DNA of 64,000 bases from Succiniclasticum ruminis DSM 9236. Lineage in GTDB: Bacteria; Bacillota; Negativicutes; Acidaminococcales; Acidaminococcaceae. Shown piece by piece: positions 1 to 64,000 of the stretch (its first letter is position 1; the number at the start of each line of letters is the position of its first letter). A model generated the notes under the pieces. The model searched no databases and was not told where the DNA came from. It worked only from the letters and a program-made list of their open reading frames with translations. Position numbers and translations under genes: made by a program. The DNA is taken from assembly GCF_900112895.1 (NCBI RefSeq), contig NZ_FONL01000011.1, positions 1-64,000 on the forward strand, written 5' to 3'.

Positions 1-1
1 G

Positions 2-172
2 AAATATAAATTTGGAAATCGAAAATTCTGGGCAACCGGATATTACGTTAGTACGGTAGGGCTGAATGCGCAAACCATACAGAAATATATCCGGGAACAG
101 GATAAGATGGATCAAATGGAAGATTCGTTATTCAGTAAAGAATACGAAGACCCTTTTAAGGGTAGCAAGTAG
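2..172 (+). CDS. tnpA: IS200/IS605-family transposase TnpA, C-terminal end (cut by window edge)
   Basis: The open frame runs in from the left edge and ends at TAG 170-172, giving 56 residues. They contain the segment GYYVSTVGLNAQTIQKYIREQ, shortened here to its core GYYVSTVG followed by TIQKYIREQ, which is the characteristic C-terminal helix of the Y1 HUH transposases of IS200/IS605. The tyrosine in KYIREQ is at the position of the single catalytic tyrosine that cuts and joins single-stranded DNA at the element ends. The acidic tail EYEDPFKG is also common in this family. The rest of the gene lies outside the window, so I cannot say whether it is intact or whether a tnpB partner is present. 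Confidence 0.85.
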   Translation, partial: KYKFGNRKFWATGYYVSTVGLNAQTIQKYIREQDKMDQMEDSLFSKEYEDPFKGSK

Positions 173-202
173 TCATACCACTGCGGCTTGAACAAAGTGA
201 AA

Positions 203-225
203 GCCAGCGTCATTTAGGCGCTGGC
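203..225 (+). other. Stem-loop between tnpA and the IS right end
   Basis: A perfect 7-bp stem (203-209 with 219-225, GCCAGCG/CGCTGGC) with a 9-nt loop lies 30 nt after the transposase stop codon. There is no U-tract, so it is unlikely to be a simple terminator. It may belong to the subterminal structure of the insertion element. Confidence 0.45.
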
Positions 226-255
226 CTGTGTTGGGCCCTTATAGGGCTAAGCGAA

Positions 256-274
256 CCACCCCTTGAAGGGGTGG
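256..274 (+). mobile_element. Putative right-end hairpin of the IS200/IS605 element
   Basis: Positions 256-262 and 268-274 pair perfectly (CCACCCC/GGGGTGG) around a short TTGAA loop. IS200/IS605 transposases recognise imperfect subterminal hairpins of this size, and it lies 84 nt downstream of the tnpA stop, where the right end is expected. The exact cleavage point cannot be fixed from one end. The element's boundary lies within about 10 nt of the stop codon of the convergent yitT gene (TAA complement at 287-289). Confidence 0.6.
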
Positions 275-286
275 AAGCGATTTGAA

Positions 287-1195
287 TTACACTTTTTCCG
301 CTTCGCCCATTTCGCTCCAGCCGGTGCGCAGTTCCGGCGGGCGCTGTACGGTGTGGTCGGTGCGCTGGGTAAAGCCCCGGCCGAACACGTCGCTGGCGTC
401 CTGTACGATCATGAAGGCAAAGGGGTCCAGCTTTTTGACCAGCTGTTTGATCTTGGCCACCTGGGTCAGCTTGACCACGCAGAACAGCAGTTTCCGGTGC
501 TGGTGGGTGTAGGCGCCTTCCCCTTCGATATAGGTGACGCCCCGGCCTACAATCTTGATGATGGCTTCCGCGATTTCTTCGTTGCGGTCGCTGATGATGA
601 TAATATTTTTCTTGAAGTCAAAGCCGTCGGTGAAGGCGTTGGAAACTTTAAATACGATGAAGTACGCGGTGAGGGTGTACAGGGCCGGTTCCAGTCCGAA
701 GAAGAAAGCCCCTGCCGTCAGCAGCACAATGTTGATCAGGAAACCGGTGGTGCCGATGCTGATGCTGTAGAATTTCTGGACGATGGCGCCAATGATGTCG
801 CTGCCGCCGGTACTGCCGCCCACCCGGTACAGGGTGCCCAGCCCGATGCCGTGGAGCACGCCGCCGGCGATACAGCTCAGCATGGGGTCGTGGACCTGTG
901 TCAATTGCTGCAGCGGCGCGAACAGCTGCAGGAAGAAGGACAGGACCAGGGTGCCGTAGATGCCGCTGATGAAATAGTTGCGGCTCATCAGTTTATAGGC
1001 CAGGATGAACAGGGGGATATTGAAAATAATGTTGGTGACGCTGACCTGCCAGCCGAACAGGTAGTACAGGATCATGCCCAGGCCGGTGATGCCGCCGCTC
1101 AGTAAATGGTGGGGCAGGAAGAAAGCATTCAGCGCGATGCCGGAGATACAGGTTCCCAGCGTGATAGTGAGGTAACGTTTTATTTGTTTATTCAT
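287..1195 (-). CDS. yitT: YitT family membrane protein (DUF161 + DUF2179)
   Basis: A 302-residue integral membrane protein. The first 200 residues hold about five or six hydrophobic segments, with the family hallmark GGSTGGSDI at 126-134. A soluble DUF2179 domain follows from about residue 200 (IIIISDRNEEIAEAI, then GVTYIEGEGAYT). Members are widespread in Firmicutes and their transport substrate is not established. I chose the ATG at 1195 because AAGGAGC lies about 8 nt upstream on this strand. An in-frame extension to 1369 lacks membrane or conserved features and was rejected. It is the only minus-strand gene here, convergent with an insertion element whose right end is almost at its stop codon. 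Confidence 0.88.
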   Translation of the reverse strand: MNKQIKRYLTITLGTCISGIALNAFFLPHHLLSGGITGLGMILYYLFGWQVSVTNIIFNIPLFILAYKLMSRNYFISGIYGTLVLSFFLQLFAPLQQLTQVHDPMLSCIAGGVLHGIGLGTLYRVGGSTGGSDIIGAIVQKFYSISIGTTGFLINIVLLTAGAFFFGLEPALYTLTAYFIVFKVSNAFTDGFDFKKNIIIISDRNEEIAEAIIKIVGRGVTYIEGEGAYTHQHRKLLFCVVKLTQVAKIKQLVKKLDPFAFMIVQDASDVFGRGFTQRTDHTVQRPPELRTGWSEMGEAEKV

Positions 1196-1535
1196 GCTAT
1201 ATAGCTCCTTGAAGTCAAACAGATTTCTATGTGTAAACGTTTTCAGAAAATGCATCAGTTCCTGTTGCCGGTTAAATTTCATAAACAGGTCAAACAGAAA
1301 ATACTTACATAGCATACCACTCCCGCAAAAAAATGCAAGGGGGTAGTTTAAATAATTTGGCCGGTTCAATTAGGCAAAATCATTTTTTCCAAAGCAAATA
1401 TTTAAAAAATGGCTGTAATGTGCTAAAATATGGTAGGTATTTTGTATACAGTATTATTTTGCTTTTGGGTAAGGCGATCCGGCCGGACTGTTTTCACATA
1501 ACGCGCGGGTTGCCGAAGAGATAAGGAAATCGTGA
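1196..1535. other. Divergent intergenic region yitT / ispE
   Basis: 340 nt without a credible gene. It is AT-rich in the middle and should carry the promoters for leftward yitT and rightward ispE. A minus-strand TTGCAT (1333-1338) and TATGCT (1311-1316), 16 nt apart, could serve yitT. An extended -10-like TGTGCTAAAAT near 1420-1430 could serve ispE. Both are weak matches. Confidence 0.4.
1311..1338 (-). promoter_or_regulatory. Possible yitT promoter
   Basis: On the minus strand, -35 TTGCAT at 1338-1333 and -10 TATGCT at 1316-1311 are separated by 16 nt. The implied leader to the yitT ATG is about 110 nt. Each hexamer departs from consensus at two positions, so this is tentative. Confidence 0.3.
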
Positions 1536-2396
1536 ATGAAGCTGACGGAAACAGGGTATGCCAAAATCAATCTGGGGCTTGATGTATTGGGGCTGCGTCC
1601 GGACAAGTACCACGAAGTGGCCATGGTGATGCAGACGATCAGCCTGGCGGATACGGTAACCTTTACGGAGAGTCCGGAACTGAAAGTGACCACGGACCTG
1701 GCCGGTCTGGAGGGGGGACCGTCCAACCTGGCCTGGAAGGCAGCGGTGCTCATGGGCGAATATGCCCACCGGGAGCCGCGGGTGCATATCCATATAGAGA
1801 AAAAAGTGTTCCTGGCGGCCGGGCTGGCCGGGGGAAGCACTGACGCCGCCGCGGTGCTGCGGGGCCTGAACCGGTTCTGGGAACTGGATCTGTCCGGTGA
1901 AAAACTGGAGAGGCTGGGCGCGAAGCTGGGTTCGGACGTTCCTTTTTGTGTAGCCGGGGGAACGGCGCTGGCAACCGGCCGGGGCGAGATACTGACCCCG
2001 CTGCCGGATTTACCGCCGCTGCAGCTGGTGCTGGCAAAACCGGCCTTGGAGATTTCCACGCCCTGGGCGTACCGGGAGTTTGACAAGCAGAAAAATGTGG
2101 TCCATCCGGATATCGAAGGTATGACGCAGGCGGTACGGGACGGTGACGTGCAGGGTGTGCTGCGCCGCTTCGGCAATGTGCTGGAGCCGGTGACGGCAGG
2201 CGCCCATCCGGAGATCCGGGAGATTCAGCGGCAGATGCTGGAGAACGGGGCGGAGCCTGCTATGATGAGCGGCAGCGGTCCCACGGTTTTCGGAATTGTA
2301 AAAGATAAAGAGACCGGCGAGAAGATAGCCGGGATATTGCAGGCGCAGCGTCTGGAAACGGCGGTTGCGTATATGACGGGGAGGAAGAATGTATGA
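1536..2396 (+). CDS. ispE: 4-diphosphocytidyl-2-C-methyl-D-erythritol kinase
   Basis: A 286-residue GHMP kinase that phosphorylates CDP-methylerythritol in the non-mevalonate isoprenoid pathway. Visible motifs are the N-terminal AKINLGLDVLG (conserved Lys10), the glycine-rich ATP loop AAGLAGGSTDAAA at about 94-106 with the catalytic Asp103, and the C-terminal SGSGPTVFG. The length is normal for the family. The ATG at 1536 follows AAGGAA by 7 nt. Its TGA overlaps the ATG of the next gene (ATGA, 2393-2396), so the two are translationally coupled. The order ispE–regulator–glmU–prs–pth matches that of Bacillus and other Firmicutes. Confidence 0.95.
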   Translation: MKLTETGYAKINLGLDVLGLRPDKYHEVAMVMQTISLADTVTFTESPELKVTTDLAGLEGGPSNLAWKAAVLMGEYAHREPRVHIHIEKKVFLAAGLAGGSTDAAAVLRGLNRFWELDLSGEKLERLGAKLGSDVPFCVAGGTALATGRGEILTPLPDLPPLQLVLAKPALEISTPWAYREFDKQKNVVHPDIEGMTQAVRDGDVQGVLRRFGNVLEPVTAGAHPEIREIQRQMLENGAEPAMMSGSGPTVFGIVKDKETGEKIAGILQAQRLETAVAYMTGRKNV

Positions 2397-3109
2397 GCGG
2401 ACATCTGGAACAGATTCGTCTGGACAGTTATAAACCTTTGCGGGAGCTGGTGTGCGAACACATCAGGGAAGCAATCATCAACGGCGTCTTCGCGCCGGGG
2501 GAACGCCTGATGGAAATCCAGATGGCGGACGAGATGGGCGTAAGCCGCACCCCGGTGCGGGAAGCGATCCGCAAGCTGGAAATGGAAGGCTTTGTGGTGA
2601 TGATTCCCCGGCGGGGCACCTATGTTTCCAATATGTCCATCAAGGACATCAACGACGTGTACGAGATCCGCATCAGCCTGGATACCCTGGCGGCGGGACT
2701 GGCGGCCGAACGCATCAGCGATGAGGAACTGGAAGAACTGCAGCGCCTGCTGGTAAAGGTGGGCAATGCCATTGAAGAGAATGATATGGCCAAAGTGGTG
2801 GAAGCGGATATCGAATTCCACGATGTGTTATACAAGGCCAGCCGCAACGAACGGCTGCGCAACATCATCAATAACCTGCGGGAACAGATTACGGTGATCC
2901 GGGGCGTATCCATGCGCTATCCGGGGCGTCTGAAAGATACCCAGGAAGAGCATCGACGCCTGGTGGAAAGCATCGCGGCCCGTGACGTGGAGAAGAGCCA
3001 GGAAGCCGCCCGCATCCATCTGGAAAACGCGGAACGGACTCTGATGGCTGCCATGTCGGAGCGGAAGGGCGGCGAGGAACTCCACAATTCCCTTGCGGCT
3101 AAACAGTGA
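2393..3109 (+). CDS. GntR-family transcriptional regulator, FCD subfamily
   Basis: 238 residues. The N-terminal winged helix-turn-helix (about 15-75) has the GntR signature GVFAPGERLMEIQMADEMGVSRTPVREA (middle part quoted as MGVSRTPVREAI). An all-helical FCD effector domain follows (about 85-210), with the metal-binding type Asp/His pattern around EADIEFHDVLY. FCD regulators usually sense small carboxylates, and the ligand here is unknown. It occupies the slot of purR in Bacillus (ispE-purR-...-glmU) but is an unrelated family. It overlaps ispE by 4 nt and is followed by a nucleotidyltransferase after 9 nt. Confidence 0.88.
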   Translation: MSGHLEQIRLDSYKPLRELVCEHIREAIINGVFAPGERLMEIQMADEMGVSRTPVREAIRKLEMEGFVVMIPRRGTYVSNMSIKDINDVYEIRISLDTLAAGLAAERISDEELEELQRLLVKVGNAIEENDMAKVVEADIEFHDVLYKASRNERLRNIINNLREQITVIRGVSMRYPGRLKDTQEEHRRLVESIAARDVEKSQEAARIHLENAERTLMAAMSERKGGEELHNSLAAKQ

Positions 3110-3118
3110 CGGAAAACC

Positions 3119-3940
3119 ATGAATACAGAAATGACGAAACCTGGGGAGACGCTGGACAGCCGGCGTCTCTTTAAATATGATTTGATCATCCTGGCCGGCG
3201 GGGCGGGCACGGTTACCCTGCCGGGGCAGGGGGAACGGGCCAGGGCGCTGGCGGAACTGAAGGGCCGGCGTCTGCTGGATTATATCGTGGACGGCGTGCG
3301 GAAAAGTTCGCGTATCGCGTCCGTGGTCCTGGTGACCCACAGCGCGCATCGGGAAGCGTTCCGGCAGGCGGCCGTTCCGGGTCTTCTGTTATGCGCCTGT
3401 GACGGCAGCATGGCGGAATGCGCGGCGGCGGCGATCCGGAAACTGCAGGAGCAGCCGGGGCATGAAAATATTACAAAAGTTGCAACGGTATGCGATGACC
3501 TTCCGTTTCTGACCGGCGAAGCCCTGGACGACTTTATTGCCCGGGCGGAAGCGGCGGAGGCGGACGGGGTCTATGCCATTGTGCGGAAAGAAGCCTGTCT
3601 GCGGGAATTCCCGTCGTTGCGTCGCACGTTCTTTCATTTAAAAGAAGGTGATTTTACCGGCGGCAATGTTTCGCTGGTTTCCGTAGATTTATTTCCGGGC
3701 TGCATCGAAAAGATGAAAGAGGTTTTTGCCCTGCGCAAGAACCCGGTGAAACTGGCAGCCTGGCTGGGCCCTTTCTTTATTCTGAAGATGCTTTTGCATC
3801 AATTGTCTCTGGAAGATGTGGAGAAAAAGGTCTCGGACCTGTTCGGTTACCGGGGCCGGGCCGTTATCACGGATCACGCCTGCATCGGCACGGATCTGGA
3901 TAAGGCGGAAGAATGGTCGGAAGCGGAAAAGTATTTGTAA
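3119..3940 (+). CDS. MobA/GlmU-like nucleotidyltransferase domain protein
   Basis: 273 residues with an N-terminal nucleotide-binding segment LIILAGGAGTV near residue 23, then ELKGRRLLDYIVDGV, and a putative metal-binding VCDDLPFLT near 124, in the order seen in NTP_transf_3 proteins. The usual LAGGxGxRMG loop is stretched, with the arginine delayed (AGGAGTVTLPGQGERARA), so nucleotide specificity cannot be inferred. The C-terminal part after residue 180 is helical and unassigned. It sits between the GntR regulator and glmU, and the glmU promoter overlaps its stop codon. A role in activating a sugar or cofactor is plausible but unproven. Confidence 0.7.
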   Translation: MNTEMTKPGETLDSRRLFKYDLIILAGGAGTVTLPGQGERARALAELKGRRLLDYIVDGVRKSSRIASVVLVTHSAHREAFRQAAVPGLLLCACDGSMAECAAAAIRKLQEQPGHENITKVATVCDDLPFLTGEALDDFIARAEAAEADGVYAIVRKEACLREFPSLRRTFFHLKEGDFTGGNVSLVSVDLFPGCIEKMKEVFALRKNPVKLAAWLGPFFILKMLLHQLSLEDVEKKVSDLFGYRGRAVITDHACIGTDLDKAEEWSEAEKYL

Positions 3941-3963
3941 TTCTGTCCGCTGCATATTATAAT
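3935..3963 (+). promoter_or_regulatory. sigma-70-type promoter for glmU
   Basis: -35 TTGTAA (3935-3940, overlapping the last codon and stop of the upstream gene) and a perfect -10 TATAAT (3958-3963) with a 17-nt spacer. The leader to the glmU ATG at 4051 would be about 80 nt. It contains a short hairpin, TCTGG 4005-4009 with CCAGA 4015-4019. Confidence 0.7.
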
Positions 3964-4050
3964 GAGGCGAATGGATAAGCAGGTTTTGCGTTTTCAAATA
4001 ACAATCTGGGCAGGCCAGAATAACCTCAGGGATTAAAGGAGAGAAGAACG

Positions 4051-5019
4051 ATGGCAAACTTAACGGCGGTAATTCTCGCGGCAGGCAAAGGCACACGGAT
4101 GAAGTCCAAACTGCCCAAGGTATTGCATAAAGTAGGCGGGCATCCCATGCTGGAGCATGTGATGGACGCGGCGGAAGCGGCAGGCTGCCGTGACAACGTG
4201 GTAGTGATCGGCCACGGCGCGGAACTGGTACGGGAACTGGTAGGCAGCCGGGCCCGGATTGCCCTGCAGGCCGAACAGCTGGGGACTGGTCATGCGGTGC
4301 TGCAGGCGGCGGATACCCTGAAAGATTTTACCGGCACGGTGATGATCCTGTGCGGCGACACGCCGTTATTGGAAGCGGAAGAGCTGAAGAAGTTTTACGC
4401 GGAGCATGTAAAATCCGGCGCGGCGGCCACCGTAATGTCCGCCATGATGGAAGATCCCTTCGGCTACGGCCGTATCCTGCGGAACGCCAACGGGGACGTG
4501 GCCGGCATCGTAGAGCAGAAAGACGCTTCCGAAGAACAGAAGCTGATTAAGGAAATCAACACCGGAAACTACTGTGTGGAAGCCCCGCTCCTGTTTGAAG
4601 TGCTGCGGACACTGGGCAACAATAACGCCCAGGGCGAGTATTACCTGACGGACGTGCTGGCCAAACTGCGGGCCATGGGCAAAAAGGTGGGCGGTGTGGT
4701 CACTGCCGACAGCGAGATGATCATGGGCGTAAACAGCCGCCGCCAGCTGGCCGAAGCGGAAAGCGTCATGCGCCGCCGCATTCTGGAAAGACTCATGGAC
4801 GAAGGCGTAACGGTTATGGATCCGGCATCAACCTTTATTGAAAAAAGTGTAAAGATATCGCCAGATACCACCATTTATCCGTATACCTGGCTGCAGGGGA
4901 AAACCGTGATTGGGGAAGACTGTGAGATTGGTCCCAATGTGCGCCTGGAAAACGTGAAAGTGGCAGACGGATGCCGCTGCGGGTTTACCCATATGCATGA
5001 CTGTGAAGTGAAGAAATAA
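4051..5019 (+). CDS. glmU: GlmU-type N-acetylglucosamine-1-phosphate uridyltransferase, lacking the acetyltransferase domain
   Basis: 322 residues, whereas bifunctional GlmU is about 450-460. The uridyltransferase half is complete: LAAGKGTRMKSKLPKVLH (9-26), the CGDTPLL metal-binding segment, FGYGRI, EINTGNY and NAQGEYYLTD. After about residue 258 only three or four turns of left-handed beta-helix follow (VKISPDTTIYPYTWLQG, then IGEDCEIGPNVRLEN), and the frame stops at TAA 5017-5019. The part of the helix holding the GlcN-1-P acetyltransferase active site and the C-terminal tail are absent. No frame in 5020-5188 continues it. ATG 4051 has AAAGGAG upstream. It should make UDP-GlcNAc for peptidoglycan and lipid A, but acetylation must come from elsewhere. 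Confidence 0.88.
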   Translation: MANLTAVILAAGKGTRMKSKLPKVLHKVGGHPMLEHVMDAAEAAGCRDNVVVIGHGAELVRELVGSRARIALQAEQLGTGHAVLQAADTLKDFTGTVMILCGDTPLLEAEELKKFYAEHVKSGAAATVMSAMMEDPFGYGRILRNANGDVAGIVEQKDASEEQKLIKEINTGNYCVEAPLLFEVLRTLGNNNAQGEYYLTDVLAKLRAMGKKVGGVVTADSEMIMGVNSRRQLAEAESVMRRRILERLMDEGVTVMDPASTFIEKSVKISPDTTIYPYTWLQGKTVIGEDCEIGPNVRLENVKVADGCRCGFTHMHDCEVKK

Positions 5020-5085
5020 GGAAGCATAAACTTATTTAGAAGAAGTATAAACATATTTAACCCATTTTTTCCGTAATAAAAATAC

Positions 5086-5115
5086 TTGTAGGAAACAGGG
5101 GATTTGGTATATACT
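5086..5115 (+). promoter_or_regulatory. Putative prs promoter
   Basis: -35 TTGTAG (5086-5091) and -10 TATACT (5110-5115) with an 18-nt spacer, about 70 nt ahead of the chosen prs start. It lies in an AT-rich 169-nt gap after glmU. Confidence 0.55.
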
Positions 5116-5188
5116 AAATAGGGATTTTAAAAAAGAACTTTGCGGCAAGTCATTTCAGGAATCCATGGGAGACGGGGAGGAAGTCCAA

Positions 5189-6145
5189 ATGTTGGCAAAT
5201 GAAGACAAATTCAGGATTTTTACGGGTAACGCAAATCCGGACCTGGCACGGGAAATCGCGGCTTATCTGGGGACTACGCTGGGTGATGCGGTCATCAACC
5301 GGTTTAACAACGGCGAAGTGCAGGCAATGATCAATGAAAGCGTTCGCGGCAAAGATGTGTTTATTGTCCAGCCCACATGCGGACCCATTGTCAATGATAA
5401 CGTAATGGAACTGCTGATCATGGCAGATGCCTTCAAACGGGCTTCCGCCAATCATATTATTGCGGTGATCCCCTTCTACGGATATGCCCGTCAGGACCGT
5501 AAGGCCCGGGGCCGCGAGCCCATTACGGCCAAGCTGATGGCGGATATCCTGCAGTGCGCAGGCATTACCCGCGTGGTGACCATCGACCTGCATGCGGCCC
5601 AGATCCAGGGTTTCTTCAATATCCCGCTGGATCATATGCCGGCAGCTCCCGTACTGGCTGATTATATCAAACAAAAAAATCTGAAGGACATGATCGTAGT
5701 TTCTCCTGACCTGGGCGGCGTAAGCCGTGCCCGTGTCTTCGCGGAACGCCTGAACTGCGGTCTGGCCATTATTGATAAACGCCGTCCGGAACCGGGCGTG
5801 GCGGAAGTCATGAACCTTATCGGCAGCGTGGAAGGCAAGACGGCCATCATGGTAGACGATATGGTAGATACGGCAGGTTCCCTGACTGAAGGCGCCAAGG
5901 CGCTGAAAAAGTTTGGGGCCAGGGAAGTCTATGCCTGCTGCACCCATCCCATCCTGACCGCTCCGGCCATAAGCCGTATTGCTGCTTCGGATATTACGGA
6001 ACTGGTAGTGACCAATACCATACCGCTGGCTCCGGAGAAAAAACACTCCAAGATCAAGGTGCTGTCTATTGCCCCGATCCTGGCAGAAACCATGCTGCGC
6101 ATCTTTAACGACTGGTCGGTAAGCCAGCTGTTTGAAGAGGTATAA
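5189..6145 (+). CDS. prs: Ribose-phosphate pyrophosphokinase
   Basis: 318 residues from the ATG at 5189, which follows GGAGG by 8 nt. An in-frame ATG at 5165 lacks a ribosome-binding site and adds residues not seen in the family. The enzyme makes PRPP from ribose 5-phosphate and ATP for nucleotide, NAD, His and Trp synthesis. Diagnostic segments are FNNGEVQAMINESVRGKDVFIVQ (core NNGEVQ), PFYGYARQDRKARGREPI, VTIDLHAAQIQGFF and the PRPP-binding loop MVDDMVDTAGSLTEG. The length matches class I bacterial Prs (about 315-318). The glmU-prs adjacency is conserved in Firmicutes. Confidence 0.96.
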   Translation: MLANEDKFRIFTGNANPDLAREIAAYLGTTLGDAVINRFNNGEVQAMINESVRGKDVFIVQPTCGPIVNDNVMELLIMADAFKRASANHIIAVIPFYGYARQDRKARGREPITAKLMADILQCAGITRVVTIDLHAAQIQGFFNIPLDHMPAAPVLADYIKQKNLKDMIVVSPDLGGVSRARVFAERLNCGLAIIDKRRPEPGVAEVMNLIGSVEGKTAIMVDDMVDTAGSLTEGAKALKKFGAREVYACCTHPILTAPAISRIAASDITELVVTNTIPLAPEKKHSKIKVLSIAPILAETMLRIFNDWSVSQLFEEV

Positions 6146-6157
6146 GAGGATTTTATC

Positions 6158-6197
6158 AGGCTCCGTGTCACGGTATGCGGAGCCTTTCTTTTATTTT
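6158..6197 (+). terminator. Intrinsic terminator after prs
   Basis: An 8-bp stem AGGCTCCG (6158-6165) with CGGAGCCT (6178-6185), loop of 12 nt, followed by a T-rich run (TTTCTTTTATTTTT). It ends the glmU-prs transcript. Confidence 0.85.
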
Positions 6198-6300
6198 TGG
6201 TAAGTAAGGGATTCTGATTAAGGAAACCGCGGTGCATGCGTCTGCGCATTTGTTTCCGTGCAGATGCAGTGACGGGGTTCCTCTTTAAAGGGTAGTATTT

Positions 6301-7134
6301 ATGCGAGTATTATGTATCATGGGGGCCTTTTATCTGGCGGCCCTGGTTATTCTCTGGGCCGGGCGCCGGGGAAATGTGTCCCGTAAGCTGGCGGCGGTGG
6401 CCTCAGTGGTCTGCCTGCTGGCAGGTTCCGGCGCGCTGGCGGCGGCTGTGTACCCGTGGGGAAACAGTTATGGGATCACCGTGAACCGTCTGCAGGATCT
6501 GCCCGGCAAAGGGGTGGTTCCGGCAACAGCCGGGTATATGGCCCTGACCTTTGACGACGGACCTTATCCGCCTTATACGGACCGCCTCCTGGATGTACTG
6601 AAAGAGAAGAAGGCGCATGCCACGTTCTTTCTGGTGGCGGAACAGGCGCAGCGGCATCCGGAGCTGGTGAAACGCGCGCTGGCCGAAGGACATACGGTGG
6701 GTCTGCATGCCTTCCGGCACCGGGACTTCCTGAAGCTGACGGAAGAAGAAAGACAGAAAGATCTGGCGCTTGGGAAAAAAGTGCTGCATGACATTACCGG
6801 TAAAGAACCGGTGTACTGGCGGCCGCCCCATGGCTTCCGGGATTTTTCCGTGATGGAAGTGGCTGCCGCGGAAAAACTGACGGTGGTGAACTGGTCGGTG
6901 ATTCCCCGGGACTGGACGGGGATCGGCAAACAGGAAATCCATAACCGGGTGATGGATAAGGCGGAAAACGGAGCCATCGTCCTGCTGCATGACGGGGACA
7001 GCCCTTTTTACAAAGCATCCCGCAAGGCAACGGTGGACGCAGCCGCGCTTCTCATTGACAGCCTGCGGGAAAAAGGGTATCATTTGGTATCGTTGGAAGA
7101 ATATGTTCAGGCGGAGAAGCGGCCCGGACAGTAA
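6301..7134 (+). CDS. Membrane-anchored polysaccharide deacetylase (NodB/CE4 family)
   Basis: 277 residues. Two hydrophobic stretches at about 2-19 and 30-50 suggest an N-terminal membrane anchor or hairpin. A NodB homology domain follows: motif 1 LTFDDGPYPPYT (near 84; DD are the catalytic base and metal-binding Asp), motif 2 GHTVGLHAFRHRD (H-x3-H type metal ligands), motif 3 YWRPPHGFRD, and motif 5 IVLLHDGD. CE4 enzymes remove N- or O-acetyl groups from peptidoglycan or other amino-sugar polymers outside the membrane. The substrate is not evident here. The gene lies alone between the prs terminator and pth, with a weak AAAGGG upstream of its ATG. Confidence 0.85.
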   Translation: MRVLCIMGAFYLAALVILWAGRRGNVSRKLAAVASVVCLLAGSGALAAAVYPWGNSYGITVNRLQDLPGKGVVPATAGYMALTFDDGPYPPYTDRLLDVLKEKKAHATFFLVAEQAQRHPELVKRALAEGHTVGLHAFRHRDFLKLTEEERQKDLALGKKVLHDITGKEPVYWRPPHGFRDFSVMEVAAAEKLTVVNWSVIPRDWTGIGKQEIHNRVMDKAENGAIVLLHDGDSPFYKASRKATVDAAALLIDSLREKGYHLVSLEEYVQAEKRPGQ

Positions 7135-7182
7135 CGCGGAACTACAGCGCGGGATAAGATATAAAGTTTGAGGGATAAACAG

Positions 7183-7869
7183 ATGAAAATCATAGCGGGA
7201 CTGGGGAACATCGGAAAGGAATACGATAAGACCCGGCATAATATCGGATTTATGGTAGCGGACGAACTGGCCCGGCGCTGGAATCTGGAAGGAAACTGGC
7301 GGACGGACCGGAACGCCATGTACGTGGAGTACCGGGCGCCGGAAAAGGTGTTTCTGCTGAAACCGACAACCTATATGAACCTGAGCGGCAATGCCGTGGG
7401 TCCCTGGGCCCACTTCTTTAATATTGCCCCGGAGGACGTTGCGGTGGTCCATGACGATATGGACCTGCCCCTGGGAACCATCCGGATCCGGAAGAACGGT
7501 TCCAGCGGCGGGCATAACGGTATCAAATCCATTATCAGCAACCTGGGGACGGATGCCTTTCCCCGTTTCCGGCTGGGCATCGGCCATCCGGTCCACGAGC
7601 AGCAGGCGGTAATCAGCCACGTGTTGCAGCGTTTTGCCGGTGATGACAGGCAGCTTATTGAAGAAGCGGTGAAAAAAATGGCGGACGCATTAGAGCTGTG
7701 GTTGAAAGAAGACGGCGATCTCAGCAAGGTGATGCAACAGTTCAACACCAAACCGGCCAAAGCGAAGAAACGCGCGGCAAAAGAAGCTGAGGAAAAAGAA
7801 GCAACTGAAAAAGTTGCTGCAGAACAAGAAACGGCTGAAAAAGAAGTTGTAGATAGTACAAATGAGTGA
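7183..7869 (+). CDS. pth: Peptidyl-tRNA hydrolase with Lys/Glu/Ala-rich C-terminal tail
   Basis: 228 residues from ATG 7183 (GAGGG 8 nt upstream; an upstream TTG at 7168 was rejected). It recycles tRNA from prematurely released peptidyl-tRNA. The catalytic core shows GLGNIGKEYDKTRHNIGF (conserved His), PTTYMNLSG, HDDMDLPLG and GGHNGIKSI, all typical. After about residue 185 the usual enzyme ends, but here a tail of roughly 35-40 residues rich in K, E and A continues (KAKKRAAKEAEEKEATEK). The tail is probably unstructured or helical and of unknown purpose. The stop codon lies inside the left arm of a long palindrome. Confidence 0.94.
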   Translation: MKIIAGLGNIGKEYDKTRHNIGFMVADELARRWNLEGNWRTDRNAMYVEYRAPEKVFLLKPTTYMNLSGNAVGPWAHFFNIAPEDVAVVHDDMDLPLGTIRIRKNGSSGGHNGIKSIISNLGTDAFPRFRLGIGHPVHEQQAVISHVLQRFAGDDRQLIEEAVKKMADALELWLKEDGDLSKVMQQFNTKPAKAKKRAAKEAEEKEATEKVAAEQETAEKEVVDSTNE

Positions 7870-8050
7870 GGCAGGCAGAAAAAGACATCGCAAAACGCTC
7901 ACGGTTTGCTATTCCATGGATTCATTCGCCTGTGGCTTCGGAACTCGGGACTCCGTCCCTCAAACAGCCTCGCCACGACGTCGCATTTCATCTCATGGAA
8001 TGACGCAACCCGCTCGAAGTTTTGCTTATGTCTTTCCCTGCCGGCATCAC
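7864..8050. repeat. Long imperfect palindrome between pth and rpmE
   Basis: The arms at about 7864-7926 and 7984-8049 are imperfect reverse complements. GAAAAAGACAT and GCAAAAC on the left match on the right as AAGACATAAGCAAAACTT when reversed, and ATTCCATG occurs in both. The centre holds a further hairpin (GGGAC/GTCCC at about 7948-7960) and GTGGC/GCCAC pairing. Transcribed, it would fold as one hairpin of about 185 nt. The left arm includes the pth stop codon. It has no recognisable protein and could be a miniature transposable or repetitive element, or an RNA structure. A reading frame across it (7862-8128) is of composition unlike neighbouring genes and was rejected. Confidence 0.7.
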
Positions 8051-8086
8051 TTACATACATATAACAAAATTTTTCAAAACTGCCAC

Positions 8087-8115
8087 TTGCGCTCTGCAAA
8101 AGAGTGTGATATTAT
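8087..8115 (+). promoter_or_regulatory. Putative rpmE promoter
   Basis: -35 TTGCGC (8087-8092) and -10 TATTAT (8110-8115) with a 17-nt spacer, about 50 nt before the rpmE start and downstream of the palindrome. Confidence 0.6.
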
Positions 8116-8171
8116 AGTGAAGCGTTAATGTCGGGTAATATTAATGCAAATAAAAAAAGAGGTGCATAGAA

Positions 8172-8381
8172 ATGAAAGAAAAAATCCATCCGAAATTTTA
8201 TACTGACTGCAAAGTAACCTGTGGCTGCGGCAACACCTTCATCACCGGCTCCACCAAACCGGAGCTGCGCGTGGACGTATGCAGCAAATGCCATCCGTTC
8301 TATACCGGCCAGCAGCGCAGCGTAGCCGCCCGCGGCCGTATCGAAAAGTTCAACAAGCGTTACAATGTAGAAAGCAAATAA
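8172..8381 (+). CDS. rpmE: 50S ribosomal protein L31, zinc-binding (C+) form
   Basis: 69 residues. Cysteines at 17, 19, 37 and 40 (TCGCGN and [12 protein letters not shown]) make up the CxC...CxxC zinc site of the C+ type. The ending [10 protein letters not shown] is typical. AAAGAGGTG precedes the ATG. It has its own promoter and a UUCG-capped hairpin downstream. As in other bacteria, the zinc form may serve as a zinc store with a C- paralogue elsewhere, which is not visible here. Confidence 0.96.
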
Positions 8382-8384
8382 AAG

Positions 8385-8440
8385 CAACTCACACAGCAGA
8401 GCTTCGGCTCTGCTGTAGTTGTATTCAGACCTTTTTTGAC
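8385..8440 (+). terminator. Hairpin terminator after rpmE
   Basis: A 10-bp stem (8393-8402 with 8407-8416) capped by a TTCG tetraloop, extended by CAACT 8385-8389 pairing with AGTTG 8417-8421. The T-run (about 8432-8438) is separated from the stem by roughly 10 nt, so termination may be partial, and the next gene starts 14 nt later. Confidence 0.55.
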
Positions 8441-8453
8441 AAAAGTGTAAACT

Positions 8454-9419
8454 ATGGCAAAACTGAGTATTGGCGGGCAGGCGGTCATCGAAGGCGTGAT
8501 GATGCGCGGTCCCAAAGACGTGGCGGTGGCAGTCCGCAAGGCGGACGGTACCATTGACGTGGACGTGAAACCGGTCAACAGTATCGCCGACCGCTATCCT
8601 ATTCTTAAAAAGCCGCTGCTCCGGGGCGTGGTGGCTCTGGTGGAATCGCTGGTCATGGGCATGAAGGCCCTCAGCTATTCCGCCCAGGTGTCCGGCGAGG
8701 AAGACGAGCAGATGGATGATAAAGAGATGGCCCTGACCATGGTGACCTCCGTGGCCCTGGCTGTCGGTCTTTTTATTGCTGTTCCCACCTGGTCCATGCG
8801 CTTTCTGCAGCAGTGGACCCAGAGCAGCCTGACCCTGAACCTGGCGGAAGGCTTTCTGCGCATGGGCATCTTTCTGGTTTATATTGCCGCCATATCTTCC
8901 ATGGAAGATATCCAGCGGGTGTTCAAGTACCACGGGGCGGAGCACAAGACGATTTTCACCTACGAGGCGGGCATGCCCCTGACGGTGGAGAATGTGCGGA
9001 CCTTTCCCCGGCTGCATCCCCGCTGCGGCACCAACTTCCTGATGATCGTCATGCTCATCAGCATCTTTATCTTTGCCTTTTTAGGCTGGCCCGGCCTCTT
9101 GGAACGGATCCTGTCCCGGATCGTGCTGATGCCGGTAGTGGCGGGCCTCAGTTATGAACTGATCCGCTTTGCGGGGAAGAATAACGACAAACCCTGGGTG
9201 CACCGGCTGATTATGCCGGGACTTCTGCTGCAGAAACTCACCACCCGGGAACCGGACGATGAGATGATCGAAGTGGCCATCGCTTCCGTAAAAGCGGTGC
9301 TGCCGGAGGATGAGCTGCAGAAAGTGGAGATGCAGGTGCCGGACGCGATTGCGCTGCAGGCGCCGGCTGTGGCGGAGACGGTGTCTGTACCGGTCTCCTG
9401 TGAGGAAAAGACATGTTAG
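8454..9419 (+). CDS. DUF1385 (YqhQ-type) membrane protein
   Basis: 321 residues. It opens with the family signature [15 protein letters not shown] and later has [13 protein letters not shown] and [12 protein letters not shown], which are the strongly conserved blocks of DUF1385. Several hydrophobic segments between about 85 and 245 indicate a multi-pass membrane protein. The function is not established to my knowledge. It overlaps the prfA start by 7 nt, and the rpmE-DUF1385-prfA-prmC order is common in Firmicutes, which suggests co-transcription with translation-termination genes rather than a proven role in them. Confidence 0.85.
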
Positions 9420-10480
9420 AAAAATTACACGGGGTCGAAGAAAAGTATCTGGATCTGGAAGCGAAGCTGTCCGACCCGGAGGTGGTTTCCGACCCGAAGG
9501 AATATCAGAAATACGCGAAGGCCCATGCCAAACTGCAGGAAATCGTAAACGTGTACCGGGAATATAAGGAACAGAAAGCCCTGTATGACGACGATATGGC
9601 CGTGGCGGAAGAAAACAGCGATCCGGAACTGGCGGAGATGGCCCGGGAAGAAGCGGAATCCCTGAAACCGGTGTTGGAGGACTATGAGAAGAAGCTGACT
9701 CTGCTGCTTTTGCCCGGCGATCCCAACGACGACAAGGATATCATTCTGGAGATCCGGGCCGGGGCCGGCGGGGAAGAAGCGGCCTTGTTTGCGGAGGTTC
9801 TGTTCCGCATGTATACCCGGTATGCGGATACCATGGGCTGGTCCGTGGAACTGATGGACGCCAACCCCACGGAGCTGGGCGGCTTTAAGGAAGTGGTAGC
9901 CCAGATTTCCGGTGCCGGGGCTTATGGCCGCATGAAATTTGAAAGCGGCGTGCACCGGGTACAGCGGGTGCCGGAGACGGAATCCCAGGGGCGGATCCAT
10001 ACATCTACCTGCACGGTGGCGGTGCTGCCGGTGGCGGAAGAGGTGGACGTGGATATCCGCATGGAAGATATTCGGATCGATACCTACCGGGCCGGGGGCG
10101 CCGGCGGGCAGTATGTCAACAAGACGGAATCCGCAGTGCGCATGACCCATATCCCCACAGGCATCGTGGCCCAGTGCCAGGATGAGAAGTCCCAGCTGAA
10201 GAACCGGGAAAAATGCCTGCGGGTGCTGCGTTCCCGTATCCTGGAGATGAAACAGCAGGAGCAGCAGCAGTCGGAAGCGGCGGAACGGAAGAGCCAGGTG
10301 GGCACCGGGGACCGCAGCGAGCGGATCCGTACCTATAATTATCCCCAGGGCAGGGTCACCGATCACCGGATCGGCCTGACGCTGCATAAGCTGGATACCA
10401 TCGTGAACGGGGATCTGTCTGAGCTGCTGGACGCGCTGGCTACGGCGAGCCAGGCAGAAAAATTACAGCAGGTAAAATGA
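9413..10480 (+). CDS. prfA: Peptide chain release factor 1
   Basis: 355 residues, the normal length. It decodes UAA/UAG and releases the nascent protein. The catalytic GGQ sits in [18 protein letters not shown] near residue 230, followed by [19 protein letters not shown] (core HIPTGI), a typical RF1/RF2 block. The RF1-type anticodon tripeptide region lies in the PET-containing segment [17 protein letters not shown]. It starts inside the preceding gene and is followed directly by prmC, whose product methylates the glutamine of GGQ, so the functional pair is adjacent. Confidence 0.96.
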
Positions 10481-10546
10481 TTGCCGGAGGAAACGCAGGC
10501 TGAAGAAAACCACAGCAGCATCCTGCGGGCAGAATGGAAGAAAAGA

Positions 10547-11686
10547 ATGACAGAACAGGCCGTTTGGACTGTAAATAAAATATTGCAATGGACACAGCAG
10601 TACTTTTCCGGAAAGGGCCTGGAGAATCCACGCCTGGACGCGGAGGTACTGCTTTGTGACGTGTTGGGCTGCCGCCGGATCGACCTGTTCATGCGCCTGC
10701 AGCAGGAACTGCAGCCGGAAGAACTGAAAAAATACAGGGAATTCGTGTTGCGCAGGGCTGCCTGGGAACCGCTGGCCTATATTATCGGAAGAAAAGCATT
10801 TTTGCAGTGGGAGTTTAACGTTACGCCCGCCGTGCTGATCCCCCGTCCGGAAACGGAACTGCTGGTGGAAAAGCTGGTACAGTGCTGTACGGGGAAGAGC
10901 CTGACCCAATTGGAGAAGGAAACGTTCTGGCGGAAAAAGGCGGAGGAGGCGAAAGCCGCCGCTGAGAAGGTGAAAGCGGTTTCTTCGGAAAAGCTGCGGG
11001 ACGAAACGGACCCGGAAAAGGCGGCTGTCTGGCAGCAGGAAGTGGCAGACCGGGAAGCGGTAGCCGTCCAGGCGGCGGAGCGGGCCGGCATGGCATGGCA
11101 GGCAGAATCTGCAGCCGTGCAGGAAAAATCGGGGAACAAAGGCCCCGATATCCTGGATATGGGGACCGGCAGCGGGGCGATTCTTCTTTCCTTATTAAAA
11201 TTATTGCCGGAAAGCCGGGGGCTGGCGGTGGATATTTCGCCGGAGGCCCTGGCCGTTGCGAAAGAAAACGCGGCGCTGTTGGGCGTGGGAGACCGCGCCT
11301 GGTTCCTGCAGTCGGATATCTGGTCCCGGGTGCCGGCGAAAGCGCAGTTTGACATTGTGGTGTCCAATCCTCCCTATATCCCGGCGCAGGTCATCGGTAC
11401 CCTGGCCCGGGATGTGCAGAAAGAACCGCGGCTGGCGCTGGACGGAGGAGAAGACGGGTTGAATGCCTACCGTAAGATTGCGGCAGGCCTGCCGCAGCAT
11501 GTGAAACCGGACGGACTGGCTGCCTTTGAAGTGGGCATCGGCCAGGGGGAAGCCGTGGCTGCCCTGTGCCGTGAACAGGGCTTTGCGGTGACGGCGGTGG
11601 TGAACGATTATGCCGGCATTGACCGGATGGTCTTTGCCGCGAGGCCGGGCAGTCCCAAAGCGGAATGGGTGAAGAAACTTTTTTGA
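10547..11686 (+). CDS. prmC: Release factor glutamine methyltransferase with a large internal insert
   Basis: 379 residues from ATG 10547 (GGAAG 6 nt upstream; a TTG at 10481 directly after the prfA stop is the longer alternative). PrmC uses S-adenosylmethionine to N5-methylate the GGQ glutamine of release factors. Family landmarks are YIIGRKAFLQWEFNV, IPRPETE (98-104), motif I DMGTGSG (204-210) and the substrate-binding NPPY (274-277). The distance between IPRPETE and motif I is about 95 residues, against roughly 15-20 normally. The extra 80-90 residues (about 115-197) are rich in A, E and K, likely helical or coiled coil, and in frame. Catalytic motifs are intact, so activity is probably retained. 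Confidence 0.92.
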   Translation: MTEQAVWTVNKILQWTQQYFSGKGLENPRLDAEVLLCDVLGCRRIDLFMRLQQELQPEELKKYREFVLRRAAWEPLAYIIGRKAFLQWEFNVTPAVLIPRPETELLVEKLVQCCTGKSLTQLEKETFWRKKAEEAKAAAEKVKAVSSEKLRDETDPEKAAVWQQEVADREAVAVQAAERAGMAWQAESAAVQEKSGNKGPDILDMGTGSGAILLSLLKLLPESRGLAVDISPEALAVAKENAALLGVGDRAWFLQSDIWSRVPAKAQFDIVVSNPPYIPAQVIGTLARDVQKEPRLALDGGEDGLNAYRKIAAGLPQHVKPDGLAAFEVGIGQGEAVAALCREQGFAVTAVVNDYAGIDRMVFAARPGSPKAEWVKKLF

Positions 11687-11715
11687 TAAATTGGATTGCG
11701 CAGGGGAATAGAGTC

Positions 11716-12822
11716 ATGGAAACAAAGTTCTGGGAAGTAAAAAAGAATCCGGAAGCTGCCATTGCGGAAGCGGCCGGCCTGATTGCGGCGGGAGAGGTGG
11801 TGGCTTTTCCCACGGAAACAGTGTACGGGCTGGGGGCGGACGGGTTAAACGCAGAGGCTGTGGCAAAAATATTTGCGGCCAAGGGCCGCCCGGCGGACAA
11901 CCCGCTGATCCTGCATATTGCGGATACCGAACAGATATATCCTTTAACAAGCGGATTAAACGCGAACGCCCGGGCCCTGATGGATACCTTCTGGCCGGGA
12001 CCGCTGACCATTGTGGTGCCCCGCTCTGAACTGGTGCCGGACATTGTGACGGCCGGGCTGGACACGGTGGCGATCCGAATGCCGTCCCATCCGGTGGCGG
12101 CGGCTCTCATCCGGGCGGCAGGCTGTCCTGTCGCGGCGCCCAGCGCCAATGTGTCGGGCAAGCCCAGTCCTACCAACGCGAAGGACGTGGCGGACGATAT
12201 GACAGGCAAGGTAGCGGGGATTCTGGACGGCGGCAGCTGCGGCATCGGAGTGGAATCCACGGTTGTAGATACAACCTCTCCCGTGCCTACGATCCTGCGG
12301 CCCGGCGGTATTACCCGGGAAATGCTGGAAGAGCGGCTGGGCGCGGTAGAAATCGACCCCGCCCTGAACGGGGACCCGGCCCTGCGTCCTAAAGCGCCGG
12401 GGATGAAATACCGGCATTACGCACCGAAGGCGCCCATGTACCTGTATGAAGGGACACTGGCGGCGCAGCGGCTGACGGAGGCTGTCCTGCGAGCGCAGAA
12501 ACAGGGGCTGCATATCGGGGTTCTGTGTGACGACGCGGTGAAAGGACGGCTGGAGGAAAGCCTGCGCCGCGGCCATACTGCGGAGATTTTTTCCTGGGGA
12601 CAGGGAAAAGCGGACCTGGCGGAACACCTGTATGAAGTATTGCGTGACTTTGACAGGGTGTCGCCGGAACTGATCATCGCCATGGGCGTGGATGAAAAAG
12701 GCCTGGGCCTGGCGGTGATGAACCGGCTGCGGAAAGCGGCGGGCTACCAGATCCTGCAGGCGGAGGAAGGCGGCATAACCGTAAAAAACGGCAGCGGTTT
12801 TCCGGAATTTCTGTTCTCATAA
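11716..12822 (+). CDS. ywlC: L-threonylcarbamoyladenylate synthase (Sua5/YwlC type)
   Basis: 368 residues. The first 200 form a YrdC/TsaC domain (AAGEVVAFPTETVYGLGAD, KGRPADNPL, PSANVSGKPSPT), which makes threonylcarbamoyl-AMP for the t6A37 modification of ANN-decoding tRNAs. A C-terminal Sua5 domain follows (from about 215, after the linker KAPGMKYRHYAPKAPM). This is the long form of the enzyme. I chose ATG 11716 with AGGGGA 9 nt upstream over the in-frame ATG at 11665, which would overlap prmC by 22 nt and add non-family residues. The prmC-ywlC-rpiB order matches Bacillus. Confidence 0.92.
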   Translation: METKFWEVKKNPEAAIAEAAGLIAAGEVVAFPTETVYGLGADGLNAEAVAKIFAAKGRPADNPLILHIADTEQIYPLTSGLNANARALMDTFWPGPLTIVVPRSELVPDIVTAGLDTVAIRMPSHPVAAALIRAAGCPVAAPSANVSGKPSPTNAKDVADDMTGKVAGILDGGSCGIGVESTVVDTTSPVPTILRPGGITREMLEERLGAVEIDPALNGDPALRPKAPGMKYRHYAPKAPMYLYEGTLAAQRLTEAVLRAQKQGLHIGVLCDDAVKGRLEESLRRGHTAEIFSWGQGKADLAEHLYEVLRDFDRVSPELIIAMGVDEKGLGLAVMNRLRKAAGYQILQAEEGGITVKNGSGFPEFLFS

Positions 12823-12830
12823 ACAATAAG

Positions 12831-12859
12831 TGGTACAGTACCTGTTTTTGTGATAAAAT
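12831..12859 (+). promoter_or_regulatory. Possible extended -10 promoter for rpiB
   Basis: TGATAAAAT with -10 TAAAAT at 12854-12859 and a poor -35 (TGGTAC, 12831-12836), 17 nt apart. A 7-bp leader hairpin, GCAGGCA 12886-12892 with TGCCTGC 12906-12912, lies between it and rpiB. Confidence 0.4.
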
Positions 12860-12969
12860 AGATTGAATAAGCAAGTCATAAACCGGCAGGCAATGAATAC
12901 GGAACTGCCTGCGGAATAACACAGTATCTGGGGATGCCATCGCAATTAAATCCATGGGAGGCGCGGGAC

Positions 12970-13407
12970 ATGAAACTGGTAATCGGCAGTGATCACGGAG
13001 GAATCCACCTGAAAGAGGTGCTGAAACAGCATCTGGCGGAACGGGGCATTGAGGTGTCGGACGCGGGGACTTATACAGAGGAATCCTGCGATTATCCGGA
13101 CATCGCGGTAAAAGTCTGCCGGGAGATTACGGACGGCAATGCGGAGCGGGGGATCCTGGTCTGCGGCACGGGCATCGGCATGTCCATGGCGGCCAATAAA
13201 GTCAAAGGGATCCGCGCGGCTCTGTGCGGCGATGTATTTTCCGCCACCATGAGCCGGGAGCATAATAATGCCAACGTCATCTGCCTGGGCGAGCGGGTGC
13301 TGGGCCCCGGACTGGCCCTATCCATCCTGGATGCCTGGCTGGATACGGAATTTGCCGGCGGGCGTCATGAACGCCGGGTGAACAAGATTATGGCGATAGA
13401 GGAATAA
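12970..13407 (+). CDS. rpiB: Ribose-5-phosphate isomerase B
   Basis: 145 residues from ATG 12970, 8 nt after GGGAGG (an upstream in-frame ATG at 12934 has no ribosome-binding site). It interconverts ribose 5-phosphate and ribulose 5-phosphate. Signatures are IGSDHGGIHLKE at the start, YPDIAV, and the catalytic cysteine loop LVCGTGIGMSMAANK. The REHNNANVICLG block is also typical. It provides the Prs substrate. The next gene starts 2 nt after its stop, with the ribosome-binding site inside the rpiB end. Confidence 0.95.
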   Translation: MKLVIGSDHGGIHLKEVLKQHLAERGIEVSDAGTYTEESCDYPDIAVKVCREITDGNAERGILVCGTGIGMSMAANKVKGIRAALCGDVFSATMSREHNNANVICLGERVLGPGLALSILDAWLDTEFAGGRHERRVNKIMAIEE

Positions 13408-13409
13408 AG

Positions 13410-13952
13410 ATGGAGTTAGCACAGATTGCGGCTGCGGTAACGTCGGCTGCGGAAGAACTGATCGCGGCGGCGCAGCCGAAACCGGGACGGATTTTTGTCC
13501 TGGGCTGCAGCACCAGTGAGGTGCTGGGGTCCAAAATCGGGACAGCCCGTTCGCCGGAAACGGCGGAAGCAATCCTTACGGCGCTGCTGGCTGTGACCCG
13601 TGCCCACGGGCTGTATCTGGCGGTCCAGTGCTGTGAGCACCTGAACCGGGCGCTGGTGGTGGAAGAGGCGGCGATGGATGCTTTCGGCCTGACCCAGGTC
13701 ACGGTACATCCCGTGCCGGAAGCCGGCGGCAGCGCGGCCAGCCGGGCGTATGAACTGTTTGCGCGTCCGGTGGTGGTGGAATCTGTAACTGCTGATTTAG
13801 GCATGGATATCGGACAGACGCTGATCGGCATGCATCTGAAACGGGTTGCGGTGCCGGTGCGTCTCCGGGTGAAAACCGTCGGCGAAGCAATACTGACGGC
13901 GGCCCGGACACGTCCGCCCCTGATCGGGGGAGAGCGGGCAAAGTATTTTTAA
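13410..13952 (+). CDS. TIGR01440/DUF436 family protein (YwlG-like)
   Basis: 180 residues with the family landmarks [45 protein letters not shown] and [15 protein letters not shown]. This family regularly sits between rpiB and glyA/upp in Firmicutes, as it does here. Its biochemical activity is not established. The protein looks cytosolic, without signal peptide or membrane segment. Confidence 0.85.
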
Positions 13953-13984
13953 CATATATTAATTACATGAAAGGAGCCTTACCC

Positions 13985-14605
13985 ATGAACGTACATGTAG
14001 TAGATCATCCGCTGATTGCCCATAAGCTGACCATGATGCGGGACAAGACCTGTAACAGCAAGAATTTCCGTGAACTGCTGGGCGAAATTGCCTCCCTGAT
14101 GACTTACGATGTGACCAAGAACTGGGAAACGGAACCCTTTGAAATCGAGACGCCGTTGGAAAAGATGACGGGAACCCGCCTGAAAGGGGAAGTGACCATT
14201 ATTCCGATCCTGCGCGCGGGGCTGGGACTGCTGAACGGCGTGCTGGCCATGATTCCGCATGCCCATGTAGGGCATATCGGTCTGTACCGCGATCCGGAAA
14301 CCCATAAACCGGTGGAATATTACTGCGGCCTGCCCAAGCAGATGGACGCGAAATGCATCGTGGTAGACCCCATGCTGGCGACCGGCGGTTCCGCGGCGGC
14401 GGCGATTACCATGTTAAAGGAGAAAGGCCTGCATAACATCTGCCTCATGGTGCTGGTAGCGGCGCCGGAAGGCATTAAAGTTATCAACGAAGCGCACCCG
14501 GACGTGGAAATCTACACGGCTGCCGTCGACCGTGAATTGAATGAAAGAGCCTATATCCTTCCCGGTCTGGGAGATGCGGGCGACCGGGTCTTCGGCACAC
14601 TGTAA
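13985..14605 (+). CDS. upp: Uracil phosphoribosyltransferase
   Basis: 206 residues from ATG 13985, 8 nt after AAAGGAG. It salvages uracil with PRPP to UMP. Family motifs are [17 protein letters not shown] at the N-terminus, [13 protein letters not shown], the PRPP-binding [12 protein letters not shown], and the C-terminal uracil-binding block [16 protein letters not shown]. Length is normal. It is followed 22 nt later by a dCMP deaminase gene, a second pyrimidine function. Confidence 0.96.
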
Positions 14606-14627
14606 GCGGAGAGTTAAGAGGATTATA

Positions 14628-15098
14628 ATGAGCAATAAGAGTGAAGCAAGGCCGGACTGGGACCATTATTTTATGGAAATTGCCCAGGTGGTCAGCAAAC
14701 GTTCCACCTGCCTGCGCCGCAGCGTTGGCGCAGTCATCGTGAAAAACAAACAGATTCTTGCTACCGGTTACAACGGCACGCCCAAGGGAATGCCCCACTG
14801 CGGGGAAGTGGGCTGCCTGCGGGAACAGCTGCATGTGCCTTCGGGCAAGAACCATGAGCTGTGCCGGGGGATCCATGCAGAGCAGAACGCGGTAGTACAG
14901 GCTGCGGTTCATGGCGTTTCGGTAGAAGGCGGTACCCTGTACTGCACGAACCAGCCCTGTGTCGTGTGTACGAAGATCCTGATCAACGCGGGCATTGAGC
15001 GGATCGTGTTTAAAGATCCTTACCCCGACAAGCTGGCGGAGGATATGCTGGCAGGTTCCGGGATCCGGGTGGAAGTGCTGGACGCGGAACAAAAATAG
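14628..15098 (+). CDS. dCMP deaminase (ComEB type)
   Basis: 156 residues. It converts dCMP to dUMP, feeding thymidylate synthesis. The zinc-dependent deaminase site is His83-Ala-Glu85 ([10 protein letters not shown]) with Cys111 and Cys114 ([11 protein letters not shown]). The protein also carries the extra dCMP-type segment with HCGEVGC near 58-63. ATG 14628 follows AAGAGG by about 6 nt. Gene neighbours upp and a cell-envelope transferase suggest a long operon. Confidence 0.9.
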
Positions 15099-15113
15099 GA
15101 AGAGGTCTGTTGT

Positions 15114-16118
15114 TTGTATATTTTAGCTTTTGTCATTGCCCTGCTGGCCAGTTTTCTGTTGACACCCTATGTTAAGAAGCTGGCTTTTGCCATCGGGGCA
15201 GTGGATAAACCTGATAAAAGAAAAGTGCATACCCATATCATGCCCAGACTGGGGGGACTGGCTATTTTTCTGGCCTGTGTCCTTGCGGTTGTCTGCAGTC
15301 TGCCCATTACACGGGATCTGATGGGAATCCTGCTGGGCGGCGCCTGGATCGTAATCGTGGGCATATTGGACGACAAGTATTCCCTGCCTGCCAAAGTGAA
15401 GCTGCTGGGACAGATTCTGGCTGCCTGTATCCTGGTGGCCTTTGATATAAAGATTGAGTGGCTGAACAATCCGCTGGGCGGTTACTTCTATCTGGAATAT
15501 CTGTCTATACCGTTTACGATTTTCTGGGTCATCAGCTTTATTAACGTGGTCAATCTGATCGACGGGCTGGACGGACTGGCGGCCGGTGTGTCCGGCATCG
15601 CTTCCATTACCATCATCCTGGTGGCGGTGCATCAGGGTTATTATCCCGTGGCGACTCTGACGGCGGCGCTGGCCGGGGGTATTTTTGGTTTTATCCATTA
15701 TAATTTTAATCCGGCCACCATCTTTATGGGGGATACGGGCAGCATGTTCATCGGCTATATGCTGGCGGCGATTGCGATTCTGGGCGCGGTGAAGACTGCG
15801 GCTACCATCGCGCTGATCGTGCCGGCGGTTGCCCTGGGACTGCCGATCATGGATACGGCATTTGCCATTTTGCGCCGTTACAGCAACGGCAAGCCGATCT
15901 TCCAGCCGGACAAGGGGCATCTGCACCACCGGCTGCTGGCGCTGGGACTGACCCAGAAACAGGCGGTGCTGCTGATGTATGCCATCAGCATCATCCTGAG
16001 CCTGGGGGCATTTGTGCTGGCTATGGCCAATGTGTATGTTGCGGCTGCGGTGATCGTTGTGATTGTGATCGCGGTGGCTTTGGGCGCAAAGAAGATAGGT
16101 ATTTTACGGAACCCCTGA
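15114..16118 (+). CDS. Undecaprenyl-phosphate GlcNAc-1-phosphate transferase (WecA/TagO/MraY family)
   Basis: 334 residues with about ten transmembrane helices. It starts with TTG 15114, 8 nt after GGAAGAGG. Members transfer a sugar-1-phosphate from UDP-sugar to undecaprenyl phosphate at the inner membrane. The conserved acidic loops are present: DDKYSLPAK, NLIDGLDGLAAG, the GDTGSMFIGY segment and the HLHHRL box near residue 268, which is the WecA-type signature. The following wecB gene supports a role in making a GlcNAc/ManNAc-type surface glycan (enterobacterial-common-antigen- or teichoic-like, or O-antigen). The exact product cannot be told from sequence. Confidence 0.88.
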   Translation: MYILAFVIALLASFLLTPYVKKLAFAIGAVDKPDKRKVHTHIMPRLGGLAIFLACVLAVVCSLPITRDLMGILLGGAWIVIVGILDDKYSLPAKVKLLGQILAACILVAFDIKIEWLNNPLGGYFYLEYLSIPFTIFWVISFINVVNLIDGLDGLAAGVSGIASITIILVAVHQGYYPVATLTAALAGGIFGFIHYNFNPATIFMGDTGSMFIGYMLAAIAILGAVKTAATIALIVPAVALGLPIMDTAFAILRRYSNGKPIFQPDKGHLHHRLLALGLTQKQAVLLMYAISIILSLGAFVLAMANVYVAAAVIVVIVIAVALGAKKIGILRNP

Positions 16119-16134
16119 GTAAGGAGGTCTTGCT

Positions 16135-17292
16135 TTGAAGAAACTGAGAATCATGACAGTATTCGGCACCCGGCCGGAAGCCATCAAAATGTGTCCGCTG
16201 GTGCTGGAGATGCGGAAATATACGGATTATATCGAACCCGTTGTGGCGGTCACAGCCCAGCACCGGGAAATGCTGGACCAGGTGCTGCGCCTGTTTGCCA
16301 TAGAGCCTGATTATGACCTGAACATCATGACCAGCGGGCAGACCTTGTACGACATTACGGTGAAGGCGCTGCTGGGGCTGAAAGAGGTCATTGCCAAAAC
16401 GCAGCCGGACCTGGTTCTGGTCCACGGCGATACCACAACAACGTTTGCCGGGTCACTGGCGGCCTATTACGCCCAGATTGAACTGGGGCATGTGGAGGCA
16501 GGCCTGCGTACCGGCAACAAGTTTTCTCCCTACCCGGAAGAAATGAACCGGAAGCTGACCGGTTCCCTGGCGGATTTCCATTTCGCTCCCACGGCGGTAA
16601 GCCGGGAGAATCTGTTAAAGGAAAATGTGCCGGAAAGCCATATTTTTGTGACAGGAAATACGGTCATCGACGCGCTGAATACCACGGTGCAGAAGGATTT
16701 TGTGTTTGATGATCCGGTCATTATGCAGGCGCTGGCCAGCGGCAAACGCCTGATCCTCATGACCACCCACCGGCGGGAGAACCTGGGTGAACCCATGCGG
16801 CAGGTGTACCGGGCGCTGAAAACAACCCTGGAACAGCATCCGGAAGCGGCGGCGATTTTCCCCGTGCATAAAAATCCCAAAGTGCGGGAAGTGGTGCAGG
16901 CGGAACTGGCGGGTACCGACAGAGTGTACCTGACGGAACCTATGGACTACGAACCTTTTGCCAACCTGATGAACCATGCGGATATCGTCCTGACGGACAG
17001 CGGAGGCATCCAGGAGGAAGCGCCGGCGCTAGGCAAGCCCGTGCTGGTGCTGCGGGATACCACGGAGCGTCCGGAAGCGGTGACCGCGGGTACGGTCCGA
17101 CTGACGGGCACAGGGTATGACGTGGTGAAGGAAGAGACTTGCCGGCTGCTGGAAGACCCTGCTTATTACCGTTCCATGGCGGAAGCGGTGAATCCCTACG
17201 GGGACGGCCGGGCCTGTGAACGGATCGTGCGGGCTGTCCTGTCGGCAAAGGGATATCCGGTAGCGCCCCCGGAGGAATTTAAAGGTTGTTGA
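16135..17292 (+). CDS. wecB: UDP-N-acetylglucosamine 2-epimerase (non-hydrolysing)
   Basis: 385 residues starting with TTG 16135, 7 nt after AAGGAGG. It interconverts UDP-GlcNAc and UDP-ManNAc for surface polysaccharide synthesis. Signatures are VFGTRPEAIKM, HGDTTTTFAGS, HVEAGLRTGNKFSPYPEEMNR (core HVEAGLRT), TTHRRENLGE and DSGGIQEEAPALGKPVL (core DSGGIQEEAP). Length is normal. It is the last gene before the ATP synthase promoter region and directly follows the WecA-like gene, a functional pair. Confidence 0.95.
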   Translation: MKKLRIMTVFGTRPEAIKMCPLVLEMRKYTDYIEPVVAVTAQHREMLDQVLRLFAIEPDYDLNIMTSGQTLYDITVKALLGLKEVIAKTQPDLVLVHGDTTTTFAGSLAAYYAQIELGHVEAGLRTGNKFSPYPEEMNRKLTGSLADFHFAPTAVSRENLLKENVPESHIFVTGNTVIDALNTTVQKDFVFDDPVIMQALASGKRLILMTTHRRENLGEPMRQVYRALKTTLEQHPEAAAIFPVHKNPKVREVVQAELAGTDRVYLTEPMDYEPFANLMNHADIVLTDSGGIQEEAPALGKPVLVLRDTTERPEAVTAGTVRLTGTGYDVVKEETCRLLEDPAYYRSMAEAVNPYGDGRACERIVRAVLSAKGYPVAPPEEFKGC

Positions 17293-17323
17293 TTTAATAC
17301 GTGATACGGTGACTGCCACCTTT

Positions 17324-17339
17324 TTATGACCTGTCATAA
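17324..17339. promoter_or_regulatory. Perfect 16-bp palindrome upstream of atp promoters
   Basis: TTATGAC-CT-GTCATAA, with 7-bp half-sites, lies 84 nt upstream of the first atp promoter and 32 nt after the wecB stop. It has no U-tract, so it is operator-like rather than a terminator. The binding protein is unknown. Confidence 0.4.
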
Positions 17340-17422
17340 CTACAGAAGAGGACGGTTTGTGAAAATCGTTGCGCAAGTTTTTCCGGTCAGGGTAAAAAAT
17401 TTACACATTTTTCAAAAAGGTG

Positions 17423-17451
17423 TTGGCAAAATGTCGATTTTATTGTAAAAT
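17423..17451 (+). promoter_or_regulatory. Upstream promoter (P1) of the atp operon
   Basis: -35 TTGGCA (17423-17428), 17-nt spacer, -10 TAAAAT (17446-17451). The AT-rich sequence just upstream (including TTTTTC and AAAAAATTTACA) could act as an UP element for this highly expressed operon. Confidence 0.65.
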
Positions 17452-17512
17452 ACAAATGATTTATAGGTTGTATTTTGGGTTGAGGTATGCCCTGGAGACG
17501 CAATTATGTTGA

Positions 17513-17541
17513 TTGAAATATAATCGCCGTTGGGGTATACT
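17513..17541 (+). promoter_or_regulatory. Proximal promoter (P2) of the atp operon
   Basis: -35 TTGAAA (17513-17518), 17-nt spacer, -10 TATACT (17536-17541). Transcription from here would leave a leader of only about 12 nt ahead of the atpI-like start at 17561, just enough for its ribosome-binding site. Confidence 0.65.
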
Positions 17542-17560
17542 CCCGCGCACAAGGAGCAAC

Positions 17561-17968
17561 ATGTTCAGCTTTCAGGGAATGGACAAACGCGAGATCGTCG
17601 TGGCGCTGGCCGGACTTTACAGGCGCCAGGTTTATATAGCAGCGGCGGTGGTTGTGAGTGTCGCCCTGCTGATGAAACCTGCGCTGACAGGGGTCGGGGT
17701 CGGTATCGTCTGGAGCCTGCTGGACAGTCTGTTGCTTGTGATAAGCATACTGAAGGGCTTCAACAGGATGTCAGAGAGGGAACTTAAGTTCCGGGTGTTT
17801 ATGAATTTTGTGAAACGCCTTGTTCTGGCGCTTGTTATGCTGTACCTGGTTTTCAGGTATAATGCCGGTATCGTTTGGATGCTCGTCGTATTTACGCTGA
17901 TGCATCTTGCGCTGGTAGTAAATCTGTTAATTTTCACGGGCCGGAAAGAGCAGAAGAAGGTAAGCTGA
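17561..17968 (+). CDS. atpI: ATP synthase subunit I (AtpI-like)
   Basis: 135 residues with four hydrophobic segments (about 24-42, 45-63, 85-103 and 105-125) in the arrangement of AtpI/UncI proteins, which assist c-ring assembly and possibly Mg or Ca supply. I chose ATG 17561, 4 nt after AAGGAG, over an in-frame ATG 48 nt upstream that would lie inside promoter P2. It is the first gene of the atp operon, 24 nt ahead of atpB, as expected. Sequence similarity in this family is low, so the call rests on position and topology. Confidence 0.75.
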   Translation: MFSFQGMDKREIVVALAGLYRRQVYIAAAVVVSVALLMKPALTGVGVGIVWSLLDSLLLVISILKGFNRMSERELKFRVFMNFVKRLVLALVMLYLVFRYNAGIVWMLVVFTLMHLALVVNLLIFTGRKEQKKVS

Positions 17969-17992
17969 GGGCCGTGAGGAAAGGAGAATAAT

Positions 17993-18679
17993 ATGGGTCC
18001 AGAGATTATTCATTATTTACCCCAGAAGATTGATTTCTTAGGTACCACCGTTCATATGCAGACACTGTATATGTCCTGGCTTACGATGGCTATCGTTATC
18101 ATCATTGTTGCGGTGGCTACGAGCCAGCGTAAGCTCATTCCCTCGGGGGTGCAGAACGTGGTGGAGATGTTCATCGATTGGCTGGGAGACCTGATGGAAA
18201 AGAACATGGGCGTTGAAGGACGCCGCCTGATGACCCCGTTCATCATCACCTTGTTCCTCTACATCTTCGTAGGCAATGAACTGGGCATGCTGCCTGCCGT
18301 TGGCGTGCATTTCACTTCACCTACCAACGACATTAACGTGGCGCTGGGGCTGTCGGTTATGGTTGCCGTTCTGGTATATATAATCGGTGTAGCCCGTCAC
18401 GGTCTGGGATATTTCAAGCATCTTATCTCGCCGACGCCGGTCATGCTCCCGCTTAATCTTTTGGAAGATTTTGCCCGCCCCATTACCATGGCAGCCCGTC
18501 TGTTCGGTAACATCCTGGCCGGCGAAATTCTGCTGGTCGTCCTGAACAGGCTGACCCCCTGGCTGGTTCCCGACATCTGGATCGGATTCAGCCTTGTTAT
18601 CGGTTTTTTACAGGCCTTTATCTTCACGATGCTGACCATTGTTGCTTTAGCACCCGTATTTAAAGCTGTTCACGGCTGA
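17993..18679 (+). CDS. atpB: ATP synthase Fo subunit a
   Basis: 228 residues with five or six membrane helices. It forms the ion half-channels against the c-ring. The essential arginine is Arg169 in PITMAARLFGNILAGE. LLEDFARP just before it, and the C-terminal segment GFLQAFIFTMLTIVAL, are typical. AAGGAG lies 7 nt before the ATG. It follows atpI and precedes atpE. Confidence 0.95.
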   Translation: MGPEIIHYLPQKIDFLGTTVHMQTLYMSWLTMAIVIIIVAVATSQRKLIPSGVQNVVEMFIDWLGDLMEKNMGVEGRRLMTPFIITLFLYIFVGNELGMLPAVGVHFTSPTNDINVALGLSVMVAVLVYIIGVARHGLGYFKHLISPTPVMLPLNLLEDFARPITMAARLFGNILAGEILLVVLNRLTPWLVPDIWIGFSLVIGFLQAFIFTMLTIVALAPVFKAVHG

Positions 18680-18745
18680 TATTGACAGTTGTGGACTGTT
18701 TAAAAAAATTTATTATTTTTATTAAGAGAAAGGAAGATTTTACAA

Positions 18746-18997
18746 ATGGAAAATGCTCTTATGGTAGTAGCTTCTGTACTTGCTGCAGGTTTGATTGGTG
18801 CCGGTGCGGCTTTGGGCGCAGCGCTGGGCAACAGCCGTGTTACCAGCACGACGATTGAATGCATGGCCCGTCAGCCCGAGCAGGCGTCCAACTTTCAGGT
18901 TACCATGTTCATCTCTGTAGGCCTGATTGAATCCATGCCTATTATCGCCATCGTTATCGCGATCGTTCTTGTATTCGCCAACCCGTTTGTAGGCTGA
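18746..18997 (+). CDS. atpE: ATP synthase Fo subunit c
   Basis: 83 residues forming two membrane helices joined by the ARQPE loop (41-45), where F1 contacts the ring. The ion-binding carboxylate is Glu62, followed by Ser63 (GLIESMPII). An ES pair occurs in sodium-type rings, but the tyrosine and threonine ligands of the Ilyobacter/Propionigenium site are replaced (Met64, Ile67 in my alignment) and the helix-1 glutamine is Asn29. The coupling ion therefore cannot be read with confidence. AAGGAAG precedes the ATG. Confidence 0.95.
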
Positions 18998-19057
18998 TAG
19001 TCAGGAATCCCGATACACCCGAACAGAAGTATTTTATAGAAAAGGAAGTGTGGGAAG

Positions 19058-19540
19058 TTGGTAAATATTGATGCAACCATTATTGCGCAGGTCCTGAACT
19101 TCATAATCCTGTTAGCTATTCTGGCTAAGTTCTGCTATAAGCCGTTGCTGAAGGTCATGGATGATCGCCGTAACCGTATCATCAATAACCTTGACTCTGC
19201 GGAGCAGACCCGCCTGGAGGCCGAGGAACTGAAGAAACAGTATGCGCAGCAGCTGGCTGACGCCCGTGCGGAAGCGACTGCAATCGTTGATAAGGCCAAC
19301 AAGATTGGTCAGAAACTTCATGATGACTTTATGTCTCAGGCTCAGGAAGAGAAAGAACAGCTCATGGCTACTGCCCGTGAACATATTGAGCAGGAGAAAC
19401 AGCAGGCTATGCTTGACGTCCGTACCGAGGTAATCTCCCTCGCCACGGAAATTGCCGGCAAAGTCGTTTCCGAAAAGCTTACCGGCGCTGAGGATCAGGC
19501 ACTGATCGCCAAGACAGCAGACAAGGTTCTGAACAAGTAA
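19058..19540 (+). CDS. atpF: ATP synthase Fo subunit b
   Basis: 160 residues starting with TTG 19058, 9 nt after AAGGAAG. One N-terminal membrane helix (about 5-24, IIAQVLNFIILLAILAKF) and then a long amphipathic helix that dimerises as the peripheral stalk. The end, VISLATEIAGKVVSEKL then AEDQALIAKTADKVL, matches the normal b C-terminus, where delta docks. No delta sequence is fused to it, unlike the mycobacterial b-delta fusion. A separate atpH gene would normally follow, but only 98 nt separate it from the next coding start. Confidence 0.93.
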   Translation: MVNIDATIIAQVLNFIILLAILAKFCYKPLLKVMDDRRNRIINNLDSAEQTRLEAEELKKQYAQQLADARAEATAIVDKANKIGQKLHDDFMSQAQEEKEQLMATAREHIEQEKQQAMLDVRTEVISLATEIAGKVVSEKLTGAEDQALIAKTADKVLNK

Positions 19541-19567
19541 TCGAGTTTCTTTTTAGAGACTGTATTT

Positions 19568-19638
19568 CCGGCTAAGCAGCCGGCTGAAGCCTTGCGGTTT
19601 TATGCCGCAAGCAATCTCGCCGCCTGAAAGCGGGAGAT
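19568..19638 (+). promoter_or_regulatory. Three tandem hairpins in the atpF-atpA leader
   Basis: Three consecutive stems fill the gap: CCGGCT 19568-19573 with AGCCGG 19578-19583; CTTGCGG 19591-19597 with CCGCAAG 19605-19611; and ATCTC.CCGC 19614-19623 with GCGG.GAGAT 19630-19638 (one bulged base). The last ends exactly before the ATG at 19639. A very strong ribosome-binding site, GGAGGTGAT (19641-19649), follows. The stems may protect or process the mRNA, or tune translation of the fused alpha gene. Confidence 0.6.
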
Positions 19639-21507
<1,869 letters not shown>

Positions 21508-21514
21508 TTGATTT

Positions 21515-22414
21515 ATGCCAAACCCACGCGAAATACATCGGCATATGCGATCCGTTACCAATATCAGGCAGATAACCAAAGCCATGAAGATGGTAGCGTC
21601 CGCCAGGTTGCGTAAGGCGCAGGAACGCGCCATTACCACCAAGCCCTTTGCCGAAAAGATTAAACAGCTTCTGCAGGACGCGGTAAGCGACCGCAGCGTT
21701 CTGGGGCATATCGATCCCAAGAGCATGCCGCTGCTGGAGCAGAGACCTGTTAAGCGTACCGGCTACATTGTAGTAAGCTCCGACAAGGGCTTGGCTGGTC
21801 CGTACAATTCCAATGTGCTGAAACACGCCCAGATGGAATTGATGGACAGCGACGATTACACTTTGATTACGGTAGGGCGTAAGGCCAAGGAATTTTTCAG
21901 CCGCCGCGGGTATGATATTTCCGAGGCGCTGTTTGGCTTTTCCGATAAGCCCAGTTATGAAAACGCGAACGACATCGCCCGCGCAGCCATCAAGATTTTC
22001 CTGAACGGCTCCGTGGATGAGGTTGTGCTGATCTATACTGAGTTTAAATCGGCGCTGTCGTCTACCCCGGTGACGAAGCATGTTCTGCCCATCGTTCCGC
22101 CTGCTGCGGCGGAAGAGACGGCCAGTTCGGCGTCCGGGGCTCAGGCTTCGGCTAACGAGATTATTTTCGAGCCTAACCCGGTAGACGTAATCAAACAGTT
22201 GCTGCCATATTATGTAAAAACGGAGATCTATGCCGCGCTTATGCAGTGCGCCGCCAGCGAGCTGGGCGCTCGTATGACTGCGATGAGCAGTGCCACTGAT
22301 AACGCGTCGGACCTCATCCGCAACCTGGAGCTGTCTTACAATAAGGCCCGCCAGGCTGGCATCACGAACGAAATCAACGAAATCGTCGGCGGTGCGGAAG
22401 CGCTGAACAGTTAA
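21515..22414 (+). CDS. atpG: ATP synthase F1 gamma subunit
   Basis: 299 residues. The central rotating shaft has conserved ends: the N-terminal REIHRHMRSVTNIRQITKAMKMVASARLRKAQ (core ITKAMKMVASARLRKAQ) and the C-terminal ERGA-type helix ALMQCAASELGARMTAMSSATDNA (core SELGARMTAMSSATDNA), then NKARQAGITNEINEIVGGAEAL (core ARQAGITNEI). A low-complexity Ala/Ser insertion (about 190-212, AAAEETASSASGAQAS) lies in the Rossmann-like domain, as in some relatives. The ATG is 7 nt after alpha, with GAGGTGAT spanning the alpha stop. Confidence 0.96.
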   Translation: MPNPREIHRHMRSVTNIRQITKAMKMVASARLRKAQERAITTKPFAEKIKQLLQDAVSDRSVLGHIDPKSMPLLEQRPVKRTGYIVVSSDKGLAGPYNSNVLKHAQMELMDSDDYTLITVGRKAKEFFSRRGYDISEALFGFSDKPSYENANDIARAAIKIFLNGSVDEVVLIYTEFKSALSSTPVTKHVLPIVPPAAAEETASSASGAQASANEIIFEPNPVDVIKQLLPYYVKTEIYAALMQCAASELGARMTAMSSATDNASDLIRNLELSYNKARQAGITNEINEIVGGAEALNS

Positions 22415-23842
<1,428 letters not shown>

Positions 23843-23846
23843 TTCT

Positions 23847-24269
23847 ATGTCCAGTTTAATGCGTTTTGAGGTCCTGGCTCCGGACAAGTATGTACTGAAG
23901 TCGGATGCCATTTCCTATGTGGAAGCGGTTACCCTGTGGGGAGGTGTCGGCATTTTGCCGCGCCACGCCCCGCTGATTGCCGCCCTTAAGGAAGCTCCGC
24001 TGAAGTACCGCGATGCCGAGGGCATTGCTCATTTCCTGTGCATACAGGGTGGCTTTATGGAGGTTAAGGACAACAAGGTTGTGGTTATGACGGAGGCAGC
24101 CGAGACTGCCGATGAAATTGACGTTGACCGCGCCGAAGCTTCGGCTTTGCGTGCCCGCGAGCGTCTGGCAAACCCGGATGACGAGGTTGACATGGACCGC
24201 GTCATGGGCAGCCTGCGCCGTTCGGAAGCGCGCCTGAAGACCGTAAGGCTGGCGGCGGAATCCCGCTGA
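23847..24269 (+). CDS. atpC: ATP synthase F1 epsilon subunit
   Basis: 140 residues from ATG 23847, 4 nt after the beta stop, with GTGGAG upstream. An N-terminal beta-sandwich (FEVLAPDKYVLKSDA, GVGILPRHAPLIAALK, FLCIQGGFMEVKDNKVVVM) is followed by a two-helix C-terminal domain (VDRAEASALRARERL to SEARLKTVRL). It links gamma to the c-ring and can inhibit rotation. It is the last gene of the operon. Confidence 0.94.
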   Translation: MSSLMRFEVLAPDKYVLKSDAISYVEAVTLWGGVGILPRHAPLIAALKEAPLKYRDAEGIAHFLCIQGGFMEVKDNKVVVMTEAAETADEIDVDRAEASALRARERLANPDDEVDMDRVMGSLRRSEARLKTVRLAAESR

Positions 24270-24316
24270 CCAGAACCGGGCAGACCGTGATTTGGTCTGT
24301 ATCAGTAAGGTTTAAG

Positions 24317-24359
24317 GAGGGATTCGTCCGGAATAATATTCGGACGAACCTCTTTTTTA
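24317..24359 (+). terminator. Intrinsic terminator of the atp operon
   Basis: A stem of about 12 bp (GATTCGTCCG arm near 24318-24330 with CGGACGAACCTC 24341-24352), 8-9-nt loop, followed by TTTTTT. It separates the atp operon from the unknown genes downstream. Confidence 0.85.
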
Positions 24360-24489
24360 TCAAAATATCGTAATAATTTTATAAAAATATTTGTAATATT
24401 GTTTGCTGAATTTTCCTTGATCAGTATTTCCTTAAAAGTGTTTTCATGACTGCAGGCGGAGAGTCTTGAAACTTACTGGAGGTGTAAGT

Positions 24490-25521
24490 GTGGCAGTGCA
24501 TCCGGGGGCTGTGATAGCTGTTGCGGGACTTGCCGTTGCGGGTTTTAAATTGTACACGGCTTTGAGTAATTCCGCACAGATTGTCAGAAGCAGTTTGGAA
24601 CGTTACAATGACGAGAAAATCCGTTACTATACCGTTAATAAGCAGGTTCTCGAGACGGTTATTGATTACGGTAAATTCAAGCTGGAGATATGGGATGAGT
24701 TTGGCGCTTTGGCCCAGCTTTTCAGCCGTATGACCAACCCACCCGGACTTATCAGCTATAAGGGGATGGAGAGTGTGCATGCCGGGCGTCCGCAGATGGA
24801 CGATATCCGCAATATGACAGCCGCTTTAAAGGCACTGCATGAGCAGCAGTGGGATGTGCTTGGCACAGGTATGCTGACAAGTCTTGCCATTTATGGAAAG
24901 ACGATGACGCAGAAAGTGGAAAAAGACCAGGTACTGCACATCGAAGGGTTCCCGGATACCGAAGAAGGCGACAGCGTGCTTGACACGATGGGGACAGTTC
25001 AGGCCCCCCACCACAGCGATAATGGCATGATAGAAGAAGGCGCGGTTCTGAATGGAATACTGGGCGTGCCTGTCGTTGTGGATACGGATGCCTTGTATGC
25101 CGAGCTTTGCGATAAACCGATTACTGAACTCACCAAGGATGAAGCCTTCGCCCTGAAGGACCAGATTGACTGGCGCAGCCTGAAACTTGCCGACGCGGTA
25201 GGCCGGATACGCCGTCTGGGTGATACCGTTGACAGCCTCAGGAGTGATGTGGAACGCCTGAGGGACGTATGGAAGAGCAAGATAGAGGGCATCGGTCTGT
25301 TGGTGCAGAGAACCCCGGATTACAACGAATTCAGTCTTGCGGATAAGCAGGATTACCAGTTTGCGGTTATGCTGCAGCGGACCATGCGCCTGCTAACGCG
25401 CCTGGACCTGGTTCTTAAGCGCGGCAATATGTGCGTTCTGAACGCCATGACTATCAACGATTGCAAACGCCAGGCAGCGGAACTGGTGCCGCTTCCCGAT
25501 CCCAATGCGCCCGAAAGGTAA
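24490..25521 (+). CDS. Unrecognised protein with N-terminal hydrophobic segment
   Basis: 343 residues from GTG 24490, 7 nt after GGAGGTG (a TTG at 24466 is the longer alternative). Residues about 5-22 (GAVIAVAGLAVAGFKLYTAL) are hydrophobic and could be a membrane anchor. The rest is mostly helical, with a charged segment around 225-265 (LADAVGRIRRLGDTVDSLRSDVERLRD) that looks like coiled coil. I recognise no family. It is the first of three closely spaced unknown genes between atpC and murA, where Bacillus has other small genes. Codon usage resembles the neighbours, so there is no sign of recent transfer. Confidence 0.75.
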   Translation: MAVHPGAVIAVAGLAVAGFKLYTALSNSAQIVRSSLERYNDEKIRYYTVNKQVLETVIDYGKFKLEIWDEFGALAQLFSRMTNPPGLISYKGMESVHAGRPQMDDIRNMTAALKALHEQQWDVLGTGMLTSLAIYGKTMTQKVEKDQVLHIEGFPDTEEGDSVLDTMGTVQAPHHSDNGMIEEGAVLNGILGVPVVVDTDALYAELCDKPITELTKDEAFALKDQIDWRSLKLADAVGRIRRLGDTVDSLRSDVERLRDVWKSKIEGIGLLVQRTPDYNEFSLADKQDYQFAVMLQRTMRLLTRLDLVLKRGNMCVLNAMTINDCKRQAAELVPLPDPNAPER

Positions 25522-25589
25522 ATGGGGAGGGGCTTTAAGAGAAGATTCAGCGGCCAGGCCGCACTGTTTTTAGGAGGCTAAGGAGAAAT

Positions 25590-25778
25590 ATGGCAAAAGA
25601 TGCTTTGAGCAGTTTAGCCGGCAACCGTATGGGGCAGCTCAAGAGTGAGATTGCGGACCTTAAGGCCCAGCTCAGGAAAGAGTTTGAACCGGATAAGATC
25701 GCTGAGCTGAAAAAGCTTATCAGAGAAAAAGAAACCTACTACAATATACTTGCTGACCGTCGAAGGGCAGGGTTTTAA
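25590..25778 (+). CDS. Small unrecognised coiled-coil protein
   Basis: 62 residues, highly charged, with a heptad-like stretch (GQLKSEIADLKAQLRKEF, then IAELKKLIREKET). No membrane segment. The ATG is preceded by AAGGAG (and by AGGAGG further upstream). Its stop lies 5 nt before the next gene, so the two are probably co-translated. No family was recognised. The good ribosome-binding site and tight spacing argue that it is a true gene. Confidence 0.68.
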   Translation: MAKDALSSLAGNRMGQLKSEIADLKAQLRKEFEPDKIAELKKLIREKETYYNILADRRRAGF

Positions 25779-25783
25779 GCATC

Positions 25784-26275
25784 ATGGACGAGCAGTTATT
25801 AATACGTTTGGCACAGATTGCGATACGCTGCGTAGTAGCGTATTATGTGTATAAGGATGCTATCAAACATGAAGTTCCCAACAAGAACTTCTGGGTGGCG
25901 GCAACCTTTCTGTTCTGGCCCGTCGTTGTGGTGTACCTGTTCTACCGGCAGCGCGCGGCCCGTACCGTGGATCTTTCCTTTGAGCAGAAAGCGCAGCTGG
26001 AGATAGACCATAAGCGCGAGGAAGAGAAGCGGCGCATCGCGGCGGAACGTGCCGAGATGGAGATAGAGCGCAAACACGAGCTCGAAAAGAACCAGATCAG
26101 CGAGGAAGAGCTGGAAAAGATTCGTCTGGAACGCAAGGCTGCCAAGGCGAAGCGCATGAAGGAGCTGGAAGAAGAGCGTGCGGAACAGGAAAGACAGCAT
26201 GCTGAACTTTTAAAGCTGAAGGAAAAGAAGCTGCAGGAAACCGTGGCAAAAAATCTCAGCAACCTGGACAAGTAG
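25784..26275 (+). CDS. Unrecognised membrane-anchored coiled-coil protein
   Basis: 163 residues. Two hydrophobic stretches (about 4-22 IRLAQIAIRCVVAYYVY and 36-54 FWVAATFLFWPVVVVYLFY) are followed by about 100 residues of uninterrupted charged helix (EEEKRRIAAERAEMEIERK and similar) reaching the end. The topology suggests a membrane hairpin with a cytoplasmic coiled-coil tail. It has the last open frame of the unknown cluster and is followed by a terminator. It is not AtpF, since it has two spans and no b-type C-terminus. Confidence 0.75.
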   Translation: MDEQLLIRLAQIAIRCVVAYYVYKDAIKHEVPNKNFWVAATFLFWPVVVVYLFYRQRAARTVDLSFEQKAQLEIDHKREEEKRRIAAERAEMEIERKHELEKNQISEEELEKIRLERKAAKAKRMKELEEERAEQERQHAELLKLKEKKLQETVAKNLSNLDK

Positions 26276-26306
26276 TAAGTAGTAGGATATATAATTTCAT
26301 TACGGG

Positions 26307-26338
26307 CGCTGCGCTTACAGGCGTGGCGTTTTCTTTTT
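26307..26338 (+). terminator. Terminator after the unknown three-gene cluster
   Basis: An 8-bp stem CGCTGCGC (26307-26314) with GCGTGGCG (26321-26328) including two G-U pairs, 6-nt loop, then TTTTCTTTTT. Confidence 0.65.
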
Positions 26339-26399
26339 GCGCCCGCGGCACAGGGGAACTGAAGTAAAATTTTTTCGTTTCCTCTTGCTAAATGACGCT

Positions 26400-26522
26400 T
26401 ATAATGATAGAGTTTAATTGTAAGGAAAACACTGGTTCATTCGTGTTACAAACTCATGGAATCAGTGTTTATTAAGTAAGACATCAAACGTTTTTTTAAA
26501 AACAACGGTAGGGGGTAAGCTT
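26400..26522 (+). promoter_or_regulatory. murA leader: -10 element and an inverted repeat
   Basis: A perfect TATAAT (26400-26405) with no convincing -35 suggests a promoter. Downstream, AAACACTG (26427-26434) and CAGTGTTT (26463-26470) form an 8-bp stem with a 28-nt loop in the leader, 53 nt before the murA GTG. It may be a regulatory structure, and no U-tract follows directly. Confidence 0.4.
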
Positions 26523-27791
26523 GTGGATAAGTTGATTGTCAGAGGCGGTAACCGCCTGGTTGGCACAGTAAAGACGAGCGGGGCGAAGAATGCGGTGCTG
26601 CCTATTATTGCAGCATCTGTTTTGGGAGAGACGCCCAGTCACCTGGACGAGATACCCAAGCTGGAAGACGTACGCACCATTTGCGGCGTATTGAGATATT
26701 TAGGCGTCAAAATCGATGACAGCAGGGAACATGAACTTACCCTGGATACGACCCGGATATCGGCTTATGAAGCTCCATATGAACTGGTCCGTACCATGCG
26801 GGCTTCGTTTGTGGTGCTGGGGCCGCTGCTGGCCCGTATGGGGCATGCCCGTATTTCCCAGCCGGGCGGCTGCGCGATCGGCAGCCGGCCCATCGATCTT
26901 CATTTAAAGGGCTTTGAAGCGTTAGGCGCGAAGATTTCCCAGGACCATGGCTTTGTAGAAGCTTATGCGCCCAACGGGCTAAAGGGCGCGGATATTTATC
27001 TGGATTTCCCCAGTGTGGGGGCGACGGAAAATATCATGATGGCAGCCTGCCTGGCGGAAGGGACCACTACGTTGGAAAATCCGGCGGAAGAGCCGGAAAT
27101 CGTCGATCTGGCCAACTATCTGAATCAGATGGGGGCCCGTATCAGGGGCGCGGGCACGGATGTGATCCGTATCGAAGGTGTAAAACACATGCATGGGGCA
27201 GAGCATATCGCGATTCCCGACCGTATTGAGGCGGGCACCTATATGATTGCGGCAGCCATGACCCACGGCGATGTCATTATAGAAAATGTGCTGGCGGAAC
27301 ATCAGAAACCGTTGCTGGCCAAATTACGTGAAGCCGGTGTACTGATTGAAGAGGATATAGACCGGATCCATGTGGCCTGCCCGGGAGAACTGAAAGGCGT
27401 GAATGTGAAAACCCTGCCGTATCCCGGCTTCCCCACGGATATGCAGGCGCAGTTCATGGCCATGATGACGATTTCCCAGGGCCGCAGCACGGTGATGGAA
27501 ACGGTATTTGAGAACCGGTTCATGCACGTGGTGGAGTTGAACCGCATGGGCGCGAATATTGCTACCACAGGCGCCCGGGGCGCCATCATTGAAGGGCCTG
27601 CCAAGCTGACCGGCTGTGAAGTGAATGCCTCTGACCTGCGGGCCGGCGCTGCCATGATTCTGGCCGGGCTGGTAGCGGAGGGCACGACGACTATCGGCAA
27701 TCTGCACCATATCGACCGCGGTTACGAGGATATCGTCGGTAAGCTGAAGGGCCTGGGCGCGGATATCCAGCGCATCAGCGTAAAAGACTGA
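26523..27791 (+). CDS. murA: UDP-N-acetylglucosamine 1-carboxyvinyltransferase
   Basis: 422 residues, starting with GTG 26523 behind AGGGGGT. It performs the first committed step of peptidoglycan synthesis, adding enolpyruvate to UDP-GlcNAc. The active-site cysteine loop is intact in [15 protein letters not shown] (near residue 118), so fosfomycin sensitivity would be expected on this residue alone. Other motifs are [10 protein letters not shown], the [13 protein letters not shown] segment and the C-terminal [19 protein letters not shown] (core GYEDIVGKL). Length is normal. The gene follows the atp region as in Bacillus. Confidence 0.96.
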
Positions 27792-27809
27792 CAGGACGGG
27801 AGAAACAAT

Positions 27810-28832
27810 ATGTTTGGTGGACATACAGACATTGGCATCGATCTGGGCACGGCCAATATTCTGGTTTATGTAAAAGGCAAGGGGATCGTGCTGAACGAAC
27901 CGTCGGTAGTGGCGGTGGAAAAAGCGGGAAACAAGATTCTGGCAGTAGGGGCAGAGGCGAGGGACATGCTGGGCCGCACGCCCCAGGGAATCGTGGCGGT
28001 ACGCCCGTTAAAGGAAGGTGTAATCGCCAACTATACAATTACCCAGAAGATGCTGGAATACATCGTGAACAAGGTGGCGGGAAAGAGTTTCTTTTTTAAA
28101 CCGCGGGTCATGACCTGCATTCCGGTACACATAACATCAGTAGAAAAACGCGCCGTACTGGAAGCTACGATCCAGGCCGGCGTATCCAAGACGTATCTCA
28201 TTGAAGAGCCGCTGGCGGCGGCTCTGGGAGCGGGGCTGGACATCATGGTTCCTTCCGGGAAAATGGTGGTGGATATCGGCGGTGGCACTACCGATATCGG
28301 CATCCTGAGCCTGGGCGGCGTGGTAGACAGCGATTCCGTCCGCATTGGTGGCGACAAGTTTGATGAAAGCATCGTCCGTTATGTAAAAAGGGAATACAAC
28401 CTGCTGATAGGGGATACCACAGGAGAAAGTATCAAGAAGACGATTGGCAATGTGCATCCCGGAGCAGAGGTTAAGAGCATGACGATTCGCGGGAGGGACG
28501 GGATCAACGGTCTTCCGACCACTGTTACAGTAACGTCCGAGGATGTCCGGAAGGCGCTGGAAGAACCACTGGAGACCCTGATTGGGAAAATCCGTTCCGT
28601 ATTGGAAAAATGCCCGCCCGAGCTGTCGGCGGACATTGTGGACAACGGTATTTACCTTACCGGCGGCGGCGCGCTGCTGGGCGGGTTTGCCAAAGTGCTG
28701 GAAGAGGATACCGGCATCCGCGTGTTTGTGGCGGAGAATCCGCTGGACTGCGTGGCCATCGGTACCGGCAAGGCGCTGGAGAATCTGGACAAGCTGCGGC
28801 CCGGCACCGTGTACAGCAATGCCATGTTTTAA
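27810..28832 (+). CDS. mreB: MreB/Mbl actin-like cell-shape protein
   Basis: 340 residues. It polymerises at the membrane and directs lateral wall synthesis. Actin-fold motifs are phosphate 1 DIGIDLGTANILVYVKG (core DLGTANILVY), EPSVVAVEK, phosphate 2 MVVDIGGGTTDIGIL, and the adenosine motif LTGGGALLGGFAKVLEEDTG (core LTGGGALLGG). The N-terminal MFGGHTDIGIDLG and the position after murA resemble Mbl of Bacillus (murAA...mbl), but MreB and Mbl cannot be separated safely from one copy. AGGACGGGAG precedes the ATG. Confidence 0.93.
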   Translation: MFGGHTDIGIDLGTANILVYVKGKGIVLNEPSVVAVEKAGNKILAVGAEARDMLGRTPQGIVAVRPLKEGVIANYTITQKMLEYIVNKVAGKSFFFKPRVMTCIPVHITSVEKRAVLEATIQAGVSKTYLIEEPLAAALGAGLDIMVPSGKMVVDIGGGTTDIGILSLGGVVDSDSVRIGGDKFDESIVRYVKREYNLLIGDTTGESIKKTIGNVHPGAEVKSMTIRGRDGINGLPTTVTVTSEDVRKALEEPLETLIGKIRSVLEKCPPELSADIVDNGIYLTGGGALLGGFAKVLEEDTGIRVFVAENPLDCVAIGTGKALENLDKLRPGTVYSNAMF

Positions 28833-28846
28833 AAACGAAATACTTT

Positions 28847-28895
28847 CAGGACGGTTTGGGAAGGATTGTTTGTGATTTGCTTCCATGCCGTCCTG
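28847..28895 (+). other. Strong hairpin between mreB and the next gene
   Basis: CAGGACGG (28847-28854) pairs with CCGTCCTG (28888-28895), enclosing a second stem GGAAG (28859-28863) with CTTCC (28880-28884). There is no U-tract. It sits 24 nt before the next start codon and may partially stop transcription or modulate translation. Confidence 0.5.
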
Positions 28896-28918
28896 CTGAT
28901 TTTACAGGGTTATGGACA

Positions 28919-30331
28919 ATGAATAATTATTTACTCCGGATTTTGACAGGGGCGGGCAGGATCGTTCCGCTTTTTACCGTGTTTTTCGTCTTGCTGCATG
29001 CTTCTGCCCAGGCGCAGATCACAGGCATGCGGGCGGGCAGCGGCGCCGCCAGGATACGCATCGTGCTGGATATGGACAGTCCGGCAAAATTTAAAGAAAG
29101 CAGCACGCAGGACAGGATCACCCTGGACATCGATACGGCTGTAAAAAAGAAGCTGCAGCAGACTTTTAACGATGCTTCGGTGAAGGATGTTTCCATAGAA
29201 AAAACAGGGAAAAAAACATCCCGCCTGCAGATTAACCTGAAGAAACCGGCGCAGCATAAGGTTATTGTGCTGAAGAAACCAAACCGGCTTGTTATAGACG
29301 TGTACCGCATCCAGATTGTAAGAATCACAAAAGATCTGGGGGGCGGGCTTGCCTACACCTATTGGCAGGATGACATGAGCGGTCTGCCGGTGCGTTTGTA
29401 CGTGCTGAGCCTGGCTCCGGGCAGCAACTATGAGCTGCGGCCTTTTTCCGGCGCAGGCAGTGCCAACGGCCGGGGAAGGCTTTCCCGGGCTGTGGCGGCG
29501 AGCGGCGCCAGGGCGGCTGTCAATGCCTGCTATTTTGATACGGATGGCTGGGTCATCGGGAACTGTAAATGGAACGGCAGTTTTTTTGGCACCGACGCGA
29601 CGCCTCGCAGCGCGTTTGTGGTGGATAAAGAAGGAAAAGCATCCGTACAGAAAGATCTTGCCTACCGGGGGACGGTTTCCCTGCCGGGCAGCCGTATCCT
29701 TACCATAAAAGGCCTGAACCGGCAGCGGATTACAAATGATCTGGTGCTTTTCAACCGGAACTATGGAAGTTCTACCCGGACCAATGAACACGGCCGCGAG
29801 GTCCGGATCCGCCAGGGGCGGGCTGTGGAAATTTCCTCAAAAGGGAATATGGCGCTGGACAACAATTCCCTTGTGTTGTCCGGCCACGGTGTCAATGCGG
29901 ATGCGCTGGCACGCATCAGACGCGGCGATCGTGTCGCAGTCGACCAGACCCTGGGCAGCCGTACGGCCGATGAAGCCAGACTGGTCGCGGGCGCAGGGCC
30001 TCTTCTGCTGGAAAACGGGCAGGTCAATGTCCGCGTCAGGGAGGAAGCGATAGCGCCGGATATCGCGTACGGACGCGCGCCCCGGACCGGGGCCGGTGTC
30101 ACGGCGGACGGAACCGTCCTGCTGATGGTCGTGGACGGCCGCAGCCAGAATTCAGCCGGCATGACATTAAAGGAGTTTGCGCAGTATCTGAAACGTTTCG
30201 GAGCGGTTTCCGCCGTCAATTTCGATGGCGGGGGATCCTCTGAAATGGTATTGGACGGCAGGATCATGAACCGTCCTTCCGACGGGTCGGAACGGCCGGT
30301 AAGCATCGGCCTTGGCGTGTTCCGGAAATAG
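28919..30331 (+). CDS. Exported phosphodiester glycosidase (NAGPA)-domain protein
   Basis: 470 residues from ATG 28919, with a signal peptide (about 1-34, ending ASAQAQ). Residues about 36-135 form a beta-rich AMIN-like domain (IRIVLDMDSPAKFKES and similar), which in other proteins binds envelope glycans. From about 180 to the end is a NAGPA/DUF2233 domain: VNACYFDTDGWVIGN, the SRNYG-like LFNRNYGSST, AGAGPLLLENGQV, and the VNFDGGGSSEMVLDG block near 430. Such enzymes cleave sugar-phosphodiester bonds. The substrate here is unknown, and a surface glycan or lipid-linked polymer is a guess. Confidence 0.82.
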   Translation: MNNYLLRILTGAGRIVPLFTVFFVLLHASAQAQITGMRAGSGAARIRIVLDMDSPAKFKESSTQDRITLDIDTAVKKKLQQTFNDASVKDVSIEKTGKKTSRLQINLKKPAQHKVIVLKKPNRLVIDVYRIQIVRITKDLGGGLAYTYWQDDMSGLPVRLYVLSLAPGSNYELRPFSGAGSANGRGRLSRAVAASGARAAVNACYFDTDGWVIGNCKWNGSFFGTDATPRSAFVVDKEGKASVQKDLAYRGTVSLPGSRILTIKGLNRQRITNDLVLFNRNYGSSTRTNEHGREVRIRQGRAVEISSKGNMALDNNSLVLSGHGVNADALARIRRGDRVAVDQTLGSRTADEARLVAGAGPLLLENGQVNVRVREEAIAPDIAYGRAPRTGAGVTADGTVLLMVVDGRSQNSAGMTLKEFAQYLKRFGAVSAVNFDGGGSSEMVLDGRIMNRPSDGSERPVSIGLGVFRK

Positions 30332-30399
30332 CAGAGGACAGTCTGTTTTTCCTCATGTAATGCAAATTTGTCACAACGGTGAATTCTGCACAAAGTGTT

Positions 30400-30428
30400 T
30401 TGCCAAATTTTTTTTTTCGTTGTATAAT
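30400..30428 (+). promoter_or_regulatory. Strong promoter for the S55-domain gene
   Basis: -35 TTGCCA (30400-30405), 17-nt spacer containing a T-tract, and a perfect -10 TATAAT (30423-30428). The implied leader to 30475 is about 40 nt. Confidence 0.75.
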
Positions 30429-30474
30429 TAAGTATTATAATGGTTGTATTATGCAATAAAAAAGGAATTCATCC

Positions 30475-32151
30475 ATGAAGAAACTATTTCTTTTGCTTTT
30501 TTTGTTTTTATCTGTGGGGTCCCAGGCTTTTGCCAGAACTCCGCTGATGCCCGTGGAGGATCTGAAAGCGGGGATGCGGGGTTATGCGAAGACCGTAATT
30601 TCCGGTGACACCATAGAAACCTTTCCGGTGGAAGTGCTGGGAGTCACGGGCAGTGATTCCATGGGCTATCAGATTCTGATCAGGGCCGGCGGGGACGTGA
30701 TTGCCCGCAGCGGCGGCATTGCCCAGGGGATGAGCGGCAGCCCGGTCTATATTGACGGCAGGCTGGCAGGCGCCATTGCCTACGGCAAGGCGTTTACCGA
30801 CCCGCACTACTGCCTGCTGACACCGATCCATGACATGCTGGATATACTTGACAAGCCGGAACCCCACAGGGACGTTTCCCCTTCTTTGCTGCCCAAAGGT
30901 ACGCCACTGCTGGCAGGGGGATTTACGCCTGCGGGCATTTCGCTGTTGGAAGAGGGGCTGGAGCCCTTTGGCATGACAGTTGCGGATAGCGGCGCTCCCG
31001 GTACTGCTTCGTCGGCTAAAGATCTGGAACCGGGCAGTTCCGTGGGGGCAGCCCTGATACAGGGGGATCTGACGCTCGGAGCGTTGGGCACGGTGACATG
31101 GACGGATGAACAAGGCAGGATCCTGGCCTTTGGCCATCCCTTTATGAGCCGGGGCGCCGCTGATTTCTTCCTGACAAAGACCTGGGTGCTGGCATCCCTT
31201 CCGAATCTGCAGGCTGCTTATAAAATAGGCAATATCGGCGCGGCGGCGGGCACGTTCAGCCAGGACCGCGGCGCGGGGGTCGCGGGACAGATCGGACGTC
31301 TGCCTGCGTACATACCCATGTATGTTTCGGTTTCGGATACCACTCGCTCGCAGAATGGGAGCGCCAGGGTCAAACTTGTCAATGACGAACAGCTGGCTCA
31401 CAAGCTGGCGGCCTCAGTCCTGGTGAGCCAGGCTGCCAAAACCGTGGACCACGGCAAAGGAGGCAGCGCCCGGATCCGGTTTGATATAACTGCCCGGGAC
31501 GAAAAAGGGGAACTGCTGCATATCTCCCGTGATAACATGTATTTTGACAAGGAGTCCGTTGTAAAACCACTGCCGGCCGAATTGCAGGAAACTGTCCAGG
31601 TGTTGCTTCAGAACAAGCTGGAAAGGGTCAGGATCACGAATATTGACGTGGATGTGGACGCCAGCACGGAGGCCCTGATCGCGGAGATAAAGAAAGTTTC
31701 GGTGAAGGAAAAAGAACCGAAGCCGGGAGACACGATCCATTTGCAGGTGACGCTGAAACCCTACCGGGAAAAGGAATTTGTCCGGACCATTGCTTATAAA
31801 ATGCCCAAAGACGCGAGCGGCGAAGTGCAGTTAAATGTCAGGGGCGGCGCCTCGATGGCCTGGATCCGGGAACTGTTGCGGAAACAGAAAGACGGAGAAG
31901 AAGAACAGGCAAAAAAGGAAGAAAAGAAAAAAGATGTCAAACTGTCTGACTATGTCCGGGAAGTTAACCAGGCGGACCGCAATAACGATATTATCATCGA
32001 ATTCGCGCCAGACCATAAACGGAAGGCTGTCCGGGAGGAAGAGGAAGAAGAATCCCTGGCTTCCCTGTTGAAAGGCGGGCGTAACAAACAGTCCGTGGCT
32101 ATCGACTATATTGTGGATGGCGAGCAGAAGGTCACGGTCAGACTGCCTTAA
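30475..32151 (+). CDS. SpoIVB-like S55 peptidase-domain protein, exported
   Basis: 558 residues with a signal peptide (1-21, ending SQAFA). The S55 core is visible: MPVEDLKAGMRGYAKTV, GGDVIARSGGIAQGMSGSPVYIDG (core GGIAQGMSGSPVY, catalytic-type serine in GMSGSP), then AFGHPFMSRG near residue 220. SpoIVB has a PDZ domain ahead of S55 and works in sporulation signalling, and no PDZ is evident here. The C-terminal 200 residues are beta-rich, then highly charged (EEEQAKKEEKKKDVK). The role outside sporulation is unknown; envelope proteolysis or scaffolding is possible. Confidence 0.8.
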   Translation: MKKLFLLLFLFLSVGSQAFARTPLMPVEDLKAGMRGYAKTVISGDTIETFPVEVLGVTGSDSMGYQILIRAGGDVIARSGGIAQGMSGSPVYIDGRLAGAIAYGKAFTDPHYCLLTPIHDMLDILDKPEPHRDVSPSLLPKGTPLLAGGFTPAGISLLEEGLEPFGMTVADSGAPGTASSAKDLEPGSSVGAALIQGDLTLGALGTVTWTDEQGRILAFGHPFMSRGAADFFLTKTWVLASLPNLQAAYKIGNIGAAAGTFSQDRGAGVAGQIGRLPAYIPMYVSVSDTTRSQNGSARVKLVNDEQLAHKLAASVLVSQAAKTVDHGKGGSARIRFDITARDEKGELLHISRDNMYFDKESVVKPLPAELQETVQVLLQNKLERVRITNIDVDVDASTEALIAEIKKVSVKEKEPKPGDTIHLQVTLKPYREKEFVRTIAYKMPKDASGEVQLNVRGGASMAWIRELLRKQKDGEEEQAKKEEKKKDVKLSDYVREVNQADRNNDIIIEFAPDHKRKAVREEEEEESLASLLKGGRNKQSVAIDYIVDGEQKVTVRLP

Positions 32152-32265
32152 AATTGCCATAAGTTTTTAATATTATACGTTTAAGAATTACAAGATGATG
32201 TATTTCAGTATTATCGGGACCGGCTGTAATCACAGTTTCGTTTTCCGGGGAAAGGAGAGCAGCAT

Positions 32266-33042
32266 ATGTTGCAAGGTGCATGTGCGTTTGTTGGCGCCGC
32301 AGTCCTGAATTTTTGCCAGGCTGCCGGACGGATGATGCTGCTCTTTATAGATACGCTGTCTAAAATTAAAGAAGTCAACATCAAAGAAATGCTGCGGCAG
32401 ATGGCGCTTCTGGGCGCGGATTCCCTGCCTATCGTCCTGCTGACCATGCTGTGTACCGGAATGGTATTCTCTGTGCAGACGGCGAAGGAATTTGTTGAAC
32501 TGGGAGCATCCGGTACCGTAGGCGGCATAGTGGCGATCGCCATGGGACGGGAACTGGTTCCTGTCCTGACGGGAGTTGTCGTCGCCGGGCGTATCGGTGC
32601 GGCCATCGCGGCGGAACTGGGTACCATGAAAGTGACGGAACAGATCGACGCGCTGCGGGTCATGGCCACCAGTCCGGTGCAGTATCTGGTAGCGCCCCGT
32701 TTTCTGGCGATGGCGTTGATGATGCCGGTATTGATCGTTTTCGGTAATTTTATCGGCAATGCGGGTGGTTTTTTTGTCGCTCATTACTACGCCGATATCG
32801 GTTCCATGACATACCTGAATTCCATTAAACAGTTTTGCGAGCCTTTCGACCTTTTCGGCGGTATGATCAAAGGCGTGGTATTTGGCGCTATCATCAGTAT
32901 CGTGGGCTGCTTCAAAGGCCTGAACGCAAAGCAGGGCGCGGAAGGCGTCGGGCTTGCCACTACGGCTTCGGTGGTCCTTTCCATCATATTGATTTTCATA
33001 TTCGATTACTTTCTGACGGTTTTGTTGTATGTAGGTGAATGA
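32266..33042 (+). CDS. mlaE: MlaE-type lipid ABC transporter permease
   Basis: 258 residues with about five membrane segments. It matches the MlaE/YrbE family: ELGASGTVGGIVAIAMGRELVPVLTGVVVAGRIGAAIAAELGTMKVTEQIDAL (cores GRELVPVLTGVVVAGR and ELGTMKVTEQIDAL). In other diderms it forms an inner-membrane complex with MlaF and MlaD that moves phospholipids between the membranes. It is followed by mlaF and mlaD with short overlaps. AAAGGAG precedes the ATG. The ATP-binding partner starts 10 nt after its stop. Confidence 0.92.
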   Translation: MLQGACAFVGAAVLNFCQAAGRMMLLFIDTLSKIKEVNIKEMLRQMALLGADSLPIVLLTMLCTGMVFSVQTAKEFVELGASGTVGGIVAIAMGRELVPVLTGVVVAGRIGAAIAAELGTMKVTEQIDALRVMATSPVQYLVAPRFLAMALMMPVLIVFGNFIGNAGGFFVAHYYADIGSMTYLNSIKQFCEPFDLFGGMIKGVVFGAIISIVGCFKGLNAKQGAEGVGLATTASVVLSIILIFIFDYFLTVLLYVGE

Positions 33043-33052
33043 GCGAGGCACT

Positions 33053-33817
33053 ATGGCTGAATCTGTGATATCCCTGCAGGGACTGGAACTTGCTTTTGGT
33101 GAGAAAAAGGTGCTGCAGGGGGTTGACCTGGAAGTGAAAAAGGGAGAGACCATGGCGGTCATCGGGCCTTCGGGCACCGGCAAAAGCACCATCCTGAAGG
33201 TGCTGATCGGTCTGCTGGCTCCCACAGGCGGGAAGGTCCTGATTGAAGGACGGGATGTATCCAACCTGACCGAAGAGGAATGGAACGAGATCCGTAAGCA
33301 TATCGGGATGGTGTTCCAGTATTCCGCGCTGTTCGACTTCCTGAATGTCGGTGAAAATGTCGCGTTTGGCCTGCGGCAGCATTTCCGGCTGCCGGAGGAG
33401 AAGGTGCGGCAGAAAGTGGACGGACTGTTGCAGGATGTGGGGATGGAGGACGCGAAACAGCTTTATCCGGTGGAACTTTCCGGCGGCATGAAAAAGCGGG
33501 TGAGCCTGGCCAGGGCGCTGGCGATTGAACCGCGCATCGTCCTGTATGATGAACCTACGGCAGGACTGGACCCCATACGCATGATGAATATCAGCCGCCT
33601 GATCCGGGAGACACAGCGCAAGCATAAAGTGACTTCCATACTGGTGACCCACGATATGGATTCGGTGTACGTGGCAGCCGACAGGGTCGCGCTGATTAAT
33701 AACGGAAAGATTGTAGCGGTTGGAACGCCGGAAGAATTCAGACATTCGGACAATCCCCTGATCCGGGGCTTTATCACCGGGGAAGAGATTGCAGGAGCAA
33801 CGGAGGCATTTCGATGA
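33053..33817 (+). CDS. mlaF: MlaF-type ABC transporter ATP-binding protein
   Basis: 254 residues from ATG 33053 (GAGG 6 nt upstream; an in-frame GTG at 33035 overlaps mlaE). Walker A GPSGTGKST, Q-loop VFQYSALFD, signature LSGGMKKRV, Walker B IVLYDEPTAGLDP and the switch histidine in LVTHDMDS are all present. The SGGMKKR signature is typical of MlaF. It powers phospholipid transport through the MlaE permease. Its last 4 nt overlap the mlaD start (ATGA). Confidence 0.94.
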   Translation: MAESVISLQGLELAFGEKKVLQGVDLEVKKGETMAVIGPSGTGKSTILKVLIGLLAPTGGKVLIEGRDVSNLTEEEWNEIRKHIGMVFQYSALFDFLNVGENVAFGLRQHFRLPEEKVRQKVDGLLQDVGMEDAKQLYPVELSGGMKKRVSLARALAIEPRIVLYDEPTAGLDPIRMMNISRLIRETQRKHKVTSILVTHDMDSVYVAADRVALINNGKIVAVGTPEEFRHSDNPLIRGFITGEEIAGATEAFR

Positions 33818-35094
33818 ACACAAGCGAGACAAAGGTTGGCGCTCTGACGCTGGGCGGGGCAGTGATCCTGGCCGCCATGATCAGTTTTCTGGGAGCCTTT
33901 AAATTATTTGACAGCGGGTATGACCTGCATGTGTCCTATCCCTCGGTGAACGGCCTGAAGGTAGGTAGCCCGGTACGCTATGCCGGCGTTCCCATCGGGA
34001 CTGTCAAGGAGGCAAAAGTGGAACCGGACCAGGTTATGATCACCATGCATGTCAACAAAGACGTGCAGATACCGCAGGAATCAGAGTTCACGATTGGTTC
34101 GGACGGCGTGATGGGGGAGAAATACGTGGATATACGCGCGCCTAAAAAATACAGCGGCGTGTATCTGAAACCGGGCAGCAGCCTGACCGGCCAGCCCGGC
34201 GGGGACATCAACGATTTCATGGCAAATTCCGGGAAAGTGCTGGAAAAAGTGGAAGGCATAGCGGATGCCCTGAATAATGTATTCGGCGATAAGGAAGTCC
34301 AGAAATCCATGCGGGACGGCTTTATCAATGCCCGTGAAATCAGTAACAACCTGAGTAAATTTACAAAAGTGATGGCTGAATCTGCCAAAGAAAACCAGGC
34401 GGAAATCCGGAATATGGTAAAACAGTTCAACCAGATGAGCGTCCGCATGAACAAGGCCATGGCACATATGGAAAGCCTGATGAAAGGCGTCGATGCAAAC
34501 GGGCAGACCGGGAGGAACGTTGCCGCAATGGCCAGGAATCTGGCGGTTACCAGCAAAAACCTGGAAACGATTACGAATACGCTGTCAGATGTTGCAAAAG
34601 ATCCCCAGACAAAAGAGGACCTGAAGGCAACGATTCATAACGCCCGGGGCGTAACGGAACGGGCCAACAAGATTCTGGGCATGGGAGACGGCATGAAGGT
34701 AAAAAGTCATGCGGATGTTTTCCACAATATCAAGGGCAGCGACTGGCGCAGTAATTTCGGGGTACAGTTTGAAAAACCGAATAAAGGAACATTCGGTTAC
34801 CTGGGCGCGTCCAGCATCGGAAATGATACCAAGCTTGACCTGTACCTCGGGAAGCGTTTCCATAACATGAATGTCAGCGCAGGGGCCATGCAGGGGAAAT
34901 TCGGCATAGGGCTTGGATACGATCTCAACAACAGGTTCCGTATCTATTCCCAGCTGTATGATTTTGATGACAGCAAGCTGCGCTTTGGCGGAGAATATAT
35001 GATTAAAAATGACATATTCCTGGTTGGAGAGAGCCTGGACCTGCTCCATGGCAGCAGACGGGATGTGTACGTGGGTGTGCGGGCTTACTTCTGA
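33814..35094 (+). CDS. mlaD: MlaD-type MCE protein with C-terminal beta-barrel-like region
   Basis: 426 residues. One membrane helix (about 9-28) is followed by an MCE domain (about 38-115: DLHVSYPSVNGLKVGSPVRYAG, core NGLKVGSPVRYAGVPIG). A long helical section (about 130-290) of regularly spaced amphipathic repeats follows, then about 120 residues with alternating polar/apolar strands (TFGYLGASSIGND, KLDLYLGKRF, NVSAGAMQGKFGIGLGYDL and on) ending in VRAYF with a terminal aromatic residue. That is the signature of an outer-membrane barrel. E. coli MlaD is 183 residues and lacks both parts. Here one protein could span the periplasm, as I recall being reported for Veillonella. Confidence 0.88.
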   Translation: MNTSETKVGALTLGGAVILAAMISFLGAFKLFDSGYDLHVSYPSVNGLKVGSPVRYAGVPIGTVKEAKVEPDQVMITMHVNKDVQIPQESEFTIGSDGVMGEKYVDIRAPKKYSGVYLKPGSSLTGQPGGDINDFMANSGKVLEKVEGIADALNNVFGDKEVQKSMRDGFINAREISNNLSKFTKVMAESAKENQAEIRNMVKQFNQMSVRMNKAMAHMESLMKGVDANGQTGRNVAAMARNLAVTSKNLETITNTLSDVAKDPQTKEDLKATIHNARGVTERANKILGMGDGMKVKSHADVFHNIKGSDWRSNFGVQFEKPNKGTFGYLGASSIGNDTKLDLYLGKRFHNMNVSAGAMQGKFGIGLGYDLNNRFRIYSQLYDFDDSKLRFGGEYMIKNDIFLVGESLDLLHGSRRDVYVGVRAYF

Positions 35095-35158
35095 TAAGCC
35101 GGCATACGGAGAGGAACGGTTTTCCCGGGCGCATCGTATGATGGGCCTGTTGCTATAA

Positions 35159-35188
35159 TTGACTTTTGTGTCAAAAACCATATATAAT
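35159..35188 (+). promoter_or_regulatory. Promoter of the tolC-like gene with operator-like palindrome
   Basis: -35 TTGACT (35159-35164) and a perfect -10 TATAAT (35183-35188), 18-nt spacer. The -35 lies in the inverted repeat TTGAC-N6-GTCAA (35159-35174), which could be a repressor site, as often found ahead of efflux genes. Confidence 0.65.
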
Positions 35189-35230
35189 TATTTGGCTGGT
35201 TTTTTCAGTCAGAAAACTGGAGGTATGGAA

Positions 35231-36709
35231 ATGAAGATGAAAAATACTGCTCGTACAGCTTTGTTGGGGGCATTGTTTACAGTGCTGCTGGTTCCGGGCG
35301 CTTTTGCACAGGGAACATTGCCGATCGATCTGCAGACTGCCCTTGATAAAGCTTTTGCTTCCCATGCGGATATTAAAAAAGCGGAGTACAGCCTGGATGC
35401 GGCGCGGGCGGACTATAATGCCGCCAGGGAGAGCTTCGGGCCCAAGGTGACATTTTCCCATAACACCAACCGGGGCGGCTACTGGGATGAACAGCCGGTA
35501 ATAGGTGGCGGTTACAGTAAAAATCTCAGGACAGCGCACAGCAACAGTTTTAGTCTTTCCGTACCCATTTTTAACGCCGGCCTGAATGCGGCGGAGAAAC
35601 AGGCCAAAGCCAGATACCAGAGCGGCGTGTTAGGGGAGGAACTGGCGTTCATCCGGCTGAAACAGACCGTTTCCAATGCCTATTATACCCTGCTGGCGAC
35701 CATTGACGCCCAGGAAGTCTGTGAGCAGTCGGTAACGACCCTGCAGGACCATCTGAAAAACGTGCAGGCCCAGTATGATGTGGGCGTGGTAGCCAAGGTG
35801 GACCTGCTCCGCAGTGAAGTGGAACTGACATCGGCCCAGCAGGACCTGCTCAAAGCAGAAAACCAGCACAGTATTGCGGAAGCAAGGCTGAACAATATCA
35901 TGGGGATTGCCCAGGATACCAGGCTGGCTCCGGTGGAAGAGCTGGGTTACAAGACCTATGGGGAAACGCTTCCCCACTGCATCGGTTATGCCATGCTCCA
36001 CCGCCTGGATCTGCAGCAGAGCCGTCTGCAGGTAAAAGCGGCGGAAGCGGCGCTGAACGGGGCAAAAGCCGGCTGGACGCCTACGGTTTCCGGTTCCCTT
36101 TCCAACAGCTGGTCGGACGACAGATGGCCCGGTGACGAGGACAGCAACTGGGGCGCCGGTGTAGGTATCAACATGAATGTGTTTGACAGCGGCGTGACGA
36201 AGTCCAATGTGGCCAGGGCCAAGGCAAATCTTATGGCTGCCAAGGAAACCTACCGGCAGGACACGAATAACGTGGAACTGGATGTGCGGAACTGCTATAA
36301 TACCCTGCGGGAAGCGGAAAAACGCATCTCAACCACCCAGGTTGCCGTAGCCAAGGCGGAGGAAGATTATCATATCGCCCAGGTCCGTTACGAAGCCGGC
36401 GTCGGCACCAATACGGATGTGCTGGACGCCCAGGTGGCGCTGAACAGGGCCCGCAACAATTTTAACAGTTCCCTGTACGATTATAACCTTGCGAAAACGG
36501 CCCTGGATACCGCCATGGGTATCGAAGCCCGTCCGGATGACTACAGGTACCTGACTTACGGCGAACGCTATAAAGCAACCAAGGCTGTATACAATGCGGC
36601 AGTGGAAGCTACCGATTCCGACAAGACGCTGAAAGAGACAGTAAAGGCGATGGAAAAAGCCCGGTCAGAACGGCGGAAAGCGGCATCGGCAGCTAAGAAG
36701 AAAGCCTGA
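35231..36709 (+). CDS. TolC-family outer-membrane efflux channel protein
   Basis: 492 residues from ATG 35231, 7 nt after GGAGG. Signal peptide of about 26 residues (ends GAFAQG). The two structural repeats of OEP/TolC are visible: repeat 1 starting LQTALDKAFASHADIKKAEYSL (core ALDKAFASHADIK) with YDVGVVAKVDLLRSEVELTSAQQ (core GVVAKVDLLRSEVEL), and repeat 2 with YEAGVGTNTDVLDAQVALNRA (core GVGTNTDVLDAQVALN). The Ala/Lys-rich tail ends KAASAAKKKA. It would form a trimeric channel for drug efflux or type I secretion. No pump genes adjoin it. The tail is longer and more basic than usual. Confidence 0.88.
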   Translation: MKMKNTARTALLGALFTVLLVPGAFAQGTLPIDLQTALDKAFASHADIKKAEYSLDAARADYNAARESFGPKVTFSHNTNRGGYWDEQPVIGGGYSKNLRTAHSNSFSLSVPIFNAGLNAAEKQAKARYQSGVLGEELAFIRLKQTVSNAYYTLLATIDAQEVCEQSVTTLQDHLKNVQAQYDVGVVAKVDLLRSEVELTSAQQDLLKAENQHSIAEARLNNIMGIAQDTRLAPVEELGYKTYGETLPHCIGYAMLHRLDLQQSRLQVKAAEAALNGAKAGWTPTVSGSLSNSWSDDRWPGDEDSNWGAGVGINMNVFDSGVTKSNVARAKANLMAAKETYRQDTNNVELDVRNCYNTLREAEKRISTTQVAVAKAEEDYHIAQVRYEAGVGTNTDVLDAQVALNRARNNFNSSLYDYNLAKTALDTAMGIEARPDDYRYLTYGERYKATKAVYNAAVEATDSDKTLKETVKAMEKARSERRKAASAAKKKA

Positions 36710-36740
36710 CAATTTTATAGTTCCTTACAGGATAAAACAG

Positions 36741-36792
36741 GCTGTTGGCCGGAACATCATTTCGGATGATGATCCGGCCGGCAGTTTTTTTG
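36741..36792 (+). terminator. Strong terminator after the tolC-like gene
   Basis: A stem of about 12 bp (CTGTTGGCCGGA near 36742-36753 with TCCGGCCGGCAG 36773-36784), with an inner stem CATCAT/ATGATG, followed by seven T. The rest of the 36710-37002 gap holds the tamB promoter. Confidence 0.9.
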
Positions 36793-36855
36793 TCAGATAT
36801 TGTGCCGCAGCGCTGGTTTCAGTGAAAAATTCACAGATGTGATACAAAAAAATGC

Positions 36856-36884
36856 TGTCATTCTGTGTCTCTTTTTGCTATAAT
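36856..36884 (+). promoter_or_regulatory. Extended -10 promoter ahead of tamB
   Basis: TGCTATAAT gives an extended -10 with TATAAT at 36879-36884. The -35 (TGTCAT, 36856-36861) is weak, with a 17-nt spacer. The leader to tamB is about 115 nt. Confidence 0.55.
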
Positions 36885-37002
36885 ATTTCTAATATGGGAT
36901 ATTAGTTTTATTTTTGCAATCATACCGGCTTACGAATGCGGGATGCGCACGGCAGACCTGTATGAATCTATTTTAGAAACTTGACGGGGGCGCGATAACG
37001 AA

Positions 37003-40000
37003 ATGAATCGGCTGGTAAAATGGCTTGCAGGCATCGCAGCGGTTTTCTGCGTCCTTTTTTTGGGGATCACGCAGCTGGTTCTGCCGGGTTTGCTGGAAAA
37101 GGCGGGCTCTTATGCGGAAAAAATGGCGGCGGATTATGTGAACGGGACCGTACAGATCGGTTCGGTCGCACAGTCCGGCCTGACCGGGTTCGTGGTGAGA
37201 GATGTGACCGTAAAAAACGGGAAGCAGCAGATCATTGCCTCCCTGCCGGAAACCAGGGTATCCTTGTCCCTCAACCCTCTTAAAGCGCTGGGAGGTCTGG
37301 AAAAGGCTGTTTCGGCGATAGATATGGAAAAGCCTGTTTTGTATTTGGAACAGGACAAAGAAGAAAAGTGGAGCTTTCAGAACTTATTGAAACCTTCGCA
37401 GTCGGAAACGACCCCATTCTACGGGAAGGCCAACGTACACGGGGGAACCGTGAAGGTGAAGCTTCCTGAAGGGAACTGGGAATTCAGCGTGGAAGGGTCG
37501 GTGGACGGAAGCTATAATCCTGCCTTTGACCTGGACTTCAGGGTGAATGCGCCCGGCATGGAAACAGCAACCGTATTGGGCAGTATTGACAATAAAGGTG
37601 TGGGCAAAATCGTCATGAAATCGGACCGGGTGGATCTGGCGCCCTATCATGCCCTGGCGTTACGCTATGGCGGGGTTAAAGAGGCGGCCGGCCAGGTTAC
37701 GGGGATTGACGGGGAATGGAACAACGACGGAAAGGACACCGTTTTAAAAGGAAAATGCGTTTTGCAGGATGTACGGGGCCGATACCAGATGAACGGGCAG
37801 GAACTGCCGTTCCGGATCACAGGTAACGTGTCTTCGTCAGATCATGTCATAACCGCGGATAGACTGCAGGTCAGCCTGAATGAGCAGGCTGCCGTCCTGT
37901 CCGGTGCCCTGGACATCCATGATCTGGATAACCCGGAAGGCCATCTTTCCCTGCGGTCGGACAAGTTTACCTATAATGGCGAAACGCTGAAGAATATTGA
38001 AGCGGAAGCGGTGCTGGCCGAAAACAAGGCGGCTGTGAATTATTTTACTGCCGCGTACAGGGGCGGCAGGATCAGCGGGCAGGGTGTATATGAACTGGCT
38101 TCCGGGAAACTGACGGGAACTGCTGATATCCGGAAAGTGACCCTGGACGGCGAAACGTTCAACGGGGAAAAGTTCCTGCTCAATGCCGCGCTTGCTGGCA
38201 GCGGCACCTATAACCAGGAAGATGGCAGACTGGATGTGAATGTGGCTGCCAACACGATGAATCTGCAATGGCGTGATACCCGGCTCAATGCGGTGGATTT
38301 TGATGCAAATCTGACTAACAGCGCCGTAGATATTCAAACATTTTCTGCTTTGGCAGGGAACGGCGCGTTGCAGGCCGCCGGCAGGGTGTCCTTTGACGGC
38401 GGTTACGACCTGAAGGGGAAGATGGCGAATATGCCCCTGGACCCGGTCATGGCAGTGGCCGGACAGCAGGGAGGCGGGTTTGTTTCTTCGTCTTCGTACC
38501 ACCTGTATGGCCAGGGAAGCCGTGTTAATTTTGAAGGCCCGGTACAACTTCAGCAGGTTGCCTGGAAAGATCTGTTTGTGCAGGATGGCAGCGGCTATGT
38601 TACCGTTCGTGATAATGTTGCGCAGTTAAAAGACTATCAGCTGGTTATGGACCGGGGAAGCCATACGGCAAACGGAACCGTCGATCTGCGGGGCGGTGAA
38701 CCGCGGTTCGATCTGGCTCTGGACACGGAAAAGGTCCGTATCGAACCGTTGCTGGCGGCAGCCGGGTTACAGGATGTGATTACCGCTACGGGCAACCTTT
38801 CAAACCGTATGTATATAACAGGGACCTTGTCTGACCCTGCCGTACAGGGTGACGCGGATATGTCTGACGGCAGCGTGGAAGGATATCTTGTAGACTCCCT
38901 GACGGGCAGATATTTTTATCATAAAGGTTCCCTGCGCCTGGATAATGTTGTAGTAAAGGCACTGTCATCCACGTTAAAGCTCCACGGGGTCATGGATGCG
39001 GACCGTCATCTGGATTTTGAGGCGGAAGCGACGGATGTGGACCTGAGCCGTCTGCCGGTACGTGAGGAGAATGTGGCGCTGGCCGGTTTTGTTTCCGCGA
39101 AGGGGCATTTGTCCGGAACGGCGGATACTCCGCTGTTTGCGGGCAATGTTTCCAGTGAAGAGTTTTCCATCAATGAAGTCCCGGTTAAAAACCTGAAAGG
39201 GGTTCTGGTCAGCAACGGCAAGGATATCAACTCGTTAAAAGGCGAGTGTGAGCAGACCAATACGGACGGGCTGACTTCCGCCTATATGATCGACCTCACC
39301 CTGAACAGGCCAAAGCGCGACCTGAGGGGCAAAATGGGGATCATGTATGGGGACCTGCAGAACATCCTGAAGATGGCCAAAGTGGATTTCCCGGTCAAGG
39401 GGCTGGCAGCCGGCACATTGGAATTTAACGGCCCGGACGCGGATACGGTGGCGGATTTCTGGGGCTACAATCTGGATGTCAACGGTGTAAAGTACGACCA
39501 GATGGCGCTGAAGGCGCGGCTTAACAAAGGTCTTCTGACCGTTGAAAATATTAAATTGCAGGAAGACAGGGCCTTTTTCCGGGAAGGAACGATTGCGCTC
39601 CGGGGTACCGTGGACCTCCGCAGGCGGGAAATGAACATGAAGGCGCAGGCGGTGGATGCGAACCCGGCGATCCTGACCGCGTTTATGCAGAAGCCCGCAG
39701 TCCTTACCGGTTCGCTGAACATGTCAGCGCAGCTGGAAGGTCCGTGGGATAAACTGAAAGGAAATGGTTCTGCGGAAATCTTACAGGGCAGTCTGGAAGA
39801 AGTGCCGTTTGACAAAGCTTCGGCGGAGTTTGTCCTGGATAACGACATCATTACGCTGCGCCAGGTTTCCGCAGAGCAGGATGTTTATAAACTGATAGCG
39901 CAGGGCAGGGTCCCGGTAGACGCATTCCGCGCCAGGGAAAACCGGAAAAATCCCGATGCGCAGATGGACGTAAAAGTAGATTTCAATAAAGCCAGCCTGG

Positions 40001-41328
40001 CGGTTTTCGGGGCGCATCCCAGAATAGACTGGAGCCTGGGAGACACAAAAGGCATCGTTACTGTGGCAGGCACGCTGGACGACCCGCAGTTATTCGGAAC
40101 CCTTGCCGTTGCGGATGGCTGCGTGAAACTGAAAGACATCCATTCGCTGATTGATAAGGTTAACCTGAAAATGACTTTCAGCGGAAGCAAGGTCCTGGTA
40201 GAACAGATTTCCGCTGTTTTGGGAAAAGGCACGCTGGAAGGAAGCGGCAGTTATGATTTCAGGGCTTCCGGCGAACAGTCTTATCTGTTCAACGCCACAG
40301 CGAAGAACGCCGAGATTGATTCGGCAATCTTTAAAGGACGCATCAACGGAACCTTTGCCGTATCTCCTGAGCATTACCGGGTTCCGCGGCGCCTTCTGCA
40401 GAAACAGGTTGAAGGCGCGGCGCCGGCAGACAAAAGTGCGCCGCAGGTGACGGGGACAGAAGAAGGCTGGCGGCCTAAAATTACGATGACCGCCACGCTG
40501 GACGATGTCACGGTCAATATGCCCACGATCCCCTCCCTGGGGGAAGGCAGCGCGAACCTTGGCTTGAATGTTTCTGTGAACCTGGGTTCCAAAGTACACC
40601 TGTATAATAAATATCTGTATGACCTGTGGCTGAAGGGTTCGGTGAAGGCAGAGGGAAGCACGGTCTTCCCGCGGGTCAGTGGCGGCATTGATACGGATAA
40701 AGGCACCGTGACCTATCTCCGGACCCGTTTCAAAGTGGAGAAAGGCTCTTTGCGGTGGTCACAGCCGGGCACGTTCCTGCCGTATGTCAAGCTGAACGCC
40801 AACACGAAATTCAGCCGCTACCGCATTGCGCTCCAGGTTGACGGTTCGCTGAACAAAGACAATCTGGATATGAAACTGCAGTCGAACCCGTATCTGTCGC
40901 AGAACGCCATCGTCCGGATGCTGACATTGCAGCGCGCTTCCGCCGGAAGCGACGACATAACGAATGAAGACATGCACAATCTCCTGATCGCAGGGCTGGA
41001 GACCGGTTTACTGGGGGATGTGGAGCATTCAATCCGCAGAGCCCTCGGCATCGATGAGTTCCGTGTATATGTCGGGAAACTGGACAACGGTGTGGATTTT
41101 GACAACCGCATCATCCGTGAACTGACGCAGGAAGAAAAAGAGCAGTATAATTTCCTGGTTGCGAAAAACCTGACGGACCGCTGGAAAATCGGTTATACCA
41201 GCAGTTTTGACGGAAAATATGAGAACGTCTATACACAGTATCAGCTTACGGAACATATGAACATCACTCTTTCCCAGAATGAAGACCACGAAAGGCGCTA
41301 CAGTGTGGAATACCGTATTACGTTCTGA
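37003..41328 (+). CDS. tamB: TamB-like translocation/assembly module protein (DUF490)
   Basis: 1441 residues. One N-terminal membrane helix (about 7-30) anchors it in the inner membrane. The rest is a long run of beta-strand repeats expected to form a periplasm-spanning groove. The C-terminal 300 residues carry the TamB/DUF490 domain: LRTRFKVEKGSLRWSQPGTFLPYVKLNA (core GSLRWSQPGTFLPYV), QSNPYLSQNAIVRMLTL, DEFRVYVGKLDNG and the ending RRYSVEYRITF. AsmA-like proteins of this type move phospholipids to, and help assemble proteins in, the outer membrane. It precedes bamA in diderm Firmicutes, as here (with two genes in between). Confidence 0.9.
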   Translation: MNRLVKWLAGIAAVFCVLFLGITQLVLPGLLEKAGSYAEKMAADYVNGTVQIGSVAQSGLTGFVVRDVTVKNGKQQIIASLPETRVSLSLNPLKALGGLEKAVSAIDMEKPVLYLEQDKEEKWSFQNLLKPSQSETTPFYGKANVHGGTVKVKLPEGNWEFSVEGSVDGSYNPAFDLDFRVNAPGMETATVLGSIDNKGVGKIVMKSDRVDLAPYHALALRYGGVKEAAGQVTGIDGEWNNDGKDTVLKGKCVLQDVRGRYQMNGQELPFRITGNVSSSDHVITADRLQVSLNEQAAVLSGALDIHDLDNPEGHLSLRSDKFTYNGETLKNIEAEAVLAENKAAVNYFTAAYRGGRISGQGVYELASGKLTGTADIRKVTLDGETFNGEKFLLNAALAGSGTYNQEDGRLDVNVAANTMNLQWRDTRLNAVDFDANLTNSAVDIQTFSALAGNGALQAAGRVSFDGGYDLKGKMANMPLDPVMAVAGQQGGGFVSSSSYHLYGQGSRVNFEGPVQLQQVAWKDLFVQDGSGYVTVRDNVAQLKDYQLVMDRGSHTANGTVDLRGGEPRFDLALDTEKVRIEPLLAAAGLQDVITATGNLSNRMYITGTLSDPAVQGDADMSDGSVEGYLVDSLTGRYFYHKGSLRLDNVVVKALSSTLKLHGVMDADRHLDFEAEATDVDLSRLPVREENVALAGFVSAKGHLSGTADTPLFAGNVSSEEFSINEVPVKNLKGVLVSNGKDINSLKGECEQTNTDGLTSAYMIDLTLNRPKRDLRGKMGIMYGDLQNILKMAKVDFPVKGLAAGTLEFNGPDADTVADFWGYNLDVNGVKYDQMALKARLNKGLLTVENIKLQEDRAFFREGTIALRGTVDLRRREMNMKAQAVDANPAILTAFMQKPAVLTGSLNMSAQLEGPWDKLKGNGSAEILQGSLEEVPFDKASAEFVLDNDIITLRQVSAEQDVYKLIAQGRVPVDAFRARENRKNPDAQMDVKVDFNKASLAVFGAHPRIDWSLGDTKGIVTVAGTLDDPQLFGTLAVADGCVKLKDIHSLIDKVNLKMTFSGSKVLVEQISAVLGKGTLEGSGSYDFRASGEQSYLFNATAKNAEIDSAIFKGRINGTFAVSPEHYRVPRRLLQKQVEGAAPADKSAPQVTGTEEGWRPKITMTATLDDVTVNMPTIPSLGEGSANLGLNVSVNLGSKVHLYNKYLYDLWLKGSVKAEGSTVFPRVSGGIDTDKGTVTYLRTRFKVEKGSLRWSQPGTFLPYVKLNANTKFSRYRIALQVDGSLNKDNLDMKLQSNPYLSQNAIVRMLTLQRASAGSDDITNEDMHNLLIAGLETGLLGDVEHSIRRALGIDEFRVYVGKLDNGVDFDNRIIRELTQEEKEQYNFLVAKNLTDRWKIGYTSSFDGKYENVYTQYQLTEHMNITLSQNEDHERRYSVEYRITF

Positions 41329-41403
41329 GGAAAAACCGGTGAATCTGCCGGCAGGGGCGCAAAACCGGCTGGCAGCACTTTCCAGAATCAGAGAGGGGTT
41401 ATG

Positions 41404-42036
41404 ATGTTACAGAAATATCTGGAAGAACTGAAAAAAGTAAAACTTCTTTCCCCGGAGGAAGAGAAGGAACTCTGGATCCGGGAAGCGGAAGGGGACGGGA
41501 CTGCCCACCGGATACTGATCAGCGCCTATCAGCCGCTGGTATTTAAAACGGCTGTCCGGTTCCATATGCCGGAAGAGACTACCATGGAGCTGATCCAGGA
41601 AGGCACGGTGGGCCTTCTGGAAGCCGCGGAGAGTTATGATCATACAAAGGGTGTGGCATTCAGCCTGTATGCGGTTCACCGTATCCGGGGCAGGATGTGT
41701 GATTTTCTTAACCGGGAGTTTTCCCGCGACGATCTGTCACTGGACCGGGAAATGGCAGAAGGCTGGCGCCTGACGGAAATATTGTCTGCTTCCCAGCCGC
41801 TTCCGGAAGAAGTAGCGGAACGCCGCGCGGTCTCCGACCGGGTGTCCCGGGCGGTGGAACGGCTTCCGCAGAAAGAAAAGCAGGTCCTGCAGGGGATTTT
41901 TCTGGAGAACAGGACGCCGTCTGATCTGGCTGCCGATATCCATGTAACGCCAAGTCACATATACCGTCTGGAAAAGCAGGGGGTCCGCAGGATACGTGGG
42001 ATGCTGTCCCGTTTTATGAGCGAGTTCAGGAAGTGA
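41404..42036 (+). CDS. Sigma-70 family RNA polymerase sigma factor
   Basis: 210 residues (ATG 41404, 5 nt after AGGGG; ATG 41401 is one codon longer). Region 2 is recognisable: ISAYQPLVFKTAVRF, MELIQEGTVGLLEAAESYDHTKGVAFSLYAVHRIRGRM (cores LIQEGTVGLLEA and FSLYAVHRIRGRM), including the core-binding and -10-binding helices. Region 4 follows: AVERLPQKEKQVLQGIF, then TPSDLAADIHVTPSHIYRLEKQGVRRI (core VTPSHIYRLEKQGVRRI). Region 3 is very short. It is smaller than group 3 sporulation sigmas, but not a typical ECF, since the N-terminal KYLEELKKVKLLSPEEEKEL resembles region 1.2 of housekeeping sigmas. It lies between tamB and bamA, suggesting envelope-related control. Confidence 0.85.
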   Translation: MLQKYLEELKKVKLLSPEEEKELWIREAEGDGTAHRILISAYQPLVFKTAVRFHMPEETTMELIQEGTVGLLEAAESYDHTKGVAFSLYAVHRIRGRMCDFLNREFSRDDLSLDREMAEGWRLTEILSASQPLPEEVAERRAVSDRVSRAVERLPQKEKQVLQGIFLENRTPSDLAADIHVTPSHIYRLEKQGVRRIRGMLSRFMSEFRK

Positions 42037-42148
42037 AACGGGAATTACGTATCAGGTAAAACCATAAAGATAATGGGTCCAATTCAGTAAAAAACCGCAG
42101 AAAAAGACAGATAATCTGAAATAATTGACTGTTTTTACGTTTTTTTTG

Positions 42149-42171
42149 CAAGTTAATTTGCCAAGTTAATT
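42149..42171 (+). promoter_or_regulatory. Direct repeat CAAGTTAATT at the next promoter
   Basis: CAAGTTAATT occurs at 42149-42158 and 42162-42171, 13 nt apart, flanking and overlapping the -35 hexamer at 42158-42163. This arrangement suits an activator or repressor that binds as a tandem dimer. Confidence 0.45.
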
Positions 42172-42186
42172 CAGATTATATATAAT
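42158..42186 (+). promoter_or_regulatory. Promoter for the single-span membrane protein gene
   Basis: -35 TTGCCA (42158-42163), 17-nt spacer, perfect -10 TATAAT (42181-42186). The start codon is at 42214, giving a leader of about 20 nt. Confidence 0.75.
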
Positions 42187-42213
42187 CATATGTAAGTTTG
42201 GGGGTGTAACCGT

Positions 42214-42753
42214 ATGAATCAGAGCCGGTCTGTGTGCAGCCGGATCCGGAACGCGAAAGCCAGCCTGGACAATGCGGAACGCAGTTTCCGCAGCAATCAG
42301 GAGGTCCGCGGCGAACTGGATCTGATGCTGGCGGAAGCAGAACTGGATAATCTGCGGCAGAAACGTCCGGGCATTTCCTGGACCCGCCATACGCTGGCGG
42401 CGTGTTTTGCCGTGCTGGTGCTGGCCTCGGGATGTTTGGGCTGGTGGTGGGCTTCTGCGTACGGAGGGAACACGACCAACGCCGCAGGATTACAGGGTAC
42501 GCCGGCGGCTGCGGAAATTAAAGAATCGGTAAGCACGGATAAGCAAATGCCTGCTTCCCGGCAAAACGCCGCAACTTCAGCTGTTATGCCTGAGAAGAAA
42601 GCGGTCATCAGGGAAAAACCGGATGCTCCGGTACAGACTGCCGCGCCGCAACTGAAGCAACCCGTTAACAGGGACGGGGGAGTCCGTCTTTCTGCCGGCC
42701 AGATGCGCCAGCTGATCCGTTCCGGGAAACAGGAACTGGAAAATATGCGGTAA
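42214..42753 (+). CDS. Unrecognised single-span membrane protein, candidate sigma regulator
   Basis: 179 residues. The first 58 are charged, helical and presumably cytoplasmic (NAERSFRSNQEVRGELDLML). One hydrophobic span follows at about 59-81 (LAACFAVLVLASGCLGWWW), then about 95 residues low in structure (Ala, Thr, Gln, Lys, Pro) outside, ending in the helical SAGQMRQLIRSGKQELENMR. I know no family. Its topology (cytoplasmic N-terminus, one span, extracytoplasmic tail) and position 177 nt after a sigma factor gene suit an anti-sigma factor, but no ASD, ZAS or RsgI motif is visible, so this is only inference. GGGGGTGT precedes the ATG. Confidence 0.72.
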   Translation: MNQSRSVCSRIRNAKASLDNAERSFRSNQEVRGELDLMLAEAELDNLRQKRPGISWTRHTLAACFAVLVLASGCLGWWWASAYGGNTTNAAGLQGTPAAAEIKESVSTDKQMPASRQNAATSAVMPEKKAVIREKPDAPVQTAAPQLKQPVNRDGGVRLSAGQMRQLIRSGKQELENMR

Positions 42754-42766
42754 ATACGTAAAATAT

Positions 42767-42796
42767 TTGTCAAAAAGTCACCATCAGGTGTATAAT
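42767..42796 (+). promoter_or_regulatory. Promoter ahead of bamA
   Basis: -35 TTGTCA (42767-42772), 18-nt spacer, perfect -10 TATAAT (42791-42796). The leader to bamA is about 60 nt. Confidence 0.7.
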
Positions 42797-42865
42797 ATAA
42801 CATTAAGTGATTAACACAGCATTCGGTAAGAAATTACCAGCTTTACAGGGAGGTTAATTGGTATT

Positions 42866-44860
42866 ATGAAACACGCTTTGGGAAAGCAGCTCACAGTCAG
42901 TTTGATGGCAACATTGCTGGTTGCAGGTCCGGTTTTTGCGGAAACGACAACGACCGTATCGGATTCGATCGGACTCAAAAAGAAGCCTGTTGCAACGACC
43001 GGTGAGGATAAGGCTGCGCAGACACGTGGGGGCGGAACTGCAGGATCGGCAGCCGTCAGGACGAACCCGTTAAATCTCCCTCCCGCGAGCAGACCGGTTC
43101 CGGGGCAGAATATAGGGGTGCAGGAAGAAGCAGATAGCGAGCTGGCTCCTTACCTTAATAAGACACTCACAAAAATCAGTGTTGAAGGAAATGAGGAAAT
43201 CCCGTCAGAGGATATCCTGAAAGTAACCTACAGCAAACCGGGTCTGCCGTTGACAGAAGAAGACATATCCAGAGACATCCAGGCCATTTACGGCATGGGC
43301 TGGTTTTATGAGATCCGGCCGTCATTCCAGACCGTTCCGGAAGGGGTACAGGTAACCTATCATGTGCTGGAAAACCCCCGGTTTGACCATCTGGAAGTAA
43401 CGGGGAACACCAAGATTTCCACAGAAAAGATACGCCAGATCGTGAATCTCCCGAAAGGCAAGATTGTCAATGTCCGGGACTCCAACAAGAAATTGGGGTT
43501 TGTTGAAGAACAGTATAAAAGGGACGGTTATATCCTTGCCCGTATTACAGATGTAGGCTTCATGCCGGGCGGGATTCTGGCTATAAAGATCAATGAAGGC
43601 ATTGTAGAAGATTTTAAAGTGAAAGGCAATGTCAAGACAAAGGACAAGGTAATTTTGCGGGAAATCCGCCTGAAAAAGGGCGAACCTTTCAATTCGGCAT
43701 TAGCCCGCCGCTCCCTGAACCGCATCCAGAATCTGGGATTTTTTGAAGATGTCAATATGAAGCTGAATCCCGGCCGCCAGCCTAACGCGGTGGAAATGGA
43801 AATTGATGTGGTTGAGATGAATACAGGCACGTTCGGCATCGGCGCAGGTTACAGCGATGCGGACGGCTTTGTCGGCATGATTTCCGTCGGTGATAAGAAT
43901 CTCCGGGGAACCGGCGACAGCATCCTGTTCCGCTGGGAATTTGGCGGTGAAGATAATAAAAACTATGAGATTTCGTACCGTAAGCCCTGGCTGGATAAGA
44001 AGGAAACCTCATTGGGCGTCACCCTGTATGATTTAACCCATGAATATGCGGATTACGACCGTCAGGGGGATGAAATTGCCCGGTATGATAAAAAACGTGT
44101 GGGGCAGGAAATGACCCTTGGCCGCCCCCAGGGAGAGTTTGTACGGCATGCTATTACACTGAAACATCGTGAAGATAAGTATGTTAAGCAGATTAAAGGC
44201 TATAGCATGCAATATTATGAGGATTCTTTTGACAAGCAAATATCAGATCCCAAGGGCAAGTATCATCAATTTGAGGGGAAGTGGCCGGCGACTGCGCGGG
44301 AACGCCGTGACGAAAACTTCGGCACGACGAACAGTATAACGTATACCCGCGTGTATGATTCCCGCGACAACATCTATGACCCCCATGCCGGCAAGCGTAA
44401 TTCGTATTCTCTGGAGTTAGCCGGCCTGGGCGGGGATTTCACATTTGAAAAGATCACCGTGGATTACCGTTATTACCTGCCGCTGCCCAAAAACCGGGTG
44501 CTGGCCTTTGATTTGTCTGCCGGCTATGCCTGGGGCGATCTGCCTCTGTCCCAGCGTTTCTCGATAGGCGGCGCGGATACCCTGCGTGGCTACAAAGACG
44601 ACCAGTTCCGAGGCAACAGCATGCTGAGGGGGACGGCGGAATACCGTTTCCCCATCCGGAAAAAGATACAGGGCGCGTTATTCTATGATATCGGGTACGC
44701 CTGGGATAAACGGGACCAGAGCGCTTTTGACCTGGGCCTGCTGGAATCCGGTTACGGTATCGGCCTGCGGATCAATTCGCCGTTAGGACCGATCAAGCTG
44801 GATTGGGGTAAAGGAAAGCAGCGCAGCCGGTTCCACTTTAGCTTTGGCGGACAGTTCTGA
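42866..44860 (+). CDS. bamA: Outer-membrane protein assembly factor BamA (Omp85), three POTRA domains
   Basis: 664 residues. Signal peptide of about 25 residues (ends GPVFAE), a low-complexity linker to about residue 95, then three POTRA domains (about 98-172, 173-249 and 251-327; each begins like ISVEGNEEIPSEDIL, LEVTGNTKISTEKI, FKVKGNVKTKDKVIL). A 16-strand barrel follows, with the substrate-exit motif GGADTLRGYKDDQFRG (LRGY replacing VRGF) near residue 570 and a terminal Phe in FSFGGQF. E. coli BamA has five POTRAs. It inserts barrel proteins into the outer membrane. The genes on both sides (tamB; skp-like) serve the same route. Confidence 0.95.
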   Translation: MKHALGKQLTVSLMATLLVAGPVFAETTTTVSDSIGLKKKPVATTGEDKAAQTRGGGTAGSAAVRTNPLNLPPASRPVPGQNIGVQEEADSELAPYLNKTLTKISVEGNEEIPSEDILKVTYSKPGLPLTEEDISRDIQAIYGMGWFYEIRPSFQTVPEGVQVTYHVLENPRFDHLEVTGNTKISTEKIRQIVNLPKGKIVNVRDSNKKLGFVEEQYKRDGYILARITDVGFMPGGILAIKINEGIVEDFKVKGNVKTKDKVILREIRLKKGEPFNSALARRSLNRIQNLGFFEDVNMKLNPGRQPNAVEMEIDVVEMNTGTFGIGAGYSDADGFVGMISVGDKNLRGTGDSILFRWEFGGEDNKNYEISYRKPWLDKKETSLGVTLYDLTHEYADYDRQGDEIARYDKKRVGQEMTLGRPQGEFVRHAITLKHREDKYVKQIKGYSMQYYEDSFDKQISDPKGKYHQFEGKWPATARERRDENFGTTNSITYTRVYDSRDNIYDPHAGKRNSYSLELAGLGGDFTFEKITVDYRYYLPLPKNRVLAFDLSAGYAWGDLPLSQRFSIGGADTLRGYKDDQFRGNSMLRGTAEYRFPIRKKIQGALFYDIGYAWDKRDQSAFDLGLLESGYGIGLRINSPLGPIKLDWGKGKQRSRFHFSFGGQF

Positions 44861-44865
44861 TTATT

Positions 44866-46143
44866 ATGTTTAAAACAGCAAGCTTGTTTCTGGCCTGCCT
44901 GCTGTGGACAGCAAGCGTCCTGGCGGCGCCGGTGACAAAGGTGGATGTGACCATCCGTGATGAGGCTGGGAAAACCAGCCCCGTCCTGCTCCGCAAGATG
45001 GAAGACAGTATGCAGGTGGTGGCTGCCCAGCTGTTTAATGGCAGGGACTCGGAATTTATTGCAGCAGACAGAACGGGTTATGAGCGCCTGCTGTCGGAAA
45101 TTTCCGACCGTGTGATTACCGGATACCAGACGAACCGGGTCGTTCTTTCCACGGAACAGGGACGGGACGGGATGACGGTAAATCTGGCCTTTGCGGTTGC
45201 GCCCTGGGCGCAGACCGTGCAAAAGGTGGATGTGGACATACAGTTTTCCGGCGTCAGTCCCTTTGCTGCAGCAGCATTGGAGGAGAAAATACCTGCCTTG
45301 CGGGAACAGCTCCGGAAAACGCTGGAAGGAGCTTCGCTGGATGCGGCCGACTGGGCAGGAGGTATTCTGCGGGGCCAGGTAAAAAGCTGTGTAGAGACGG
45401 CTTTGCCGGATTTCAAGGCAGCCGTGGATCTGACGACCCGGGATGATAATGCGGCAGTGCAGGTGATTATTTACCCGGTGGGGGAACTGGTGCGTAACGT
45501 ACAGTACAGCATGGTTTCCCGTTCCATACCGAATATACTGTTGATGAAGCTGAAATATAAATACGCGGACAAGGCAAAATCCCTGCAGGGGCTGCCGGTT
45601 TCTTACATTGAAACAGAGTTTAAGGAGCTGGCTGACAGGCTGCAGCAGGAACTTTCCCGGGAACCTCAGGTCAGGCGGCACCATCTGACGCCGGAGATCG
45701 GGATCCGACCCGGGCCGGAAACGCAGCTGGATATAACTCTGGAATCCGATGAGTATAAAATCTGGTTTGAAGGATACGGTGATATAGGGAGAAAAGACCA
45801 CAATCTTTCCGGTCGTGCCCATATCGGCAAGTTTATTTCCCACCGGGACGAGATTTTCGGTGAAGCCGGCCTGGACCTGAAAGATGTAAGATGGGATTTC
45901 AGTGCCGGTTACGCGTATCACTGGGGCAAGACAACCCTGTCCTATATGCGCCGTGTTCCGGCGGGTGCAAATGTATACCGGCTGGAATATGATTTTACGC
46001 CGAAATGGCGTATCCGCTACGAACATTTCGGGGACAGAAAAGAGAACGAGTATGCGGTCCGGTATCGGATTCATGAATTCCTGAGCGGGGAATATGTGTA
46101 CTCGACAAACAAGTCCTATTTCCGGATTGTGGGCAATCTGTAA
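44866..46143 (+). CDS. Unrecognised exported protein with barrel-like C-terminus
   Basis: 425 residues with a clear signal peptide (1-20, LFLACLLWTASVLAAP). Residues about 22-280 are mixed helix and strand without a family I recognise. The last 135 residues alternate polar and apolar residues in short strands (LDITLESDEYKIWFEGYG, FGEAGLDLKDVRWDFSAGYAY, KTTLSYMRRV, YRLEYDFTPKWRIRYEHFG and on) ending IVGNL, as in outer-membrane barrels. The gene is 5 nt after bamA and precedes the skp-like genes, so a role in outer-membrane biogenesis is likely. A partner or client of BamA is a guess. Confidence 0.78.
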   Translation: MFKTASLFLACLLWTASVLAAPVTKVDVTIRDEAGKTSPVLLRKMEDSMQVVAAQLFNGRDSEFIAADRTGYERLLSEISDRVITGYQTNRVVLSTEQGRDGMTVNLAFAVAPWAQTVQKVDVDIQFSGVSPFAAAALEEKIPALREQLRKTLEGASLDAADWAGGILRGQVKSCVETALPDFKAAVDLTTRDDNAAVQVIIYPVGELVRNVQYSMVSRSIPNILLMKLKYKYADKAKSLQGLPVSYIETEFKELADRLQQELSREPQVRRHHLTPEIGIRPGPETQLDITLESDEYKIWFEGYGDIGRKDHNLSGRAHIGKFISHRDEIFGEAGLDLKDVRWDFSAGYAYHWGKTTLSYMRRVPAGANVYRLEYDFTPKWRIRYEHFGDRKENEYAVRYRIHEFLSGEYVYSTNKSYFRIVGNL

Positions 46144-46170
46144 AAAAATCTTGAAATATCCGGTGAAATG

Positions 46171-46199
46171 TTGAAAGTACCGGCATGGGCTGGTATAAT
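46171..46199 (+). promoter_or_regulatory. Promoter for the first skp-like gene
   Basis: -35 TTGAAA (46171-46176), 17-nt spacer, perfect -10 TATAAT (46194-46199), followed by a leader of about 37 nt to the ATG at 46243. Confidence 0.75.
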
Positions 46200-46242
46200 A
46201 TATGCATATAATTATTTTTTAAGAAAGCAGGTAATTTCTATT

Positions 46243-46734
46243 ATGATGGAAAAATTACGGAATCCTAAGAATGTAAAAACCATTTCGCTGATTGTTGCGG
46301 CAATCTTTGTCATCGGCTGTTTCACACTGGCCATGAGCGCCGGCGGGTTTGGCAGCAGCGTCGCTTCTGCCGCGTCGAGTGAATCGGCTATCGGTGTCGT
46401 GGATTACCAGGTTCTTGTTTCTCAGTCCCCGCAGCTGGAACAGGTCCGTTCAGATATGCAGAAAGCGATTGCCGAGACCCGCAGGGAATTTGACAATAAC
46501 AGCCAGAATATGAATGAAGAAGAAAAAGAGCGGTATTACAGACAGATGCAGGAACGCCTCGCTACTAAGGAAAAAGAGTTAATGGATCCGGTTCTGACCG
46601 GGATCAACGATACTATTAAAAAGATTGCGGAGAAGAAAGGCCTGAAAGTTGTAGTTGATAAATCCACCGTGGTTTACGGCGGTACGGATATCACCGATGA
46701 AGTGGCCAAAGCACTGCAGAATCCGAAGAAATGA
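46243..46734 (+). CDS. OmpH/Skp-family periplasmic chaperone (first of three)
   Basis: 163 residues from ATG 46243 (46246 is equally possible; the promoter at 46171-46199 excludes an in-frame start at 46168). A hydrophobic N-terminal segment (about 16-35) serves as signal or anchor. A Skp-like body then follows: IGVVDYQVLVSQSPQLEQV, a coiled-coil arm (about 70-115), and the return strand LKVVVDKSTVVYGGTDITDEVAKAL (core VVVDKSTVVYGG). Skp trimers hold unfolded outer-membrane proteins after Sec export. A long N-terminal spacer with no lipobox suggests it stays membrane-anchored or is cleaved. Confidence 0.87.
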   Translation: MMEKLRNPKNVKTISLIVAAIFVIGCFTLAMSAGGFGSSVASAASSESAIGVVDYQVLVSQSPQLEQVRSDMQKAIAETRREFDNNSQNMNEEEKERYYRQMQERLATKEKELMDPVLTGINDTIKKIAEKKGLKVVVDKSTVVYGGTDITDEVAKALQNPKK

Positions 46735-46744
46735 TAATGCATGA

Positions 46745-46773
46745 AATGAGGCTCTGCAGGAGCCTCATTTTCC
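46745..46773 (+). terminator. Hairpin between first and second ompH-like genes
   Basis: A 10-bp perfect stem AATGAGGCTC (46745-46754) with GAGCCTCATT (46760-46769) and a 5-nt loop, followed by only a short T-run (TTTT). Probably an attenuator giving less mRNA for the downstream genes. Confidence 0.6.
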
Positions 46774-46794
46774 ATTGTAGAAGGAGGAAACATG

Positions 46795-47754
46795 ATGCGC
46801 TGGCTTTTGATAATTTTCACGGGTCTGGCGCTGATGCTTTCTGCCTGCAGTAAAATCGGAAGCGGGGAAAAGATCGCGGTTGTGAATTGGGAAAAAGTCC
46901 TGCAGGAGCATCCGCAGCATGCCCGTTTGCAAAAGCTGAAAGATGATTACGGCCTGCTTTTGGATAAGCGCAGGGAACAGGAAATCATCGGAAAAACCCA
47001 GATGAGCAGCCTGGCGAAACTGTATCAGTTGAAGCGGAACAGTAAGCAAAATTTCCTGTCGGCTGATTTTTTCACCCGCATGACGGAAAAACAGACGGCA
47101 GAACAGCAAAAACTGAAGCAGTTGAGCGATCAGCTCGCAGATCAGGTAGATAAAGAACTGGCTGCTGAAGAAAAGAAACTGGAAGAACATTACCAGCTGC
47201 GCCTGTTTAATCTGCGGCTTAAACTGGATACGGTCCGTATGGTTCCGGAGGACCGTAAAAAGGTAGAGTCGGAACTGAAAGCTGCGCGGGCTGACAGAGA
47301 CCGTGACCGGATGTTGCTGATGCAGCACAAGATGGGGCTGGTGAACCAGCGGATGCAGCCGCATATAGACGCTATGCGGCAGCGGCTGGATGCATACGCC
47401 CGTCAGCTGCAGGGGCAGATGATGGAAGAAATGAAAAAAGGAACGGATGACCCGCTTCTGCAAAAGGCTCCGGGGGTTCTGAAAGAACTGCTGGGTACAA
47501 TAGATGAGGAACTGGACAAGCGCCAGCAGGGCATTGAAACACTGGAAACCTCAATAAAAAAGGAGACGGAGAGCATCGTTATAAAGCTAGCGAAAGAACG
47601 GGGCTATTCTATCGTTTTTCATAAGTACCGCACCAATGTTGCGGCGGATGATGTGACCGGGGACGTAATTTCCGGTTTGAAAAAGCTGGGGGCCCGTGCG
47701 GAAGCGGCGGAAGCGTTAAACAAAAAAACGGCAGGAAGTTCAACAGGAAAATAA
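46795..47754 (+). CDS. OmpH-like lipoprotein with extended coiled coil (second of three)
   Basis: 319 residues (ATG 46795, 7 nt after GGAGG; 46792 adds one Met). The N-terminus is a lipoprotein signal with lipobox LSAC, so the mature protein is anchored by lipid. After IAVVNWEKVLQEHPQ, a long charged helical region (about 40-290) contains at least two Skp-like coiled-coil units, and the strand SIVFHKYRTNVAADDVT near 280 matches the OmpH return strand. It is about twice the usual length, perhaps a fused duplicate. It is likely to be a periplasmic chaperone or periplasmic spacer. Confidence 0.75.
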   Translation: MRWLLIIFTGLALMLSACSKIGSGEKIAVVNWEKVLQEHPQHARLQKLKDDYGLLLDKRREQEIIGKTQMSSLAKLYQLKRNSKQNFLSADFFTRMTEKQTAEQQKLKQLSDQLADQVDKELAAEEKKLEEHYQLRLFNLRLKLDTVRMVPEDRKKVESELKAARADRDRDRMLLMQHKMGLVNQRMQPHIDAMRQRLDAYARQLQGQMMEEMKKGTDDPLLQKAPGVLKELLGTIDEELDKRQQGIETLETSIKKETESIVIKLAKERGYSIVFHKYRTNVAADDVTGDVISGLKKLGARAEAAEALNKKTAGSSTGK

Positions 47755-47792
47755 TAAACTTGACAATAATTCAGGAAGGACGAGTAAAGAAC

Positions 47793-48200
47793 ATGAAAAA
47801 AGTAGTAGCGTGTCTGATGGTGGTATGTGCATTGCTGGCATTTGGCTGCAGCGGGCGCAATGCGGCTTTTGGCGTGGTAGACATTAAAAAAGTCGAGGCC
47901 GAAGCGCCGGCTGTAAAGACAATTAAAGAAGACCTGCAGAAGAAAGCAAAAGAACTGCAGGAACAGATGCAGAAAGAAACAGAAGGAAAGAGCCGGGAAG
48001 AAGCGGAAAAAATCGTACAGGATAAAAGAGCCCAGATGCAGGTTGCATCTTCTGAAGCCCAGGCCAAGCTGAAAGCGAGCCTGGATACTGCTTTGACGGA
48101 AGTTTCCAGGGAGAAAAACCTCGGCGCAGTCCTGGTCAAGGATGCAGTTCCTTCCGGTGGTGTGGACGTGACGGAAGAAGTTATTAAAAAGATGAAATAA
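47793..48200 (+). CDS. OmpH/Skp-family lipoprotein (third of three)
   Basis: 135 residues from ATG 47793. A hydrophobic signal ends in LAFGCS, an atypical but plausible lipobox. The body is Skp-like: FGVVDIKKVEAEAPAVKTI, then a helical arm (KAKELQEQMQKETEGKSR and onward), then LGAVLVKDAVPSGGVDVTEEVIKKM (core AVLVKDAVPSGGVDVTEEV). It lies directly behind the second OmpH-like gene and ends with a strong terminator. Two lipidated members plus one anchored member is an unusual set. Confidence 0.85.
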   Translation: MKKVVACLMVVCALLAFGCSGRNAAFGVVDIKKVEAEAPAVKTIKEDLQKKAKELQEQMQKETEGKSREEAEKIVQDKRAQMQVASSEAQAKLKASLDTALTEVSREKNLGAVLVKDAVPSGGVDVTEEVIKKMK

Positions 48201-48269
48201 TACGGGAATTCGCCGTAATTCGATCCTCTTTTCAAAATCGTAAAAGAGAGTATTTTTTGTTTCACCCAT

Positions 48270-48299
48270 AGCGGGCGGAGTTTCGTCCGCCCGCTTTTT
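48270..48299 (+). terminator. Terminator after the ompH cluster
   Basis: A 10-bp GC-rich stem (AGCGGGCGGA 48270-48279 with TCCGCCCGCT 48286-48295), 6-nt loop, then TTTTT. It separates the outer-membrane assembly genes from the lipid A genes. Confidence 0.9.
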
Positions 48300-48397
48300 G
48301 CTTGGCAAACATCATCGGAAAAGGTAACGGGAGCGGAACCGGCTAAACTATCCTTGATTATTAACATTTAAGATAAAAACAGAGGGGTTGTAGAACT

Positions 48398-49423
48398 ATG
48401 GAAAAGACATTACAGGAACTGGCTGCGTTTCTGCATGGCACACTGGAAAACGATGACCCTGGGTTACGCATTACCGGTGTGAACGGTCTGGTGGAAGCCG
48501 GACCGACAGAAATTTCATTTGCGATTCCGCCTTATGTGGAATTCTGTCATAAAAGCCGTGCCGGCGCCATGATACTGGCTCCGGGGGACAGAAAACTGGA
48601 CCGTCCTGTGATACGCGTGGAAAATCCCAAGCAGGCTTTTGCAGAACTTTTGGAATTGTTCCGCCCGCAGGAAGAGGTGGCCCGTGTCATCAGCCCGCTG
48701 GCGTATGTGGCAGAGGATGCTAAAGTCGGCGCGAATGTGGCCATCCAGGCTTTTGCGGTGGTAGAATCCGGAGCGGAGATCGGGGATGGGACGGTGATTT
48801 TTTCCCATGCGTATATCGGGCGCCACGTGAAGGTAGGCAAAGACTGCGTGATATATCCGAACGCTACGGTGCGGGAAAGCTGCGTCATCGGCAACCGGGA
48901 TATACTGCAGTCCGGCTGTGTCATCGGCGGTGACGGCTTCGGTTTTGTAACGAACAACGGGAAACATAACAAGGTGCAGCAGACCGGCAATGTAGTGCTT
49001 GGTGATGACGTGGAGATCGGTTGCAACTCCTGCATTGACAGGGCGACCGTTGGCAGTACGGTTGTCGGCAATGGGACCAAACTGGATAACCTGGTACATC
49101 TGGGACATAACGATGTGGTAGGCGAGAACAACCTGTTTGTGGCTATGGTAGGAATCCCCGGTAGCGTAACCATAGGCAATAACAATACCTTTGGCGGGCA
49201 GGCTGCTACGGTGGGGCATATCACCATCGGCAGCAACAACACGATGGCAGGCCGCTGCGGCGTCATCAGCGACGTGGGGGATAACCAGGTATTGGCCGGA
49301 TTCCCGCACATGTCCCATGTGGAGTGGCTGCGCCAGCAGTCCAAACTGCGAAAGCTTAATGAGTTGATGAAAACAGTCAAAGCCCTGCAGAAAGAAATTG
49401 CAGAGCTGAAGCAAAATAAATAA
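48398..49423 (+). CDS. lpxD: UDP-3-O-(3-hydroxyacyl)glucosamine N-acyltransferase
   Basis: 341 residues. It adds the second hydroxyacyl chain (third step of lipid A synthesis). The N-terminal uridine-binding domain (about 1-100, AGPTEISFAIPPYVEF) is followed by left-handed beta-helix hexapeptide repeats (AEDAKVGANVAIQAFAVVESGAEIG and many more). The catalytic-type histidine lies in NLVHLGHNDVVGENN, and the C-terminal helix is typical. It starts the lipid A block. GAGGGG precedes the ATG. Confidence 0.94.
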   Translation: MEKTLQELAAFLHGTLENDDPGLRITGVNGLVEAGPTEISFAIPPYVEFCHKSRAGAMILAPGDRKLDRPVIRVENPKQAFAELLELFRPQEEVARVISPLAYVAEDAKVGANVAIQAFAVVESGAEIGDGTVIFSHAYIGRHVKVGKDCVIYPNATVRESCVIGNRDILQSGCVIGGDGFGFVTNNGKHNKVQQTGNVVLGDDVEIGCNSCIDRATVGSTVVGNGTKLDNLVHLGHNDVVGENNLFVAMVGIPGSVTIGNNNTFGGQAATVGHITIGSNNTMAGRCGVISDVGDNQVLAGFPHMSHVEWLRQQSKLRKLNELMKTVKALQKEIAELKQNK

Positions 49424-49435
49424 TCCGGAGAGAGT

Positions 49436-50326
49436 ATGCTCACATATTACGTAATGAAACTGGTCAGCAAAATATTCTGCCTGCTTCCCCGGAGTGTGGG
49501 AATGGCCTTTGGTAGCCTGTTGGGCAGGGTGGCGCCGCTTTTTGTGGAGGAATGGCGCATGAAGATGGCGGCGGCTAACGTGCAGGAATGCCTCGGGGTA
49601 TCACCGGAGGAAGCCCGGAAGATTGCCCGTCAGAGCGTAGTCAAGTTTGGCCGCATGATTGTGGAAGTGCTGCGGTTTCCGCTGTTGAACAGGGATACGA
49701 TACACTCTGTTGTGAAAACGGATGGCCTGGAGTACCTGGAAGAGGCTTACGCCAAAGGAAAAGGGGCCCTGATGTGTACCGGGCATTTCGGCAACTGGGA
49801 ATTGCTGGGGGCGACCGTTGCCCTGCACGGTTATCCGATGCTGAGTATCGCCAGAAAACAGAATAACGGTGCAATGGACCGCTTCATTAACGAATACCGT
49901 GAGATCGTAGGGCAGAAAGTAGCCTACAACCAGGGTAAGGAAGGGATCCTGGCCATGGGGCGGTATCTGAAAGAAAAACATCTGTTAGGCATTTTGTATG
50001 ACCAGGATACCAACGACACAGGCGTTAAAACTGTTCTGTTCGGGAAAGAAGTGATTACGCCGGCAGGTCCTGCAGTTTTCAGCCGGACCTTTGGCTGTCC
50101 GATCCTGCCTATTTTCATGCATTACGATGAAGACGGCAGCTGCCGTGCTAAAATCTATCCGCCGCTGTACGCAGAAAAGACAAAGGATAAAGACAGGGAC
50201 CTCTCCCGGGTGACAGAGAAGATGATGGCAATCCTGGAGCAGGAAATCAGGGAAAACCCGCCTATGTGGTTCTGGGTGCATGACCGTTGGAAAGACGGCA
50301 AGAAACGGTTCAGACCGAAAAAATAG
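49436..50326 (+). CDS. LpxL-type lipid A acyltransferase
   Basis: 296 residues of the lysophospholipid/lauroyl acyltransferase family, with an N-terminal membrane-associated helix and the catalytic HX4D/E motif in CTGHFGNWELLG. The block SIARKQNNGAMDRFINEYRE (core ARKQNNGAMDRF), LLGILYDQDTNDTGV, ITPAGPAVFSRTFGCPILPIF (core TPAGPAVFSR) and MWFWVHDRWK match HtrB/LpxL. It adds a secondary acyl chain to Kdo2-lipid A. A paralogue is encoded at 62782-63684. It lies between lpxD and lpxC. Confidence 0.87.
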   Translation: MLTYYVMKLVSKIFCLLPRSVGMAFGSLLGRVAPLFVEEWRMKMAAANVQECLGVSPEEARKIARQSVVKFGRMIVEVLRFPLLNRDTIHSVVKTDGLEYLEEAYAKGKGALMCTGHFGNWELLGATVALHGYPMLSIARKQNNGAMDRFINEYREIVGQKVAYNQGKEGILAMGRYLKEKHLLGILYDQDTNDTGVKTVLFGKEVITPAGPAVFSRTFGCPILPIFMHYDEDGSCRAKIYPPLYAEKTKDKDRDLSRVTEKMMAILEQEIRENPPMWFWVHDRWKDGKKRFRPKK

Positions 50327-50344
50327 AATGTTGAGGGAATGTAT

Positions 50345-51175
50345 ATGGAAAAACAGGTAACATTAGCGGCCGGAATAAGTTATTCCGGCGCGGGGCTGCA
50401 TTCCGGGAAAGATGTGACCATGACATTAAAGCCGGGCAAGCCGGATACTGGTATTGTTTTTATCCGGACGGATCTGCCGGGGACACCGGAGATCCATGCC
50501 CGCGGGGAACTGGTTACTTCCACGCTGAAAGCAACGACCCTTAGTGAAAACGGTGCCCAGGTCTTTACTGTGGAGCACTTGCTGGGAGCGCTGTTTGCCA
50601 TGGGAATCGACAACTGCCGGATTGAAATGGATTCGCCGGAACCGCCGGTAACAGACGGCAGCGGGCTTGTGTTCGCGCAACTGGTACAACAGGCCGGGCG
50701 GGCGGAACAGGACGCGGAAAGAAAGATATGCGTGATTGACAGGGCCTTTTCTGTATATGACGGGGACAAGTTTATGATGATACTCCCTTATGACGGGACG
50801 CGGATATCCTTTACATCCGTCAATCCGCATCCGTTGCTGGGGACCCAGTATTTTGACCTGTTGTTGACGGAAGAGACTTTTTTGAAAGAAATTGCGCCGG
50901 CCCGTACTATCGGCTTCATGCATGAAGTGGAACAAATGCGGAAGATGGGGCTGGGACTGGGTGGAAATCTGGAAAACGCGCTGGTGTATGATGACACAAA
51001 GTGCCTTTCCGTACCCCGGTTTCCGGATGAACTGGTAAGGCATAAGATCCTGGATGTGTTAGGGGATCTGTCCCTGATCGGTCCCTGGAAAGGGCATGTT
51101 ATTGCAGTAAAATCAGGACATTCATATAATTCGCAGCTGGCAAAACAAATTATTGCTTACAGGGAGGGTAAATAA
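50345..51175 (+). CDS. lpxC: UDP-3-O-acyl-N-acetylglucosamine deacetylase
   Basis: 276 residues from ATG 50345, 7 nt after GAGGG (ATG 50339 has spacing too short). This zinc hydrolase performs the committed step of lipid A synthesis. The zinc ligands are visible: His78 in VEHLLGALFAMGIDN, and His/Asp in RHKILDVLGDLSLIG (two residues about four apart); the catalytic His is in SGHSYNSQLAK. Other landmarks are SGAGLHSGKDV and ARTIGFMHEVEQMR. Its stop shares an A with the fabZ ATG (TAATG), so the two are coupled. In some relatives lpxC and fabZ are fused. Confidence 0.96.
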   Translation: MEKQVTLAAGISYSGAGLHSGKDVTMTLKPGKPDTGIVFIRTDLPGTPEIHARGELVTSTLKATTLSENGAQVFTVEHLLGALFAMGIDNCRIEMDSPEPPVTDGSGLVFAQLVQQAGRAEQDAERKICVIDRAFSVYDGDKFMMILPYDGTRISFTSVNPHPLLGTQYFDLLLTEETFLKEIAPARTIGFMHEVEQMRKMGLGLGGNLENALVYDDTKCLSVPRFPDELVRHKILDVLGDLSLIGPWKGHVIAVKSGHSYNSQLAKQIIAYREGK

Positions 51176-51612
51176 TGGCTATTACACTGGATGTTACCGA
51201 AATCAAGAAAATTCTGCCGCATCGTTTTCCCATGCTTCTGGTAGACCGGATTCTGGATCTGGAACCCATGAAATGGGCCGTTGGCATCAAGAATATTTCA
51301 GTGAATGAGATGCAGTTCCTGGGACATTTTCCCGATAACCCTATCATGCCTGGCGTACTGTTGATCGAAGCCATGGCTCAGGTAGGCGGGGTGGCTATGC
51401 TGTATCCGCCGGAAAACCGGGGCAAGATCGCGGTTTTTGCCAAGATTGACAAAGTCCGCTTCCATAAGCAGGTGGTTCCCGGTGACCAGGTAGTGACCCG
51501 GGCGGAAGTGGTGAAGATCCACGGCAATATGGGCGTGATCCACTGTGCCGGCAAGGTAGACGGGGAACTGGCCTGCGAATGCGACTGCTTCTTTGCAATC
51601 CAGGACAAATAA
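51175..51612 (+). CDS. fabZ: 3-hydroxyacyl-ACP dehydratase FabZ
   Basis: 145 residues, a hot-dog fold dehydratase of fatty-acid elongation. The catalytic His51 lies in LGHFPDNPIMPGVLLIEAMAQ (core GHFPDNPIMPGVL), with Glu65 in the following helix. N-terminal ILPHRFPMLLVDRI is typical. It competes with LpxA for 3-hydroxyacyl-ACP, so its linkage to lpxC helps balance phospholipid and lipid A synthesis. It overlaps lpxC by one base. Confidence 0.96.
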   Translation: MAITLDVTEIKKILPHRFPMLLVDRILDLEPMKWAVGIKNISVNEMQFLGHFPDNPIMPGVLLIEAMAQVGGVAMLYPPENRGKIAVFAKIDKVRFHKQVVPGDQVVTRAEVVKIHGNMGVIHCAGKVDGELACECDCFFAIQDK

Positions 51613-51926
51613 AGAATACTGTAGGCGAAATCACGGCAACACAGAAATAACAAGAATCCGATTTCCTGTTACCGGATAAAAAAGAAGAAAATTGAAGAAA
51701 AAAAGTAATATTGCCTATTAAAAGTAATACAATACAGGATAAACGGAAAATTTGGCAGAATATGAAATAAAACGGGAAACAAAAAAACACGGGTTTACAG
51801 GATTATATTTTTTAAAGTATTAGCATGTGGGAATTTTTGTGCTTTTCTTTTTTGGCGTTGTACAAAAATTTTGCAGACAACATTCGATAAGGATGATGAG
51901 GGGTCTGACTTCAGGGGAGTGAGGAA
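51613..51926 (+). other. AT-rich intergenic spacer between fabZ and lpxA
   Basis: 314 nt with no credible gene, distinctly A-rich compared with its neighbours. It holds a direct repeat AAAAGTAATA at 51701-51710 and again (with one base less at the end) at 51720-51729. It also has an inverted repeat AATTTTTGTGC (51832-51842) with GTACAAAAATT (51860-51870), 10 of 11 positions paired. A promoter for lpxA is likely here, but I find no convincing pair of hexamers. No tRNA-like or riboswitch structure is seen. Confidence 0.5.
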
Positions 51927-52730
51927 ATGGCATCGGTAGTTACGCCGTTACAGAAGATACACGAGACTGCGATTATTGAGAAGGGCGCAGAAATCGGTAA
52001 AAATGTGGTAATTGGTCCGTATGCGGTGATAAAACATGACGTGGTATTGGGGGATGGCTGCATTGTAGGTCCGCATGTAGTGATCCATCCGTATACAACG
52101 ATTGGCAAAGACTGTAAGTTTTTCCCGGGGGCTTCTATCGGCAGCGTTCCCCAGGATCTGAAGTTTAAAGGGGAACGCAGCTATACCGTAATCGGCGACC
52201 GGGGCGTTTTCCGCGAATGCGTCACCGTGAGCCGTGCCTGCGGGGAAGGAAACGAGACCCGCATCGGCAACGATATCCTGATGATGGCTTATACCCATAT
52301 TGCCCACAACTGTATCGTGGGCAACAACGTGATCATGTCCAACGTGGCTACCCTGGCAGGCCATGTGGTCGTGGAAGACCGGGCCGTCATCGGCGGTCTG
52401 GCCGCGGTGCATCAGTTCTGCCGTATCGGGCGGAACGCCATGGCCGGTGGCATGAGCAGAATTTCCCAGGATATTCCGCCGTTTATGCTGGTAGCGGGGG
52501 ATCCTGCTTTTGTAGCAGGCCTGAACAGCGTGGGTCTGGCCCGGGCCGGGATGCCGCTGGAAGTCCGCACCCAGCTGAAAAAAGCGTTCCGGATCCTGTA
52601 CCGCAGCGGGCTTTCGCTGGAAGAAGCGGTAGCAACCATGGAGCAGGAACTGGACAGCAGCGAGCCGGTGGAACATCTGATGCGGTTCCTGCGTAATGCG
52701 GAACGGGGCATCATCCATACGCGTAAATAG
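51927..52730 (+). CDS. lpxA: UDP-N-acetylglucosamine O-acyltransferase
   Basis: 267 residues. It performs the first step of lipid A synthesis. A left-handed beta-helix of hexapeptide repeats fills residues about 8-190 ([23 protein letters not shown] and so on), with the catalytic His in [15 protein letters not shown] (equivalent of His125), [15 protein letters not shown] and a helical C-terminal domain. The sequence [14 protein letters not shown] is a clear LpxA block. GAGTGAGG precedes the ATG. Following lpxI and lpxB complete the disaccharide assembly. Confidence 0.95.
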
Positions 52731-52838
52731 CAGGCGCGCGGTTAAAAGCAGGAAAAAGGCAGCAAACTCTTTCAAAACAGTTAAGTGAAGGCAGCGGATC
52801 GTTTCGCTGCCTTTAAATCATAAATGGGTGGTATACAT

Positions 52839-53663
52839 ATGGAAACCTTGGGTTTACTGGCCGGAATCGGTCATCTGCCGGTTGATGTGGCACAGTCCGC
52901 AAAGAAGCTGGGATATAAAGTCGTCGCTATTGCTGTGGTTCCGGAAACGGATCCGGAACTCCCGGAAAACGCGGATGTGTTTTATACCATCAACGTGGGC
53001 AAGGTGGGAAAGATCCTCCAGACGCTGAAGCAGAATGATGTAAAGAACGTAACCATGATTGGCAAGGTCACGAAAGAAGTGTTATATAAAACCGGGGTGG
53101 TGATCCCGGATCTGACCACCATCAGGGTACTGGCATCCCTTCCCGACCGGAAGGATGATACCATTATGAACGCCATTGTAAAACTTATCGAAGATGCCGG
53201 CATGCATGTGATGGACCAGACAGTGCTGGTCCGGCCGCTACTGCCGGAACCGGGCGTGCTGACGAAACGGAAACCGACGGAACAGGAATGGAAAGACATG
53301 CAGTTCGGCTTCCGTATGGCCAAGGAACTGGGGCGTCTGGACATCGGGCAGACGGTAGTAGTAAAAAACCAGGCGGTCATGGCCCTGGAAGCCATTGAGG
53401 GAACCGATGCCTGCATTCTGCGGGGAGGCTTTCTCGGCAAGGGCGGCGTCATCGTGGCCAAAACAGCCAAGCCTGCCCAGGATAACCGTTTCGATATGCC
53501 CAGCGTGGGAACCACCACGCTGACTTCCATGATTCATGCGGGGGCCACTGGTATTGTGATTGAAGCGGGCCGGACCTTGCTGGTGGACCGCAAACGCACA
53601 CTGGCCATGGCGGACGAAAAAGGCATAAGCATTGTTTCCCTGAGTGAATCGGAACTGGTTTGA
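52839..53663 (+). CDS. lpxI: UDP-2,3-diacylglucosamine pyrophosphatase LpxI
   Basis: 274 residues from ATG 52839, 7 nt after GGTGG (ATG 52824 is an alternative). DUF1009 family, the functional replacement of LpxH that hydrolyses UDP-diacylglucosamine to lipid X and UMP. Landmarks are LGLLAGIGHLPVDVA at the N-terminus, IGKVTKEVLY, the C-terminal blocks GTDACILRGG, KTAKPAQDNRFDMPSVGTTTL (core PAQDNRFDMPSVG), and the ending HAGATGIVIEAGRTLLVD (core GATGIVIEAG). The LpxI type is the expected one in diderm Firmicutes. It lies between lpxA and lpxB. Confidence 0.92.
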   Translation: METLGLLAGIGHLPVDVAQSAKKLGYKVVAIAVVPETDPELPENADVFYTINVGKVGKILQTLKQNDVKNVTMIGKVTKEVLYKTGVVIPDLTTIRVLASLPDRKDDTIMNAIVKLIEDAGMHVMDQTVLVRPLLPEPGVLTKRKPTEQEWKDMQFGFRMAKELGRLDIGQTVVVKNQAVMALEAIEGTDACILRGGFLGKGGVIVAKTAKPAQDNRFDMPSVGTTTLTSMIHAGATGIVIEAGRTLLVDRKRTLAMADEKGISIVSLSESELV

Positions 53664-53758
53664 CGGAAACCGGCAATGCGATTTTCTCGTATATGCGTTG
53701 GCAGGAACATATCGTGACAGGGCCGGCGTTCACAAAAAATGAAATATTTATGGAATCA

Positions 53759-53790
53759 GCAGCTGAAAGGTTTATTCAGCTGCTTTTTTG
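53759..53790 (+). terminator. Terminator after lpxI
   Basis: A 9-bp stem GCAGCTGAA (53759-53767) with TTCAGCTGC (53775-53783), 7-nt loop, then TTTTTT. The lpxB promoter overlaps its right arm. Confidence 0.85.
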
Positions 53791-53799
53791 TGTTATAAT
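53771..53799 (+). promoter_or_regulatory. Promoter ahead of lpxB, overlapping the terminator
   Basis: TGTTATAAT is an extended -10 with perfect TATAAT (53794-53799). The -35 is weak (TTTATT, 53771-53776) with a 17-nt spacer. A terminator and the next promoter interleave here. Confidence 0.5.
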
Positions 53800-53835
53800 A
53801 AGATGATTTAGTATGTATAAAAATGGATAATTGTT

Positions 53836-53896
53836 GGCTGCGGCAGGAAACCTTCCTGACAGGGTAAGTTTTGCATTAAAAATTCCTGCAACAGCC
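53836..53896 (+). promoter_or_regulatory. Leader hairpin upstream of lpxB
   Basis: GGCTG.GCAGGAA (53836-53849) pairs with TTCCTGC.CAGCC (53883-53896), 12 bp with a 2x2 internal loop and a 33-nt loop. It ends 19 nt before the lpxB ATG. No U-tract; it may insulate or regulate translation. Confidence 0.5.
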
Positions 53897-53915
53897 AGCA
53901 GTACACAGGGGTATC

Positions 53916-55073
53916 ATGACCAGGATATTGATTTCTGCGGGGGAAGCATCCGGCGATTTGCATGCCGGCGCCGTGACTCGCGCCATAAAACAACTGGAAC
54001 CGGAAGCGGAAGTCTTTGGTATGGGTGGCGGCTGTCTGCGGGAAGCGGGCGGGGAGGTGCTGTTCGATATCAAAGACCATAGCGTCATGGGATTTGTGGA
54101 AGTGCTGAAACGGCTTCCGGATATCTGGAAGCTGCGCAACGCGTTTATCAAACTTATGGACCGCCGTAAACCTGACGTGCTGCTGACCATTGATTATCCG
54201 GGCTTTAATATGCGGCTGGCAAAGCTGGCGAAAGAACGGGGAATCAAAGTGGTTTCCTTTATCGCTCCTTCTGCCTGGGCATGGAGACCCAGCCGGGCTG
54301 CCGGTGTGGTGAAGGTCGTGGACAAGATCGCGTCCATTTTTCCCTTTGAGTACAATCTGTATAAATCCTATGGGGCCGATATTGAGTTTGTCGGTCATCC
54401 TCTGGTGGACACGGTAAAACCGTCACTGCCCCGCAACGAAGCAGAACAACTGGCGGGAAAACGGGGCGGGCATCCCCTGATCCTGTTGATGCCCGGCAGC
54501 CGTACCATGGAGATTCAGCGTCTGCTGCCAGATATGCTGGCGGCGGCAAAGATTTTAAAACAGAAGCGCCCGGATATTGATTTTGCCATGCCCCGGGCGG
54601 TGACCATTGCCAGGGAAATGCTGGAAGGCCCTGTCAAACAGGCAGGTCTGGATATAAAACTGACCGAAGGACATAATTACGACGTGATGAGCGTGGCGGA
54701 TCTTGCCATTGCCACCAGCGGTACGGTGACGCTGGAAGCGGCGTTGTGCGGTCTGGGTTGCGAAATACTGTACAAAGCGTCCCCAATCAGCTTCTGGATT
54801 GCCAAACAGGTGGTGGAGATTCCCAACATCGGTCTGCCCAACATTGTGGCGGGAAGACTGATTGAGCCGGAGCTGCTGCAGGATGACTGCACGCCGGAAA
54901 AGATTGCGGCCGCAGCGCTGGAGCTGTTGGAACCGGAACGTTTTGCCCTGTTGCAGCGCGACCTGCAGGAAGTTAAAGAAAAACTGGGAGAACGCGGCGC
55001 CGTAAAACGGGTGGCGGAACTGGTGCTGCGCGTGGCCCGGCAGAACCGGGACAGGCATCTCCTGCCGCGCTGA
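53916..55073 (+). CDS. lpxB: Lipid-A-disaccharide synthase
   Basis: 385 residues, glycosyltransferase family 19. It joins lipid X and UDP-diacylglucosamine into the lipid A disaccharide. Signatures are ISAGEASGDLHAGAVTRAI (core GEASGDLHAG), VFGMGGGCLREAGGEVLFD (core GMGGGCLREAG), DYPGFNMRLAKLAK, the AWRPSRA block and LMPGSRTMEIQRLLP (core LMPGSR). AGGGGT precedes the ATG. Length is normal. Confidence 0.96.
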   Translation: MTRILISAGEASGDLHAGAVTRAIKQLEPEAEVFGMGGGCLREAGGEVLFDIKDHSVMGFVEVLKRLPDIWKLRNAFIKLMDRRKPDVLLTIDYPGFNMRLAKLAKERGIKVVSFIAPSAWAWRPSRAAGVVKVVDKIASIFPFEYNLYKSYGADIEFVGHPLVDTVKPSLPRNEAEQLAGKRGGHPLILLMPGSRTMEIQRLLPDMLAAAKILKQKRPDIDFAMPRAVTIAREMLEGPVKQAGLDIKLTEGHNYDVMSVADLAIATSGTVTLEAALCGLGCEILYKASPISFWIAKQVVEIPNIGLPNIVAGRLIEPELLQDDCTPEKIAAAALELLEPERFALLQRDLQEVKEKLGERGAVKRVAELVLRVARQNRDRHLLPR

Positions 55074-55112
55074 TAATGATAAGAAAAATCGTTGATTCTG
55101 CAAGGAGTTCAG

Positions 55113-56849
55113 ATGATCTTATATAAGCGTATCTTAAGTTATATCAAACCATATCTTCATATATTATCAATAGCGCTTTTATGCACTATGCTGGCGGCAG
55201 CAGGAAATCTGTACCTTCCCTGGATCTTCAGGGATATGATCGACAAGGTGCTGAATGCCAAAGACTATTACATGCTGAATGTGATTTCAGCCAGTATCGT
55301 GGTGATTTTTTTGCTGCGGGGAATTTTCCTGTACGGGCAGAATTACCTCATGAGCTATGTAGGACAGCATGTTATCATTGATATCCGGAGTGAAGTGTTC
55401 CGCAAGCTGCAGCGCCTCTCCATGTCTTTTTATGATAAGAATAAGACAGGTACCATCATGAGCTATGTGACCAATGACGTCAATGCCCTGCAGGGCGCCA
55501 TGGTGGACAACACCATTGAACTGGTCACGGAAGGCATCATTCTGATCGGTTCTGTCTGCGCCATGGTCTATCTTGACTGGAAGCTGACACTGTTTACCAT
55601 TCTGACATTCCCGGTAGTACTGTATTTTATGAATTATTTCGGAAAGAAGATCCGCCGTTCCGGTGGACAGATTCAGGAAGCTACGGCAGATATCACTTCC
55701 GTGCTGCAGGAATCGGTTTCTTCTGCCCGGGTGGTCAAGTCTTTTGTGCGGGAACAGTACGAGATTGAACGTTTTGAAAGGGAAAATGAGGCAAATCTGA
55801 AGGCAAATCTGAAGAACGCAAAATACATGGCTACCCTGACGCCTACGATCGAGTTCGTAGCGGCGCTGGGGGTGACGCTGATTCTGTGGTATGGCGGCAA
55901 CAACGTAATCGCAGGCGAAACCACGGCCGGTTCTCTGGTTGCCTTTTTGGCATATGCGGTGAATATTTCCAATCCTATCAAGCGGATAACCCGTGTAAGT
56001 GGTAATATCCAAAGGGCGCTGGCAGCAGCCCAGCGTGTATTTGATGTGCTTGATCTGCGGGAAGAAGTTCAGGATCTGCCTGACGCAAAAGCGCTTCCTG
56101 CGGTGACTGGCAATGTCAGCTTTGAGCATGTGACATTCTCTTACAACGCCGGGGATGAGATTCTCCACGATCTTTCTTTTACTGCAAAACCGGGTCAGGC
56201 CATTGGCCTGGTAGGGCCTTCCGGCGCCGGAAAGTCGACCGTTGCCAGCCTGCTTCCCCGGTTTTATGACTGTGATGCCGGCACAATCCGCATTGACGGG
56301 ACGGATATCCGGCATGTTACGCTGGATTCCCTGCGGAACCAGGTAGGCATCGTGCCCCAGGAGACCATCCTGTTTAACGGTTCGGTGTACGACAATATTT
56401 TATATGGCCGGCTGGATGCCACAAAAGAGGAAATTGAAGAGGCCGCCAAAGCAGCCAATGCCCATGATTTCATCATGGAACTGCCTGACGGTTATAATAC
56501 GATGCTGGGAGACCGTGGCGTGAACATTTCCGGCGGACAGCGGCAGCGTATTGCCATTGCCAGAGCTATCCTGAAAGATCCGCGTATCCTGGTGCTGGAT
56601 GAAGCTACATCCGCTTTGGATACGGAAAGCGAGCGTGTAGTGCAGGAAGCTCTCAATCGCCTCATGGTAGGGCGTACCTCTATCATAATCGCCCACCGTC
56701 TGTCTACCATAAAAAATGCCGACCGGATTCTTGTGCTGGATAAAGGGAAGCTGGCGGAAGATGGAACCCATGAGGAGCTGATGGCAAAGAACGGGTTATA
56801 TGCCCACCTGTATCAGATTCAGTACCGCACCAACAAGGAAGAGAGCTGA
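55113..56849 (+). CDS. msbA: Lipid A export ATP-binding/permease protein MsbA
   Basis: 578 residues from ATG 55113 (AAGGAG 6 nt upstream). Six membrane helices (about 1-310) precede an ABC domain: Walker A GPSGAGKST, Q-loop IVPQETIL, signature ISGGQRQRIAIARA, Walker B ILVLDEATSALD, and H-loop IIAHRLST. Such half-transporters flip core-lipid A across the inner membrane. The gene order lpxB-msbA-waaA/lpxK supports this assignment over other ABC exporters. Its stop is 9 nt before the next gene. Confidence 0.92.
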   Translation: MILYKRILSYIKPYLHILSIALLCTMLAAAGNLYLPWIFRDMIDKVLNAKDYYMLNVISASIVVIFLLRGIFLYGQNYLMSYVGQHVIIDIRSEVFRKLQRLSMSFYDKNKTGTIMSYVTNDVNALQGAMVDNTIELVTEGIILIGSVCAMVYLDWKLTLFTILTFPVVLYFMNYFGKKIRRSGGQIQEATADITSVLQESVSSARVVKSFVREQYEIERFERENEANLKANLKNAKYMATLTPTIEFVAALGVTLILWYGGNNVIAGETTAGSLVAFLAYAVNISNPIKRITRVSGNIQRALAAAQRVFDVLDLREEVQDLPDAKALPAVTGNVSFEHVTFSYNAGDEILHDLSFTAKPGQAIGLVGPSGAGKSTVASLLPRFYDCDAGTIRIDGTDIRHVTLDSLRNQVGIVPQETILFNGSVYDNILYGRLDATKEEIEEAAKAANAHDFIMELPDGYNTMLGDRGVNISGGQRQRIAIARAILKDPRILVLDEATSALDTESERVVQEALNRLMVGRTSIIIAHRLSTIKNADRILVLDKGKLAEDGTHEELMAKNGLYAHLYQIQYRTNKEES

Positions 56850-56858
56850 ACATAACGT

Positions 56859-59444
56859 ATGATGTATATTCTTTATAACACTTTAGGACTGCTGGTATTT
56901 TTCATCGTAATACTGCCGTTTTTTCTATATCGCCTATTTACGGAAAAGGGCTTCAGCGGACGGTTCCGGCAGAGTCTCGGGCTGATTCGCCGGGAAGAAA
57001 TCGCGGATGTGATGAGCTGTGACTGTATCTGGATCCATGGCGCATCGGTCGGTGAAATTGTTGCGACCAGCCCGATCGTGAAAGAAATCAAAAAAATCAT
57101 GCCGGAACGGAAAGTGCTGGTTTCTGCTTTTACCGTAGCCGGTTACAATATGGCGAAGCAGATCATACCGGAAGCAGACGGCTATATCTATTTCCCGCTG
57201 GATCTGCCCTGGGTGGCGGAGTCCGTCGTACGGCGCGTACACCCCGGTATCTTCCTGCCGGTAGAAACAGAATTGTGGCCGAACTTCCTGCGGGCGATCC
57301 GGGACAGGAACATCCCCGTGATGATGGTCAACGGCCGTATTTCCGAAAGGTCAGTGAAGACGTATCAGTATCTGTTCAGTATCTGGCGTGATATGCTGCG
57401 GACCGTAAGCCGTTTCTGCATGCAGTCCAGCATTGACGCCAATTACATTACCCATTTGGGTGCGGATCCCAAAAAGATTTTTGTGACCGGTAACACCAAA
57501 TTTGATCAGACCTATGCGGAAGTGACACCGGAAGATCTGGCCAACTATAAAACAGAACTGGGATTGGGAGACGACGCATATCCGGTCATCGTGGCAGGTT
57601 CCACGCATACTCCGGAAGAAAGTATCCTGCTGACAGCTTTTACCGAACTGCGCAAACAGTATCCCAAAGCAAGGCTTGTCATAGCTCCCCGCTGGACTGA
57701 CAAGGTGAATGAGATCAGGCGGCTGAGCGGTAAGTTTAATTACCAGACCGGCTTACGGTCCAAGTTGAAGGAGATGAACGGACCCCGGCCGGAATATCCG
57801 GTTTTGCTGATTGACACCATCGGCGAACTGGGCCGTATCTATGCCGTAGGCGATATCGTATTCGTAGGCGGCAGTCTGACCAAAGGGTACGGCGGCCATA
57901 ACGTGCTGGAACCGGCTGCCCATGCCAAGCCTATCCTGGTGGGCCCCAGTATGCTGAGCTTCAAGGACTCCTACTCTCTGCTGACCAAAGCGGGCGCCTT
58001 ACATACGGTGCAGGATGCCCGCGATCTGGCTAAAGAATTGCTGGCAATTTCGGGAGACGATTCCCTCCGCAAAAAGATGGGGGACGCCTCCATGCAGGTC
58101 ATCCGGGAAAACCGGGGCGCGGCCCTGAATACCATGCATTACCTGACAGACCTGCTGGAGAAAGCCTCGGTTCCCCGTGCTTATACGAAAGAATATCCTG
58201 TCAATACCCGTAACTTTAATGACGCGGGCGGCGGGGGCCTGAAACACGGCGCCGCCATTATCCAGTACATTTTCCACATAGCCCATGCCCCGGAACGTCC
58301 CTGGTACGCGTTTATCCTGCTGGGTTTATTGCGGGGACTGTCCTATATTTACGGATTCGGCGCCCGGGTGAACCTGTGGCTGTATGAAGCAGGCATCCTG
58401 TCCAGGCGGAAGTTGGACTGCTGTGTCATCTCCATCGGTAACATTACCGTAGGCGGTACCGGTAAAACACCTACCGCCCAGCGGGTAGCCATGATGGTAA
58501 AAGATATGGGTTACCGGGTGGTAATTCTGAACCGCGGTTACCGTTCCCACTGGGATAAACCATTGGGTGTGGTCTCCGACGGGAAGAAAATTTTCATGAC
58601 CAGCTATGAGGCCGGTGACGAAGCCTACCTGATGGCCAAGATGATGCCCGGGATTCCGGTGGTCATCGGCAAAAACCGTGACGTGACCGGCAGTTACGCA
58701 GTGGACAAGCTCCGTGCCGAAGTCATCATCATGGACGACGGTTACCAGCACTGGCAGTTGAAACGGGATCTGGACATCGTGCTGGTGGATACCCTGAATC
58801 TGTTCGGCAACGGAAATCTGCTGCCCCGGGGTATTCTGCGTGAACCACTGAATCATCTGAACCGGGCCGATATGTTCCTGTTCACCAAGTCCGACCAGAG
58901 TTCCCGGCTGACGCGGACCAGTCTGGCGGAAAATATCCGGCAGTACAATACGGAAGCTCCTATCGTGGAAAGTATCCATCACCCCAAAGAGTTTGTGGAG
59001 ATTGCAGACTGGTATAAAGGCATTCAGCAGAATCCCCTGCCCCTTGAAGAATTAAAAGGCAAGAAGGTCATGGTGTTCTCCGCTATCGGTAACCCCTCAT
59101 CTTTTGAGCAGAATGTATCCGGCTGCGATCTGGACATTGTGGAAGCGATCCGCTATCCTGACCATCATGATTACGGTATGCTGGAAATGCAGTATATCGC
59201 AGAGCGGGCCAGCACACTGAAAGCGGACGCCCTGATCACTACCGGCAAGGATGCGGTAAAGATTCCCACGGAATTCATTTACTTTAACCGGGATATTCCC
59301 CTGTACGTTATGAACATGGACATTATGATTACCCGGAACGAAGAAATTTTTGACAGAAAATTGAAAGAAACGGTGGAAACCGTGCTGAAGAAAACAAAGA
59401 AGAAAAGTGAATTACCTGAAATTAAAGAAGTCTTAAGCACATAA
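56859..59444 (+). CDS. waaA: Bifunctional Kdo transferase / lipid A 4'-kinase (WaaA-LpxK fusion)
   Basis: 861 residues carrying two enzymes. Residues about 1-430 are a Kdo transferase (GT30): an N-terminal membrane helix, WIHGASVGEIVATSPIVKE (core HGASVGEI), ETELWPNFLRA, FVTGNTKFDQ, and VGGSLTKGYGGHNVLEPAA (core GGHNVLEPAA). After a short link the frame continues into LpxK (about 460-861): GLLRGLSYIYGFGARVN, SIGNITVGGTGKTPTAQRV (Walker A GGTGKT), RGYRS, DDGYQHWQLKRDLDIVLVD (core DDGYQHWQL) and TKSDQ. In E. coli these are separate genes. ATG 56859 or 56862 is the start. No frameshift or stop separates the halves. Confidence 0.93.
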   Translation: MMYILYNTLGLLVFFIVILPFFLYRLFTEKGFSGRFRQSLGLIRREEIADVMSCDCIWIHGASVGEIVATSPIVKEIKKIMPERKVLVSAFTVAGYNMAKQIIPEADGYIYFPLDLPWVAESVVRRVHPGIFLPVETELWPNFLRAIRDRNIPVMMVNGRISERSVKTYQYLFSIWRDMLRTVSRFCMQSSIDANYITHLGADPKKIFVTGNTKFDQTYAEVTPEDLANYKTELGLGDDAYPVIVAGSTHTPEESILLTAFTELRKQYPKARLVIAPRWTDKVNEIRRLSGKFNYQTGLRSKLKEMNGPRPEYPVLLIDTIGELGRIYAVGDIVFVGGSLTKGYGGHNVLEPAAHAKPILVGPSMLSFKDSYSLLTKAGALHTVQDARDLAKELLAISGDDSLRKKMGDASMQVIRENRGAALNTMHYLTDLLEKASVPRAYTKEYPVNTRNFNDAGGGGLKHGAAIIQYIFHIAHAPERPWYAFILLGLLRGLSYIYGFGARVNLWLYEAGILSRRKLDCCVISIGNITVGGTGKTPTAQRVAMMVKDMGYRVVILNRGYRSHWDKPLGVVSDGKKIFMTSYEAGDEAYLMAKMMPGIPVVIGKNRDVTGSYAVDKLRAEVIIMDDGYQHWQLKRDLDIVLVDTLNLFGNGNLLPRGILREPLNHLNRADMFLFTKSDQSSRLTRTSLAENIRQYNTEAPIVESIHHPKEFVEIADWYKGIQQNPLPLEELKGKKVMVFSAIGNPSSFEQNVSGCDLDIVEAIRYPDHHDYGMLEMQYIAERASTLKADALITTGKDAVKIPTEFIYFNRDIPLYVMNMDIMITRNEEIFDRKLKETVETVLKKTKKKSELPEIKEVLST

Positions 59445-59505
59445 GAGAGTAAAATGTAAACCAACCTGTTTTAGAATCCATAGTACCAGCAAAGGAGATG
59501 CTTTC

Positions 59506-60234
59506 ATGAAAGTAATCTGTGTGATCCCGGCCCGGTATGCCTCGACCCGGCTGCCAGGCAAACCGCTGAAGCTGATTGCGGGCAAACCCATGATCCAGCG
59601 CGTGTATGAACAGGCGAAAAAAGCAAAGATGCCGGCAGAGGTCATCGTGGCAACGGATGACAAACGGGTGTATGATACCGTGCTTGCCTTTGGGGGCTTC
59701 GCCTGCATGACCCGGGAAGACCATCCTAACGGTACCAGCCGTCTGGCGGAAGTAGCGGAAAAATTTCCGGACGCGGATGTCATCGTCAATGTGCAGGGAG
59801 ACGAACCCATGATCCCGCCGGAAATCATAGACCGGCTGGCAGAAGCTTTTCAGGCGGAACCCGGGCTGCAGATGGCAACCATGAAGACTCTGATGCAGGA
59901 AAGCGAGTACAGCGATCCTTCTGCGGTGAAGGTAATAACGGATAAGAACGGTTACGCCCTGTACTTTTCCCGCAGCCTGATTCCCTATCCCCGTAACAAA
60001 ACGGAATTGTTTAAAGTGTACAAACACGTAGGCATCTACGCCTATACAAGAACATTCCTCATGCAGTACGCTGCCATGGCCTCCACACCCCTGGAACAGG
60101 TGGAAAGCCTGGAACAGCTGCGGGTTCTGGAAAACGGTTATAAGATTAAAGTGTTGGAAAGCGATTTCCGGGGCATCGGCGTGGATACCCAGGAGGATCT
60201 GGACGCGGTAAACAGATTATTGGGAGGAAAATAA
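59506..60234 (+). CDS. kdsB: 3-deoxy-manno-octulosonate cytidylyltransferase
   Basis: 242 residues. It activates Kdo as CMP-Kdo, the donor for WaaA. Motifs are [16 protein letters not shown] (nucleotide loop), [24 protein letters not shown] (core DHPNGTSR), [14 protein letters not shown] and [16 protein letters not shown] (core HVGIYAYT). AAAGGAG precedes the ATG. The stop shares its last base with the kdsA ATG. Confidence 0.96.
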
Positions 60235-61052
60235 TGCATATTGTTAATGTAGGACCTTATAAAGTGGGACCGGGGCAGCCCATGCTGCTGTTCGCCGGAC
60301 CCTGCGTGCTGGAAGGCTATGAACACAGTCTGGCAATCGGGCAGGAGGTAAAACGCATCTGTGAAAAATTAGGCATGCCGTACGTGTTCAAGGCATCCTA
60401 TGACAAGGCCAACCGGTCTTCCCACACATCCTTCCGGGGACCCGGACTGGAAGAGGGGCTGAAACAGCTGGCCGGCATTAAAAAAGAATTAGGCGTGCCT
60501 GTCATCAGTGACGTGCACGAAACCATCCAGGTAGAGAAAGCAGCAGAAGTGCTGGACGTAATGCAGATTCCGGCCTTTTTATGCCGCCAGACCGACCTGG
60601 TCTGCGCCATAGCGAAGACCGGCCGTTGCGTCAATGTGAAGAAAGGCCAGTTCCTGGCGCCCTGGGACATGAAGAACGTCATCGCCAAAATTGAAGCGGC
60701 GGGTAATCAGAATATTCTCCTGACAGAACGCGGTTCCAGCTTCGGTTACAACACACTGGTAACCGATATGCGGGGCCTGGCCATCATGCGTGAGCTGGGT
60801 TATCCCGTGGTAATGGACGCTACCCACAGCGTGCAGATTCCCGGAGGGCAGGGAACCAGCAGCGGCGGCCAGAGCCAGTACGTGCCCCATATGGCAAGGG
60901 CAGCGGCGGCTATCGGCATTGACGCGCTGTTCCTGGAGGTGCATGACGATCCCTCCAAGGCCCTGAGCGACGGACCCAACATGGTGCGTCTGGACCGACT
61001 GGAAGCCTTGCTGAAGGATGTACTGGCCATAGACAGGATTACCCGTAAATAA
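60234..61052 (+). CDS. kdsA: 3-deoxy-8-phosphooctulonate synthase
   Basis: 272 residues. It condenses phosphoenolpyruvate and arabinose 5-phosphate to Kdo 8-phosphate. Recognised by [36 protein letters not shown] (core [11 protein letters not shown]), [31 protein letters not shown] (core [10 protein letters not shown]), [16 protein letters not shown] (core GSSFGYN) and [18 protein letters not shown] (core [13 protein letters not shown]). The Cys in FAGPCVLEG may indicate the metal-dependent type, but I did not verify it. One-base overlap with kdsB. Confidence 0.96.
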
Positions 61053-61075
61053 AGATTGAAAGGATACGATGAACC

Positions 61076-62050
61076 ATGAACGAACTGGAGACGGATGCCC
61101 AGAAAGTGCTGCAAATGGAAGCAGAAGCCATTCTGGATCTGATTCCCCGTGTTGACGAGCATTTTGACGCTGCGGTGGATATGATCCTGGCCTGTGAAGG
61201 TCGCGTCATCATGACCGGCATGGGAAAATCCGGTATCATCGCCCATAAGATTTCCGCTACCTTGGCCAGCACCGGTACCCCCTCCTTTTATCTGCACCCG
61301 GCGGAAGGGATCCACGGGGACCTGGGCATGGTAACGGCGGATGACGTGATTATAGCCATGTCTAACAGCGGCGAGACCGGGGAGGTGCTGAACATACTGC
61401 CATCCATCCGGCGGATTGGGGCGAAGCTCATCGCCATGGTAGGCAATACCGATTCCACTCTGGCGAAAAATGCGGACGTAGTCCTGAATGTGGGCGTGAA
61501 AAAAGAAGCCTGCCCCCTGGGACTGGCTCCCACTTCCAGCACTACCGCAGCTCTGGCTTTCGGTGACGCGCTGGCCATGGCACTCATGGGAAAACATCAT
61601 TTTACCTCGAATCAGTTTGCCGTATTCCACCCCGGCGGCAGCCTGGGCCGGAAGCTTCTGCTGACGGTAGGGGATATCATGCACGGAGGCAGTGAAAACC
61701 CGGTAGTGAAAGGGAGTGCTACCGTAACGGAAGCCTTGTTTATTATTACCGACAAGGGGCTGGGCGCTGTTTCCGTAGTGGATCAAAATGGTATCATGAT
61801 AGGCCTTCTCACCGACGGCGACATCCGCAGGGGTCTGTCCAAAGGTGTGGATTTCCTGAAGCGGCCTGTTACGGAGCTGATGACAAAGAATCCCAAATTT
61901 ATTTCACAGGAAAAACTGGCGGCACAGGCTTTGCATATTATGGAAAGCCACAGACCGAAACCCATTACGGTATTGCCCGTCGTTGATGAGGAGTGCCACG
62001 TAATCGGGCTGTTGCACATGACAGATCTGGTTCGTCAGGGTGTAGTATAA
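61076..62050 (+). CDS. kdsD: Arabinose-5-phosphate isomerase
   Basis: 324 residues. It converts ribulose 5-phosphate to arabinose 5-phosphate, the Kdo precursor. N-terminal SIS domain (about 35-185): RVIMTGMGKSGIIAHKISATLASTGTPSF (core MGKSGIIAHKISATLASTG), HPAEGIHGDLGMV, ISNSGET-like AMSNSGETGEV. Two CBS domains follow (about 205-260 and 270-324). This is the typical KdsD/GutQ architecture. Position between kdsA and kdsC favours the Kdo role. AAAGGA precedes the ATG. Confidence 0.95.
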   Translation: MNELETDAQKVLQMEAEAILDLIPRVDEHFDAAVDMILACEGRVIMTGMGKSGIIAHKISATLASTGTPSFYLHPAEGIHGDLGMVTADDVIIAMSNSGETGEVLNILPSIRRIGAKLIAMVGNTDSTLAKNADVVLNVGVKKEACPLGLAPTSSTTAALAFGDALAMALMGKHHFTSNQFAVFHPGGSLGRKLLLTVGDIMHGGSENPVVKGSATVTEALFIITDKGLGAVSVVDQNGIMIGLLTDGDIRRGLSKGVDFLKRPVTELMTKNPKFISQEKLAAQALHIMESHRPKPITVLPVVDEECHVIGLLHMTDLVRQGVV

Positions 62051-62065
62051 CCGACTCAGTGATGC

Positions 62066-62169
62066 GCTGGCGGACAACCCGCCTCCCACGCGAATTCTAT
62101 GGCGGCTTCTGGTAAACCTCCGCCGCCTAAAAGATTCGCGACCGGGAGCCTTCCGGGTTATCCGCCGAC
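62066..62169. repeat. Long imperfect palindrome between kdsD and kdsC
   Basis: GGCGGACAACCCG (62069-62081) pairs with CGGGTTATCCGCC (62154-62166), GCGAAT (62090-62095) pairs with ATTCGC, and GGCGGC (62101-62106) pairs with GCCGCC (62122-62127). The arms span about 62067-62107 and 62121-62168 with small mismatches, forming a hairpin of about 100 nt. It has no T-tract. It is unrelated in sequence to the pth-rpmE palindrome but similar in organisation and position (just after a stop codon). Confidence 0.65.
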
Positions 62170-62211
62170 GTCCAAAGAATTATACAGTATATTACTTTTC
62201 GGAGTTTGCAC

Positions 62212-62781
62212 ATGGCATCACGGAAACTATCTCTGGAAGAGTTGCAGCAAAAAGCTAAAAAAATAAAACTCGTTGCCCTGGATATGGACGGCACCCTCAC
62301 TGACGGAAGCATCAATATCGGCGGCGAGGGGGAACTGTTCAAACGGTTCAACGCCAAAGACGGACTGGGCATTACCACCGCCAGACGGCACGGTTTGCGT
62401 GTAGCCGTCATTACCGGGCGCAAAGGACCCATCGTGCAGCGGCGCGCGGAAGAACTGGGCATTGCGGAAGATGTAATGAGAGGGATTTCTGCGAAAAAGA
62501 AGGCGCTTCAGACATTGGCGGATAAATATAATTTATCGTTGGAAGAAGTTGCCTTTATGGGAGACGACCTTAATGATTTGCCGGCTCTTCTTGCCGCCGG
62601 TCTGTCGGCAGCGCCGGCAGATGCGGCAGAAGACGTCAGATGGCGTGTTTCTTATATAGCGCCTCATAACGGCGGCCAGGGGGCCGTGCGGGATTTGCTG
62701 GAACTGATCCTGAAAGCCGGGGGCATATGGGATGCCATTGTGGAAGAATACACAGAAGAAGGAAAAGGGGATCGACAATAA
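62212..62781 (+). CDS. kdsC: 3-deoxy-D-manno-octulosonate 8-phosphate phosphatase
   Basis: 189 residues from ATG 62212, 7 nt after GGAG (a TTG at 62206 is the alternative). A HAD phosphatase of the KdsC subclass: ALDMDGTLTDGSI (nucleophile DMDGT), FNAKDGLGITTARRHGLRVAVITGRKGPIVQRRAEELGI (core VITGRKGPIVQRRAEELGI), and GDDLNDLPAL. It releases Kdo from its 8-phosphate. It is followed directly by the second LpxL-type gene with no spacer. Confidence 0.94.
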   Translation: MASRKLSLEELQQKAKKIKLVALDMDGTLTDGSINIGGEGELFKRFNAKDGLGITTARRHGLRVAVITGRKGPIVQRRAEELGIAEDVMRGISAKKKALQTLADKYNLSLEEVAFMGDDLNDLPALLAAGLSAAPADAAEDVRWRVSYIAPHNGGQGAVRDLLELILKAGGIWDAIVEEYTEEGKGDRQ

Positions 62782-63684
62782 ATGTTATATGCGTTGCTGA
62801 AAACGCTGAGCTGGGTTGCCTCTCATACACCCTACAAACTGCTGGTGAAGATTGGCACCGGTCTGGGGCACCTGTATTGGCACATTGCTAAAAAACAACG
62901 GATTCGTGCGGAAGAAACCATCCGGGAATGTCTGGGTTATTCGAAATTTGAAGCAAACAGAACGATCAAACGGTTATTTGTCAATTTGGGCATTTCCGTT
63001 ATGGAAATGCTGTACATGCCTGCGCTGAACAAAGATAACATCCGGGGATTGGTCACCTTTGACCATCCTGAAATCTTATGGGAGGCCCTGCAACAGAAAA
63101 AAGGCGTGGTCATGCTGGCCTGCCATATAGATAACTGGGAATGGCTGGGGGCCGCGCTGGCACTCAATGGATTCCCTCTTAGCGCCGTGGAAAAACCGCA
63201 GCCTAACAGAGTGTATTCCGATTTTATGAATGAGCTGCGAAGAAGTGTGGGGCAGGAAATATTTGCCCGGGGCAGCAGTGAGATCCTTGGCTGTGCCCGT
63301 GCCATGAAAAAAGGACGCATGCTGGGGCTTATCGCGGACCAGGACGGCGGTTATGACGGCGTCTTCGTCCCGTTTCTGGGGAAGATGGCGTCAACACCGA
63401 CCGGGCCGGCTTACTTTGCCCGTAAGTTCAAGGCACCCTGTATTCCGATTTACATCGTGCGTAAACCGGACGGGTACGGACATCAGGTAATTGTAGAAGA
63501 ACCTTTTTACTATGAAGATACCGGTGACAGGAAGACGGATGACTATAATCTGACCCTGAAGATGACACAATCCGTGGAACGGATCATCAAAGCGTATCCG
63601 GACAACTGGCTGTGGTTTCAGCACCGCTGGAACACACCGTATGAAGAAGTGAAGGCAAAGGAGCAGGATGGCAGTGAAAAATAA
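62782..63684 (+). CDS. Second LpxL-type lipid A acyltransferase
   Basis: 300 residues. Paralogue of the product of 49436-50326: N-terminal hydrophobic helix, catalytic HX4E motif in ACHIDNWEWLG, VEKPQPNRVYSDFMNELRR (core EKPQPNRVYSDF), GLIADQDGGYDGVFVPFLG (core ADQDGGYDG), TPTGPAYFARKFKAPCIPI (core GPAYFARKF) and WLWFQHRWN. Likely adds a secondary acyl chain at another position of lipid A. It starts right at the kdsC stop, and the lptC-like gene overlaps its 3' end by 17 nt. Confidence 0.87.
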   Translation: MLYALLKTLSWVASHTPYKLLVKIGTGLGHLYWHIAKKQRIRAEETIRECLGYSKFEANRTIKRLFVNLGISVMEMLYMPALNKDNIRGLVTFDHPEILWEALQQKKGVVMLACHIDNWEWLGAALALNGFPLSAVEKPQPNRVYSDFMNELRRSVGQEIFARGSSEILGCARAMKKGRMLGLIADQDGGYDGVFVPFLGKMASTPTGPAYFARKFKAPCIPIYIVRKPDGYGHQVIVEEPFYYEDTGDRKTDDYNLTLKMTQSVERIIKAYPDNWLWFQHRWNTPYEEVKAKEQDGSEK

Positions 63685-64000
63685 GAACACGGTACTGGCC
63701 GTTGCCGCCGGTCTGGGAGCTTTATTCCTGGTGTTTGCCTGGCTGTTTTGGGGCAGCACGGTTCCGGAACCGACAGACAAGACAAAAAAGGCGGAAACAA
63801 ATACAACGAAAGCAACTGTGTATAATACCGTGCTGCACCGGGATGCAGACGGGAAACGTCTCTGGGAGTTGAAGGTGGGCGAGGCGATACAGCTGAACGA
63901 CAACCTGGTCAGGGCGAAACAACTGGAAGGTACTGTTTATCTCAGTAACGGGGACGAAATGTACGTAACGGCCAAGGCTGGCGAAATTAAAACCAAAAGC
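63668..64000 (+). CDS. lptC: LPS export protein LptC, N-terminal part (cut by window edge)
   Basis: 111 codons open to the right edge from ATG 63668, with AAGGAG just upstream inside the preceding gene. It begins with a signal anchor (about 8-28, LAVAAGLGALFLVFAWLF), then a periplasmic beta-jellyroll start: LHRDADGKRLWELKVGEAIQ (core DADGKRLWELKVGEA), GTVYLSNGDEMYVTAKAGEI. The RLWEL block is typical of LptC/DUF1239. It would pass LPS from LptBFG to LptA. The 17-nt overlap suggests translational coupling. The rest is outside the window. Confidence 0.82.
   Translation, partial: MAVKNKNTVLAVAAGLGALFLVFAWLFWGSTVPEPTDKTKKAETNTTKATVYNTVLHRDADGKRLWELKVGEAIQLNDNLVRAKQLEGTVYLSNGDEMYVTAKAGEIKTKS

Follow-up and report, generated by a model that had tools for sequence, protein, structure and literature searches.

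The glmU gene of Succiniclasticum ruminis

The window, a 64,000-nucleotide stretch of Succiniclasticum ruminis DSM 9236 (contig NZ_FONL01000011.1), carries on its forward strand a glmU gene of 322 codons (4051..5019, stop codon TAA) followed by prs. The gene comprises the uridyltransferase (N-terminal) domain, approximately residues 1-227 (4051..4731, forward strand), and a beta-helix stub of ~70 residues (approximately residues 250-322; 4798..5016, forward strand), so that the protein ends inside the early beta-helix. Its match to GlmU models ends near model position 318 of 450, and it scores below the equivalog cut-offs of TIGR01173 (359.6 versus 366.85 bits) and NF010934 (418.7 versus 450).

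An initial annotation of this DNA had described the uridyltransferase half as intact, the beta-helix as ending at residue 322 with the acetyl-CoA site and catalytic His missing, and the region ahead of prs as holding no frame that restores the lost domain; all three points stand. In an alignment to E. coli GlmU, 15 of the 16 uridyltransferase residues checked are kept (L11, A12, A13, G14, G16, R18, K25, Q76, G81, T82, D105, G140, E154, N169 and N227); at the position of Y103 there is a Cys, as there is in full-length relatives. The same alignment retains none of the seven acetyltransferase residues (R333, K351, H363, Y366, N377, N386 and K392), the protein ending before all of them. The C-domain of a full-length congener, used as a tblastn query against the window, found no acetyltransferase-domain coding DNA between glmU and prs, where that coding region lies in full-length relatives; it matched only the stub itself and, weakly, DNA at ~48.7-52.4 kb whose ORFs we take to be LpxD and LpxA. 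Because the 145-nt gap before prs (5020..5164, forward strand) resembles the glmU-prs spacing of full-length relatives (64-167 nt, with one of 251), the C-terminal coding DNA has been removed, not interrupted.

With bifunctional GlmU (TIGR01173) the window protein thus shares an intact uridyltransferase domain, the glmU-prs gene order and recognizable first beta-helix coils, but it lacks the acetyltransferase domain, and we regard it as a natural single-function uridyltransferase. Its closest engineered counterpart is an E. coli GlmU of 331 residues with a solved structure (PDB 1fwy). Directly upstream of glmU lies a 273-aa ORF (3119-3940) with no NCBIfam match at E ≤ 1e-10, presumably MobA-like at its start.

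GlmU length and evolution in the genus

Nine of the relatives, whose GlmU lengths the initial annotation had proposed to compare, share the truncation. GlmU measures 251-341 aa in ten species-level Succiniclasticum genomes (that of S. ruminis, G000, and nine congeners), against 469-476 aa in three congeners (G004, G008 and G009) and ~451-457 aa in other family members. Among the truncated proteins, the length is 322 aa in G000, 321-322 aa in G003, G006, G012 and G013, 334 aa in G005, 339-341 aa in G002, G007 and G011, and 251 aa in G001, where no beta-helix is left. Midpoint rooting of a tree built on the N-domain places the truncated genomes in one group that excludes the three full-length congeners, with moderate support for several splits.

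Strong purifying selection acts on the N-domain within the truncated clade (dN/dS 0.03-0.07); for the stub, dN is approximately two to four times that of the N-domain, whereas in the full-length species dN is similar in the two regions. A strongly constrained N-domain beside a faster stub is the expectation if the uridyltransferase is in use while the stub decays. In one further genome (G010, assembly 93% complete) glmU was not found, although the foreign cassette described below is present; the gap is probably a missing contig.

A stand-alone acetyltransferase candidate

The initial annotation had concluded that acetylation of glucosamine-1-phosphate (GlcN-1-P) must fall to a different protein or route, and had named a separate hexapeptide acetyltransferase as something to search for. 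Searching with the C-domain of a full-length congener, we found a putative one, a GlmU-C-domain-like ORF of 220 aa (G000:C27:3956-4618), in agreement with that conclusion; neither of the outcomes that the annotation had named as contradicting it was seen. The ORF is separated from nagB upstream by 3 nt and from glmM downstream by 4 nt, and the order nagB-acetyltransferase-glmM recurs in G001 and G011. Of the 11 genomes in which glmU is truncated or was not detected, 8 have a candidate of ~220 aa (G000, G001, G002, G007, G010, G011, G012 and G013, the G013 copy being cut at a contig edge); none of the three full-length congeners has one. G003 has a terminal fragment only, and no copy was found in the fragmented assemblies of G005 and G006.

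By sequence, the candidate has left-handed beta-helix hexapeptide repeats (PF00132, 48.9 bits) and no fused nucleotidyltransferase domain. It keeps the equivalents of E. coli GlmU R333, K351, H363, Y366, N386 and K392; across homologues, R333, K351, H363, Y366, A380 and N386 are matched in 37 of 37 and K392 in 36. At the N377 position the 18 closest homologues have His, and the others nearly always Asn. These residues suggest that the candidate acetylates GlcN-1-P with acetyl-CoA.

No curated NCBIfam model claims the candidate above its cut-off. Among solved structures it is closest to a Sulfolobus sugar-phosphate nucleotidylyltransferase (5z09, 2ggo), in the C-domain of that enzyme. This C-domain of the archaeal dual enzymes (Sulfolobus tokodaii; TIGR03992, Arch_glmU) aligns over residues 45-199 with the same His, Tyr, Asn and Lys positions, but the candidate lacks their nucleotidyltransferase domain and is below the TIGR03992 cut-off (144 of 292 bits). 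It also scores 110 bits with TIGR03991 (alt_bact_glmU), which has a related hexapeptide acetyltransferase part; there the two domains are fused in one protein, while here they are encoded by two genes on different contigs.

Gene content was assessed by targeted searches, and the survey for replacements covered hexapeptide proteins. Three other sources of the activity were considered and rejected. No second full-length glmU, to which the initial annotation had drawn attention, was found in the genome; the C-domain of the full-length congener detected no close free-standing copy of the native domain in the truncated genomes; and the remaining hexapeptide proteins, LpxA and LpxD among them, are shared with the full-length congeners.

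Replacement of glmM and glmS

The nagB-acetyltransferase-glmM operon behind a glmS ribozyme is a foreign cassette, and both glmM and glmS were replaced in the truncated clade, a change beyond what the initial annotation could see. The clade's glmM is 84% identical to that of G100, a member of another class, versus ~43% to native family glmM, and in G100 the neighbouring acetyltransferase and nagB genes (82% each) adjoin glmM. The acquired GlmM and NagB score above the cut-offs of TIGR01455 (542.4 versus 447.55 bits) and TIGR00502 (367.7 versus 236.9 bits), respectively. Searches for nagB came up empty in the full-length congeners and in four further members of the family.

G015 and G008 (the latter with an insertion before glmM) show the ancestral order argF-argG-argH-cdaA-cdaR-X-glmM-glmS, where we take the arg and cda names from reading the genes and, for cdaA, additionally from PF02457. 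In the truncated clade the block ends at X and native glmM and glmS are missing, with no remnants of either at the old site at E 1e-6. Where contigs show it (G002 and G005), the foreign cassette is just before argF. Loss of cdaA along with the operon was ruled out, since cdaA is present in all 18 genomes tested.

A glmS match was likewise found in 18 of 18 genomes, which means that the clade continues to make GlcN-6-P and needs an acetylation step. The clade's glmS is located elsewhere in the three truncated genomes examined, adjoining a glutamine synthetase-like gene, and is only ~51-52% identical to native glmS, whose copies are 80% identical between two genera. Its closest sampled matches reach merely 57% (G437) and 56% (G128), both in acetyltransferase carriers, and we therefore name no donor for it. 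In S. ruminis the divergent gene adjoins both glutamine synthetase-like and LL-diaminopimelate aminotransferase genes (L255 8455-12381, G000:C21).

A glmS ribozyme outside the glmS leader

A predicted glmS ribozyme with a conserved core precedes the nagB operon of S. ruminis (L141 2949-3098, G000:C27; RF00234, 61.9 bits versus a gathering threshold of 37). All seven contigs tested, from six truncated genomes and G010, have it in this place (42.9-68.4 bits). To our knowledge, nearly all glmS ribozymes in published surveys are located in glmS mRNAs, and the native arrangement (G015 and G008) has the ribozyme between glmM and glmS; in the clade, however, it stands ahead of nagB-acetyltransferase-glmM, and searches ahead of the clade's own glmS in three genomes gave none. 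A hidden copy before glmS was sought in S. ruminis at a lax threshold, and there is none.

Other genomes have related arrangements. In G100 the ribozyme is ahead of an acetyltransferase-nagB-glmM cluster, and G342, which belongs to another family, has one of 114 bits upstream of glmM-acetyltransferase-nagB. By eye, the core of the cassette ribozyme is closer to that of G100 than to native ones, consistent with transfer of the whole unit. Loci L142-L147, L260 and L266 likewise have the ribozyme ahead of nagB, acetyltransferase or glmM operons, not glmS.

Association among Firmicutes

We drew 399 Firmicutes genomes evenly and called carriers of the stand-alone acetyltransferase at E ≤ 1e-15. There were 32 carriers (~8%), and a GlmU C-domain was detected in 371 genomes. 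The C-domain is missing from 23 of 32 carriers, spanning 14 families, versus 5 of 367 non-carriers (present in 9 and 362, respectively; Fisher p=1.8e-25, ignoring shared ancestry). Restricting the sample to genomes at least 90% complete leaves 21 carriers without and 8 with a C-domain, and 1 non-carrier without and 327 with (p=2e-26, ancestry again ignored). Four of the five non-carriers without a C-domain have assemblies 72-79% complete; two of the five, G393 and G452, were identified by their absence from the sequence of listed genomes.

Many carriers do have a GlmU, but one that stops at ~242-367 aa, and the acetyltransferase gene is often kept beside glmM and/or nagB. Nine carriers keep the full C-domain, so the presence of the free enzyme does not force its loss. 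Seven carriers (G089, G130, G168, G201, G216, G329 and G456) have no GlmU, not even the N-domain, at E ≤ 1e-20; with assemblies of G201, G329 and G456 at least 99% complete, these may use another uridyltransferase or a divergent one.

A probable split of GlmU and its alternatives

GlmU is usually viewed as a single two-function enzyme and an antibacterial target. We consider it very probable that in this clade it is a single-function uridyltransferase, its C-domain having been replaced by a free GlcN-1-P acetyltransferase from the acquired cassette; the missing acetylation is most likely performed by this stand-alone, horizontally acquired 220-aa enzyme. The data establish the truncation, the gene content, the conserved residues, the synteny, the replacement of genes and the association across Firmicutes; enzyme activity, substrate, donor and the sequence of gains and losses are deduced from them. 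The clade would have acquired the glmS ribozyme, nagB, acetyltransferase and glmM as one cassette, probably from Firmicutes outside its own class. The acquired GlmM would supply GlcN-1-P, the hexapeptide enzyme would turn this into GlcNAc-1-P, and the GlmU N-domain would then convert GlcNAc-1-P to UDP-GlcNAc. Once acetylation was covered, the native copies of glmM and glmS would have been lost along with the acetyltransferase domain of GlmU, and the leftover stub would be eroding, with an end point that varies among species. Most likely it was the acquired free acetyltransferase, which came together with its mutase, that made the domain dispensable. Counting against this explanation are the His at the N377 position in the 18 closest homologues, the mere gene fragment in G003 and the failure to find the gene in G005 and G006.

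A literature search limited to openly licensed papers turned up no account of Firmicutes with GlmU divided in this way. In this genus an essential fused enzyme appears to have come apart naturally: full-length and split forms coexist, and one particular protein is predicted to take the place of the missing half. The pairing of truncated GlmU with a free acetyltransferase recurs in many Firmicutes families, and a stand-alone family named by no curated model that we used gains a testable predicted function, GlcN-1-P acetyltransferase. The glmS ribozyme, moreover, is found ahead of genes other than glmS.

Of the competing explanations, the one that survives best, though improbable, is a eukaryote-like order of steps, in which the stand-alone enzyme acetylates GlcN-6-P first and the acquired GlmM is a GlcNAc-phosphate mutase. 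The gain of the acetyltransferase together with its own mutase would suit such a swap, but the GlcN-1-P acetyltransferase-site residues of GlmU are kept and the acquired GlmM scores as an ordinary bacterial one (542 bits versus 447.55). It is very unlikely that a different acetyltransferase, GNAT or hexapeptide, supplies GlcNAc-1-P and that the protein flanked by nagB and glmM has another job. The genome does hold further hexapeptide proteins, the group that our survey covered; these, however, recur in full-length congeners, and the candidate alone tracks the truncation, both within the genus and across Firmicutes, with fitting residues and neighbours. Still harder to credit is a clade that needs no acetylation and lives off scavenged GlcNAc: nagB is often a salvage gene and rumen bacteria can meet peptidoglycan fragments, yet the clade keeps a full glmS and a glmM, as expected of de novo synthesis starting at fructose-6-P. 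An artefact of sequencing or assembly, or a dead gene, is practically negligible as an explanation, for although most clade assemblies are fragmented, ten genomes share the truncation with several distinct stop positions, no C-domain DNA precedes the conserved neighbour prs, and the N-domain has its low dN/dS.

Tentatively, and with more doubt than belief, we suggest that the cassette forms an autonomous pathway to GlcNAc-1-P driven by ammonia. In it NagB would run in reverse to make GlcN-6-P from fructose-6-P and ammonia, a direction that the ammonia-rich rumen would favour; the steps of GlmM and the free acetyltransferase would follow, and the ribozyme would stop the operon when GlcN-6-P accumulates. 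We speculate that the ribozyme's control logic fits best if NagB makes GlcN-6-P. Such a route, if real, would explain why the ribozyme guards nagB instead of glmS, and why a separate glmS stands beside a glutamine synthetase-like gene, as a possible low-ammonia route.

Close to the cassette, a ZMP/ZTP riboswitch was also seen near a purH-like gene (L144 4569-4645, L146 4357-4433, L147 4425-4501 and L259 15433-15509).
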